This document shows, piece after piece, positions 1-64,000 of a stretch of 64,000 bases of DNA; position 1 is the first letter of the stretch, and each line of letters begins with the position of its first letter. Both the position numbers and the translations under genes were made by a program. This stretch comes from Liolophura sinensis. Lineage: Eukaryota > Mollusca > Polyplacophora > Chitonida > Chitonidae. The notes under the pieces are model-generated. The model worked only from the letters and a program-made list of their open reading frames with translations. It did not search any database and was not told the origin of the DNA. The DNA lies in assembly GCF_032854445.1 (NCBI RefSeq), contig NC_088304.1, positions 35,697,551 through 35,761,550 on the forward strand. Reading direction: 5' to 3'.

Positions 1-998
1 TTATGACGTCATACCACTGACCTCAGATTGAAACGTCATAAAACAAATGTTTTTTTTCCCCATGTCATAGCATCTTGTTGTAAAACATCAAAAATATAAA
101 AACAAAAGCTATATCTATAAACTGTACGAAAAAATTAACACTTTTATCACTGTAGGAAATTTCTATAGTTCGCCTTAATATAAACCATAAAAGCAAACCT
201 AACAAATAAACTCAAATTCTTTTATTTGTAGAAATAAACAGCATGGAATGATATTGGGGAGGTAAACATAACGGCCGGTGTGTTGCGTGATCACACTTGA
301 CGTTGTTTGAAAGGTCATCTCTATTAAATATGTATATTTGCACATGGCCCACAACTAACAGCTGGGTAGAATAATAGATTACTCTAAATGACATAAAATT
401 CGCCCACAAAAGTGCATTTTTAGAGGCAAATAAATGTCACAAAATATTATTTTTGGTACTGAAGCTTACAATTTTCCAGTAGAATATCATCCCATGTTCC
501 AAGCACACCTTAAAACACCTTTCTAAAATCAACAGAACTCTCAGAGCCTGGAAAAATGGGCAGGTTAGTCATGGACAAAATTTTGGTCATTTAGGGTAAT
601 GTGCTTACTATTTTACTCGACAAATGTCGTGTAAACAGTAAACTCCAGTCAGGTTGTTTTTGGGTTGCACAAGTCAAACTTATGTTACATTCATGTGTCT
701 ACAGTTAGTCCTTCACTTTAAGCCTTGAAAATCTTATTTTATTTGCCAATGTTATCCTTACTAAAAACTATGCCAGCACAAATAAAATGCTTTGGAGTAA
801 GAGTTCCAGGAGTTCAGTAGGCAACATCAGACTCAAGAAGAATAACTCTTTGTATTTGGACGTAACATGTAGAAGCCATTGACTCTATTTGATCTTTAGT
901 CATAGAAGTTTTACTATGGCAAGTAAGAATGAATTGATAAGTACATGATATAGGAAGGACACTGGACGAGATGATTTCTGACTTAAAGTTGAATTTGT
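1..998. other. AT-rich intergenic DNA, no feature recognised
   Basis: No open frame resembling a known protein and no repeat with a second copy in the window was seen here. If the nucleoredoxin-like gene at 3533-3841 continues leftwards on the minus strand, this could be one of its introns, but no downstream thioredoxin-domain exon was recognised. Confidence 0.4.
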
Positions 999-1222
999 TA
1001 GTGCGCTAGCACAGCGTAATGAACCAGAAGCCTCTCACCAATGTGGTCGCTGTGAGTTCAAGTACAGTTTCTACTCTGGCCGTACGTGGGAAGGTCTGAC
1101 AGCAACCTGCAGATGGTCGTGGGTTTCCCCCCCACTATAATGCTGGCCAACGTCGTATAAGTGAAATACTCTTGAGTATGGCGTAAAACACCAATCAAAT
1201 AAATAAATAAATAAATAAATAA
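999..1222 (+). repeat. SINE family 1, near full length
   Basis: This is a tRNA-derived SINE read head to tail. A tRNA-like head (tagtgcgctagcacagcg, resembling a pol III A box) is followed by a B-box-like gtgagttcaagtac, a GC-rich body, a conserved core containing tcgtataagtgaaatactc, the tail block gcgtaaaacaccaatcaa and a terminal AATA run. The order matches the other copies (for example 46968-47214 and 28916-29186). Head, body and tail are all present, so the copy is close to complete. Confidence 0.85.
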
Positions 1223-3532
1223 AATTGAAGAAACTTGAAACTGCTGAGAAGAGATTTGATCACAGCATACATGCTCCTTTTCACAAATGATTTAAATTAC
1301 ATGTACATGTATGTCTCCTACTTCACAAAGTCCAAGAACATGAGCTGGAAATATTCAATGTTGTATTTTAAATGCTGGGGCGGAACTAGCCTGAACAAGC
1401 GAAAATGGTGTTGTCACCAAGTACAATGCTAAGATCACCAACTTGTGGCATTATCTCCCCATTCCCGAATTCCCAATGAGAATCGTGTGGTGCTAATCCT
1501 TTAAAGCCTGATACCCAGGCGAGTAAAGCCCACATTTTAATTACACAATGAACATGGCTCGGGCAGCCCAATAAGCCCGCACATTACACAACAGCACTGT
1601 ACACGTATCAGTATTCTGCTCGTGGATAAAGTGGAATAATCCCAGCCAACACATACATTCACAGCGCAATTAAAATTTCCACAAACTCTCAAGAAAACCT
1701 AGTTTCTTGATCATGTTGAATTTCCCTTTGAGGGGGAGTGAGAGGGAGGGAGGGAGGAAGGGATGTCCAAGCTAGACACAAGAGGTGAAGCTAGAGGCCT
1801 CAGTCTGAGGGAACACTGGTCAACCTTAGCCAGAGAGCTGTGTGGAACCGATTCTAGTATAAGGTTTACTGGATCGCTACTTGCCTACACTGTACATCAC
1901 CACTTTCCTGTAAATCTTAGCTGAAGTCCAAAACAGGCTCATATTTAGCATGTACCCAGATGCTGCTATGTTTTTAAAATTTGGGTCAGCAATAAAATTT
2001 CGAATGTAGCAGATGCCGAGGATAACCCCTCTTTGTTTGCTGTAAACTTTATTTGACAGTTCGCACAAGCTATGTCAGTCATTCTAATGCACAGCCTTCA
2101 GTCAACTGCAAATCTGGGTCTCCGCAGTCACATACATGTAGCTTTCTGTCTGTCAGAATGGACAGCCAGCTGGTCAAAACATAGTGACATCGTGAATGGT
2201 CCACCACGCATGCGTGGGGAGCAACAACCCGATTGATCAGGTCACGATGTTGATACGGCATGTGAGCGTAAGTCATAACTGTGAATTATCTTGGATTTAC
2301 TTGTCGTAAAGACTACAGAATATGGAAAAAAAATTGGCAGAGGAACAGAGAATGTGAACATATTTTATTGGAGTTCTGTCTGGCTAATGCATGTACTGTT
2401 CATTTTGAGCAGAGTTTTGCAGCGAGGAGTTTCTCCACACTAAGCTGTTGTTAAACAGGGTAAATGTGGCGTAGGAAATAACAGATCAACATTGTGCTTA
2501 AATTGACACATCAAAACATAAGGAACATAAAGATGTACAGACTCAAGGCCGTGAAGACATATTTGATAGATAATTTTTGTCTCAAATGCAGTGACACACT
2601 GTCACAGTAAGTGCATCAGGTTTTTAAATGGAGAACGCTCTGACGCTGGCTTGGGGCCATCCTTGGCCAACAAAATTTTGCCCAGCCTAACATCAGAGCA
2701 ATCTGGACTATCCATGGCCAAACAAAATTTGGCCAAACCTAAGGCCAGAGCAATCTCAAGAAGTTGTAAAGACTAGGGTGATATTTGCCTGTAATTCTCT
2801 ACATCACTACTTACATCACTACTTTATTCATGCTTTCCTGAATGAGGCTGGCCAAATATTGAGAAGACCCTTTTCAGATGTAGTTCACATGACAAAAGCA
2901 TGTGATACACACACACGTTCAACCCTTAACATGTTCATCGGTATGAAACACGTCCAAAAACCACATTCTAGCATAACTACTAGAGTGGTGTAGTAGTATA
3001 AGCAACCGGCTACGCACCCGACAGGCTGTCTGATGGAAGTTCGAATCCAGAACGTTTCACAACAAACTACTGAAATCCTTTCAACAATGTATAAGCCATG
3101 AATAACATAGCGCAGAAATCTGATATGTGACACGTGACAGTATCTAAAATGAAAAACGTCTCATTTCCGCTGTTTTTCTTTGTATGCAAATTCAACATCT
3201 CCCCATTCAATTTTAACGAATGAAAAATGAGTTAAAGCACGTTGCCGTGAGGAAAAAAATGACGTCAGAATGCACGTGAAAATCAACACATAAATATTAA
3301 CCTAGTCTTTACAACTCCCGCAATCTCTGCCTAATCTGCACATGGTTATTCTCGCAGCATGGATAATGGAACTGAATATCTGTCAACAACGGTTTATGTT
3401 AGAGCACATTACGTGTTTGATCACCCGCGCAGGTCGCATAAGTACTGCATCGCTCAGAGCTGTGTTAACAACAACGCCTGCTCAATCTTGACGCCAAACT
3501 GCAGCATGCATCTCTGTGTTTACCATTCTCAC
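1223..3532. other. Intergenic or intronic DNA with low-complexity patches
   Basis: No coding sequence is supported. There is a GA-rich patch near 1730-1765 and an imperfect local duplication around 2650-2760 (two versions of a 'ggccaaacaaaatttggcc'-like phrase). Around 2985-3060 (plus strand) a tRNA-like segment holds a B-box-like agttcgaatcc but does not fold into a convincing tRNA. Confidence 0.4.
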
Positions 3533-3841
3533 CTTTTTGTCTCTGGCCACGTACGGCAAAGCCAGCCAGGGCATTTCATTGTAATACTCCTTGAACTCAT
3601 CCTCTTCATTGTCAGAGCTAATGAACACGATCTCGAAATTGTTTTTGCCGCTGTCAGATCGTCGGATTTTCTTGTACCAGTCTTTGAGAAGCGGAGTGAA
3701 ATTCTGACATGCTTTGCACCAGTGAGCAGAGAAATAGAGAGCCAACACTTTCCCTTTGCCAAACAGCAATTTCGTGGCTATTTTCTCTTCAAGTCCACGC
3801 ATGAGGAAATCTCCTAGCAGCTGTTCCAAGGCTGCAGCCAT
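3533..3841 (-). CDS. Nucleoredoxin-like / tryparedoxin-like protein, first coding exon (partial)
   Basis: This exon encodes the first 103 residues of a thioredoxin-fold protein of the nucleoredoxin / NXNL group, which act as disulfide reductases or redox-sensitive regulators. The redox-active pair is seen as W-C-K-A-C at residues 41-45, after a hydrophobic beta strand (VLALYFSAH) and before the family-typical NFTPLLKDWY. A second strand, FEIVFISSD, lies at about 69-77, and the block ending PWLALPY follows. The start ATG at 3841 has a strong context (accATGG); an upstream in-frame ATG at 3910 is possible. The exon ends phase 0 at a GTGAG donor (3532-3531). The C-terminal half, normally starting with the cis-proline strand, was not found downstream and may lie left of position 1. 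NXNL2 or nucleoredoxin are both possible assignments. Lys-Ala between the cysteines differs from the common Pro-Pro. Confidence 0.8.
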
Positions 3842-5234
3842 GGTGTGAGCAAGATTCTCCGAAATCCAGGAGAAATTTTGACAGATTTCATCCAAAATTC
3901 GGCCTGTCAAGCCACCGTGTGTCCTTTCTCGTTCTCACGCACTCCCGCCGGTCCGCTGCCACCAGGGGGCACTGGTACCTATGTCAGCTGTGAGACGACT
4001 TTTTCCATTGGTCAAATCCAGCTCGAGTTAAACAGCTTACGGTTGGTTTGAGGGTAAATATTATAATTAGCCATGCGGTTAATGTTTACGTGCTTGGAAA
4101 CAAAGATATCATGACAGGCGAGGCTGGAAATCCCCGCTGTACATCATGCATAGTTTATTATATGTATATGGCTTTGTTACAGGCCATCTGTAACAAAGTA
4201 ACAGACCTGTAATAGTCTTTTCCGTTTCCCTGAATACAAGAGTTTTTCATATACCTCGGGTCTAGTTTGATTACTCAGGTCTAAGGATGGCTTATTATTT
4301 ATTTATTTATTTGATTGGTGTTTTACGCCATACTCAAGAATATTTCACTTATACGACGGCGGCCAGCATTATGGTGGGTGGAAACCGGGCACAGCATGGG
4401 GGAAACCCATGACCATCCGCAGGTTGCTGACTGGTTGCTGATCTTGACTGTCATATACTGACGATGAAAATCAAACAAGCGACGTAAAGCCAGAATCTTT
4501 CATCTATTAAAAATGTGGATAATATGAACCATTCAAATTATCTATATCGGCTTATATACTAGATAAAGAATTATTGTGAACACAGAGGCTAGCTACTTGT
4601 ATCACTGCCGTTTATCTGCCCTTTTAACCCAGTTATGTGTATTATTCGGACATCATGAATCTCGTAGACTGGAACATGGGACGTTGTTGCTTCGGTGCAG
4701 CATGAGCCATACGATTTTCCTTTAAACGCCGATAACACAACAGGGCATATATTCATATGTTTTCCAACACACTACATACAGCAACATCCACTACTATCAG
4801 CTTTTTTTTGTTGTTGTTGTTGTCTTTGTTTTTTCTTTTGTAGCCATTGACTACTCACTGGACATTTAATTGCATTTCTGACCACGTTTGTAGAATGCCC
4901 CGTACATTGCCATGTGGTCTTGGCGTAGAGGGCTGATAGTATTACAATGTTGTACCACCATAATGGCGCTAACACAGCAGTCGTGTGGCAGCTAGAGTAG
5001 TCGCCCTTGAACTGGGTTATGCGCGTGTGTGACTTTGGAATTTGCTTGAGGCTACTAGTCATCTATGGTTAGATTCCACGGGTTTCATGCTGTACTCATG
5101 AGGCCAGATTTTTCATTGTCAATCATAGTGACATGTAGAAAAACCAGATAAAACACGCCTCTCGGCCAGAGCCAAACATTCACACGATACACTCTAACAA
5201 TGACCGGTAATCTGTTATTTAGAACAGAAAATAT
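3842..5234. other. 5' flank of the nucleoredoxin-like gene and intergenic DNA
   Basis: Apart from the SINE fragment at 4293-4441, no gene is visible. The stretch just upstream of the nucleoredoxin-like start (3900-4050) is GC-richer than its surroundings and may hold that gene's promoter; no TATA box was recognised. Confidence 0.35.
4293..4441 (-). repeat. SINE family 1, 5'-truncated
   Basis: On the minus strand this copy retains the AATA tail, the tail block (ttgattggtgttttacgcc as read on plus) and the conserved core. It lacks the tRNA-like head. Confidence 0.85.
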
Positions 5235-5346
5235 GTTGTCTAAGTGATGCTAGGATGTATTCTGTTATTATAACACAATATTCTATCAATTTCAACGTAA
5301 TACCACGTTATTCTAATAGAATCGTTATGTTGAATAAAAAAGAATA
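5235..5346 (+). mobile_element. Left arm of a MITE-like element
   Basis: The arm starts gttgtctaagtgatgctagg and is followed by a block ending in gttgaat. It aligns along about 110 bases with the reverse complement of the complete element at 60387-60571, including its ~30-bp terminal inverted repeat. The interior of this copy is replaced by the minisatellite at 5347-6310. Confidence 0.65.
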
Positions 5347-6310
5347 TTTGTGTTGCATAGAGTATGCCAAGTATGTGTGTTGTATAGAGTACACCAAGTA
5401 TGTGTGTTGTATAGAGTATGCCAAGTATGTGTGTTGTACAGAGTAGGCCTATATCAAGTATGTGTGTTGCATAGAGTATACCAAGTATGTGTGTTGCATA
5501 GAGTATACCAAGTATGTGTGTTGTATAGAGTATACCAAGTATGTGTGTTGTATAGAGTATATCAAGTATGTGTGTTGCATAGAGTATACCAAGTATGTGT
5601 GTTGCATAGAGTATACCAAGTGTGTGTGTTGTATAGAGTATGCCAAGTGTGTGTGTTGTATAGAGTATACCAAGTGTGTGTGTTGTATAGAGTATACCAA
5701 GTATGTGTGTTGTATAGAGTATGCCAAGTGTGTGTGTTGTATAGAGTATACCAAGTGTGTGTGTTGTATAGAGTATACCAAGTATGTGTGTTGTATAGAG
5801 TATACCAAGTATGTGTGTGGCATAGAGTATACCAAGTGTGTGTGTTGTATAGAGTATACCAAGTATGTGTGTTGCATAGAGTATACCAAGTATGTGTGTT
5901 GTATAGAGTACACCAAGTATGTGTGTTGTATAGAGTATGCCAAGTGTGTGTGTTGTATAGAGTATACCATGTATGCGTGTTGCATAGAATATGCTAAGTA
6001 TGTGTGTTGTATAGAGTACACCAAGTATGTGTGTTGTATAGAGTATACCATGTATGTGTGTTGCACAGAGTGTACCAAGTATGTGTGTTGTATAGAGTAT
6101 GCCAAGTTTGTGTGTTGTATAGAGTATGCCAAGTATGTGTGTTGTATAGAGTATGTCAAGTATGTGTGTTGCACAGAATATGCCAAGTATGTGTGTTGTA
6201 TAGAGTATGCCAAGTATGTGTGTTGTATAGAGTATACCAAGTATGTGTGTTGTATAGAGTATACCAAGTATGTGTGTTGCATAGAGTGTACCAAGTATGT
6301 GTATTATAGA
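5347..6310. repeat. 27-bp minisatellite, about 36 copies
   Basis: The unit is tgtgttgtatagagtatacc plus aagtatg, with scattered single-base variants (cat/tat, aca/tac, gcc/acc). Because 27 is a multiple of three, several frames stay open through the array on both strands (Cys/Tyr/Val-rich or His/Thr/Tyr-rich strings); these are not genes. The array sits between a MITE left arm (5235-5346) and sequence resembling the other arm of the same family. Confidence 0.95.
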
Positions 6311-6400
6311 ATCTGAGTGATACTAGAGTGATACTAGGACGCACTCTGCTATCGCGGCAGATTATACAGTACACATACTTGGTATACTCTATACAACACT
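6311..6400. mobile_element. Rearranged MITE arm with one inverted minisatellite unit
   Basis: Sequence around 6325-6365 (gtgatactaggacgcactct, then gcggcagatt) resembles the forward left end of the MITE at 60387-60571. It is followed at about 6370-6398 by a single minisatellite unit in the opposite orientation (cacatacttggtatactcta). The array edge therefore holds an inverted copy of both arm and unit. Confidence 0.5.
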
Positions 6401-7317
6401 CAGACCACAGATTTTGTTAAAATTAGCATATTAATTTCCGAAAAGAGCGTTGATCTCTTTATACAGCGTAAATGATTGAGACTGGCCTCTTTTGACCATC
6501 GACAACCAGACGCTAATTGTGTGCATGTATGTGTCTTTATCTTCAGGATTGTATATAGTCGATCGGCGGGGGGTTGACCGTGGGATGGTGATAAAATTAC
6601 TATAAACAACGAACACGGTTGTCACAGGAATCTACAGAAAAAAACAATTAAACAAAGAAAAAAAATTAAAGAGAAAGAAAACAACAAAATCAACAATAAC
6701 AAAACAACGAGGTAAATATTCGCCGACGCACGCAAGAAGTCAAAAGTGTAATTCCTTTTTAGCGGTATCTTTTCTTATCAGGCTTCAATGGTTCACCTCC
6801 AGCTGTTGTGATTGCTGGTATACAGCTGTAATGTAAACTGAGTGACACTTTCACTTGCTATTATTACGTGAATAATCTATTGCTGTCACAGACACGGTCG
6901 ACAAATCATAGCAAAGACAGCAAGAGATCGTAAATGCATACCGTCACAGGAAGAATAGAGCTACAGGTATAGGCCATTTTGTTGGTTTAATTCATTCTTT
7001 TGTTTGACCATGTATACAGTTGTAAAAATTCAACCTCAGTATTTGATTTGATCGAACGGTCAAGTTTGATCGCATTTGAGAGCTGTTTATTGATATTGTC
7101 ACGCGATCGTAACACGTGACAATCTCAAAGTTATTATAAATCAAACACATTTATGTCATGTTTCACAAGTGGCATAAGCGAGAAAGGTCTGAATTTGAAG
7201 TCGATAGTCACAAATACCATTTTTCAGTTAATGTAAATTTCCCAAAGCAAAACTCGATGATGTCATGCATTTATAGATACATACATAAATTGTGCATTAA
7301 AAAAACCTGTCCGTTTC
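6401..7317. other. Intergenic DNA, no feature recognised
   Basis: A-rich low-complexity DNA lies at about 6635-6710. Nothing else in the stretch was recognised. Confidence 0.4.
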
Positions 7318-7530
7318 AATTATTTATTTATTTATTTATTTATTCATTTATTTATTGATTTGTTTATTTGATTGGTGTTTTACGCCGTAATCAAAAATAT
7401 ACCATTCATACGACGGCGGCCAGCATTAAGGTGGGAGGAAACCGGGCAAAACCCGGGGAAACCCATCCGCTGGAGACCTTCCACAAATCTCCTTCCCACT
7501 ATCGGATTTGAACCAGCGCCATGTGTAACC
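7318..7530 (-). repeat. SINE family 1, diverged copy
   Basis: A long TTTA tail (7318-7370) is followed by gtgttttacgccg and the ggcggccagcatta core. The region towards the tRNA head is rearranged or deleted, ending near a B-box-like complement (tcggatttgaacc). Confidence 0.8.
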
Positions 7531-8761
7531 TGGCGATTGATTGACTCGATTGATTGCGTTTATTAAAATAACATATCGCTGTATAGAATGATGTAAGTAG
7601 TGGGTACGAGCAGAAAGGCTATCATTTGTCAGTGTTCAAACAAGCCCACAGCTTTCGTTCAGGTAAACCTGACCTACATGTGTATGACGATCATATTTAC
7701 ACGTTAGATTTCCAGATATAACCCATCTCGACCCAAATTCACGCTCATCTCACTGAGTGTAGACAAAGAGGTATGCATACACTATAAGATATAACCCCCA
7801 CCATGCATAGATACAGATTAACACCCTTTAATGATCTGGCATTGTCTATTGTTTAAACTGAAAGAACAAATATTTTTCAGAATAGGCACATGTAACTATG
7901 CATTGTCTTTATAGCCCTCCATAATTATTTGACAGATGAGTTTCTTCTCGTTCTTCTCTTTCATTTATTGCTTTAAAATATATGTCCTGGCTGTGGATTT
8001 GATGTTTTAAATACAACAAAGTAAACCCACGTGACCTATATACGGTTTTACTTCTACATTCAAACAAGCACTATAATTAGTCATGGAATCTTATGGTGAG
8101 TATCTCGAAGATCAATCTGGAGAGCTACTGTCTAATTCGTGTATTTTCTGTTTATTTAGATGTTCAAAGAACTGGCAGTTCATACTTGTCCTAGCTACAC
8201 CCCCAGGGTTAACAGCAAACACTTAGCCCAGTGTTTATGCACTGACCCCACAGTTGAAAGACGAGCGTGCCCCAGGTGGAGGAATGAGTTGACAGTTTTC
8301 GGGTGTTCCTAAAACCGTATAGAGGTTTGTTAGCCCAGGGTCGGGTTGATCACGACGCCTCTATGTACCTGTTAGTCATTCCATGAAAAATTGTTTCTAG
8401 TGTGGTTTAAAATATCCTCCACTCTAAAGCGGACTTGAAGCTGGACAAGTGTGTTAAGTGTGTGCACCGTTTGCTGGACAAGTGTGTGCACTGTTTGCTG
8501 GACATTTGATTTCATCCATGTTGCTGACTGAGGAACAACAACTACGTTTTCTCCATTGGGGATCCTGTCTGTCACTGCTCAGTTGCCCCATACCTTGATC
8601 GAGCCTGGAACTGTGTTTGATCTTCTGCAGGATGATGGTTTATATACCGCTATTCACTGGGAGTGTGTCTCGCAGCGTGAATTAGAGGAGCCTGACAGGG
8701 TCCGATCCACCTTAACAAAGTTAAGACATTTCCGAAGAAGATTACCCATAATTTGACAGCC
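7531..8761. promoter_or_regulatory. Presumed 5' flank of the SLC13-like gene
   Basis: No coding sequence or obvious repeat is seen, and no TATA box or initiator can be assigned with confidence. The location immediately upstream of the start codon is the only basis for calling it regulatory. It may also contain untranslated exons. A short imperfect duplication around 8450-8510 (gtgtgcaccgtttgctggac) is present. Confidence 0.3.
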
Positions 8762-11700
8762 ATGGCTGGAAAAGATGTTTTGAAGGCACTCTGGGCAATA
8801 CGCGGGCTAATAATGACATTAGTTACGCCCCTTGTCTTATTGCCTGCCATTTACTATATAGAGGGCGATGTAAGTATAGAACAAGAAGTAAAACAGGTAC
8901 AGTCCTGTTCATCCCTACAGTGCACTTATCGCTCCCTATCCTCTTTTTACATGCCTGCTACCAGCAGACTTGCTTGGCGCACAAAGCCTGTGCGATGCTC
9001 GTTGGATTGTTTGTTATTAGCCTCATCACTAATGTCTGTGAACAGAATTTTCCAATTAAAATGTTTCAGGTGTCCTCTGGAATGCTGTGCATACATTATA
9101 TAAAGCGAATGTATAATTTGTATTAAGTATAAGTAGAGACAAAGGTTGAGGCAGAGTGACTGTGTTTTCTAGCAACTCTTCCCGTATGATCACCGTGACC
9201 CCTGTGACGTTGGCGTTGTTAAATCTGCAAGTGGTGGCAGTGATGTAAAGCGAACCTAGGGGGCGGAGCATATGCCGTAAGGAGTATGAAAAGGACCAAA
9301 GTGTAGTTTGCTGCAACAGGTCAGCATGAAAATGAAAAGTTGAAATAAAGCCTAAAATGAGGCAATTTGACGAGAGGCCGTATTTCACGGGTTATGTGTG
9401 ACCAATTGCCAATAATCACATTGCTTTCTCTGCTCTGCTTTTTCTCTCTATATTGTTAGTCGTCTATATTTATGGCCACTCTGTTACGTTAACGTAACAT
9501 GTTACAGGCGGGAAAGTGCGCGTACGCCACGCTGATGATGGCGGTTTTCTGGATCCTGGAGGTGTTTCCAATCTCCGTAACCTCTCTACTTCCGGTGGTG
9601 CTATTCCCCATCTTAGGAATCCTCTCCGCCAGGGACGTATGCGCCCAGTACGTCAAGGTAACCATGGGCATGGTGATGCTTGAGGGATCATCACGTCTGA
9701 GGACGGACATAACAATCTTCTTTGTTCACCTTATCTGCACACTAAAATCTGATTCAGCACAGTTCATGGCTTTAATGGTGTATGTACTACAGAATTAATG
9801 AAGGGTTTTTTGTCATAAAATCATGAATCGGTTGTTGAAGACAATAATCTACATGTATGCTGTGCGCAGGTATTCTTCTTCTCTGCTCTTATCTGACTGC
9901 CGTCATAAACATATAAGTGAAATAATTTTGACTTCGACAAAGAACACCACCCAAAAATAATTAAATGAATACATTGTGCTTCTGGGTTTAAGTGGCATAA
10001 TTTAAGTTCGCAGCAGAGCAGATGTCTGCATTCTTATATCATGTCTTTATAGGCCCCCCGGAGTTCATAAGTCTAATGGATGTCGTGAAATTTATTTAAA
10101 CTGAATAATCGGAGATGAAGCTCCTGTTTTGCAGTCTGAGAATGTTGTGTACGAGAATAATCTGTGCGTCAAACTGGTGTGATCATACGCCAGAACAGAG
10201 AGCTGAGTTTGTTTTCCCCAAATCTGTTGGACAGGACTCCACCTTTATCGTCCTGGGCATCTTCTGTGTGGCAGCAGGGGTTGAGCGATGGAACCTTCAC
10301 AAGAGATTAGCACTCAGGATACTACTGATCTTCGGTACAAAACCCCAATGGTGAGCTGTAGTCTAAAATGTTACCATATACGCAATCATCAAGTCAGCAA
10401 CCGTTATGCACAAGGTAAGCTGCAACACATTTCTTGCTATGTGTTTCTCGCTATGTTTACTTCTGTATTCAGGTTGATCTTGAGGAGCACGTGTTGGTGT
10501 GGCACGTGTTTTTCTCGATGTTTGTCTCTGTATTCACTTTCATCCTGGGCTTGTTGGTGTGTAACGTGTTTCACGCTATGTTTACTACTGTGTTCAGCTT
10601 GACTTTGGGCATAATGGTGTGTAACGTATTGCTCTCTATGTTTACTTCTGTATTCAGGTTGATCTTGGGCCTGTAGGTGTGTAACGTATTGCTCTCTATG
10701 TTTATTTCTGTATTCAGGTTGATGTTGAGCCTGTTGGTGTGTAACGTGTTTCTCGCCATGTTTACTGCTGTGTTCAGGTTAATCTTGGGCCTGTTGTTGT
10801 GTAACGTATTGCTCTGTATCTTTTCTTCCCTGTTCAGGTTGATCTTGGGCCTGTTGGTGTGTAACGTGTTTCTCACTATGTTTACCTCTGTATTCAGGTT
10901 GAAATTGGGCCTGTTGGTGTGTAATGTATTCCTCTCTATGTTTACTTCTGTATTCAGTTTGATCTTTGGTCTGTAGGTGTGTAACGTGTTTCTTACTATG
11001 TTTACTTCTGTATTCAGGTTGATGTCGGGTCTGTTGGTGTGTAACGTATTGCTCTCTATGTTTACCTCCGTATTTATGTTGATCTTGGGCCTGTCTGCGT
11101 GAAACATATTGCTCTCTATGTTTACTTTTGTATTCATGTTGATGTTGGTTCTGTTGGTGTGTAACGTATTGCTCTCTACGTTTACTTCTGTATTCACATT
11201 GCTCCTGGGCCTGTAGGTGTGTAAGGTGTTTCTCGCTATGTTTACTTCTGTGTTCAGGTTGATCTTGGGCTGTTTGTGTGTAACCTATTGCTCTCTATGT
11301 TTACTTCTGTATTTAGGTTGATCTTGGGCCTGTTGGTGTGTAACGTGTTTCTCACTATGTTTACTTCTGTATTCAGGTTGATCTTGGGCCTGTTGGTGTG
11401 TAACGTATTGCTCTCTATATTTATTTCTGTATTTAGGTAGATGTTTGGGCCTGTTGGTGTATAACTTGTTTCTCGCCATGTTTACTTTTGTGTTCAGGTT
11501 GATGTTGGGCCTGTTGTTGTGTAACCTGTTTTTTCCTATGTTTACTTTTGTGTTCAGGTGGATGTTGGTCCTGTTGGTGTGTTACGTTTTTTCTCTCCAT
11601 ATTTATTTCTGTATTCAGGTTGATGTTGGGCCTGTTTCTGTGTAACGTGTTTCTCGCTGTGTTTACTCTTATATTCAGGTTGATGTTGGGCCTGATGGTG

Positions 11701-14700
11701 TGTAACGTGTTTCTCACTATGTGTACCTCTGTGTTTAGGCTGATATTGGGCCTGTTGGTGTGTGAAATGTTTTTCACTATGTGTACCTCTGTATTCAGGT
11801 TGATCCTGGGCCTGTTGGTGTGCAATGTGTTTCTTACTATGTGTACCTCTGTATTCAGGTTGATCCTGGGCCTGTTGGTGTGCAATGTGTTTCTCACTAT
11901 GTGTACCTCTGTGTTCAGGTTGATCCTGGGCCTGTTGGTGTGCAATGTGTTTCTCACCATGTGTACCTCTGTATTCAGGTTGATCCTGGTCCTCTTGGTG
12001 TGTAATGTGTTTCTTACTATGTGTACCTCTGTATTCAGGTTTATGTTGTGTTTGTAGGTGTGTGAAATGTTTTTCACTATGTGTACCTCTGTTTTTAGGT
12101 TGATCCTGGGCCTGTTGGTGTGCAATGTGTTTCTCACTATTTGTACCTCTGTGTTCAGGTTGATGTTGGGCCTGTTGATGTGTAATGTGTTTCTCACTAT
12201 GTGTACCTCTATTTTCAGGTTGATGTTGGGCCTGTTGGTTTGTAATGGGTTTCTCACTATGTGTACCTCTGTGTTTAGGTTGATGTTGGGCCTGTTGGGT
12301 TGTAATGTGTTTCTCACTATGTGTACCTCTGTATTCAGGTTGATGTTGGGCCTGTTGATGTGTAACTTGTTTCTCACTATGTGTACCTCTGTATTCAGGT
12401 TGATGTTGGGCCTGTTGGTGTGCAATGTGTTTCTCACTATGTGTACCTCTGTGTTCAGGTTGATGCTGGACCTGTTGGTGTGCTATGTGTTTCTCACTAT
12501 GTGTACCTCTGTATTCAGGTTGATGTTGGGTCTGTTGGTGTGTAATGTGTTTCTTACTATGTGTACCTCTGTATTCAGGTTGATCCTGGGCCTGTTGGTG
12601 TGCAATGTGTTTCTCACTATGTGTACCTCTGTATTCAGGTTGATCCTGGGCCTGTTGGTGTGTAATGTGTTTCTTACTATGTGTACCTCTGTATTCAAGT
12701 TGATGTTGGGTTTGTTGGTGTGTGAAATGTTTTTCACTATGTGTACCTCTGTATTCAGGTTGATCCTGGGCCTGTTGGTGTGCAATGTGTTTCTCACTAT
12801 TTTGTACCTCTGTGTTCAGGTTGATGATGGGCCTGTTGGTGTGTAATGTTTTTCTCACTATGTGTACCTCTGTGTTCAGGTTGATGTTGGGCCTGTTGGT
12901 GTGTAATGTGTTTCTCACTATGTGTACCTCTGTATTCAGGTTGATCCTGGGCCTGTTGGTGTGCAATGTGTTTCTCACTATGTGTACCTCTGTGTTCAGG
13001 TTGATCTTGGGCCTGTTGGTGTGTAATGTGTTTCTTACTATGTGTACCTCTGTATTCAGGTTGATGTTGGGCCTGTTGGTGTGCAATGTGTTTCTCACTA
13101 TGTGTACCTCTGTGTTCAGGTTGATGTTGGGTCTGTTGGTGTGTGAAATGTTTCTCACTATGTGTACCTCTGTATTCAGGTTGATGTTGGGCCTGTTGGT
13201 GTGTAATGTGTTTCTCACTATGTGTACCTCTGTATTCAGGTTGATGTTGGGCCTGTTGGTGTGTAATGTGTTTCTCACTATGTGTACCTCTGTATTTAGG
13301 TTGATGTTGGGCCTGTTGGTGTGTAATGTGTTTCTCACTATGTGTACCTCTGTGTTCAGGTTGATCCTGGGCCTGTTGGTGTGCAATGTGTTTCTCACTA
13401 TGTGTACCTCTGTGTTCAGGTTGATCTTGGGCCTGTTGGTGTGTAATGTGTTTCTTACTATGTGTACCTCTGTATTCAGGTTGATGTTGGGCCTGTTGGT
13501 GTGCAATGTGTTTCTCACTATGTGTACCTCTGTGTTCAGGTTGATGTTGGGTCTGTTGGTGTGTGAAATGTTTCTCACTATGTGTACCTCTGTATTCAGG
13601 TTGATGTTGGGCCTGTTGGTGTGTAATGTGTTTCTCACTATGTGTACCTCTGTATTCAGGTTGATGTTGGGCCTGTTGGTGTGTAATGTGTTTCTCACTA
13701 TGTGTACCTCTGTATTCAGGTTGATGTTGGGCCTGTTGGTGTGTAATGTGTTTCTCACTATGTGTACCTCTGTATTCAGGTTGATGTTGGACCTCTTGGT
13801 GTGTAATGTGTTTCTCACTATGTGTACCTCTGTGTTCAGGTTGATCCTGGGCCTGTTGGTGTGTAATGTGTTTCTCACTATGTGTACCTCTGTATTCAGG
13901 TTGATGTTGGGTCTGTTGGTGTGTGAAATGTTTCTCACTATGTGTACCTCTGTGTTCAGGTTGATCCTGGGCCTGTTGGTGTGTAAAATGTTTCTCACTA
14001 TGTGTACCTCTGTGTTCAGGTTGATCCTGGGCCTGTTGGTGTGTAATGTGTTCCTCTCCATGTGGATGAGTGCGGGGGTAGCAGTGATGATGATCCCAAT
14101 TATGAAGACCCTGGTGGACAAACTGAATGAGGCGGAGATTTCCTCGCCAGGTTGTTATTACGTTTTTTGTTTTATGTCAGACCCAAGTGTTCATGTAGGT
14201 ATATATTTAACACGTTAAACTTCAGCGCTCACTCCACTCACCTGAGTTTAGCTAGACGTATGTGGAAATTTAAAAATATCAAAATTTCAATGTTGCCTGA
14301 ATGTATAGTAATTGAAATGTAGCTAACAATATAAGCCGTGGTGCACCATTCCCAAGCTCTAGTTTTACCAAATCAAAATGAACGTTTGTTTTACATGATT
14401 TACAGATAAACATAAAGGAGTTGAGTTTGATTTAGTATAGCCAAGGCAGTCCAGAAAATGATACAGTGTAACACATATGTCTGTTTGACTTGCAGATATT
14501 GAAATGTCAGATATTCCTGAGGAGGTGTCTCCAAACGGAACAGAGGACACGAAGTCATCACTTGATCGGAATACTGATCCGCATGGGGCTGAGAGTTCTT
14601 CAACACAATCACGGTATGTGTCAGTAGGGTTAGGTTTTGTGTACCTCATGTCATTGTACCCCACTAAACGAAAATTGAAAGATTTGTATTAAAGTATATA

Positions 14701-17700
14701 TGATCAAACATATACCCCCACTGAACCATCGAACAATATATCATGTTAGAAAGGAAAATAGATACAAAAAACTCCTCGATCACACATTGTCAAATCCAAC
14801 CTGATTGATGAACTGGAAATGGTCCCTAAATAATTGGTATGATGTTGTAGTGATGCATAAAGAGTGTAAAACAAGTACCATTTCAAATCTGTGATATGAC
14901 CCGGCCCGGTTTTAATCCCATGTGTTCCGATGTCGAGGCAGAAGCTGGAACCGTTAGGCTACCGAGGCGGTAGCTGTGCATGATGTGTTTGGATATCTTT
15001 ATTTTTTTGAATGATTCAACATCGTTGGACATAGGCTTGTTTTAACATCGGGAATTGAAAATATGTATGCTTTGAATTTTTTACAGGTCTGCTTCGGACA
15101 CAAACGCGGAGCTTTATAAAGCGCTCAGTCTGTGTATAGCTTATGGAACATCTTTGGGGTCGACTGCCACTTTGACAGGTGGTCCTGTCAATCTGGTTAT
15201 GCAAGGCCTGGCGGATCAGTAAGTTACCGCAATTATACCACAGAGATCACAGAAGTAATTATAAGATCTCCTTTACCTTGATGGTTATAATTCGTAATGA
15301 AAAGTAATGACATGTACCTGTGTCTCACCTTCTATCTCATCAGGTTTTTCGAGCGTTACGGTTTGACGTCGGGTGTGACATTTGGTAACTGGTTTGTGTA
15401 CGCCTTCCCCATGGTTGTTATCATCACACTGCTCACCTGGCTGTGGTTTATCGTCCTTTTCCTCAAATGCAGGTTTGTCCATGTCTGCCTTATTCATTTA
15501 CCTTCCTTAGACTTGTATTTTGTGGGCAAAGCATGGGTTAGGTATATTTGAACACAATAGAGGATGATATGTTTATCAAAAGGTACAAGAAAATAATTCA
15601 GTGAGTGTGCAAAATTCCATCGAGTTTTCAAAATTAATTTAGCAAATCTTCAGCAGAGAGCACTTGTTGACCCGTTATATAAAAGAACTACGGTATGTAT
15701 TTGATTTGTTTATTTGATTGGTGTTTTACGTCGTACCCAAGAATATTTCACTTATACGACGGTTGCTAGCATTATTGTGGGAGGAAATCGGGCAGAGCCC
15801 GGGTGAAACCCACGACCATCCGCACGTTGCTGACAGACCTTCTCACTTACTCCACAGTATGTAGCAGGGTTACACAGTAGGCCTGTATACATATATGGTA
15901 GCTAAGATTCGCATCCAATCAGTTTTGCTTGTACTACTTATGCACATGTACCACTTATTGTGCTTGTGGATGTGCACATTTTGTACACAGTCCATTTTTA
16001 TAATGCGTGAACATACATGGACCCTTCAAGAAATATCCATCAACATGATACTGTCACCGCAGGTAGGCCTCCTCAAAGTTCTATTCTTACAGAGGCTGTA
16101 TCAGACGAGGGCATAATCCCGACGCTAGGGCAGAGGCTGAAGAGCGAGCTATGAAACACATCCGGCAGGAATACGCCGATATGGGATCCATCACGTGAGC
16201 TTTAGTTGTTCACATATTCGATACATATTTAATGGCGTACTCATTAATTTGAGACCAGTGTGTCTTTTGACGAAATATATACGGTATGTTTCCGATTCAG
16301 CTTTGAAACCTGTTGTTTTCGCTCGATTAAAAACTTGTTTTTCTGGAAACCTACAAACTGTAGCTCTTTGAAGTTAGTCAGGAAAATTCTCGGCAATGTA
16401 ATCTTGCACAGTATTGAACTTTGTTCTTCAAGGTCGCTTAGTTTTTCGGACATATTGGATTTTCGAATCTTTAAAAATGTTCTCAAAAATCAATGGTCGG
16501 ATCCTTCGAAAGTATGGCAGTCATGTAGAGCAATACTACTAACAGAAAGATTGAAGAAGACATTAAAATCTGTTAAAAAACTTAAGAATTTAAAGGTTTT
16601 AAATTTGACAGTAACCGTGATGTATTCCGGTGTATTTCGGGCCTGTCATTCCGAATCTCCTTTTGTTTTTTGTCTAAGGACGTGTCTTTTTGAAAGGTAA
16701 TTAATTTTGGTGTTTGGCAGTTACGTAATTTCTGTCCTTGTCAAAGGAAATCTGTTAGAGCTCGAACTTTGTAATTTGCACCAAATTGTAGCCCAGAATA
16801 TGTTCCTTCCGCGGTTTCTGAACACATTTGAGCTACGATAAAAAATTTTAATAGACATCTCCCTATTTCAGAAATAGAAATTTTGGCTCATTCACTAAAT
16901 CTAAACCTATGGACAATCACATCTATTTGCACTTGCCAGATTTCAATGGACAAGCGTCATTGTCATGTCGCAGACTGCTCTGTTACTGAAACAGAAGCTG
17001 AATTCTATTCCAGCAGTCTACTTGGAAGCTCTGAAACTCCAAGAAGTTCTATTTATTCTCTTTCTGTAATATGCTTCTTTGTTGCAGGATGGATTTCCAC
17101 CATTCTTTTATCTAGTGCTGCTTCACAGAGACGACTTACAGAAAGGAAATAAGTCGCCCCGCCCGAGCCATTATACTGATACGGGTCAAGAAGTCGTTGC
17201 ACTATCTCCTTCAAGCTAAACGCCAAGCGAGGAATTACAACTTCCTCTTTTAAAGTCCAAGGTGTCACTCGACCCAGGATTGACCCTGGATCTACCGCTC
17301 CAGTAGTAGAAAAAGAAAACAATCGCTGGAAACCCTCGTTCGCTACATGTATATGTGCAGGTTGAATTAATTTAAAATTTGCCGTGTGTTAACATGCACC
17401 ATTCTTACCGACATGCCACATTATACATTACACTTTACTTACAGATATCCGGAAATCATTGTGTTGACAGATCTCGTCATATTAATTCTTCTCTACATCA
17501 CAAAAGATCTGTACCTCGCTCCTGGCTGGGACAGCGTTTTTAAAAAAGGGTAGGTCTATGTGCTCATAATTGTCAAAAACATTTTGATAGTTCCCCAAGT
17601 AGCACTTTGAGAAACTTTATATGTAATGTTTATAAGCGCATGTTTTACACTTATCAAAATGGAAAATGCCCATTTTTTAAATTGAAAATGGGCGCGATTA

Positions 17701-20700
17701 AAAGTGTCAGTTTTGATTTTACCATCATGCATTAACAGTAAAACGACATGAATGACGTCGTAGTTGTTCACGTCCATTGTGCATGATCGCCTAGCCATTT
17801 TATTTACCATCACCCACTTCGCCATCACCAGTTTCATCGTCATCACCGCCATCGCCATATCATCATTCTCATCATCATCATCATCATGACAATCGTACTC
17901 ATCATCATTTCAATAATTACTGACAATAGTATATGGCCATGCCATGATTCGTTTCTTTAGTTTCCCCTCGGTGATTTATCTTCAGCTATGTTGGTAGTTC
18001 TGCGCCCACCATTCTGGCCGCCATGGTTCTCTTCGTCATACCAGCCTCCTCTCCTAGAGAGTTCATCAACAAGAGAGGTAAGAACTATAATTATGGTATA
18101 GTCCATATAAATTTATTTCCATATAAAACATTTACGTAGAATTAACTTACATGACTGTGAAAACTTTAATGATAATTTCACATTGTGTGGCAAAAAGGGT
18201 GTTCCCTGGTATTTACCAAACGGCATAAGCAAACCTATGAAAACGCCAGTTTAAGGGACAACAACTAATTTTAGGATTGGCCTCAATAGCGCTTGGCGTT
18301 CAGCATGAAAGAGATAGTGCAACGACTGGTTGACCCGTATCAGTATGATGGCTCCGGCGGGTCCGCTTACTTGCCTTCGGTAAGTCGTCCCATTGAAGAA
18401 GCAATAGAGACTGTAAAAAAAAAACTTTAGAATTCGGTTCTGCAACAAGGAGGCACATTACATGCATTCTAAGGACCACTTCGTCGTGATATGTCTGTAT
18501 TTGTTAAATACGATGTTATCCCTCAAGCACTCACTCACTCACTAATTTTAGGCCACGTTGCAGACTGCACGAGTAGTATACATGAACGTAGTATAAACAT
18601 GTTTAACTTTTAATAAAGGTTTTTCCTTATTTCCCCCAGAGTTCACCCCGATAATAACCTGGTCCGATGTGACGAAGACAGTGCCTTGGGGTGTCATCTG
18701 GTTATTAGGGGGAGGCTTTGCTCTGGTCCTCGCTTCTCAGGTATGCAGTGGTCGTGTTGACTTCAGAGTTGAAAACAGACATGATTCCAGCATACATGTA
18801 TTTTGTTAACACCTAGATCAACACCTGCTTGTATGTTGTTGAACCCTGTGTAAAGCCTGGATTGGTGGACCACTTCTCGTGTCCAGTTTGTTGAAAACCG
18901 TACCAGCTGGTGATACTATTTACGTTTTTTGCTTACAGAGGTCTGGTCTGTCCGCATTAATCGGAGGCCAGTTCTCGGTGTTCTCCGGATTGGAGCCCTG
19001 GGTGATGACATTGATACTGAGTGCTATAACGGCTTTCTTGACAGAGTTCACCAGCAACGCGGCCACCATCACGATGCTGGTGCCTATTGTCGGCGAACTG
19101 GTGAGCAAAATGCTGGAAATCACAGCCAAACTTCCATCGGATACTGTCCTGTGGCACTGAATACAAGCCGCATGGTGCCAGACTGTGGGGCACACAACCA
19201 CCCAGTACGGAGTACATTGTAGCTACATGCATCACGTGATACATGTAATTATAGAGCACGTGGTATGTCACTTCACGGGGACTCCTTAAATGGATAAAAC
19301 AGAATGACCATGTAAAATGTCAGGGCGAATTCAAGAACGAAGGCTATTTCGTTGAATCTTTATCATATATTTGTCTAATTCCACAAACAAAGAACGGGGG
19401 GTGGGGGGGGGGGGGGTGATTCTTGGTGGTATACACATCTGCACTTTCAAAGTACTGATGTGTTTGTATTGATATTGTGTGGTCAATCTTTTTCTCGTAA
19501 ATCGACACGGTACCGATACTGCACATTGTACAGTGTGCAGTGCTAAATACATGCTCAGTTGTAAGTTCAGGGATATAAAAATGAATAAATAACTCGTGTA
19601 TTCTAACAATGCACAGAGCCCGTGTAGAACAAAGCCTTACCAATTAGGAGTGTCACTCATCGACGTGTAAACTGCATTTTTCATTAGACACCAGGGCCAA
19701 GTTGTCGTTGAGGGGAGGGGGTGACATAATAGCCACGTGACAGGACTTGTAATTTGATAGGCTCTTGTCAAACGGTGAATAATTAATGGCGAGAAACCGA
19801 AACGAGCTTTCCATAAGCTGTTACCTGCACGTCATTCAGTTCCGTGCTGTTCATCGTTCTTATAGCGGAGCTTGTCACACGTGACAAATTAGTTGAAGTG
19901 TGTTGTTTGTGAGCCACTTTATTCATGACAGAATCGTATGTCTAAACTGCTGTTCATTCTCGTATCTTTAGTAGGAGACGTAAATTGAGTCAATCGAGTA
20001 AAACACGATGTATTGCTGGATTTGTTTACTAATTATCACACTGTCTACGCTGCTCTGGTTTTTCGCGATCTCCATACTGTACATAGTGTTTTAGTTCATG
20101 TGATCAATCTACTCAAGCCAGGGTTCAGATTTCCGAACGGAGCATGCTCTCGATATCGAAAATAACAGATGTACAGTAGATTTTTTTTTTTTTTTTAATT
20201 GGTGTTTTACGCCGTACTCAAGAATATTTCACTTATACGACGGCGGCCAGCATTATGGTGGGTGGAAACCGGGCACAGCCCGGGGGAAACCCACGACCAT
20301 CCGCAGGTTGCTGGCAGACCTTCCCACTTACGGCCGGAGAGTGTACAGTAGAGCATGTCATTACCGGGCTCACTGTTTGTAATGTTTCCACCATGGTCCA
20401 CGTCAGCAAATATCTCCTACACTGGGCATTGACCATCACAGAGGCAACACACGACACTATAACATCTACAAACCTCCATGGTATATCATAGCTACATTAA
20501 ACTACCAAGTGTTTCGAATGTGCGCCGGGAAGCTTGTGATCGGTTCTGCAGGAGTGCATTGGTTTTGTACCGGGTTCCTCTTTCTTTCCGCCATCTATAA
20601 ATTTCACCGCCATGTGAAGTGCTCACAAATTCTTGACTTGACGTTAAAAACATCATATGAATGAAGAAACGAAATTATTGGCAAATATACATTTTCTGTC

Positions 20701-22230
20701 CCGTGTTCAGACATATATACCTTCTGAAAAATCCGACTAATCGCTGAATATTATCTAAAGGCCTGACTTTCGACCTATCTATTCAAAACCTTGGGGAAGG
20801 TAGCTAAAACAGAGAATACAAACACGAATCAGGATAGAGGTCGCTATAAATCACGCATAAACCCTACCGGCGTTTTACGTGTTGATAAATTATTGACTTT
20901 AAAGTCAATAATTTATCAACAGATAAAAGTCAGATAAATGAATGAACGAAATGACTAGTGAAAAATACATTTTCAAAACCGTCTTTGTTTTATTTTAGGC
21001 TATCCAGTTAAACTTACATCCCATGTCGCTGATCTTCCCAATCACCATGGCGGGGAAGTTTGCGTTCATGACACCCATAGCATCTCCTCCTAACGCCATT
21101 GTGTTCTCCATGGGAGCCCTCAAAATCAGGGATATGGTGAGTGAGGACATGTTATCACAATGTCGTGATAATATCTTAACATTCTGGTAGAAGTAAAGTC
21201 TGTGAATAGTTGATTCTGGCTTTACATCACCTCAATTGTACATCAATCCTATTGCGAGATCAGCTATTGTTATGCGTCAGTATGAAGACTTTATTTATTT
21301 ATTTATTTACTTGACAGGTGTTTTACGCCATACTCAAGAATATTTCACTTATACGACGGCGGCCAGCATTATGGTGGGAGAAAACCGGGCCGGGGCCGGG
21401 GGGAAACGCGCGACCATCCGCAGGCTGCGGTCAGACCCTCGCACGTACGGCCGGAGAGGAAGCCAGCATAGGCTGGATTTGAAATCACAGCGACCGCATT
21501 TGTTGGAGGTCAAGATATTGTGTTTTAAGGTATCCACGCGTACTTGTGGCTCTTCCTGATAAATACGGTCTGGCAAGGTAAGGTAACAAAACAGCAAAAA
21601 AAGGGGCTACTCTCTGACGGAACTAATGTAACATTAGGCTCAGCTATTAGTTCCTTGTTTACTTTTTGAGAAGATACCGCAGTGTACGCATGTTCCACGT
21701 GACCGTTGCTGTCCAATAAAATTCACGGTATTTAACGGTAATTCCGCAACTATACTATTGTAACTCGATATGTGGACCATGTTACACTTAGCGTATCTTT
21801 GTCTGTTCCCGTGGTGGAAATTTCTTTGGTAAAATTGTTGAGTTGACAGGACCTCAGATGTGAATGCTGATCCGAAAATCTTTCCTTAAAACTTCACGAT
21901 CAGTTTTACAAAATGATTTGTCAGACTGTCAGAAATATTCATGATGCTGAAATTAAATGTTATCCAGTGTCTTACCTGCTGTTACCTTCCTACGTCCTTT
22001 TCCGAGCTAATTAAGTGAATACATTTACCGAGGTGAAAATTAACCCGTTCTGTTTTTAGGTCATTGCAGGATTTGTAGTCAACCTGATCTGCCTGCTGGT
22101 GATGAACGTAGGAAGTCAGACCTGGGGTAGGGCATATTTCGGCTGGGACGTTTTCCCGGAAGCCTTGAGGGTGAACGGGACTCTCACTGACACCACAGAA
22201 AATCACACGCTGATTGGCCAGACGGCTTAA
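8762..22230 (+). CDS. SLC13-family sodium-coupled di/tricarboxylate (or sulfate) cotransporter, 14 exons
   Basis: Predicted 584-aa plasma-membrane cotransporter. Coding exons: 8762-8869, 9508-9657, 10235-10350, 14020-14150, 14496-14613, 15087-15218, 15344-15472, 16093-16194, 17445-17549, 17986-18077, 18640-18740, 18939-19100, 20999-21136, 22060-22230. All junctions are GT-AG with matching phases and total 1755 nt. The start has a good context (gccATGG). Family landmarks: FWILEVFPISVTSLLPVVLF (exon 2), GVERWNLHKRLALR (exon 3), LSMWM then S142-A143-G144 (exon 4), an acidic Ser-rich cytosolic loop (exon 5), YGTSLGSTATLTGGPVNL (exon 6), VPWGVIWLLGGGFAL (exon 11), TEFTSNAATITM (exon 12), FAFMTPIASPPNAIVF (exon 13). 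The C-terminus has two N-glycosylation sequons (NGT, NHT). The first SNT sodium motif is changed to SAG and a usually conserved Ser is Lys502, so substrate and ion coupling are uncertain. Length and exon conservation argue for a functional gene. Confidence 0.93.
9100..9420. repeat. Interspersed repeat family 3, copy in SLC13 intron 1
   Basis: The phrases gagacaaaggttgaggcag and ggtggcagtgatgtaaagcg recur in the same order at 30225-30600 and 48345-48670. The end (ggccgtatttcacgggttat) also resembles 39510-39590. There are no coding signs. The class is unknown: no terminal repeats or A/B boxes were recognised. Confidence 0.6.
10440..14019 (+). repeat. 60-bp tandem array (about 60 units) derived from the exon 4 splice acceptor
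   Basis: The unit contains, in order, tttctcactatg, tgtacctctgtattcag and gttgatcctgggcctgttgg plus tgtgtaatg. It matches the last intron bases and first ~45 coding bases of SLC13 exon 4, which directly follows the array. Units before about 11650 are more diverged (tttacttctg, taacgt). Later units are nearly uniform and include a 7-unit higher-order duplication (12901-13320 and 13321-13740). One unit near 12800 is 61 bp. From there to exon 4 the plus frame is open in the exon 4 frame, encoding a 20-residue hydrophobic repeat (LMLGLLVCNVFLTMCTSVFR). The minus strand is also open over long runs. Neither frame is likely to be an independent gene. Confidence 0.95.
14020..14150 (+). CDS. SLC13-like gene, exon 4 (seed of the 60-bp array)
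   Basis: The exon begins immediately after the last array unit's tgtgttcag and completes the split Trp codon left by exon 3 (TG|G), continuing LILGLLVCNVFLSMWMS. It encodes the first re-entrant hairpin region of the transporter and the start of the following cytosolic loop. Its donor (CCAG|gttgtt) is weak. The start is ambiguous in principle, because about 20 upstream copies of the same acceptor would also splice in frame. The 14020 start is chosen because it gives the family-typical spacing between exons 3 and 4. Confidence 0.88.
14151..15696 (+). other. SLC13 introns 4-7 region with exons 5-7
   Basis: Exon 5 (14496-14613) encodes a hydrophilic loop. Exon 6 (15087-15218) carries the LTGGPVNL loop, where the family has LTGTTPNL. 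Exon 7 (15344-15472) carries a membrane segment (WFVYAFPMVVIITLLTWLWF). No repeats were recognised in these introns. Confidence 0.8.
15697..15848 (-). repeat. SINE family 1, 5'-truncated, in SLC13 intron 7
   Basis: The tail block (ttgattggtgttttacgtcg) and core are present on the minus strand. The copy ends near gacagaccttctcactta, without the tRNA-like head. Confidence 0.85.
16195..17065. other. SLC13 intron 8, left part
   Basis: No repeat copy was recognised. Frames of 146 aa (16260-16700, plus) and 80 aa (16244-16486, minus) are open but resemble no family I know and lack conserved motifs. They are treated as chance. Confidence 0.4.
17066..17330 (-). repeat. SINE family 2 (type b), in SLC13 intron 8
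   Basis: Read on the minus strand it contains the B-box-like gggtcaatcct, then cttggcgtttagc, gacccgtatcagtataatgg, gtaagtcgtctctgtgaagc and tcctgcaacaaag. The same order occurs at 50610-50962 and 18276-18545. Confidence 0.8.
17855..17910. repeat. CAT/ATC trinucleotide microsatellite
   Basis: Interrupted run of (atc)n including tcatcatcatcatcatcatg, in SLC13 intron 9. Confidence 0.9.
18276..18545 (+). repeat. SINE family 2 (type b), 5'-truncated, in SLC13 intron 10
   Basis: Starts near gcgcttggcgttcagcatga and runs through gttgacccgtatcagtatga, cttcggtaagtcgtccc and ctgcaacaaggaggcac to the tail cactcactcactcac. The tRNA-like head is missing. Confidence 0.85.
19101..20179. other. SLC13 intron 12, left part
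   Basis: Contains a G-rich run (19396-19416: six G, one T, fourteen G) that may be hard to sequence accurately. No other element was recognised. Confidence 0.6.
20180..20345 (-). repeat. SINE family 1, 5'-truncated, in SLC13 intron 12
   Basis: A T-run tail, attggtgttttacgccgtac, the full core and body up to cttacggccggagag are present. The tRNA-like head is absent. Confidence 0.88.
20880..20921. repeat. 42-bp perfect palindrome in SLC13 intron 12
   Basis: The arm tgttgataaattattgactt is followed by t, and the second 21-base arm is its exact reverse complement with no spacer. It lies about 80 bases upstream of the exon 13 acceptor and could extrude as a hairpin in DNA or RNA. Confidence 0.95.
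21287..21515 (-). repeat. SINE family 1, long copy in SLC13 intron 13
   Basis: Tail (TTTA)n, gtgttttacgccatactc, core, body and the complement of the B-box region (tgaaatcacagcgaccgcat) are present. The outermost part of the head is missing. Confidence 0.88.
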
Positions 22231-22537
22231 GAGAACACGCATGTGCAGCACCAAATTGAGTGTGTGGTGTCACAGTCTGACCAGAACGCCAGTAAAACTC
22301 GTAGCAAGACCCGAATCCACAAAACCAGTCTGATAGATCCAAATTTAAGAAAAGATTCAAGGCTTACTTTTAGACAATTTGACTTAAATTGGTAACACTC
22401 ATTAAGTGGTATTTTAATACAAACATATCAAAATTCCAATCACTTGGACCGTGAGTTACGTATTATATCGAGTTTTAAGTTTTTGTTAAAAGACAAAGCA
22501 CTTGGTGGAATCTTCCGTGGATTTTTTGTCTTCTGGC

Positions 22538-22543
22538 AATAAA
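22538..22543 (+). promoter_or_regulatory. Candidate polyadenylation signal of the SLC13-like gene
   Basis: An AATAAA hexamer lies about 310 bases after the stop codon, in AT-rich DNA. It is the first canonical hexamer downstream; use is inferred only. Confidence 0.45.
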
Positions 22544-23049
22544 AAATTTCTCAGTTAAGTTCACCAAAAATGTTACCAATTTAAAATACACAATCAGTAG
22601 ACTACCGGCGCATTGATATGTTATAGTCCCGATCTTTGAATCTTTATACAGCCATCAGAACTTCATGTCTTTTTACGTGCCTTTGTTGTTGGACATGTAC
22701 ATGTATTATGTTTTTTTAAGAATTGTGCTGTTAGTTTTAATGATTTGTTTTGGAATTGTATTTCTGGCTTATTTTTTTCATATTTGCATCTTTGAATATA
22801 TCTGTTGCCCCATATGTTCGATATTTATTTGTATTGTTTCTTGTCAAGAATTGCATATGTAGTGTGGCATGGATTATAGCATGCAAAAATCAAACATGAG
22901 CCAGGTCTTGGCCGGTGGTATATTTTTCAAAGGACATTTATTTGTTCATGTATTCGCTGTACAAATAAATGTCCACATATACTGTGTATGCTTGTGAGGT
23001 AGCGAGCCCATGTCGCTAAGATGCTCCCGTCGCTGAAGTATCCTGCCGA
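22544..23049. other. Downstream flank of the SLC13-like gene with an inverted repeat
   Basis: At 22932-22974 a 14-bp perfect inverted repeat (ggacatttatttgt / acaaataaatgtcc) surrounds a 15-base spacer and could form a hairpin. The 65-codon hydrophobic frame at 22665-22862 lacks family resemblance. Confidence 0.5.
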
Positions 23050-23260
23050 AAACGCCAGACATTACACCCCACCCAGTCACATTATACTGACACCGGGTCA
23101 ACCAGTCATGTCTACTTGCACTAACCTCTCAGTGCTGAGCGCCAAGTGAGGCAGCAGCAAATACCGTTTTTTAATGTCTTTGACGTGATCCAACGCGGAT
23201 TTGATCCCAGGTCTTCCAACTTCGAGACGGACGGTATAACCAATAGGCTGCCGAAACGGC
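23050..23260 (-). repeat. SINE family 2 (type a)
   Basis: On the minus strand a tRNA-like B box (gggatcaaatccgcg) is followed by cttggcgctcagcactgaga, gacccggtgtcagtataatg and gtgactgggtggggtg. The order matches the copy at 46667-46870. Type a differs from type b after the shared 'cagtataatg' block. Confidence 0.75.
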
Positions 23261-24639
23261 CGTGTACGTGTATATTGTTTGAAAGGTACAAATAATGATG
23301 TACCATTCTCTGATGACAGCCGGCTTGTCATGTACGAGGGGATGCAAAAACAAATAAATAAATAAATAAATATTACAACATACATGCACGTGCATTTTCT
23401 CTATATTTCCCATGAACTCGTCTATTTATTTGTGATTTCTTCTTGCTTTCCAACTCTGTTGCACTACAAGAGTAGCAAACTTTTATCTACTGATGTTTAA
23501 TACTGACGAAAATAGGAAAAATTTTCCCCAACTCTAAGGTATCTAGGCCCCATCTGAATAAGCCGTTCTTCCTTTGTAATGGACGAGTAACGCGTTAGAC
23601 GCGTTTGCACAGAAAACGTTATTACATAGACTGGAATAGAAAACAGATTATACACCTTAGACCCAACTGGCTCGAGGCGGTAAAAGTTACATTGGATTAT
23701 TTGAGTGTTTACAAACTAATTTCCTTCCCTGCTGAAGGATGAAGACTCCGCCGCTTCCGTACCGTTTATCGTCAAATAATCAAAGGCGTTTACAAAAATA
23801 GATAAAAATCAAGGACCGCAATTTTCCTGATTTTTGTTTTACTCAAAACATAATTAGTTTTGCACGTTGTTCTAGGATTATTGTGTTATTTGACACCATA
23901 TACCTGCCCGTATGACTCTGGCGCATGATGATGTGACATGGGGAATATTGCTCTGAGAATATAAAAAGGGTACGATTTTTCTTTAGTATACTAATATTTC
24001 AGATATGCTCATTAAACTGTGACTGTGTTTTATTCTAGATATTCTCTCTCTTCTATTCTTTCGAATCCACAGGGGCTATTCAGTTTGGCAAATTGGACAA
24101 ATCGCCAACTCTTGTCGTCATGTCTGAATACATGCCGCCAACAGTCAACCGTATATATAAGGGGGATAGCCTAGAGGCAAATGTCCAGTTAAAGGAGAAG
24201 AAACATAAAAACGATGCCAAATCAGTTGAAAGAGAGTCGAAACTTTTTCTTTCAAGAGAAAAGAGTATTCGGAAATATTTTTGTATGGTGGGTTTGTGGG
24301 ACCAACTTTTATCGTTGTTGCATAACAATATTCTAAATAGGGATGTGACCCTTGTCTAATAAATGTTTAAAATTTTTCTTCTTATGGAAAAATGGGAAAA
24401 ATATTGAACATCACATTTAGGAATAACTTTTCGCACTTTTTCATCTGAACTTTTTGTCATTTTTATGTTTTCTCCACCTTCACAAGCCTGCAAATTTTAT
24501 ACAAAAATCTTGAGCAGCTCTATCACCTAAAGATCTTTTGATTACTGAATGTTAATATTAGTTGCCAGAGAGAGCTTAAGCAAACTTACATGTGTATGTC
24601 TGTTGTAGGGGGTCAAAGGGTCAGACTTGCCTATAGTTG
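23261..24639. other. Intergenic DNA, no gene recognised
   Basis: An AATA run lies near 23353-23370. A candidate acceptor (tttcgaatccacag at about 24072) precedes an 88-codon Lys-rich frame (24093-24359), but there is no family resemblance or second exon, so no gene is called. Confidence 0.4.
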
Positions 24640-24922
24640 CTGGCAATAGTATACCTTTTATTTCCCGCACTGTGGGGAGTATACATTCAGACATGGTTGC
24701 TGGAGTTGGAATTTCTTATACCTTGATAAGTTTTAGGCTGGATGGAAACCGGGTAGAGTCCAACAGAAACGTACGAACATCAGCATGGTTCTGGCAGACT
24801 TTTCCGGCTAAGACTGGACAGGGAGCCAGTCAGAGCTGGACTGGAATTCACAGCAGCGGCATTGGGGGAGAGGCTTCTAGTTTTATTGTGCTGCACAAGC
24901 ACGCTAACCACTCGGCCAAATA
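24640..24922 (-). repeat. Diverged relative of SINE family 1
   Basis: The head side is well kept (complement of a tRNA-like head: gctgcacaagcacgctaacc; B-box complement ggaattcacagcagcggcat), as is ggatggaaaccgggtagag. The tail side differs from the main family, suggesting a subfamily or an old copy. Confidence 0.65.
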
Positions 24923-27401
24923 GGAAAATAGGACTACAGAAAAAACACCTTAAGTCTTTGAAATAAAATCTTTTCAGTAGTGAGAATATGCTTCTATTTC
25001 AAGACACTATTTGTCTGTTCGGTGTGCGTCTTAGATGGAAAAAGAACGTAGAGCTTCCCATCAGTGGACGTTTTGATCTGTGCTATTACATAATAAACCT
25101 ACATATATTCATGTTCAACTAACTAGCAAACCACGCAAAGGAATCAGAACGATGAAGGAATGCTTGTGTGTTTCTGTTTTTTCCCTTCCTTTGGCGAAAG
25201 AGAGAGGTATTAATTTGTATGTGTCTTCTCCGACTGTCTGGCGTTCGTTTCCAAGCAATAACCTCTCCAATAGCTGCCCGATTGTGATTTGTGGAAAGTC
25301 AGGTCAAGTTCGTGGACCAGACTGATCCTACGTGTTCGAGACCGCGGACACCGGCTACTTCACTCACACGAGGCAGTGGCAAGCAGACACTAAGGTGAAA
25401 GATAACAGGGGAAGGTACAAGGAAATGAACAACACTGGACGATATTCTGAGAAGTACGACAGAACAACATGTGCACAGCATATATAAATTGTGAAGGTCA
25501 ACTAAAACACGATTTTGGAATTATGACGCTGTGAAGAACAGTTTTGTATTAACTCACATTTTATTTAGACAATGTTTTCACAGCGGTGTGTCAGCGAGTA
25601 AGCATGTTGGCAAAAACGTCAAATGCCAGGATGTCTGCGATCTCGAATAGTGGCACATATAGTGAATATGTTGCAAACCTACTCATAGGTCGATGGTATC
25701 AGGGCAGTGCCTTGGAAATAGTGCAACATCAGATCCTGAACATAAGTTTTGAATATTAACTAACCTTCGTAATGTTGACTGGTCGTTGGTTTAGATACAA
25801 TAATTATATCAAATAATATCCAATTTCGTTAAAACTCAAAATGTGTGGCCTCTTAAATCAAGTTAAAAATTAGCTTGATTCACTCAAGGATTTTGGTATT
25901 TAGCGTAACAGATTCGTTCTCTGAGATAGCTTGTATGTTCTTTGACATCAATCACAGTGTGCTGCCATTGATGGACATCACTCTCATCGGGTCAGACAGC
26001 ATCTCTATAGCATTACTTAACCACAGACCCCGATTTGGAAGTCACAGAAATATGTGTAGGGCTTGCACCCGAATAACAATGAGCTTCATTGACACCCAAT
26101 CGCCAAGGAGACAACTTTATGTCCACCGGAATGCACTAAAAGTCGGTCAGATGTCAAGGCCGTGACTGTTCTTGGGAAGCCATATACTACCTGTTAGCCT
26201 TGGTGACCGCTGTAACGCTGTGAGAAACGTTCAAAGTTACCTACGATCACAATTTTTGACATGAAAAAGTTGTCCGCTTAAACCTCGTGGAAGGTGATCG
26301 AATGCGTAAGATATGGGGTTACCTGATCACAGGGTAAGTGTTATGAAAACGGATTTTTATGTATAAAATATTCTGAGCATGGCCCCGTGTTCTATGGCCA
26401 GCGGCCAAACATAATACTGGCCGCTTTTGTATAACTGAAACATCCTTGAATTATGACGTTAGGCAACAATCAAAGTAGTAAATAAATCCTAATAAATAAG
26501 CGAAAGATTTACTTACTTACACGTATATGATTGATTAGTGTTTGGCGCCGTGCTCGAAAAATATTCCACCTGTGCAATAGCGGGAGCTCGAGGAAAACTA
26601 CACCTTCGTTTATTGGTACCGGTGTTGATAGAGAGCCGCGTTTGACGGCATGTTACTGTATTCCATTCAACTATTTACTGCTCATTATTTATGTGTATAT
26701 ATATATATCTGGGTGTTTGTTTTAAAATCCATGGTCTGTTTATATTATTGTTGCTATTTTTTTTTTATTAAAACGGTTGCTAAGACAAACTTTACCAATA
26801 CTTTCGGATCTAGACAATCGTTTACACTGGCGAAGTTTGGAGCGCCTTCTGGCAAACGGATAAGACATAGTGTCCCTGTTCTGAAGGCCTAGCTTGTTTC
26901 CCTCATTCAAGAAATACAATTATGAAGGTGGCGTTTAACTAAGTTATGTCAGGTACCTGTAGAAATTAGGGTACAATGTATATGAGGAGAAAATTCAGGA
27001 GGTGTGAGAACAAACTATGGATGTCTGGATAAGGCATTGTTGTATGGAGAGAAAAATACATGTATACCCTAAAAACTCTTCTGTTAAAAAGACAAAATGC
27101 TAAATTTTGGTGGCAAAAATGATTATGTTGTTGCTACAAACCATTATGTTATCAACAGAAGCCCACAACAGACTACCACTGGGAAGGCTTTATATCATTG
27201 CCCCCCCCCCCCCCCCCCCCACACACACACAAAATGCATGGCCTTTTAAATTGTCCTTTTGGTCATTGTTGGAATTCAGCTGAACTTCAGTTCATACGGA
27301 AATTGGTTCACAAGCACAGTCAGTGGCCCGACTAAAAATATACTGCTGTTTTGTTTCTTTTCAAGGTTCTGCCGAATGGTCCCCCCAAAGCCCGTCTTAT
27401 A
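24923..27401. other. Intergenic DNA upstream of the HtrL-like gene
   Basis: A degraded SINE family 1 tail lies at about 26530-26600 (gattagtgtttggcgccgtg). A 20-base C run followed by (AC)n lies at 27201-27230. The last ~200 bases should contain the HtrL-like gene's 5' UTR or promoter; no promoter element was recognised. Confidence 0.5.
27201..27230. repeat. C20 homopolymer followed by an AC microsatellite
   Basis: Twenty consecutive C then five AC dinucleotides; the length is likely polymorphic or uncertain in the assembly. Confidence 0.95.
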
Positions 27402-28720
27402 ATGGGACTCCGACCTATCGTCCTCGTAATGATCTTAGTCTTGCTGGGACTAGGAGCTTTATGTGTAAGTGAATGGAGAACTGAGGGCCGGCTTGAACAA
27501 AGCCGTTCCAACGTTTTCGTACATGTCACTGCCTTGATCAATCAGATAGGTTGTGTAGACCATATGTGGGCATAGTTGTTACGTTACAGTAATGTTAAGA
27601 TTGCTTCGTGCAAGTGGACGTATGAGGTGTATAATTATGTGGTACGTTTTCATAAAATTTTATTCTCTCTTGAGAGCATTTGTTGATGTATAAGCACATG
27701 TGGCACAGCATGGTGGTAAATACGCCGTCTCATGCAAAATACTTGAACACGGTATGATTCGTAATGCTAAAGTTTGCGTCTATCTCTTAGGTTATATATA
27801 CAAGAAGTTCAAAACTGCAACCAATTTGGATCACACCCACGAGATATCGGGATCTGAAATATACGCTAAGGGACCATCGTAATTTTACCATCGTGTCGGC
27901 CTACTTTAACCTGGGAACGCTAAGGAAAGGCTTTAAAACGACGCTAAGTCCAGGACTCTACCGACAGTGGGCTTCATTCTTGACTAGGATACTTAACCCC
28001 TTGGTCTTCTACACCGACGACGTTGAATTCAAAGCTCTCATTGAATCTGGCCGTGCACATTTACCGAACCTCACCAAGGTAATATATGTTAAAAAGAGAG
28101 AAACTTTCTGGGCCTTCAGCTTAAGAGACAAGATACAGAGAATTTATGACGACCCCAAATATCCAAAATATTATCCGGGCACCGTCTCGGCAGATTATAG
28201 TTGTGTTCAACACGTAAAGTATGAGCTTATCACTGATGTGTTGAACAGGAATATTTTCCCCGCTCGCTACTACGCATGGCTGGATGCGGGCTACTTCCGT
28301 GGGATTTCAGGCTCAAATGCCCAATACCGCCTTGACGTCCCACATGATTTTGACGATTCCAGAATCGCCTACACTGAAATTAAGAGGCCTAAAAGTAAAC
28401 TGTCTTTCCATTCAGTTATAGTCAGAAATAAACTCTGGGTCGGTGGCGGTATGTTCATTGGTACCGCACAGAAGTTACGTGGATTTTTCATGCAGTACCA
28501 GAGAGCTGTGGAACTGTCTCTTCGGCTCGGCATAATGAATGTAGACCAGACGATACTGTGTGCGATGTTTACTGAGAACGGCCGGAAACTCGTGCAGCCA
28601 TCTGTGGAAGTACAACCGTACAGACCACCAAAGGGACACAACCCGTGGTTTTATCTAGGATATCGCTGCCTCTGGCGTGTCAAGTCCACAAGAGACCAAG
28701 ACATCGGTACTATGATTTGA
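27402..28720 (+). CDS. Type II membrane protein with an HtrL/YibB-like domain, 2 exons
   Basis: Exons 27402-27464 and 27791-28720 join in phase 0 (TGT|gtaagt ... tctcttag|GTT) to encode 330 residues. The first exon is almost entirely a signal anchor: MGLRP then a hydrophobic run of about 16 residues (residues 6-21), giving a short cytosolic tail and a lumenal catalytic-type domain, as in Golgi enzymes. The domain opens with NFTIVSAYFNLGTLRKG (about residue 52) and continues with PLVFYTDD, a tract rich in aromatic residues, YYAWLDAGYFRG, VGGGMFIGTA, MNVDQTILCAMF and a C-terminal PWFYLGYRC. This order matches the HtrL/YibB family of bacterial cell-surface polysaccharide loci, also known in some invertebrates. 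The TDD and WLDAG motifs suggest a glycosyltransferase-like fold; activity and substrate are unknown. The start has a good context (ataATGG). A separate 5' UTR exon is possible, because an acceptor-like ttttcaag lies just upstream. Confidence 0.82.
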
Positions 28721-28827
28721 ATACGTCGAGTTAATCGAGGTGCATAATGTGTCATAAAAGTATCGCTTTTCATATGTATTATACTGCGTGAAGACTTTTT
28801 AAATCAAATATTTAATTATGTATATAC
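28721..28827. other. Short 3' flank of the HtrL-like gene
   Basis: No canonical AATAAA is seen before the SINE copies that follow, so the 3' end may lie inside or beyond them. Confidence 0.4.
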
Positions 28828-28915
28828 TGCATTTGATTCTTGTTTAACGCCATATTCAAGATGTTTTCACTTGTACAATTGACGTTCAGTATTATTGGTG
28901 GGGGGAATCGAAGTG
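28828..28915 (-). repeat. SINE family 1 fragment, head-to-head with the next copy
   Basis: Degraded tail and core only (gattcttgtttaacgccata, cactt gtacaatt). It abuts an oppositely oriented copy. Confidence 0.6.
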
Positions 28916-29186
28916 CTCGTGGGTCCTCCATGGCCAAGTGTGTTAGCACACCAGTGCGGCGCAATGACCCGGGCGCCTCTCACCAATGCGGTCGCTGTGA
29001 GTTCAAGTTCAGTTCATGTTGGCTTCCTCCCCGGCCGTAAGTGGGAAGGTCTTTCAGCAGCCTGCAAACGGTCGTGGGTTTGCCCCAGGCTGTGTCAGGT
29101 TTCTTCCCATCATAATGCTGGCCACCGTCGTATATATGAAATATTCTTGAGTACGGCGTAAAACAGCAATCAAATAAATAATTAAA
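28916..29186 (+). repeat. SINE family 1, near full length
   Basis: The head (ccaagtgtgttagcacacca), B-box region (gctgtgagttcaagttcag), body, core and the tail gcgtaaaacagcaatcaa plus AATA are all present. Some positions in the head differ from the 46968-47214 copy. Confidence 0.85.
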
Positions 29187-30224
29187 CAATTCGAATGGCT
29201 CGTGGTACACCACAGACTTTCGGTAAGTTGTTGATGATCTTTATCGCATGTGACGTAGAGATATGTACATCATTTTGGTAAAAAAACAATTAAGTTGTCG
29301 CCAGTGCCTCACAAACAGACACTATATGTAAATGATGCCAGTGATACTATTCTATTTCACTTCGGGCCAGTCCAGAAGAACTTGAGTTTTTCTTTACATC
29401 ATTGTCTACTTGGAGATTTTTGTATTGACGATTGTGTGGTACACCTTGTCGAAGACACAGTGTCCACTTAGGTCTGTCCACTTATAATGAGTGACAAACG
29501 GTCTTTGGGATGATCATGCCGGGTTTGTCTATGATACACATTCCACATCAACACTCTACCCAGCTATGAGGTTAAACATATGCATGACTCCAGTGCCGAC
29601 ATAATCCGAGTACCCACGTTACCTGAAGACACAGACTTTCCGTGATGAACGGTATGTGCTTGGTCTCATGAACAATTTTGATTCGAATCGCCCAGAAGAA
29701 TGACCTTACCATATACACCCACTACCCCAAATTATGCATGGTTGCATTATCTGGAATAACAGGAGCTCTCCAGCTTGACATGAATATTTGGAGTTGTGTT
29801 TCGTTTTCTCTCTATGTATATTTGCTTTTCCTTTGGTTAATCAGCTTATGGTTCATTAATTATTTGTGGATCCCCAGCTTAATAAGACAACCGAATATAT
29901 ACAGGCACTACTGTTTTAATCACACGTTTGTTTCACTGGGCATTAAAACGTTATAATAACTTTTTGAATCTGGCATACTTTAGAGGGAAGTACCCAGGAA
30001 CATTTTATTTACACGACTCTGGACGACCTTATAATAGGTCTACTGGGACGTGATCGAAAGTCCTTCAGTAAATAAACTTCCTGCACCCTCACCCTAAGGC
30101 GCGAGGACCCACACAAACATCCCCGCGGAACACGTGTTCCACCCAGCTGAAAACAAGGTCGTCAGTGGAAACACACTTGGAGGGCATACTCTTTGCAGCG
30201 CACGCATCTCTCTCTACCTTTCTC
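29187..30224. other. Intergenic DNA, no feature recognised
   Basis: A 92-codon hydrophobic frame (29678-29956) shows no family resemblance. No repeat with a second copy in the window was seen. Confidence 0.4.
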
Positions 30225-30600
30225 TTTAAATCCCTGGCACCAATAGACAAGCTTCACCCTTGGAGCCTGTGAAACGAACGTAGGCTTGTTTAGGTTTAGC
30301 CTCATAATCTGTGTCCTCCATCGGAACTATTTAATCAGCATTCATCAATAAAATTGTTCTAAGTTTTGGTTACAATCATGTAGAACATACTCTAGATAAA
30401 GAGATGGATGTGTATAGATTAGAGACAAATGTTGACACCGATTGTTTGTGTTTTCTGACATCACTATACCTGTCTCATCACCAGTTATGCCATTGGTGGC
30501 AGTGATGTGAAGCGAAAACTAAAGAGCGACGTTTGCCCTGTAATGAGTAGGCTTTGAGAGCTGCATGCCCAGATGCCCCGGTGCCCGATTGACCAGGTGA
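30225..30600. repeat. Interspersed repeat family 3
   Basis: Shares, in order, aatcagcattcatcaataaaa, atcatgtagaacatactcta, gattagagacaaa and ggtggcagtgatgtgaagcg with 48345-48670; the last two are shared with 9100-9420. This is one of the two longest copies. Confidence 0.7.
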
Positions 30601-31184
30601 ACAGAAACGATTGCACGGCGTTCAGGGTGTTAAACACTGCAAGTGGGCGGAGAGACATGAAAAAATCCTTATTTTCACCGGAATGAAAACAACCCTGTGA
30701 CTACAGACCAACTTGTATGTAATCAAATGAAAGCACAAAACCACTGTTAATCCTGCTGTCCTGCCTAATAATCCCGTTGAAAAACGTAGCAGCTGTGCCA
30801 GCAAGCCTTCCGGTAAAAACCATGCAAAACTCCTCTCAGTTAGTTACGCGCCAGTTACTTAAAAACAGTACACTACTGCTGCACACCTGCAGATTAATGA
30901 TATAGTATGATGAGTCAAAGGGGACCAACAGTTTAGTGTCAGCTTCGACCCCTGATTCCCTTTAGCGCAAACAATCATTACCTTATAACAAATACAATCG
31001 GCTGGTGATTCCTACCACGATGCAATATATAACTTCGTCACTAACAATCTTGTTTATTTCATTTAGATGTGCACGAATTAATTAAAATAAAATACACATA
31101 AAAATAGAAAATTATGCATTCATTTATAAAATATTACCTTTAATGGACGATAAATTCCGACCAAAGCTTTTTTTATAGAACAAA

Positions 31185-31243
31185 AAAAAATTATTGAGTA
31201 CGACGTTAAACACTAGTCAAAGAAATAAATGAATAAATAAATA
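31185..31243 (+). repeat. SINE tail fragment
   Basis: The phrase gagtacgacgttaaacacta followed by an AATA-type run matches the 3' end of SINE family 2 (taagtacgacgttaaacccc near 50920). Confidence 0.55.
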
Positions 31244-31564
31244 GTCGAACAACAAAGAAGAAAATGCTATCCTAATGGCCGTTTACCAGCCCTGAGCTGT
31301 TCCTGCATTACTTACTTACATACCTTTCTTAATATGCACCCAGATATGTGTAATGGCTCATAAGAAAATGTGCCAGAACGAAATACCAAACGCTCAGTGC
31401 TTTGTTCACTTGTTATGAGTCGTTGATGGCGGATCAGAGTCAGACTGTGTCATGCGATATTACTATGATCCCGTGTCTCCGTACCACGTGGTTACCAGGA
31501 CACAACACAATTGAAAATAAAAGATATCACAAGTATGTATAAATGAATGGTTCAAAAACACGTT

Positions 31565-31672
31565 CAAAACAGTTCTTCACCCATTGTTGGGATTAGGTGG
31601 ATTTACTTTATACCAGTTTTCAAAACAGTTCTTCACCCATTGTTGGGATTAGGTGGATTTACTTTATACCAG
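31565..31672. repeat. Exact 54-bp tandem duplication
   Basis: Two adjacent copies beginning tcaaaacagttcttcaccca are identical over 54 bases, implying a very recent duplication or an assembly artefact. Confidence 0.95.
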
Positions 31673-31867
31673 TTATCTCAAAACAAATCTATATTTTAAG
31701 TCCATTTGTGAGATCATGCACTGAGCAATTCGTCAGTTGTATGTATCTGGATCAGTCCATTGTTTTCAAAAAGAGGTCAATCCAGTCTTGACACTTACCA
31801 ACGCGCTATGTGTCACGGTATAGCTTTATAGCGGCTCTTGTGGTCACCTCTTTAGTAAACCTTTCGC

Positions 31868-32713
31868 TTAAACATTCCTGAGATCTTTCTTTTCCGAATC
31901 ATTTCTTTTTGCGTTGAGGTTGGTCGTGGAAGAGAAGTAAGTGTTACGAAATCTATAGTACACCCGGAAGTTTCTAGCAATGATGGGTATCAGGAGGCCA
32001 ATTGTCACTATACCGGACACTGCGCATGCACCACCTATCACACAGCCTAGCGGAGATTCCGGGTAAATATCACCGTATCCAACTGTTGTCAAGGTTATAG
32101 CAGACCACCAGAAACCCTGGAAGGCGTTATTAAAGTCTTTGTTTGTACCCACCTCGGCGGAGTAGACGAGAAACCCAAACACGGCAACGTTGATAACTAA
32201 AATGTTCCCAAGGGCAAGTAACTCTCGGCTGCTCCTTTTCAGCACAATGACCAGCGTTCTAAATCCATCAGAATACCAGCCCAACCGTATAACCCGCGAA
32301 ATACGAGCAAGCGTTACAATTTGCAGGAGGTGCAAAGTTTTGCTTTCCTGGAGCTTTGGTAACCAGACGGACATGTCTGAGAACATAAGACCAACCAGAA
32401 TCCATCCTGGGATAAGGAAAAAAAGGTCGCTGATGAACAGGAACGATTTGAGAAAACACACGCGCTGTGGGGCAGAAACTATCCGCAAGACGACGTCGAT
32501 AGTGAAAAACGTCAGGCAACAGGCGTCAGCGACGTTGAGAATAAACAGCGTTCGATCGGCGTCTTGAGTGGACGTCGTGTTACTACAGTTTTCCAGCCCG
32601 GCTTTCGGATTCCTAATCTTCTCCCGTATGGCTGACTTGATAGACGGTAAAGTGTTGATAGCATGGCATGAAATCGATAGGAGGATGAGTACAATAGAAA
32701 TCAGGAACCAAAC
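31868..32713 (-). CDS. Voltage-gated K+ channel subunit A, exon 2 (S1-S6 and C-terminus)
   Basis: Encodes residues 173-453, joined in phase 0 to the T1 exon at 36626-37141 (SIPAK|VWFLIS). In order: S1 (VWFLISIVLILLSISCHAIN), an S1-S2 loop with the sequon NCS, S2 with ACCLTFFTIDVVLR, S3 with DLFFLIPGW, S4 (LARISRVIRLGW), S5, a pore loop with the canonical filter TVGYGD (residues 382-387), and S6. S4 keeps only three arginines spaced three apart; the outermost arginine is Thr and the last is Trp. The S6 hinge reads LLIP where Kv channels have P-x-P, so the first proline is missing. Such changes occur in electrically silent modulatory Kv subunits, so this may need a partner. The acceptor is tcgttgcag. 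The short C-tail of about 30 residues lacks recognisable motifs. Confidence 0.92.
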   Translation of the reverse strand, partial: VWFLISIVLILLSISCHAINTLPSIKSAIREKIRNPKAGLENCSNTTSTQDADRTLFILNVADACCLTFFTIDVVLRIVSAPQRVCFLKSFLFISDLFFLIPGWILVGLMFSDMSVWLPKLQESKTLHLLQIVTLARISRVIRLGWYSDGFRTLVIVLKRSSRELLALGNILVINVAVFGFLVYSAEVGTNKDFNNAFQGFWWSAITLTTVGYGDIYPESPLGCVIGGACAVSGIVTIGLLIPIIARNFRVYYRFRNTYFSSTTNLNAKRNDSEKKDLRNV

Positions 32714-34530
32714 CTGCAACGACAAAATATATATATATTATATATATGTCATTTTCCAGGGTTTTTAGTTAAATATTAATGCTTCCATCGAGTGAACACT
32801 GTAGAGAATGTGGAGAAGAAAGGCAGGTGTGCTAAATTATTAAATCAGCGTTGCTTTTATTTTTTTTAAATCGATAAAGCTTTATAATTTTAGGAGATTA
32901 TTTATGCGGCTGTCAATTTCCATGTTACAGTTTTTTTAAAAATAAACATAACAAAGGTGGTTTTATTTGTAAACATTGACTTTGCCCCGGACATATTTCG
33001 AACGTGATACCTAATGGCAACATTCGTACCCTACCTATTGTAGTCTAGTCTATTGTATATTGACCGAAATCATATTCGGTATTCATATTTACAATTTGTC
33101 AGGTGAGAATTGGCAAGTTGCCGGTGCTCAGTTCTGCAGATGATATTACAACAGAAATGCCCGAATAAGAATTTAACTTTGAACTACAGTGGCGTGTATT
33201 GGACTATAGGAATGGACGCACAAAAACAAAGTTAAATCAGCAAGTAAAGTTTGTCTAATTGCAACATATTATTGTTATTTTTGATAACAACAACCACAAT
33301 AATAATTGTAATAGCATTGTTAAAAGAGTAAGAAAAATATTGTTTTTGCCGCTGTTATTATTATTGCTGTTGGCATTACTACAGTTGGCTTCTTACACTA
33401 CGTTTCTTACACTATGTTACAAAATCTTGTTAACCTTGAAGATTTGTAGAAACCTTTCCTAATGACTGTGGTTGCACTTTGACAGCCTTTTCAATACAAA
33501 ATACTGCACAAAAGCGAGTAAAACCAGGGTAGGGACGACAACGTGATAGTTTGCAAATGATCACGCGTAACCGATGAAATTCAGTGAACTGTCAGTTTTT
33601 CTCAGTTACTCATACTCCGCCATCCGTAAGTCTTAAGCAGAATTAGATAATAAAAACAATCGAATGTGTATGCATTAAAATGTACTACTTAACACGGCCA
33701 TTAATAATCTGATTCGTCTGGGCCTGGTTGTTCAAAGCTGTATTTAGACTTAATACTAGATTTAACTTTAAATCGAGTTTTCAGTTTTGTGCTTGACCCA
33801 ATATTAATTGTGTAATTGTATATTATATACAATATTATATACAATATACAATACAATATGTATATTAGATATGAACTAAATCTGCTGCAGATTTATTTGG
33901 TTTCTGTACAACTATAATCTGGTTGCTGGGCGTTGATTAAAATTGTCAATACATCACTTGACTTAATACCAGTATTAGCTAATCCACTTTTGAACAACCG
34001 CGCCCATTGACGCTGAGTACTGCTTAACACGACTGTATTTGACTGCGTGCCTGTTTACTTACACCTAGTAAACTCTAACATCGGTATGTGTGTGATCAGG
34101 CGTTATGTTTCCTAGCACGCATGAGTGGTTAGTCATATGATATGCCTTGAGTGTGCAGGTACAAATGTATGAAAGGACGCGTACTGAAAGTACACCCTGG
34201 GATAAACGAATCCTTTCTAAAGAGTTATCGATTTCGAATTGATCTCGATTGAAACTCCGTAGCTTTTTAGTTCATCTGCTGTCAGGAGAGAGACAAAACA
34301 ATAATGACGAGCCTGTTATACAGTTCTTTATATGCTTTCGTACGCATATGGAATGTCGTTATTGCATTCGTGGAATTACACAAGTAGTAGGCTTGCTAAT
34401 CTTTATCCATCTTTATCCATCTTTAACGTTGTAGTACAACGTTAATCAAATGTTACACATTTTAAAAGGCATGCATTCTACATAACGGTGCTAAACATCA
34501 ATAAATAATACGTAAATAAATTACTCCAGC
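32714..34530. other. Intron of K+ channel gene A, 3' part
   Basis: An AT microsatellite lies at about 32728-32750, immediately upstream of the exon 2 acceptor. AT-rich self-complementary sequence lies at about 33815-33870. An 11-bp inverted repeat with a one-base spacer lies at 34423-34445 (ttaacgttgta / tacaacgttaa). No coding sequence was seen. Confidence 0.6.
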
Positions 34531-34556
34531 ATGCTGAGGTTACGCAAACATTTTAG

Positions 34557-34935
34557 AACATATTGTTACTTTACTACACATTATATCAGACTGCTGGAAA
34601 ACGCAAAATATTTCATAATGTATTGTTACTTTATTACACATTATATCAGACTGCTGGGAAACGCAAAACATTTCATAATATATTGTTACTTTATTACACA
34701 TTATATCAGACTGCTGGGAAACGCAAAACATTTCATAATATATTGTTACTTTATTACACATTATATCAGACTGCTGGGAAGCGCAAAATATTTCATAATG
34801 TATTGTTATTTTATTACACATTATATCAGACTGCTGGGAAGCGCAAAATATTTCATAATGTATTGTTACTTTATTACACATTATATCAGACTGCTGGGAA
34901 ACGCAAAATATTTTATAATATATTGCTAACATTGT
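34557..34935. repeat. 60-bp minisatellite, about 6.3 copies, in the K+ channel A intron
   Basis: The unit begins tattgttactttattacaca and continues ttatatcagactgctgggaa and acgcaaaatatttcataatg. Copies differ at only a few sites. Frames are open on both strands because 60 is a multiple of three; no gene is implied. Decayed copies of the ttatatatta / cacac motif continue to about 35100. Confidence 0.95.
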
Positions 34936-35584
34936 TAATATATTATACATTATTCCAGCTTGTGACTGATTACTTGTTACCTCGTGCTGCTGTGTTACAT
35001 TTAATGCTAATCTGTGTCGCCTGTTAAAGTAACAACAAATATTCATAATATTTGGTTAATTTGTTATATATTATGTCACACTATTAAGGTAAGGCAAATA
35101 AATTCACATTGCATCATATCATTTTATTCCTAATTACTATACTTTGTTGGAGTAATACACATTTGATAACCACGTTAAAAATATATCATATTTCATTATA
35201 TTAACTTATTATAGATTACGCCAAGCAGCCAATTGATGTAAGACAGACTATTTTTTACATAAATCAGTTATTCACATGTGTACAATACATAATGTTAAGA
35301 CATAAATTGCTAAACGATATGCAGCCGGAATCCAGATGTCCGAAATACCCCCTTCCACCCCCCAACATTTACAAAAATCAAAGAAAGAAAACTAAGAAAA
35401 CCTTGAAAGAAATAACAGAGCGTTAGTTTGCTTAGTTAGGCTTCATATCGATTGTTTCATGGGCCATTTCTGGTGTGCACTGATTGCAGTACTGGTACAT
35501 CCAGTCTGAATGGAGAAATGGAGAAAATCAGACGAGGACACAGTGGACATGAAAACCCATTAATGCACTACATACCTGAGCTGG

Positions 35585-36060
35585 AATAATTATAAAAATA
35601 ATTACACGATTGCAATTAAACTTATGCATGCACAAGTTTAGATTATAGGGAAAAGTATCCCAGGTTTCATAGAGATAGATTTAGTACTTTAGACGAGTTT
35701 CATGGACAAAATCTGAATATATGGAAAAGTACTATTACACAAAGTCCTAAATGGGGGGTAATTATGAACACGTTTACCAAATTGCTATTAAACTTAAGCA
35801 TGCACAAATTCAGATGATATGTAAGTTGTAAAGTAAGTTTCATCAAAATCAACCCAGTAGTTTAGGAGGAGATGCCTAGGCAAAATCTGAATACATGGAA
35901 AGCACTGTTGCGCAAAGTCCTAAATGGTCGTAATTATAAAAATAATTACCCGATTGTCCTTAACGTTATGCATGCACAAGTTGATAGGCAAGATGTATGG
36001 TAAGTTTCACTGAAATCAGTCTGGGAAGATATTCATGGACAAAATCGCCTCTACAGACAG
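35585..36060. repeat. About 172-bp tandem repeat, three diverged copies, end of an interspersed element
   Basis: The phrases taattataaaaataattac, gcatgcacaag, agtttcat/cactgaaatca, atggacaaaatctgaata and caaagtcctaaatgg recur at about 35585, 35757 and 35930. The last copy runs into acagacagacaaacggacg and then a C/G-rich end (ttgaggggggcataata, 36122-36138). The layout suggests a non-autonomous transposon with internal tandem repeats. Confidence 0.7.
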
Positions 36061-36625
36061 ACAAACGGACGAGGTGTTTCCAATATACCCCCACACCTCC
36101 CACCCAGCCCCCCTATGAACTTCGTTGAGGGGGGCATAATAAATTTTATGCAGGGAGTTGCACCTGAAAAAACTACTTGAAAAAATAGACCGAGGAGTGG
36201 GGTGTATACCGCGTAAACGAACAGGGCTGGCGGCTGGGGCAACATTTGGCCAAATTTATTTATTGATTTATATCCCTTAACTTTTATTTCGTATGACATC
36301 AGATCGGACGTTGCATCCACGTGTTCGTCCACCGTAACATCGCTTGACAGCTCTATCTTGACCTGTTGTAAAGAGTGAACACAATAGACTTCATTCGAAC
36401 ATGTCGATTGATATTTAATGTTCTCCCATGAATGCCATGTCTGACTAGGCCTGCTGGTTGTTCCATACCACAGTTCTTTTGTTCCCTACAGCCCCAGTAT
36501 GCATGTCGCCGTGAAATCACTTTTTCATAGCCATGGGACGGGGACCTCTAAATAAATCGATGTTTACAATGGCTTCTTCTAAATCTCTAGCCAGGTAGTA
36601 AAATCACGGAATACAGGCTACTTAC

Positions 36626-37141
36626 CTTTGCTGGAATTGACGATCTTGGATTGTCTAACAACATCCAAAGCTGCTCTTTCCAGGTGGCTTCTTTAGACAA
36701 TTCATGTCTTAAGGAGGCTGTAACAGCCATTTCTTTGAGTTGCCGGAACTCCTGTTCCCGATTTCTCGCTTCACAGACGTTCCGCCAACAGCAGTCGCCG
36801 ACATCTTTGTCCTCAAGGCCCCAGAATGACAATTCAGACTGCAGAGTTTTTGAACAGTGACTACCCTCTACGTGTAACGTACCTGTCCGATACAACTGCA
36901 GGACCAATCGGAAGTAGTTGGGGTCTCGGTCAAAAAAGTACTCTCCTGTGTCAGCGTTGTAAGCAGGATGAGCCCTAGACAGAGTCGGTAACCATCCAAC
37001 ACGGACATTATTCAATGTGCTTGATTTGGTTTGGAAAATCTTTCCCCCAATGTTAAACGTGATCATTTGGTCCATTGCAGTGTCTGTCTGACATTCACCA
37101 GAATCCATGGGTTTACTGCGGTCATTGTTGTCCGGGATCAT
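36626..37141 (-). CDS. Voltage-gated K+ channel subunit A, exon 1 (T1 tetramerisation domain)
   Basis: Encodes residues 1-172. The T1/BTB domain starts at MITFNIGGKIFQT and includes the conserved GEYFFDRDPNYFRLVLQLYR. The zinc-binding signature H-x5-C-x20-C-C is complete (H of LHVEGSHC to CC of GDCCW), which is found in Shab, Shaw and Shal but not Shaker channels. The end of the domain (LWMLLDNPRSSIPAK) resembles the Shab / silent-subunit group. The start ATG at 37141 is chosen as the first in frame; a Met at 37108 (MDSGEC) is an alternative. The donor is CAAAG|gtaagt. The intron to exon 2 is about 3.9 kb. Confidence 0.92.
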
Positions 37142-37877
37142 CGCCTGATAGCTGTATATACTGTGCAATTGAAAGCCTGGTCTATCTTCCCGGTGGCTTC
37201 ACATGCTCTTGTTCAGCCCCCAGCCGCTACTGGCCAATGTTATTTCCACCCATGGCTAGCTAATGCAAACAAGGACAAATGATCGTTACGGCTGAAGGCG
37301 CTATATATCGTGCTGTGACGTGTATGTTTATAAGCAGAAATCATAATGACGCCAACACACGCGCTATACGGTTGTTTCTGTCCTCACCAATCTCTCGCGT
37401 CATACATCCGCTACCGAAAGGTCGCTACCAGAAAGATACCAACAAATACCGTGTGAAGATTAAGCATCTCTATGGTAACTGTATGAACTCATCAAAAGAG
37501 TAATCACTCTGGTGCTTGAACATTCACACTCACAGCATCTGCCGAACCCTTACATCCAGCCCATGGGACATCTTTAAGCTTAGATCGCTTTCACAGATGG
37601 ATATTTCCGTTCATCATTACAAACAGTAAAGCGAAATAATGGACACAACGGGAATTAAAAACATGGACGATCGGTCAAAACAAAGAACACGTTTGATAAG
37701 GACACATAAAAGCACTTTACTTGGTATGCCCTTACATAAATAAATAAATAAGTAATGAATAAATAAATAGAAGTTTAGTCCCGCATGCGGCACAAGCTGG
37801 TTCAGTAAGCTCAAGCATAACTCGTTGTAACTCATCGGGCCTTGATTGCTCAACGCGGTGGGAGGCTCGAACAAAGG
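37142..37877. other. 5' flank of K+ channel gene A
   Basis: Presumed promoter by position only. No TATA box or initiator was recognised. An AATA run lies at about 37736-37770. Confidence 0.35.
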
Positions 37878-38075
37878 CTTCAAATCAGACATCTGTATAC
37901 AAGTATCAGTCGTCAACCAAAATAGACATTCAGAAATCTAGGCGTCAAAACAGATATTTGTATACATAAATCTGCCGACAACCAGAACGGGCATTCAGAG
38001 GTGGAATCTAGGGATCGAAACAGACATGTGTATGCATGTACCAGCCGTCAGCCAAAATTGACGTTCAAGGTCGTT
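37878..38075. repeat. About 65-bp imperfect tandem repeat, three copies
   Basis: Each copy holds a phrase like cgaaacagacatgtgtatgc followed by a version of gccgtcagccaaaattgacg. A single dispersed copy occurs at about 44125-44180 (gcgtcgaaacagacattcgt), so it is part of an interspersed element. Confidence 0.7.
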
Positions 38076-39589
38076 CATCTGGGCAAGAAACACAAGGAAA
38101 AAAAAAAACAACAAACAAGATGAAAAGTCGATCTAATTAAATGGAAGGGCCTCAGTGATAAAAAGTCTGGTATTGGTAGACATGCATTTGTGTTATCAAT
38201 CCCACATATCATTGTGTTCATTTCAGAGAGTATTTGTCAAGTTTTAGGGATGTAATATAGGAAGTAATTGTCATGCAACTTGCACAACACAAAGTAAAGA
38301 TGTGCACATTTCAAAGCAACTATTAAAAGTGGATTGTTGCATGCAAGCTCACAATATTCAAAGTGTTTGTGTGTCGACCAGGCGGACGTGCATTCTATCT
38401 GAACTGAAATTTTCAACGTCTTTGTTAGACTGAGTGTGCATTAAACCGTTTGGTTGATGCCGTGTGACTTTTAATGGTATGATATGGTTCCGTTGGAAAA
38501 CTGATAGTTAATTAATTAGCGGCTATTCACTTTCCCACAGAATATTCAAATGGCTTGCTAAATCTGCCTTTTATCTGTTAATTCATTTTGAGCCGTTTTT
38601 GTGTGTAGTGTGAAGACTTTCGAGATATTTGAAGGTTTTACTTCGAGTTTTTGTTTGTAATTTCTGCTGTAGCCTGATGATTAGAAAACCTGAATTTGAC
38701 AAAGAAGTACATGTGTATTTAATTCTAAAAGCCGGCTGATGAAATAAAATAGCACGTCTGCTGTAAGAGCTTAAGGCGTTATCTTTTCTATGCATGCGGG
38801 CTTGATTTACTAAATTAACAACCCCCCCCCCCAAAAAAAAAAAAAAATAACAAATGCCACACAGATAAAAAAAATGAGACTCCTTTGCTCCTTTGCTCCT
38901 TTGCTTCAACTCCTTTGCTCCTATACATAAAGGCAGTTTTACAAGGGCTGTATTAAGTTCGCCCCAGTTGTATTTGTCATTATTCTATCCACACCTGTCT
39001 CCTTTCCGTATGTTGTCGATTTTTTTCAAGGATCAACTGTTTGTCGTCGTTTCTCCAATACTTAATACATGTCTATTCATTCGGCGCTAAAGATAGTGTC
39101 GTCTACGAGTCAGATCAGCCATGCGTTGAATGGCGGATAATCATGCCAATGTCCTCCTATGACCAAAGTCAGTGCAGGTGTAATGAACAAATCATTGAAA
39201 TATTTTCCTGTTGTTAAATGGTGTAAATCCATGATTAATGCCGCTGTTATCAGCTGCATATTTGTTATAGATGGGGAATGTAGAGCACGGCTTCTCATCG
39301 TGGTCCATGCAGTACCTTGGGGATAAGAATGTAGCTCAGACAATAAAATCAGCCACCCAGGGGACTCGTCGCTGCTCTGGATGTACTCTCTATAATGTAG
39401 GCCTACGTCTTCTATAGTATTGATCAGGCGACATAGGCAAAGGCGATAGGTGGCGTGTAATTTGCTATCATTTCAGCATTTACATGAACAGCTAGAATAA
39501 AACCTTTAATGAAGGTAAACTGGCAAGAGACCGTATTTCAACTGTTACGTGTGATCATTTGCCAACTGTCATATCGTCGTGGCTTCCCT
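38076..39589. other. Intergenic DNA, no gene recognised
   Basis: A short tcctttgctcctttgctcct microsatellite lies at about 38880-38925, and a C-rich/A-rich patch at 38821-38850. At 39510-39590 the phrase gaccgtatttcaactgttac resembles the end of the repeat at 9100-9420. Confidence 0.45.
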
Positions 39590-39599
39590 GGTTTAATAG

Positions 39600-40245
39600 T
39601 GATTAAATGTTCTGAGGGAGATTTTTAATCAATATCAGAAACAGAAAAGGCATTAGGACAGATCCCTGTGGAACTCCAGCAAAAAGTTGCTTTAGGTCTG
39701 AATGGAATTCAATCAATACAACTTGTTTCTTTCCGTTGGTCAAGGCAACTTTCAAACCAGGTATGGAGTTTATAATTCATTCTAAAAGAAGATAATTTGG
39801 CCAGAATGCCTTTATGCTCAAACAAAAGCTTTCCAGATGTTACAATATATAAAGTAAATTTTCTTTCCCTCATCCAAGGCTTTATCAATATCAAAATACA
39901 AATCAGGGAGCTGTGTAACCGTTGATTTTGACGATAAAAACCATACTGATAAAGAGTAATACTTGAGTGAAAGTAATCAAAAACTTGGCGGAATACTAGA
40001 CGTTCAAAAAACTTTTACTAGCACAGCTTAAACGAGGAATCAGTCTAAAGTTTCTTGCTTCGGAGCTGTTTCCAGATGTGAGAATGGGTGTTACATTTGC
40101 TAATTCCCTTGAAGACGGGAATATACCAGAGTCTAAAGCGTGGTTTGAGAGGATTGATAGTATTGGAGGTATTTCATTTCTGGTTTCAAAAAAGCATTTT
40201 TCACAAATTCCGTCTGGTCCTGGAGCCTTGAATATGTCATTAGGT
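39600..40245 (-). pseudogene. Decayed LINE (non-LTR) reverse transcriptase fragment
   Basis: Read on the minus strand, the conserved blocks appear in the right order but in shifting frames: NDIFKAPGPDGICEK (RT-0/1 region), SGIFPSSRE then ANVTPIL, a degraded D-x-S-K-A-F-D region followed by HKGILAKL, HTWFESCLDQRK, and QLFAGVPQGSVLMPFLFLI with the RT PQGS motif. The YADD catalytic block was not found. Multiple frame breaks and stops make it a dead fragment. The blocks are typical of Jockey/CR1-like elements; the clade is not assigned. Confidence 0.8.
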
Positions 40246-42177
40246 TAAAGCTCTCCAAGGACATCATCGGGCTGAACGGTGGTGTTAGGTAGTGGGGAGC
40301 CCGATGTCAGTGAACGATCGGGTAGAATCGTTGACTTTTCTGCTCTCACTGGCCATACAGAAGCTTTGGTGGCAATATTAAAAGTGCTAGGTTCGTTTGC
40401 GATCACCTGTCGCACTAATAAGGGACGCAAATCTTTTTGCCACTCGTGGGAAAGTTCGTCAGTAACGTGCCAGCTGTCGGTGGTTTAAATCAGGCAATCA
40501 TCTGACCTCGATGGTATGTGTTTAAAGCCTAAGGTATGGCGGACTTCAACAATTAATAAATCAATAATGTGTATAATCCGGCACAAGGTAAGGAATTAGG
40601 CAGATCAATGTGGACATTTCCATGCCACTCCAGTGAGGATTTGATGAGAAGTTTTAAAAGTTAGCCACTGAGGTTATTTTCAGAGAATAGAGCAATTGGA
40701 TAATTTTAAATGTTCGGATTTTTAAAAACATAATAAATGCAATAACTTTCTGATCGATACACTCAATAACACAGTGAAGAACATAAATGTTATGGATTAA
40801 ACACAGTAAAAGTTATAAGATAACAAAGTCAGATGGGCTAGATATAGACTTGTTTTGTTTCTGTATTTCTGTAGGTCGACATTCAAAAGGTATTATGCAA
40901 GGTGTTGTTAAATACAATCTTAATATCTGACGCCGTGGAACTCAATCTTGTTCAGTAGATTTGAGGTATTTTGGGGTTCCCTCATCAGCGACAGTTTTAA
41001 GTCAGGTTACTTTGTACACTCCCGTTTCATCCTGCTAAAAACTTGACAGCTGTCGTATTAGAAATGAAGGTTGAATGAAAATGTATATTATTATCCTCTA
41101 ACATAAAGTTGTGAATCCTCTCCAGTCTCCAGTCAATCCTATCTTCTTAATACAGCAAAAATATTTTTCGGATTTTCAGGAATGGATATGGCATGAAGGA
41201 GGCCTTCCGACTAAAAAACCGACTACATGATTCAAACTTTTGTGAAGGGAAGAAGGCACTAGGCTAAAGGTTTCCTAAGCACTGTTTTGTAACGATTCGC
41301 CACGTAGAATACAAGTATGTAAACAGAAGCAGTCAAAGCGTTGCCGATAGACCTATGTTTATTAAGAACAAGTAATGGATACGCATGCAACATTCCGCAC
41401 ATCTTTCCAGCATTTTAGGAAACTGCTGACTGCTTTTTTTTTTACATGAATCTGTCCTATTTGTCTTACTTTATGCATTTTCTTTTTCGAACTGCACAGA
41501 ACATCGTACTGAAATTGGACGGGAATTTTTGAACAGGAGCATACATCATGATTAACAACTTGTATCTGAATGTCTTGTTTTGACACTATAGATCAGTGTG
41601 CGATACAGATTTGCGGAATTGCAGATGGTGTGTAACATATGGCAGATGATGTGTAACAACACCTTTGTGAGCTCTCTCACCATACTCATACACCAGTTTT
41701 ATGACGAAGCTTGTTAGGGCTTGTTTACCAGTCCATTACAGGTGATCAGCTGTCACACCGGTATTATGTTCCTCACTAATTGCCAGGTCTGTGAAGGATA
41801 AATGATGTGTGTGACCTGGTAAACACCCCACCTGTTGGTCTTTGATGTCACCGCCGTCTTCTCTGGCTTGTTTGTATGTCCTGGAACTGAAAGCCATCCA
41901 CTGATTATGTACGAAAGTGCACAGATGCTTTGCTGAATGCTTTGTTGAGACCCGTGTACAAAGCCTGGCTTTAGACCCAGTGGTTAATATCCCTGGTGTT
42001 TCCAATTACTTACAATGAAAAGATTGACTCAGGGTAGCCGATTACTCAAATAAACCACTGTATATACATTTATAAATGTGGACCTGTTGGAGGCCATACA
42101 ATAAAGAATCTCCTAAAGATAATACAGTTGGTCAAAGTTGGCCTCGGATGAGTGTCCTTGATGCAGCCGATCAGTCC
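40246..42177. other. Intergenic DNA, possible LINE upstream remnant
   Basis: The minus-strand frame at 40245-40430 lies directly upstream of the reverse transcriptase fragment and may be its N-terminal extension, but has no recognisable motif. The rest holds no supported feature. Confidence 0.4.
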
Positions 42178-42352
42178 CCACAAAGGCTCGTTTGCTGGAC
42201 ATGCAGGGTTGTTATGTGAAGTTCCCTCAAATACCCGTTTGCTGGACATGTGGGGCTGTTATGTGAAGTTCCCTCAAAGGCCCGTTTGCTGGACATGTTG
42301 GATGTGAAGTACCCTCAAAGGCCCATTTGCTGGACATGTAGGGCTGTTATGT
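42178..42352. repeat. About 50-bp tandem repeat, four imperfect copies
   Basis: Copies contain gtttgctggacatgtggggc followed by tgttatgtgaagttccctca. The third copy has lost about 11 bases. Confidence 0.85.
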
Positions 42353-45300
42353 CATCCTGCTATAACTTGCTGAAAGTTATCACAAATATAATTTCTTTGA
42401 GAGCACTACTTTATTGGTAAAGTTCTGGATATTGAAGGAAGAAATGATAAAAATGATATTGAAACCCGCTGAGTACTTCTTCTCCCAAAAACCGGTTAGT
42501 CGCAAACTAACATGTTAGTTAAAGAAAAAATGATGATGTCACGCCGTCTCTACAGGGAGACTTATACTGTGGTGCCGGTGTTTACAGAGAAATGCTTCTT
42601 TTTCTCTTTAGGTGCAATATACTGAAAATTATTTGCTTAACTTTGCCTCGTGCGATTTAGCACGCTATAGTCAGCACTCAGACACTTTGTCAGCACTCAT
42701 GGAGACAACATGACGACGTAATATGAGCGCCCTGTCAATAACTTTTATCCGCTCTTCATTTCTTCTTCTCAGTGAGATACACAGGGAAAAAGACAATTTA
42801 ATGAAGAGCGAATGAAAATACCCGAATATAATGATTTTCAATCTTCTTGTCTGGAACTCTCTCTTAAGCTGAGAAATCGATTGTACAATGATTACACTGT
42901 ACTCAGCGGATCAGCTCAGCTATTGACGTTACTTTTTCCCGTACTGTGTTGGTATAAGGCTTTGCACTGTGCCTCGTTGTTATTTGGAATTCTACACGCC
43001 ACTGGTTAATGCTGACATGGATGTCTGTTTTCTCTCAAAACTCCAACTCGTTGGTGTTGTATAATCATCAGGCCATTGCCATTCCGTGTTGTGTACATTT
43101 GCATTTCTGATTTAATTCTTGTGAACATGTCCAATGTGGTTAAAACCCTCCCGATACGATTAATTATTCGTCTGTTCTCGAAAAAAGGTGTTGTGTTACA
43201 TGTTTGGCATGCTGTTACGAACCGTGTCTTTAAACATTGTATTATATTTTTTTTATTTTTTTTTAGTTTATTTTTTATTTCAGTCGAGCGTCCTCGAGGC
43301 TTTGGTGTTTATGAGTTTAGTGTCATTGTAAGCCATGATGAACATTCTGGAAATGTGTCGGTGTTGTAAACATGTTTTCGATCAAACCATCCAGAATTTT
43401 CTTTAGTCTATAAATATGAGCGTCTAGTTGTGAAGCTCCCAGTCTTTTAATCAAGTGCACTTGAAAGAAGTCATTTATTCAAGTCCATGTGAGAGCAGTC
43501 ATATTTACTGTCATTCACTGTGAAAGATTTTGCTGGGTTTGGAGATATCGGCTTTCACGGCATTCGTTATTTTCTGTACGCAACACTTTGTGAGCTAGTG
43601 TTTCGCCACTTGCTCAGTTTACCCAGAAAGTGACTTTGTGTATATGTCCGTGGTGTGAAACACACATCGACAGCTCGGCATCAAGAACGATACTGTCAGC
43701 CTGAGCAGTGGGGGAATAAGCCACTTATTGGACTGTCATCCGAAGATTGAGGAATTCATCTTCTCTGTGGATTCTATATTTACGTGGACTGCCTCGCCTT
43801 TGGAAGCCGGAATATTCTGTTCGGATTTGGGCGCAGTAAGAGACCATATATTTTGTAATTTTTTTGTATTGTTTTGTGTATTGTTGTCGGTTGCAATATT
43901 TGTCTAGTTTGGTTAAATGTATGTATTGAACATATTCAAGAGTCTTCGTGTTTCTTTGTTTGATCTTTTGTAAGGCATATCGCTGACTCGAAAGTTAATT
44001 GAGCAATTTGTTTCTCATCTTTTTTCTCCGAACCCTTACAATACTATCGCCTTGGCATTTTTTAAAACCCATGAATACTGAAGGTTTTAAATCCAGTGAT
44101 GAATTGTTAGTGGCAGGTTTTAAATCTATGCGTCGAAACAGACATTCGTATAGCAGCATTCAACCAAATGGACGTTCCAGGTAAAGAATTGCACGACCAC
44201 TTCCCAAGTTGACGATTAACACAAACTAGCAAAGAATTAAGAAAACATATGAAGTACGAAATTAGGACAGAGTCAAGCAAAGAGAAGCAGTCAACAGTTT
44301 AAAATGATGTTGGAAAGACGCAATGCATAAACTACGCGAATAAGTGAAATCAGCATTCAAATTGTGTATCATGCTAGTCCATAAGTTGTCGGTAATAACA
44401 TATGTAGCTCAGTTCCACCTTGATTGCAACTGTTCACATATCCAGCATGTGACGATCTTGTTGAACACGATGAAGATATTGCCCCTTGCCGAGGGATAAG
44501 AAGTAGAAACAGTCATGAAGCAAAGCGTACTAATTAAATATATCAACAATTAATTTTTGGTGTTTACTGAAAATAAGTATTAAAAGATATAGCAGCCTCT
44601 ATGAACAGCCTAACTGGATACCTCATCTAAACTGTGGACATGTGTGAACAAATGGATGGATGACTGAATGATAAGGTTTAGTACAATAATAGCAGTATTT
44701 CAGACACCTCGAGGGGGTACAGATTAGAACCAGTAACTAGAATGCAAAGAAAACAAGATAAACACGTTTATCACGAGCTATACGAAAAAGAAAACAAGTT
44801 TTAATTTTTTTTCAAATTTTTAACAAAGTTAAAATTTGAAAACAATGCTAAATATCCACTTATACATGTTTTTGTATGTGCAGTATATCTTATGATATAA
44901 CCACATGATAAATCTGGCGGTAGGCAACGACCAAATAAACAAACTAATGGAAAAATAATAATTGAAGCCTGACAATTCAAGACAGAGTCGACTGTATAGC
45001 ATCATCTCAGCCTATCGGGGTTACACAGTCGACCAAAATATGTTTGATGGCTTGTCACCCTCAATAAGGTAATGCCCCTATGGAGATTAAAATGTGTGCT
45101 AGATGAGAAGGTCAACTACGACATCTCGTTAGGATATCTGGTCTCTTGAAGACATACCTGGAGTGCAGGAATTATAAAGTCATTGGTGAACGCTTACATG
45201 GTCGTTCCCATTCCTCCTGGGATAGGCGAGGGATATACGATGTAAATCAGACTAAACAATTTGTACCTTAGATACGAGCAGGGCAGCTTTACTCTCGCTT

Positions 45301-46666
45301 TGTACGCCTGTGTTTCCTGGGTTTCCAATCCAACTTGGTATTCAACGAGATATAACGTCCTTACCTCTGTTAATTAAATGTGTGGGGGGAGGCCAGTATT
45401 TCAAGCTGTGGATGCCCTGTAGTGAAGACTTCGAAGCATGGTGTTTTCATGGGTCCCCCGTCGTTGTCGTAGCTGTCGTTGTCAGATCTTATCTCATAAC
45501 TACTACAACATCACAGAAAGTAAATATACAACAGAGACGACAGCGTGATAACTGGCAGATCTAGCATCGCCACCTCTTAGCTAAACATAGTCAGTGTTCA
45601 AACTGATGTAATGTCACTGAAATACAAGTTTATAAAGCCATTTTACGGTAAAACTATCTATCGTAACAAAATGAACTCAACTGAAGAGCAGCAGTTGATT
45701 ACCTGCTGAGCAATTTTCGCTTTCACGGTAGCATTGATATCTGGTCACCTGGAAGCTTCATCAAGGATATCTGGATGAATGATCTGGCTGCTAATGTTTT
45801 CATTTTACCCTTATGACTTACAATAGGCACGTTTTTTTTACATTAAATTTTCTGGGGTTCCGCAGGGCAATTCTCATGTTATCGCTTTCTTTTTCAGTTT
45901 TGGGCCACAATTATCAAACATCTAGAAGCCTACGTTTGTGATAGAAAATTAAATATGACCACATTCGCCAATGCAATTTAAAGCACTTGATGATCCTTTT
46001 GGATACTGCCTGACGTTGTGACCCATAAAGTGATTTGAAGTGAATTTGATCTGCACAATGCTTTAAACTAGTCGCTTTTATCATTGCTTAATTCAGATTC
46101 TTTAAAAAAAAAATAAAGTAAATTTGGAGACATCGGTGTAAAGTGTGTTTGTATGGAGAGGATGCAAAATGATGTAAAGTAGTGATTTTGATTTGGCTAA
46201 TTGAGATTCATTAAATATAAACATGATGGAAATTTCATAGTTTACGTTAGGGGAGAGCGGGAGCGTTTGGGGTAAACCATTACCACCAACTAGGAACATC
46301 ACAAATTTCCTGACAATGTCGAAACCGATATCAGCAGAAGTTCTGCTGATCTTCACAGATCTAAAATCTTCACAGCGATTTACCGAAATTAACTGTTATT
46401 TGTTTTCTTTGTGGTCTTACTACAGCATAGCCCTTACATTTAAGTATGTTACGATGTACGATTTGGATTACCATCTCAATGACGAAATGAACGAAACAAA
46501 ACCTTGGAATCAATTATTGCTGAAAAGCCAGATAGCTTCTGTCACGTCAGACAACCGTTACATGTCGTGTAAGTTAAACGTCTAAATAAATCTACAGCAT
46601 TATTTGTTGTTAATGAAGACGATGCCGAAGAAGAGTCTCAGGGCTCCTTAGATGTATGACTTTTCA
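42353..46666. other. Gene-poor intergenic DNA
   Basis: No family-level coding signal was seen. A 14-bp inverted repeat (tttcaaatttttaac / gttaaaatttgaaa) lies at about 44811-44842. A single copy of the 37878-38075 repeat lies at about 44125-44180. The stretch 43400-44040 ends in cgaacccttaca and has LTR-like composition, but no matching second LTR was found. Confidence 0.4.
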
Positions 46667-46870
46667 GAAGTCGGTGAATCTTGGCGCTTAGCATTAAGAG
46701 GGGAGAGCAATTAAAAAGGACTGATTAACCTGCTGTCAGTATAATATGACTGGATGTGGTGTCATGTCTGGTGTCTTCGGCATGATACTTCAGTGGCAGC
46801 AGCACTTTGGCGGCATGAACTCTCCCTGCCACCAGAAGACACACCTAATGACTTCTCCTCGTGATAACAT
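46667..46870 (+). repeat. SINE family 2 (type a), 5'-truncated
   Basis: Contains cttggcgcttagcattaaga, gctgtcagtataatatgact, ggtgtcatgtctggtgtctt, cggcatgatacttcagtgg and ccagaagacacaccta. The first two blocks are shared with type b copies and the next two with 23050-23260. Confidence 0.8.
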
Positions 46871-46967
46871 TGAAAGATTGTTTAGTATATGACTTGCGCA
46901 CCTGAGTGCAAGTGAACACACCAAAGTACCGTTACTGTTCCTTTGGAAACTGTCATTTTGATTTTTT

Positions 46968-47214
46968 TGATATATTTGATTGGTGTTTTACGCCGTCTTC
47001 AAGAATATTTCACTTATACGACGGCGGCCAGCATTATGGGTGGGTGGAAACCGGGCACAGCCCGGGGGAAACCCACGACCATCCGCAGGTTGCTGGAGGA
47101 CCTTCCCACGTACGGCCGGAGAGGAAGCCAGCATGAGCTGGACTTGAACTCACAGCGACCGCATTGGTGAGAGACTCCTGGGTCATTACGCTGCGCAAGC
47201 GCACTAACCAACCT
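46968..47214 (-). repeat. SINE family 1, best full-length copy
   Basis: From tail to head on plus coordinates: ttgattggtgttttacgccg, core with ggcggccagcattatgggtg, body cacgtacggccggagaggaa, B-box complement tggacttgaactcac, spacer and head complement tgcgcaagcgcactaacca. This copy is the best reference for the family in this window. Confidence 0.92.
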
Positions 47215-48344
47215 ATCATTTTGACAAGCATACAATAAATCCACAGTTTCGACATCTCTAAGCGAGAAGCCGCATTCATTGGAAACATCCCTTGTTAATT
47301 GTGGAACCGTACTATTGCACTCGCCTTCACGCGACATGTGTGCTCTACTATTGTACAGGATATGGAATATAAGATGCCGCTGGGGACAAGCAAGGGCTTA
47401 GACACACGAATACAATGAGATATTGGAGGCGTAAAGTCACACCACCTGAATGACTGGTCCTTGACAAAAAAAATGCGCTGTCGTCATCGGTCAGACAGTA
47501 TTATATAGTCGACAAACAATACACTGGGAATAATGGGCTTTGTCTATACAATGCTGCCTTCACAAAGTGCGATTTGTCGTTTCCATTGTCATGATTAGTC
47601 CAATGAAAATAGGAAAAGTTGTGTTTCACATGCAACGTTCACATGACGCGATTCGTTGTATTCAACATGTCGTATGAAATAGCGCTTGTCCTGTTTTCAT
47701 TGTATTCGTCGATTTCGACACATCGCAGTAATGGAAAAGTCTATCTCGCACAATGTATGTGAGGCCTTGGTATTGTCTACTGGACACCAATAGAATGGCC
47801 TCAGTGGTAATGCGTGTTAATGAATACACGTCACACTCGACCGATCAACGATCAATGTCCATAACCTCTTGCTCTTCAGTATATGATTAATAATAAATTC
47901 ACATGTTGGAATCAGTATCCAGTTGACTTCACCCATTTTCCGTAAACTGTGCACCGGTATGTGTTGTTCCTGTTAAGGCATAACTTAGCATTACTCCTGC
48001 AGACATATTTATGGTGGTGACATTACTGTTTGTTAATGTCTTGGGTATGACACGAGTGGGGACTGAACCCCGGCTCTGTGTGTCGCGTGCTAAATACTAT
48101 ACCCACAACACCACGCAGCAAACAGCAGCCGACAACCGTAACCCATGATAACGTTACTGCTGATATACATGTACATTGCATATGAGGGAAATAACCTCGA
48201 TGTGAAGGAACATTTTTTGTTTTGTTTTCTGGTTTGTTTAACACATACAGTTTTCGAAAGCTGCTTAAATTTCGCTGTTCACAGGTCACCTTTTAACTAC
48301 GGTGTGCCTGACTGATTGCAAACGACTCGTATGACATACTGCTT
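47215..48344. other. Intergenic DNA with a tRNA-like segment
   Basis: On the minus strand at about 48045-48115 an A-box-like tatagtatttagcacgcg and a B-box-like ggggttcagtcccc are spaced as in a tRNA. Flanking stems do not fold convincingly, so this is more likely a SINE head or tRNA relic than a working tRNA gene. Confidence 0.4.
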
Positions 48345-48670
48345 TCGTTTTCCATCACTGCCACCATTTCACAAGCTTGACTTTCAGTAGGCTTGTTAAG
48401 GATCATCCCTTGTTTCCTCCTGAAGAACTACATAATCAGCATTCAACAATAAAAATATTTTAGGTTTTGCCTAGAATCATGTAAGACATACTCTATATAA
48501 AAACACTGCATGTGTGTAGAATATTATTAGAGACAAAGGTTGAGACGGACCTCAGTGACGTCGGGGCTGTTCAAGATTTCTGTACAAAATTGGCTATTGG
48601 TGGCAGTGATGTAAACCGAAAGGTGGAGAGCGACACATGCGATGTGAGGACTATGATCGAAACCTAACGA
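48345..48670. repeat. Interspersed repeat family 3
   Basis: Shares ordered blocks with 30225-30600: aggcttgtt, aatcagcattcaacaataaaa, atcatgtaagacatactcta, tagagacaaaggttgaga and ggtggcagtgatgtaaaccg. A SINE family 1 tail remnant follows at 48789-48825. Confidence 0.7.
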
Positions 48671-48825
48671 CGCGACATGGAGCTAGCTTTTACCAAAAAT
48701 GCCTTACGACAGCCAATCGATGATGTACTCAGGTTTAATCAGTTTACCTGAATGTATATATTTACTGAATTACTGAAGGTTAATAGATTATTTATTTGTG
48801 TATTTGATTGGTGTTATACGCCTTA

Positions 48826-50609
48826 ACCAACCAACAGCTTAATACACGAATTCATATTAACCTGACATTTTATAATGTACATAACTGGTATTCTTTACAG
48901 GTTGTTACTTTTTTGTGTGTCTAGTTTGTAATTTAAAGACGACCACGCGGTATTTGACCAAAAGTCCGAGCGTGCAATATCTCTTCCATTCGACACCAAC
49001 CGCACAAGGGTTTTAGTACAGTCTGTCCACTTCGCCATCTTTCCTTCTTTTACTGAGCCGACGCTGCGTCGTCTACTAGAGGATTACAGTCATGACCTTT
49101 GATGTAAAGGCCGATTTCCCCTGGCGATTGTAGCATGTGTCCACGATAAATAATGTATTTTCAGTATGATGAAGCCCGCTCATTGCAGAAGGCTTTGCCA
49201 GGGGCCAAAGTCGTCCTATCCATGAACACAAAGGATATGTCATCTGTGTCGCATATACCTATATAGTGCCAGTCTAGTAAACAGTCATGAGTCGGTTCGC
49301 CGTAACCAGGCGACCTGTCAGACTTTATTGTCCATAATAACGATGGAGTTTGGTGCATGTCAAAAACTGCTCTTCAGCATGTACCCGTAGTGAAATTCAA
49401 GAAGCATAACAGAGAGATCTAGCATATCTCTATACATATTTGTAAAGTTATGCAGTTTTACGTGATTATAAAAATAAAACAATAGCACTTTGTTTATACT
49501 AGCCAGTTTGTATAAATGGAATGTCTCATGCTATTAACTCTGAAGTATAAAGTTACCCTGTGTATTGGCAGTTTAGTACGGTATTTAGTTTGGGCCCGGT
49601 TTTGTAATAGACTGGTATTAAGATTTTGAGCGTAACGTTTAAATGCAATTGTGAACAACCGGCCCTAGGACGTAATCGAGAAAAAGAGAAGAAAGCAAGG
49701 ACACCCGAAACAACGACGGCTGTTTGACTTTTGCTTGGGGTTGATTGAATGTGTGTACAGATATTTAATGCCTTTAATACCTAATTAAGTGTTTTATTTT
49801 GAGTGAACAAGAGAACATTTAAAATACATCTACGAACAGTTGACTTTGTACGCGTTCTGTGGCGTGGACAAAATCAATGTAAATTGTTACATTTTCCAGT
49901 CATGTGCGTGTATACCATTGAAAGCAAATGACCTGGTGATTTTCTGTTTGCTATTTACTTGATTGGAATTTGAAGTCATAATCATAATCTAGACTTAAAA
50001 CCATAGAGCGGGAGAGAGTTGAAAGGCTGTGGGGTGAATGATACTTTTAGAATTATGGGACAGGACGGCATGGCCTGGAGACAGAGTTCGAATCCAAACA
50101 TGATGATGCATGCCATGAATTATGAAGACGAAATTGGTTTTCGTTATTCCCAAAGCGAACATCCATTGCATTTTACTTAAGTAGGACGCAAGCGGTTTTA
50201 ATTCTTCCATATTCAACACTGTTAAATTCACTGAAAATAATGACAGGATGACAGGAATTCCTTAATCAATCCGTCAAAGTGTTCCTTTGGCACATGTACA
50301 AAGACGCGCGTTGTATTACTAGTGTAGTGTCCCTTATAAGGTGCAAAACTTCATCCGGCGAGTTTCTCTGCAAATGATAAGACGACACGACACAGCTAAT
50401 TATTCTCGTCACAGTATTCGACAAATATTAAAGGGTACATTAAAGGTTTAGGTGGATAAACAGGAATGGCGACAGAATCATTATAAACGTAATTGTTCAT
50501 CTTTATTATCAGTGTCAAAATAAACGAATGTCTCAAGAAACATCAAACGCAAGCAACCAACCATTTAAAGGCACTTAAATCATAAACAGCGCATATCAGG
50601 TCAAAAAAT
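48826..50609. other. Intergenic DNA, no gene recognised
   Basis: No supported coding, RNA or repeat feature was found. Confidence 0.4.
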
Positions 50610-50962
50610 TCCTGTCGGAAGCGTCCGCTACGGGGGCGGGAGACCCAGGGTCAAATCTGGGTCAGGTCACACCTAAGACCTTAAAAGAGAAAGTTCTAGC
50701 TTCCTCGCTTGGCGTTCAGCATTAAGGGGAAAGTGAAACGACTGGTTGACCCGTATCAGTATAATGGCTCGGGCGGGGCGGATTACTTGCCTTCGGTAAG
50801 TCGTCTCAGTGAAGCACCACTAGATAAAAGCAGTGGAATTCCGTCCTGCAACAAGAAGGCACATTACACGTACGTGCATCAGATGGACTCCATCGTCGCG
50901 GAATGGCTGAAAAAAAAAGTTAAGTACGACGTTAAACCCCAAACACTCACTCACTCAAAATT
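50610..50962 (+). repeat. SINE family 2 (type b), full length
   Basis: Head: gcgtccgctacgggggcggg, with the B-box-like gggtcaaatctgggtcagg. Body: cttggcgttcagcattaagg, gttgacccgtatcagtataa, cttcggtaagtcgtctcagt and cctgcaacaagaaggcac. Tail: taagtacgacgttaaacccc and cactcactcactca. This is the best reference for the family. Confidence 0.88.
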
Positions 50963-51977
50963 CCCTCTCACATGGTATACGAGAGTTTAAAAATCAATAC
51001 ATTCAAGGATAAATTTCCTCTGAATTATATCAAGCAGTCATCCACGATAAAAAGTTTAGTTCGCCAACGTTTCAGATACAAAACACCGTTGATGCATGTG
51101 CATCATGATAACGTGATTTAACAAAATTGTTCAATTTGAAAAATCGACGAGCAACCAGTAAACCTCCACATCCGGAGTCTCAATAACGCCCAGTACATAC
51201 AGGAGTTAACGAAGTGATTATGTTAAGTTTGCATTTCCCTTCAAGTCAATGTTTAGGACAATGGTGAATTGCAGTCGAAAATGTATCAATTATACAAAAG
51301 CTAAGTTGTACCTAGTATTTCAAGAGCGTAAGAGTCAGTCGAGCAAGAACCAGAGTCGCCATTTGCACGGAGAAAGATACTCTGTATAATATAGCCGGTT
51401 AGGGCAGACTTTCCTTACACAGTAATAATATGTTCGCCTCTGAGCACTTGCTCTATTGTCAAACACCAGCCACAGGCTGCACACATGTAACATAACGATT
51501 CGTCAACAGGTTGACACCTGCGAAACTCTCCTGACTATCTTATACTGGAAAATGTAGACACGCCATCGAGCAGCATCTAAAGCAGTTGGTTATTGATTCA
51601 CTCATGTCAAGGCCGTACACTCAGTATACCCAGTCATTGACATCTTTGTTATATGTCTGTGTGACTCTTGTTATATGTCTGTGTGACTCTTTGCCAGGCG
51701 GCCAAATGTTCTTTGCCAATCGAGAATCCGCTGGTAACAAATGCATATACGACACAAAGCAGAATATTAAAGGCACGCCGAGTTCGTGATAAAATCATTT
51801 ATCTTTTTCTGGATGTATGCACCTGCAATAATTCGCCTAATGCACAAGGCAATGCTTTGGACCTAGGAAACAATTACATCATTATATCAGGCTGAAAAGA
51901 CGCACTCCTGCATAGACTGTTATATACATATGGGGAAAATGCCTCCAGAGATCCAATGTTGCAAAGCAAGCCTCAGT
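50963..51977. other. Intergenic DNA, no gene recognised
   Basis: A short exact duplication (ttatatgtctgtgtgactct) lies at about 51648-51690. Nothing else was recognised. Confidence 0.4.
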
Positions 51978-52172
51978 GTTATTTATTTATTGATGTATTT
52001 ATTCGGTGTTTTATGCCGTGTCCTACTCAATAATGTTTCACTTATACTTATATATTCACTATATACGACCAGCATTATGGTGGGAGGAAACCGGGCAGAA
52101 TCCGGGGGGAAACCACGACCATCCGTAGGTTACTTCATACCTAGGACCGCAGAGGAAGCCAACATGCGCTTC
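51978..52172 (-). repeat. SINE family 1, 5'-truncated and internally altered
   Basis: Tail and core with a local AT-rich insertion (tatacttatatattcactat) between tttcactta and tacgac. It ends near agaggaagccaacatgcgct. Confidence 0.82.
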
Positions 52173-52308
52173 CCAATGTTAAACAATAACATATGCAATG
52201 ACATGATGTGTAATACAAGTATACGACTTGGTTAATCCCTTTCTATACATGCAGCTTTCGACAGCTTTTTCGGACTTTCTCAATAGCCGATAATATATAT
52301 ACAGTTTC

Positions 52309-53153
52309 CTAATTACAAGTCTCCTTTGTGTTGTTATCATCAGCTGATGGTTGTACCTTACTATCAGCTATTATATTCTTTTGGTTACCCCTTGCTCGGA
52401 AGCCATAGTACAAATCGAAGTTGCTAGCAATGATTGGAATTGGAAGCCCGATAATCACCAGACCGGAAATGGCACAGAAAGCGGCAATGATGTAACCAAG
52501 CGTGCTGACTGGGTAAAAATCTCCGTAGCCCACCGTGGACATGGTGATGATCGCCCACCAGAAACCTCGGAAGGCGCTGTCAAAGTTTTGATTTTCTCCC
52601 ACCTCGACGCCGTAAATAAGAAAGCCGTACAGCAGAACTCCTATAGAGATGAAGACACCTAACAACAGCAGCTCTCTAAAACTAGCCTTCAAGACGTACA
52701 GTAATATGCGGATTCCCTGAAAGTAGCACGCCAGACGGAAAATGCGGAAGAGCCGAGTGACTGTGAAGATCTGGACAATGACGATGACGACATTGTTCTG
52801 TTTAGCGACATCTACCAGAAATTCAAATCCGAAGAGGATGACAAGGGTCGAGCATCCACCCGGGAATGAGGAAGACCAAATCACTGTAAAACAGAACGAT
52901 GTGAGTAACACTCGTTTACGAGGGATGGAGAACACTCTCAGAAAAAGTCAACGGTGAAAAACACGAGACAGCATATGTCTACAACGGTCACAGTGAACAA
53001 GAAGTTCTCTGAGTATTTCAACTTCGGCGTCCGTCCACATTGAGTTGTTTTGATCAAAGTTTTGGAATAGCCTCGCTTTGCCTGAGGAAGAGTCGTCAGA
53101 GCGTAGCACAAGATTGACGTCATCAAAAGTATCACAGATACGACTGCCCACAT
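52309..53153 (-). pseudogene. K+ channel subunit B, exon 2 with three apparent frame breaks
   Basis: Paralogue of exon 2 of channel A, joined in phase 0 to exon 1 (SIPAK|MWAVVS; acceptor tttttcag). The reading frame breaks three times. About 52941-52945: after FFTVDF one base appears missing in a T run before LRVFSIPRKR. About 52883: one base missing before DLVFLIPGWML. About 52849: one extra base before TLVILFGFEF. Downstream the frame is intact through S4 (TRLFRIFRLACY), S5, the filter TVGYGD, S6 with a normal P-I-P hinge (GLPIPIIASNF) and a natural stop. S4 again lacks the outermost and last charges (Thr and Cys). Either a young pseudogene or uncorrected sequencing indels would explain this; the rest of the exon looks constrained. 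Confidence 0.85.
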
Positions 53154-53451
53154 CTGAAAAACAAAGAAAGTCAAAAAAAGGTTATTGTTGTAGGGCTTCC
53201 CGCCTTCCTCAAAATTATTACATAATGATATAACACCAATAACCTTTATCGAGGGAGGAAACCTAGCGCTGCCCTTTTTGAAACAAACGTACTAAACAGT
53301 ACTTAGAGAGGAACTTCCTGACACAGACAGCAGTATCCGAGCGAACGTTGACTGGGTCAGAACGCTCGGTCTCCTAGGAGTCATTTTTCGGCAGCTGTAG
53401 TACACAAGAACCAGCATGGTGGAGAGATTCACTTAAATATATGCAAAAGCA

Positions 53452-53583
53452 TTAGACGCTAGTTCTTTCCCTTTCCCACGAACTCAAAAGTAAAATATAT
53501 ATTCCGGAAAAAAGACTATCAACACGCGAAAGCTATATGTACATGGCTAGTATGCGTGAGTGAAATGCGATACAACTTCGTAG
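53452..53583. repeat. Left copy of a ~130-bp direct repeat flanking a SINE
   Basis: Pairs with 53791-53916. Shared blocks in order: tagacg, cgaactcaaaagtaaaatat, acgcgaaa, tacatgtacatg and gaaatgcgatacaacttcgt followed by ag. It lies in the intron of channel gene B. Confidence 0.88.
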
Positions 53584-53604
53584 ACTTGCTGGGTATACTG
53601 TTTC

Positions 53605-53790
53605 CCATTCGATTCGATGCGGTCGCTGTGAGTTCAAATCCAGTTCATGCTGTATTCCTCTTCGGCCGTACATGGGAAGGTGTGTCAGCCACCTGCGGAT
53701 GGTCGTGTTTTCTCCCGGGGCTCTGCCCGGTTTCCATCCACCATTATGCTGGCCACCGTCGTATAAACGAAATATGCTTGAGCACGGCGA
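53605..53790 (+). repeat. SINE family 1 between the direct repeats
   Basis: B-box region (ggtcgctgtgagttcaaatcc), body, core (tatgctggccaccgtcgtat) and a truncated tail (tgagcacggcga). The outermost head and AATA tail are missing. Confidence 0.85.
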
Positions 53791-53916
53791 TAGACGTTAA
53801 TTCTTTCGAACGAACTCAAAAGTAAAATATATATTAAAGAAAAAAAGACCAACATTACGCGAAAATTACATGTACATGAGCAGTATTCGGGATTGAAATG
53901 CGATACAACTTCGTAG
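53791..53916. repeat. Right copy of the ~130-bp direct repeat
   Basis: See 53452-53583. The two copies differ by scattered substitutions and small indels, so the duplication is not recent. Confidence 0.88.
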
Positions 53917-55098
53917 TTCATGCTGATTATTGCTGGATTTGGGCCTTTCAGTTGATGCTGTGTACATTAAAGTTTGTGTCAGTATAGAAGTCAGAAATAG
54001 TCAGAGACACACAGATTTAGGCTGGTTGGGTACAGCTAGGATTTCATTAACTGATGGCCTTTTGCTTATGTTAAAAATAGTTTAGATTAGGATGTGCGAG
54101 AGATCCATGTGACCAACAATTTTAGCAAATTTTCTTGGAACATTTCCAGACCGCAGTTCATAAGCATATGGCCTATATCGTATCGCATAACCGTGTACAT
54201 CAGATAACAGGGGAACAGGGGAGTTAAATGTCCAAGAAATGTTCTACTGTATCATGTAACCTTTCAAAAATGTTAGGCAACTACAGCTGTATTGTCGGAT
54301 TGTATTTACTATAACATGGGCGTCTGAAAAAAGTTCCCAAAAAAGTAATATACAGTTGACAAACGATGGAGAAAATTGAGGAGCTGAACTTTTGTGAACT
54401 CGAGAAGTTTCTACTAAGAATGTGTGACTTGTTCCTGTGGAACGGAGTGAGTGATGGGTAAATTAATGTCTACAGAGGTGGCCTAGCATTTTTCACAAGT
54501 CACGTGATAGACGAAGACTGTTTCTTTACCGTCAACGTGAAAATATTTCGAACTCGAAACTATCCTTTTGTTGGGGAGATGTTGTCCCATATATTTTCAG
54601 ACGAATATTACCAGGTCAGTTCGAGAACTGGATTTGAACCTGCGATCTTACTGGTCAAAGGACAAACAGCTTCAGCGATAACGATACTTCAGTCGAGTAC
54701 ATTGCTATAAGAGAAGTTGCAGCCGGTTCTATGACTGATATACATATGTCAGATTTTTTACACCCTTTGTTACAGACGTTAGTTCTTAAAAGTAAGTGTT
54801 ATCCAAAACCTTATAAATATGTATACATGTATGTTTCTTATTTAATATGGTCCATTCATTACACTCCAAAAATAATCTGTTACATGACCAGTGTAGTATG
54901 ATATCTGAATGAAGGCAGAGTTCAGACTATAAAAACGTTTTGTTATTGAAGCAATATTTTGTAGTAGGCATATTTTGTAGCAACATAATATAGCCTAATA
55001 TCACTTAGGAAACACAAGACTATGTTAGGTTAAATTGTTCAGTGTTTATAGGTTACAAAGGTAAATATCTATGCATTTAGTGATGATTTAGACTTTAC
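53917..55098. other. Intron of K+ channel gene B, 5' part
   Basis: No repeat copy or coding sequence was recognised. Confidence 0.45.
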
Positions 55099-55605
55099 CT
55101 TTGCAGGAATACTGGAAGTTGGGTTTTCTAGCATGAGCCAAAGGCGTTGTTTACAGGTGAGGGGCTTCCCAGTGTCTGTTGGTGTCGTTTCGGATAAGAA
55201 CTTCAGGTGTTTGGTAAGTCGAGTTGTGCTTTCCATCTGCTCCTCAGCTCTGCAATAATTCCCCCAGCAACAGTCGCCTATCGTGTCCACGTCCAATTCC
55301 CAAAATTCCATTTCAGATTTGATGGTTTTCGTGCAGCAAGTCTCGCTAATGTGCAGCTCTCCCGTGCGATAAAACTGAAGGACATAGCTGAAGAAATTCG
55401 GATCTCTGTCAAAAAAGAACTCGCCTCTGTTGTTAATGAAAGTGGGGTCATCTTCCGAGATCTTGCTTAACTTCCCCACTCCTCTCTTCCTCAAAGTCTG
55501 TAACTTGGTCATAAAAATTGACCCCCCAACGTTGATGCGCAGGATGGTGTCGAGAGTGGAATCTTCAGATGACGGGACTACGGCAGACATAGCGGTAGCC
55601 TCCAT
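55099..55605 (-). pseudogene. K+ channel subunit B, exon 1 (T1 domain, intact exon of a possibly broken gene)
   Basis: 169 codons, open throughout. The T1 domain runs from LRINVGGSIFMTKLQTLRKR through GEFFFDRDPNFFSYVLQFYR. The H-x5-C-x20-C-C zinc signature is complete (HISETCC to GDCCW). It ends ENPTSSIPAK at a CAAAG|gtaaag donor, the same intron position and phase as channel A, so the two genes are duplicates. The start ATG at 55605 is the first in frame; MSAVV six codons on has a better context (gctATG). Because the partner exon has frame breaks, the type is given as pseudogene, but this exon shows no damage. Confidence 0.85.
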
Positions 55606-56952
55606 GAGAACAGGGGAAGGTTGACAAGTCTCTCGGTTGTATTGCTCTGTTTCACTGAAAACAGTCTTTTACAAAACCCGTTCTCGCTTTGCATGCAACT
55701 GGTACTTTCCTGATTCCTGTGACAAACTCGTTAATGGATTGCTGTACGTACGATAAGACGGGCAGTTATTGTGAGATACTGTTCACCACATAGAACTTAC
55801 ACGCGTTAGTGTTATTTTGTTGCTACACCAACTCGGAGGTACAGCTGCCCTGTAAAGCGGTGAGACCGACTCGGTAATAACACCCCTCCGCAGTAGGAAA
55901 ACGACAACAACATCGGTTGCTTTTTATGACAGAAAAACCGGATTTCTGGCCATTCTTCCGTAAATAAAGCCTAGGTCGAGGGTCAAGTTATCCCGTCTCC
56001 ATTCGGTAGCCTGGTTATTAGCCAGTCCCACTGTACTTTCAATGAGGTTCAGTGACCCGAAACATCTAAAGGTATATGTGTGGGAAGATCTTGTCGTCTA
56101 TTGATCAGCTCAGTAGGTAACAAGGTATTACACCTCACACCTCAACAGTGTCCTGCCTCACGCAAACTCTCCTAACTACATCAATTGCTGACAATCTAAT
56201 TGCATTGCCTGTCACTCCAGCGTTGATGTGTTTGATATGCATGCACGGCACTGGGTGACGTCGCCGTCTTTTTCCTGTGCTATTATCGGGAATATCCTTC
56301 TCACTGGATAAGGGTTGGGTCCTCGCCTTTCCCTTTGAAGCGAGCTGCCTTTCTAGCTTTTGCTCTAGTCCTGATCGCCCGAGGTCCCCGAATGAGCCGG
56401 GCATACCATGTGGCGGACGAGAGGCGATGTATTGCTATGTATAATTCCGATATTCCCGTACTCCGCCTGTGTACCACGGCTTTAGGCGACAGGCTCACAG
56501 CTCGTCAGTCCGTTCCACGTTGCAATTCTTTTATGACGCACGGTGCTCTACTGTGCGTATCGGCCTACTTAAGGGATCATTTGCAATTTACTTTTAAAAA
56601 GGACTGATCTCATGCAGCCTACATGTACAATGGGTGAACCGATTAAAAAAACAACACTTACATTTCATACACACTGTATAAACGGATTTGATTGGCCGAG
56701 CGTACTAGTTGTTCCTCCAAGAGACCCAGACAACACCACAGTATACATGACATAACAGTAATTCCTGTCTTTAGTTCTGAAATAGCCACACTGTGCTTGT
56801 GTTCTTGGTGAACCAAAGAACACATTTATAGATTGCTATTCTGGACAGCGTCCAAAAATGAATAATAAATCTTGTTGCATTAGATATAATCCCATCGGTT
56901 ACACATAAGCGCATATATTTCGTCTCTTGCATTGTTTAATTATTACATTCAA
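55606..56952. other. 5' flank of K+ channel gene B and intergenic DNA
   Basis: Presumed promoter by position. No core promoter element was recognised, and no coding sequence is supported. Confidence 0.35.
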
Positions 56953-57110
56953 ATACGGTCGCTGTGAGTTCAAGTCCAATTCATGTTGGCTTCCTCTCTA
57001 ACCCTACATGGGGGGACTGCCCAGTTTCCTCCCACCATTATGCTCGCCGACGTCGCATAAGTGAAATATGGCGTAAAACACCAATCAAATAAATAAATCA
57101 ATCAATAAAC
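56953..57110 (+). repeat. SINE family 1 with an internal deletion
   Basis: The B-box region (ggtcgctgtgagttcaagtcc) is joined to a shortened body (gggggactgcccagtttcct), core and tail (gcgtaaaacaccaatcaa plus AATA). Confidence 0.85.
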
Positions 57111-60100
57111 TATTGTCAGTACAAGACAAATACACATCAAAATGAGGACATTGATGGAACATGTGCACACATATTAACACGACAGTGGTGGTTAGTATAG
57201 TGTAATGTTATAGATAAAAATGTACTTAGCTGCTCTAATTATTCTCAAATTGTCTTTACATTTTGGTTAGCAAGGAGTTCGACTCGGATTCACCATCGTT
57301 GCCTTGCAGTACATGAAGAGTAAGTTTCGCGACAAATCGTCATCGCTATGAACAATACACTCCGCAGCTTTGACTTGAAGTACATTATGTAGGAAAAATT
57401 TTCCTGTGATGAATGATCCCTTAGAACTGTGTCAGTTAAGATATCAATAAACCAGCGCTAATTCCCTCGAGTATCAGCTGTGGCGATCTCCCACAGCAGT
57501 CGTGCCCACCCATCCATTCCTGTTTACGAGATATTCAGTAGAATAGGCGCATGCTCTACATGATCTGCGAGGCACATGTGACCCAGACTATAACGAATGT
57601 CACAGGCCTACAAATACGTTTACCACAATTCCCAGCAGCACCATGGAAGGCCGTGCAGCTATTAATACGTGAATGTCAAAGATGAACAGTGTCAACAAGC
57701 ATCATCAGACAATGACACTGTCGTTAGGCACTGTCTGCTATCTACGAAATCCGACGACAAAATTCATTCAAACTGGAGTGGAGACAAGTTAATGGAATAG
57801 GGAAGCTAATGTGCGTGATAATTGAAGAAGAAATGTTAACGCGAGATCTCGTGTAATTTGGCGATTCCTAGTTTGCGAATGTGGAACACCATTGTGTGAC
57901 AATCGCTGTGTAGATGATGCTCTCAGATCTGAGGTCAAGAAGGGTAACCTGACACCATCAAATGAGTCAGTGAGGTGGAATTTTGACAACTGTATGAAAT
58001 GATTTAGATACAATTTCAATGGCTAACGATGCATAGAAATTCAATGTACGATATCATATATAGCAATAAAACAATACCTTGGTTAATAAATGTAGTTGCA
58101 TAAACATATATACTTGTTTTAGCACAACACATTGTGCATCTGTGAACGTTCTGGCGTGATATAAACTACAATCTAAATTCAATCCTCCTGAATGCTTTGT
58201 CACAAAGGTAAAATTACTTTCAGTCTTCCTGAACATCATAATTTCAACCCTCTTGAATATATTGTTTTACTATCTATCGCTTTACGGCACTCAACACCCA
58301 GCATGTTTTGCACAAACGTTACACTGGTCTAATACCCCGCAATTCCATTGGGTTTTTAAAAAAATTTTGTCTGTTTTTTTTACTGTATAGTGCCTACTAT
58401 ATAGTGCCTGCGTGCTGTTTGTTATTCGTCTCTCACATGGCAACTGAAGGTTATTCAAAAATAAAGATTTACTTGAATAATGTGCTGTTACAATATTGTA
58501 GCCAACAGCCATTTGAAGAGCAGAGGCCCGAAAAACGCGGAGACAACAGTGAACAGACCTGGGATGTCTAATCTAGTTCAATGTAACTACAAAAAGAACT
58601 TAGAACGGTCTCAACCAGACTTCTAAATACAAGATGTTTATTGCACCAGGCTGATACAGCAGTTGCGTTGGAATGTTACAAATTTCAAGCACTATAAAAA
58701 CCAAACTTTCTACTGTTTCTGGAATATTTCTCAACCTTTTGGGTAGACCCGGAATATTCCACAAAGATATTTCTGACATAAGACAAAAGTTTAAATCTCA
58801 TCACAAGGGTCAATATTCGGCGCAGAAAATAAAGATTTTGACACACTTGCCATAAGGTGACACTGATTAGATCGTCCAAATGAACATTTCTCTCCGCCAA
58901 TCCTCGCCCCACACCTCAAAATGCTCTAATATCGTATTTCATATTTTGGCTAATATCAAATACAGGTGAAATTTGACTATGTTTAAAGCAGAGGTAAGGT
59001 GTAGACTGAAAACAAAACCTAACTCACCGACGGTTGACTGGCTTTGGGGAGATGTAAAACTGTGGGATAGAGAAAATCGAAAATACATTTGGTTCTTGTG
59101 GAGAGTTAAAATTTTAGTCTGGGGAGAACGAAATTAATGTGAAGACTGATTAGCTTTTGTGAAGAGCTAAATTTGATAGATGTGAAATGCACAAACTTGT
59201 TAATTAGCTTTTTACCTTAGAGGTACATGTGCTAAACACATGTGACTGAGGAATAAAAAAGATATTCACTACGAAAGGTAATTAGACTTGAGGTGCAGAA
59301 AAAACAAAGATCCTGAGAGGGTTAATCAACTTTGGACGGCCGGTAACATTTAAGTGTTGAAAATACCATATAACAGTTTATACGTTTTCAGATGTACATA
59401 CGTGTAACAGCGTTAAGGATTCTCGTTTGAGAGTTCAGGCGTGTCATTCAAATGCCGTATTTAACAGTTACGGGAAAGTGCACGCTATTTCCTCGCATGT
59501 CAGCAAACAATTTACCCTGGTGTGAACTGAATAATTATCCCCGTGTGCACATGTACACCCGCTTTGAAGATAGTCGATCATATCTTAACGAAACAGCTGG
59601 CGAGATGACACATGCGCATATCACCGAATAGCCGATTATGTTTTGCGTTGAACAACGGAGTGCCAAAACCTCTTATAACCTTCTGTATACACATATAGCT
59701 TGCTTCCAATTCGAGTTTTTCTTTCTGTCTGTTATCAGTGTTTTGCGTTGCTGTGAGATCTACTGTTGCTGCTTTCGTTATTAAAATTTTCTGTGATTTG
59801 TAAATACTGCAGCTATTGTCTCTCACAGTGTAACCCTGTGTTTGATTTAGTGCGCTTGATTTATAATGTATTGCGTATATTCTCAGGTGGGAGGTAAATA
59901 TATGTATACTTAATGCTTAGATGTAGGCAATGTTGAAAGAGGTATCTGACTGGTGCTAAACTGAAGATCCCTGCCTGCACGGGTTTTATAAATGACTTGT
60001 AGAGAAAGGCAGTGTGGAAATGTAGAATTACCCTGGCCCTAGGCATGTTGTCAACCTTGGTTTTAAATGTCTTACATATACATATTAAAAGAAAGAAAAA

Positions 60101-60386
60101 CCTGAATTCAGTCCTACAGAAAACTGATATGCTATAGTTCCTATAGAAACAAAGATTATTACTTGATTTTGCAATTTTGTCTTGAAGAAACTATAGATTG
60201 CAACAGTTTCGACAGGGGAGATAGGAAATCCTGCGTGAATGCATTTATTACTGGTCACAACTGGCATCGCACCAAACAATTCTAAGGGCTGGCGAACCTA
60301 AAATGGTACAGGTTTTCTATCTCACACACCAGTCATTCACGACTGTCCATTTCAAACGTTTGAGTACGCACAAAAAATTTAAGTCT
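57111..60386. other. Gene-poor intergenic DNA
   Basis: One exon-like candidate lies at 57271-57319 on plus (acceptor ttttggttag, donor aga|gtaagt, QGVRLGFTIVALQYMK); it has no recognised family. No repeats with another copy in the window were seen. Confidence 0.4.
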
Positions 60387-60571
60387 GTTGTTTGAGTAAT
60401 GCTAGAATGTATTCTGATGTTGCAGCAGATTGTTCTGACAAATATAGCACACATGTTGTATTGATTCAACATAAATTTTCTATTAGAACCACACGATAAT
60501 ACATTGTATGTTGAATATGAGAGAACGTTGTGTTATAATAACAGAATACATTCTGGTATCACTCAGACAAC
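60387..60571. mobile_element. MITE-like element with ~30-bp terminal inverted repeats
   Basis: The left end gttgtttgagtaatgctaga and the reverse complement of the right end (gttgtctgagtgataccaga) match over about 30 bases. The element is 185 bp, AT-rich and non-coding. The right half, reverse complemented, aligns with 5235-5346, proving a family. No clear target-site duplication was found; the match extends two bases outward on each side (ct / ag). Confidence 0.75.
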
Positions 60572-62266
60572 AGGCTGTTTCCTAAAATTAATAGCTTAAT
60601 TATTAGAATTATTAAATACGTGTGTAAAGTTGTCTGACGTTTCAGGGAGTTTCAGTCACAATAAGATAAGAAAAATGTGGACGGGGAAAAATTAGAAACA
60701 GGGGTCAAACGTCGACATGGGGGCATAGGGCAACTTTACGTAACCTGCACTTAAAAGTTGGGACAAATAATACGAGTTCTGGAACTCCGAATGGAGAAAT
60801 CTCCTCCAAGAAATTCATTCACGATTGTAACAGCGTGATATCCTAAAGCCTGTATAAATCTCGCCGATTGTAATTACGTATTACCTCACTTCAACTCACA
60901 CAATGCATGTATGGTGTTATTACCGAATCGGTTTGTTGTCCGCACATGTTTGTTTGACCGTTATATACCTTGGGCGGTTTACCTAGAATTACATAACCCG
61001 TGTCTGGAGCGTTGTGGTTATTGGTGAACCGACCATCCGACAATTACAGTTTGACAGTGACACTTGAATGTGACCGATGTCCCCTAGTAGGGGGCCATTA
61101 TTCTCAGATGCTACAATCTAAGAATTTACATGACCAGTTAAAATAAAACCCGAAGGCAAGGAGCGAATTCCACCGGTGGCGTTAGACCATTTGTCAACTA
61201 TCAGTGTCGTCGCTGCTCTGGTTTTTACTTGTCATGCATACGGTTGTCTTTTTCTCTTGGTGGCACTATTCTATCAATAACGACCACAAGGCTGCTTCGG
61301 GTAGCTTTACATGAAGAGATTGTGATCAATTGCCTTCGCCGACTACACGCGCGGCTCTTGATGAAGATTGTTCCTTCCTTTAACGCCCGGTTTGAACCCG
61401 AAGTGGAAAGTTCCATTAAAATACTTTTCTGGTTAACGCCGATCTTCGTATTGTAAATTAAAAATACAACGTCTTACTTCAACCAAAATTTATTGATAAC
61501 CTTGTTACCCTCTCTTAAATTTGATGTCCACGAAATATTTATCGGCGCTTTGACCAAATATTGTTGTTCTTATTTTGAAATTTACACTTCTCTGGGGACG
61601 ATTTTCCACTTTACCATATATCCGGTTTATTGGCAAACGATATAACGTATTTAAAACAGCAAGAGTGCTGTTTGTTTTATACCTGTGAACTGGGAAAAGA
61701 AATGTTTTCTTTGATGTTCTTAATGGCAGGTGTCTCCACAATTAAATCGTTAGTACACAGACACAAAACAAGCTGTAGTCAAGCCCAGAACAGAATACCT
61801 CTGTCAAATGGATCTAACATAGAGGGCACTGTGATGTGTCGACAGAACTCTTCCATCAGTAGCAGTGTATAATGGTTATAGCCCTGTAGTCCCCGGTTTT
61901 TATGTGTTGGGTGTTACTTATCCGCTCAATTGAAACTAACTATAGATTCCCTTTAAATGTAAATCCCTAACCTGTAAACCTGATCGTAGACCCAAAAATA
62001 GCTGTTTCATGTACAATATGCACACCCATTACCCGGGATGGCCACGCCACTTAGAGTGATGATAAACACACTGCGACGTGTAATTAAAACTCACTATGCA
62101 CTAATTGTTTGTGTAGAATGGAGACAATATTAGGACAATGTCCGAATACAGAAAATATGAGTGCTTGATTGCTTATAGGGGTGGTTGGGAGGTGGGCATT
62201 CACGCCGTTTTGAACATTGTTTCGGTAATGTCATGCCAATGTCTCGGTTTATCCCGTTATGTAGAT
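60572..62266. other. Intergenic DNA, no gene recognised
   Basis: Frames at 61225-61456 (both strands) and 61505-61872 show no family resemblance. No repeats were recognised. Confidence 0.4.
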
Positions 62267-62549
62267 GACGTATTCATCTTCACAACTGAATACCTGTTCC
62301 CTCTGTGATGATTCATCCGTCTGTCACGGTGTGTCTGTACATTTCCAGTTGACGTATTCATCTTCACAACTGAATACCTGTTCCATCTGTGATGATTCAT
62401 ACGTCTGTCACGGCGTGTCTGTACATTTCCAGTTGACGTATTCATCTTCACAACTGAATACCTGTTCCCTCTGTGATGATTCATACGTCTGTCACGGCGT
62501 GTCTGTACATTTCCAGTTGACGTATTCATCTTCACAACTGAATACCTGT
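62267..62549. repeat. 84-bp minisatellite, about 3.4 copies
   Basis: The unit begins gacgtattcatcttcacaac, with copy starts at 62267, 62351, 62435 and 62519. Copies are nearly identical (one or two substitutions), implying recent duplication. 84 is a multiple of three, so frames are open on both strands; no gene is implied. Confidence 0.95.
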
Positions 62550-64000
62550 ACTACTTTTCATCATTTAAACTTTTTTCTGCATAAAGGGTATCGATCTACA
62601 GGACAGAAGTCAACGAACAACATATACAGTTGGAGAATAATTTCAAAACAATAAATCTGCCCAGAACATAAGACGTGATATGAAAATCTTATGGAATGAA
62701 CTAAATTCTAGAATTCCACAGAATTTCACAGAAAGACATACGCTGTTGACATATGTATAAAAAGTATAATTAGAAAAATACACACTGATGAATGCAGCAT
62801 TTTGTTTGTTTGTTAGATTTGCTTTACGCCAGAATTATGGCGAGAAAAAACCGGGCAGAGCCCGGGGAACTGAGTATTCTGTATACATAATGAGTCAAGT
62901 TTTAAATAGAAGTTAAACAAAAGTTGCACATACACCGTATGTGAAAATGACGATAACATATTATATACTTTATGCCGTTAGCATCAAATGCTCTTTGATC
63001 CTTATCAAATTCCGACATATACTTATATAAAAGTGCAAGTGAATGAATTACTTTTGTGAACTGCATTAAAAAGGTTGTCGTCTCTGGGGGCGTTCAGCCA
63101 GCACCGTCCATGGGAGGCAAATAAAACTGAATCTAATGTGGAACATAATAATCTGAATCGAGTTCGATGGTAAATACAGTGGTGGTAAGATATCTTAATT
63201 GTGAGAGATTTACGCAAGTTATAAAAAGACATTAATATATCTTAATATTATGTGATATGGCTTCAGTCCAGATGGGAGCTCGCAAGGTAAAATGGGTCTG
63301 CACTTAACTGGCTAATAAGACATTAGTTGCAAGCATAAAGACGCTTGACACGAGTCTATTACTTATTTCTTTTACAGCAAGGGTTGTAACCTTGTTTTTT
63401 TTTTTGTACTGTGTAACTTAAGATTCTTATCTTATTTCTGTACCTGTGATTGCCAATTTACATCGTTTTCAGGACTGTATTTCACTTTCGCTCTGGCTGT
63501 ATTACAAACAAAAAGAAAAGGCAACCCAAAACAGGAGGACACTTTAATAGCCTATTGAGACCCTGGCGTTCTCCTCACTACAGTTGAAGACACTTTGCCT
63601 AAGTATTTACAACATATGAGCGTATTCTGTCTGGTGTAAACATAAGCCTGACCCAGGCACATGTTAATCCCGGCGACCTATATTAACTATCTAGCATTCG
63701 GTATGATCCGGGGTAGTGGATACAAGCGTGAAGGGTGGCGTTTGAAATTCAATAGGGTTCCGATGAATCAATACTGGTAAGGTCTATGTAATGAATGTGA
63801 CTTAAAGAATTTAATTCGTTGGCCGAAAGGGTACAGATTCAGTTGTTATTGTGGAAAACCCGAGTTTTCTAGGCGGGAAGTAGTATGTTTAGTTGACCGT
63901 GGAGGACACGCTGTGCTAACGGACTAAGGCAGCGCGCTGCGCACTGAATGAAACTCTATTGTCAGCAGAGGCACACAAACGCGTCTCTAGAAGTTCTCGG
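62550..64000. other. Intergenic DNA to the window edge
   Basis: Contains a short SINE family 1 fragment (62808-62870, minus: gctttacgccagaattatgg and cgggcagagcccgggga). No gene was recognised. Confidence 0.45.

Follow-up and report, generated by a model that had tools for sequence, protein, structure and literature searches.

In the chiton Liolophura sinensis, intron 3 of a gene of the SLC13 transporter family contains 59 tandem copies of its own 3' boundary, and the true start of exon 4 is the terminal unit of the same array. We consider, with a probability of roughly three in four, that this is a minisatellite of the type named "mirage" in amphioxus, in which the copies lie in the intron as decoys and splicing normally goes to the acceptor that adjoins the donor of the exon itself. 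Other genes of the same genome were found to carry similar arrays at their predicted acceptors or donors. The window under analysis is a stretch of 64,000 nucleotides of contig NC_088304.1 (positions 35,697,551 to 35,761,550 of the forward strand, assembly GCF_032854445.1), and all positions given for the SLC13 gene are counted from its first letter. The Liolophura assembly was first published as L. japonica and was later corrected to L. sinensis (PMC12441733). Its mitochondrial gene order likewise resembles that of chitons, and a search for the GFP family, taken as a marker of amphioxus, was negative here and in the controls.

Tandem copies of the intron 3/exon 4 boundary in an SLC13 gene

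The model of the SLC13 gene extends over positions 8762-22230 (+ strand) and comprises 14 exons with a complete, undisrupted open frame of 584 aa. The exon ends were derived from the reading frame, AG/GT dinucleotides and homology, and not from RNA. They lie at 8762-8869, 9508-9657, 10235-10350, 14020-14150 and 14496-14613 for exons 1 to 5, at 15087-15218, 15344-15472, 16093-16194, 17445-17549 and 17986-18077 for exons 6 to 10, and at 18640-18740, 18939-19100, 20999-21136 and 22060-22230 for exons 11 to 14, all on the + strand. The closest solved relative of the encoded protein is the Na(+)/dicarboxylate cotransporter 3 (NaDC3; PDB 8uvc, E 7.3e-121), and no gap is present at the join of exons 3 and 4 when the SLC13 protein is aligned to it. 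Exon 3 ends at the donor TG/GTGAGC (the slash marks the junction), as placed by the gene model and by this gapless join. Exon 4 is bounded by the acceptor TTCAG/GTTGAT and the weak donor CAG/GTTGTT, in agreement with the model and with the paralogs, since each of the nine SLC13 paralogs examined begins its match to exon 4 at the identical residue.

The program TRF delimited a tandem array at 10439-14064 (+ strand), with a period of 60 bp, 60.3 copies and 87% matches. When the units were followed backward from exon 4, the array was resolved into 59 degenerate decoy units and the true junction at 14020, the exon-like base of the first decoy being 10473 and that of the last one 13960. The unit size is 60 bp, with a deviation of one base in four units, and each unit combines the last part of intron 3 (about 15 bp) with the first part of exon 4 (about 45 bp). 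Intron 3 is nearly full with these copies. A branch-like CTCAC lies 22 nt upstream of the AG, in that part of the preceding unit which comes from the exon, and the true acceptor has the same arrangement. Given the composition of the unit, this branch-like element derives from exon sequence of the unit before it. A YTNAY motif was found 12-45 nt upstream of 58 of the 60 acceptors. In a DNA search of the chiton's own genome, the unit was matched at the SLC13 exon 4 locus only. The array is thus real, and a chance origin is excluded. A sequence-only reading of this DNA had described about 60 tandem copies of the intron 3/exon 4 boundary, with the true exon as the last of them and CTCAC about 22 bases before the acceptor, and the unit walk bears out this description.

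The units are not of the same age. Those at the 5' side are more diverged (mean pairwise identity of 0.823 for units 3-21), while those at the 3' side (0.915 for units 22-59) are younger and partly arranged in a higher order. A 7-unit block of 420 bp is present in two copies at 12940-13779 (+ strand), which are identical at 418 of 420 positions.

Splice signals, reading frame and divergence of the decoys

The scoring matrix for acceptors was derived from 69 sites in the gene family, of which 12 belong to the window gene and 57 were projected in paralogs, none of them taken from RNA. The acceptor AG is kept in 54 of the 59 decoys and is absent from those at 10538, 11078, 11138, 11198 and 12699. 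The true acceptor at 14020 obtained a score of 7.5, which was equalled or exceeded by 51 of all 59 decoys and by 50 of the 54 AG-bearing ones. Acceptor-level features therefore give 14020 no advantage, and most decoys do look like usable acceptors, as had been anticipated. On the donor side, exon 4 scored 3.9 vs a median of 8.2 for 62 donors, which is below their 5th percentile. The unit boundary CAG/GTTGAT, when read as a donor, reached 4.1 (3rd percentile of the same 62 donors) and, because the true exon 4 donor is itself so weak, this donor-like sequence is not dismissible by its score.

Exactly 20 of the 59 decoys (12820-13960, segment 12820-14019, + strand) are in the frame of exon 4 and stop-free up to its donor, in accordance with the initial estimate of about 20 open copies; their use would add 20 to 400 residues. 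The 39 further upstream decoys (10473-12819, + strand) reach a stop before the exon 4 donor, some of them after a 1-nt indel, and exon 3 joined to any of them would run into a premature stop. The frame is not open through all copies, as it is in a coding minisatellite: a stop follows in 39 of the 59 decoys, and four units carry a 1-nt indel. Neither is every copy a full exon, as in mutually exclusive exon arrays of the Dscam type; of the 131 nt of exon 4, about 45 are included in the unit. In that type each copy has a donor too, for which CAG/GTTGAT (4.1) would be the candidate here.

The substitutions separating the units were examined for traces of coding constraint. Private substitutions in units 2-39 amounted to 29 nonsynonymous, 4 synonymous and 2 stop-gain changes (expected: 26.5, 7.6 and 1.0), so that a synonymous excess is absent from them; units 40-59 carry one private change in total. 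Counted by parsimony over all units, 86 nonsynonymous, 55 synonymous and 6 stop-gain changes were obtained (expected: 101.1, 43.6 and 2.3), and in the 20 open units 4 nonsynonymous and 7 synonymous ones out of 11 (expected: 7.6 and 3.3). The synonymous excess had nominal P values of 0.025 overall and 0.020 in the open units. Column 55 is strongly homoplastic, with ten changes on the tree, and upon its omission the P values became 0.23 overall and 0.19 in the open units (4 of 8 changes synonymous). Furthermore, the open block is young and only 0.2 stops are expected in it, so its openness carries little weight. These counts do not establish coding constraint on the units, and the open block is too little diverged for such constraint to be excluded.

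Similar arrays at junctions of other genes

The sample consisted of 17 gene pieces, namely nine 10-kb pieces bearing SLC13 paralogs and eight pieces from myosin-head matches, chosen as unrelated genes. Among the SLC13 paralogs, acceptor arrays were found at the predicted junctions of exon 3 in L021 (52 bp x 52.9 copies, cut by the end of the piece) and of exon 4 in L028 (126 bp x 6.5), as well as at the presumed exon 5 of L026 (43 bp x 9.3), an exon deduced from the reading frame only. A donor array was located at the predicted junction of exon 6 in L028 (78 bp x 4.7). In the myosin pieces, predicted junctions carried donor arrays in L031 (31 bp x 6.2), L033 (two arrays, 66 bp x 8.1 and 31 bp x 18.0), L035 (121 bp x 9.0) and L036 (82 bp x 12.7), and an acceptor array in L034 (32 bp x 42.9). 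For the latter, the matrix chose a decoy at position 2666 of that piece, and the true junction by reading frame is at 2698; the count is unchanged by this. Two other arrays are junction-like but fall short of the junctions by their TRF coordinates and were kept outside these strict 10: the exon 4 array of the SLC13 paralog L029 (65 bp x 9.2, ending 28 bp short) and a second, degenerate donor array of the myosin piece L036, which stops before the junction. In an Adh3-like gene (L030), the sole array of at least three copies lay apart from the exon matches and no mirage was seen.

Decoy cores were intact in 215 of 229 cases in 11 arrays, and in 5 of 6 (the sixth match lying outside the array) and 7 of 9 cases in two further ones. 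Of the 13 unit lengths, 4 are divisible by three, as by chance, and the other 9 shift the frame. Different bases follow the AG in the sister acceptor arrays, for example AG/AGTCC and AG/GCTGA.

In order to compare the position of these arrays with random placement, arrays with a period of at least 20 and at least 3 copies were counted, the junctions being predicted from homology and the splice matrix. In the 17 pieces, 10 of 35 tandem arrays straddled a predicted acceptor or donor, vs 4.15 by random placement (P 0.003). By family, 4 vs 1.71 were obtained for SLC13 (P 0.06) and 6 vs 2.45 for myosin (P 0.02). Over the settings used, arrays at junctions exceeded random placement by a factor of 2.0 to 3.5 (P 0.0008-0.025). 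Two exons, exon 5 of L026 and one in L036, had been added by hand once the arrays were seen; without them, 7 or 8 arrays vs 2.7-4.0 were counted in three settings (P 0.004-0.025). Two further variants did not reach significance. When the SLC13 paralogs were taken alone, 4 of 19 arrays vs 1.81 expected gave P 0.09. A crude version using conserved segments as exon proxies yielded 6 of 35 vs 6.19 (P 0.61); as it overlooked the window's own array, it was judged too imprecise. From 148 projected junctions, the 25 of the window gene were omitted, its array being the starting point of the work, and another 17 that looked wrong were removed by hand (18 in the SLC13-only test, in which one was reinstated). 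Six conserved segments of the myosin pieces, one each in L034, L035, L036 and L037 and two in L038, were also left out as low-complexity or weakly supported. Since these junctions come from prediction, in part by hand, rather than from RNA, the enrichment of arrays at splice junctions in the sampled genes is only suggestive.

Origin of the array and comparison with known systems

According to the mirage reading, a short segment across the intron 3/exon 4 boundary would have been tandemly duplicated, and the divergence gradient together with the block duplication suggests that the array then grew via slippage or unequal exchange. Exon status would have been kept solely by the copy continuous with the remainder of exon 4, the other copies becoming part of a lengthened intron. 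The splice-site sequence retained in these presumably neutral copies would reflect fairly recent copying rather than selection. The exon 4 donor is 131 nt away from 14020, the acceptor to which exon 3 is most likely joined by exon definition, and the nearest in-frame decoys may be used at a minor level at most. Unit lengths divisible by three are a minority (4 of 13) and the decoy cores survive, so that splicing to decoys, if frequent, would damage most of these genes; we therefore infer that it is rare. The simplest explanation for such rare use would be exon definition through the donor of the exon itself, and the weakness of the exon 4 donor is the main doubt about it.

It is improbable, by comparison, that the array works as a set of alternative acceptors, the in-frame decoys being used appreciably to produce a ladder of transporter forms that carry from 1 to 20 additional hydrophobic blocks of 20 residues. 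The strength of most decoy acceptors, the open frame of the final 20 and the 7 synonymous changes of 11 in the open block (vs 3.3 expected) are all consistent with such a ladder. However, the synonymous excess drops to 4 of 8 without the homoplastic column 55, openness says little in so young a block, the NaDC3 alignment is insertion-free at the exon 3/4 join, and the membrane domain would probably be disturbed by an added block. The addition of protein blocks looks incidental, given that stops follow from 39 of 59 decoys, that unit lengths shift the frame in 9 of 13 such arrays and that coding constraint is not established. The same 39 upstream decoys, most of whose AG-bearing members are normal in strength, could instead divert splicing towards nonsense-mediated decay, the length of the array tuning transporter output. 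We regard such a regulatory attenuator as equally improbable, since selection on the decoys is without evidence and the presence of such arrays at unrelated genes favours a general mutational process over a dedicated switch.

Stepwise removal of the array is still less plausible. CAG/GTTGAT can be read as an acceptor and a donor placed back to back, and recursive splicing, or the excision of 60-nt in-frame mini-introns, would leave the normal join. The score of this putative donor is slightly above that of the true exon 4 donor, but both values rank among the lowest of the 62 donors, direct joining is a simpler route to the identical product, and the bases following the AG are others in the sister acceptor arrays. 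An assembly artefact, in which the array was misjoined or its repeat number inflated, is just as hard to sustain. Artefacts do exist in this assembly, for example a contig (C99) with seven head-to-tail mitochondrial COX1 matches. Nevertheless, the 3.6-kb array is shorter than the mean HiFi read of 8,347 bp, at 14x, stated in the accessible part of PMC11068029, the units differ from one another throughout, and similar arrays are present at further loci.

A more general proposal can be made only tentatively, and it is rather doubtful: minisatellites of chitons might arise preferentially at splice junctions, through a continuing process coupled to transcription or splicing; the resulting arrays would lengthen introns and be tolerated by the splicing machinery. 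If so, this process would generate up to dozens of acceptors or donors per array that look functional, amphioxus and chitons would independently display one undescribed mechanism, and every array would be a natural test of how the spliceosome chooses one site among about fifty equals. At such loci, the choice among dozens of near-identical sites is measurable in living genes, and intron growth is caught mid-course.

Several known systems share a part of these features. The intron-gain model of Rogers (AG/GT proto-splice sites), as cited in the available text of PMC3087553, likewise involves a duplicated segment with splice signals whose copies may be spliced out; here, unlike in that model, an existing intron seems to have been enlarged, and a new intron position was not found in the SLC13 gene. 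The intronic VNTR of human ABCA7 (PMC5954066) is also an intragenic tandem repeat, and it affects splicing; an acceptor and exon start in each unit are not mentioned in the accessible part of that report. Prawn lectins combine tandem repeats and alternative acceptors within one gene family, but, in the portion of PMC7536079 at hand, their 30-33 bp repeats are inside exon 2 and the alternative acceptor event is described for exon 5, outside the repeats. Minisatellites are absent from the main text of PMC3902484, as far as it is available, the accessible part of PMC3862624 deals with intronic simple repeats, and tandem repeats are unmentioned in that of PMC12005716. Reports of junction-copy arrays beyond the amphioxus mirages were not found in the open-access literature searched.

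The mirages of amphioxus are minisatellite duplications of intron-exon boundaries, reported for the globins BflGb6 and BflGb9, with Adh3 also cited, in the available sections of PMC3087553. The suggestion that an acceptor array of this kind was undescribed thus fails. Both systems show a tandemly duplicated, minisatellite-like boundary, AG or GT kept by many but not all units (here AG in 54 of 59), acceptor-side and donor-side forms, turnover within clusters, and an authentic exon that is the edge copy, the chiton gene being otherwise intact with its 584-aa frame. Undisturbed regular splicing and a length that is unstable between alleles or somatically are further traits of mirages. They differ in the host, a mollusc vs Cephalochordata, the known host group, and in number, 59 decoys vs 6 and 3 repeat units in two BflGb6 haplotypes. 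The chiton unit, moreover, is exactly 20 codons long, and its array is known from one assembled sequence. As far as the literature searched shows, this is a mirage-type array in a new phylum, of a kind known from amphioxus, and its novelty appears to rest on phylum and abundance. Mirages are thereby extended from lancelets to a second phylum, in which the 10 of 35 arrays at predicted junctions suggest that they may be common.

Other arrays and open stretches in the window

Upstream of SLC13 exon 1, 35 copies of a 27-bp unit are arranged in tandem (5345-6302), and no recognised exon lies at the position of this array. Two frames are open across long stretches of it. Near the end of the window, an 84-bp unit repeated 3.4 times (62266-62549) contains an acceptor-like TTTCCAG; when the flank was read for a coding continuation, none was recognised.

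Short open stretches resembling one another were observed at 4315, 7372, 20199 and 21315, with VFYA, KNI and IRRRPAL in that order, and this likeness suggests a dispersed repeat family. A stop-free stretch of 309 codons occupies 27791-28717.

Contig C99 and a myosin-gene array in the own-genome assembly

Contig C99 of the own-genome assembly (G000) carries seven COX1 matches spaced by about 15.5 kb. They mark a concatemer of mitochondrial copies joined head to tail, which probably arose as an artefact of assembly.

In a myosin-gene piece of the same assembly (L036, G000:C11:2674500-2684400, taken from the reverse strand), an 82-bp unit is repeated 12.7 times (piece positions 3968-5011). Since each unit contains ACAG, 48 coding bases and AAG|GTGAGT, every copy could serve as a small separate exon.
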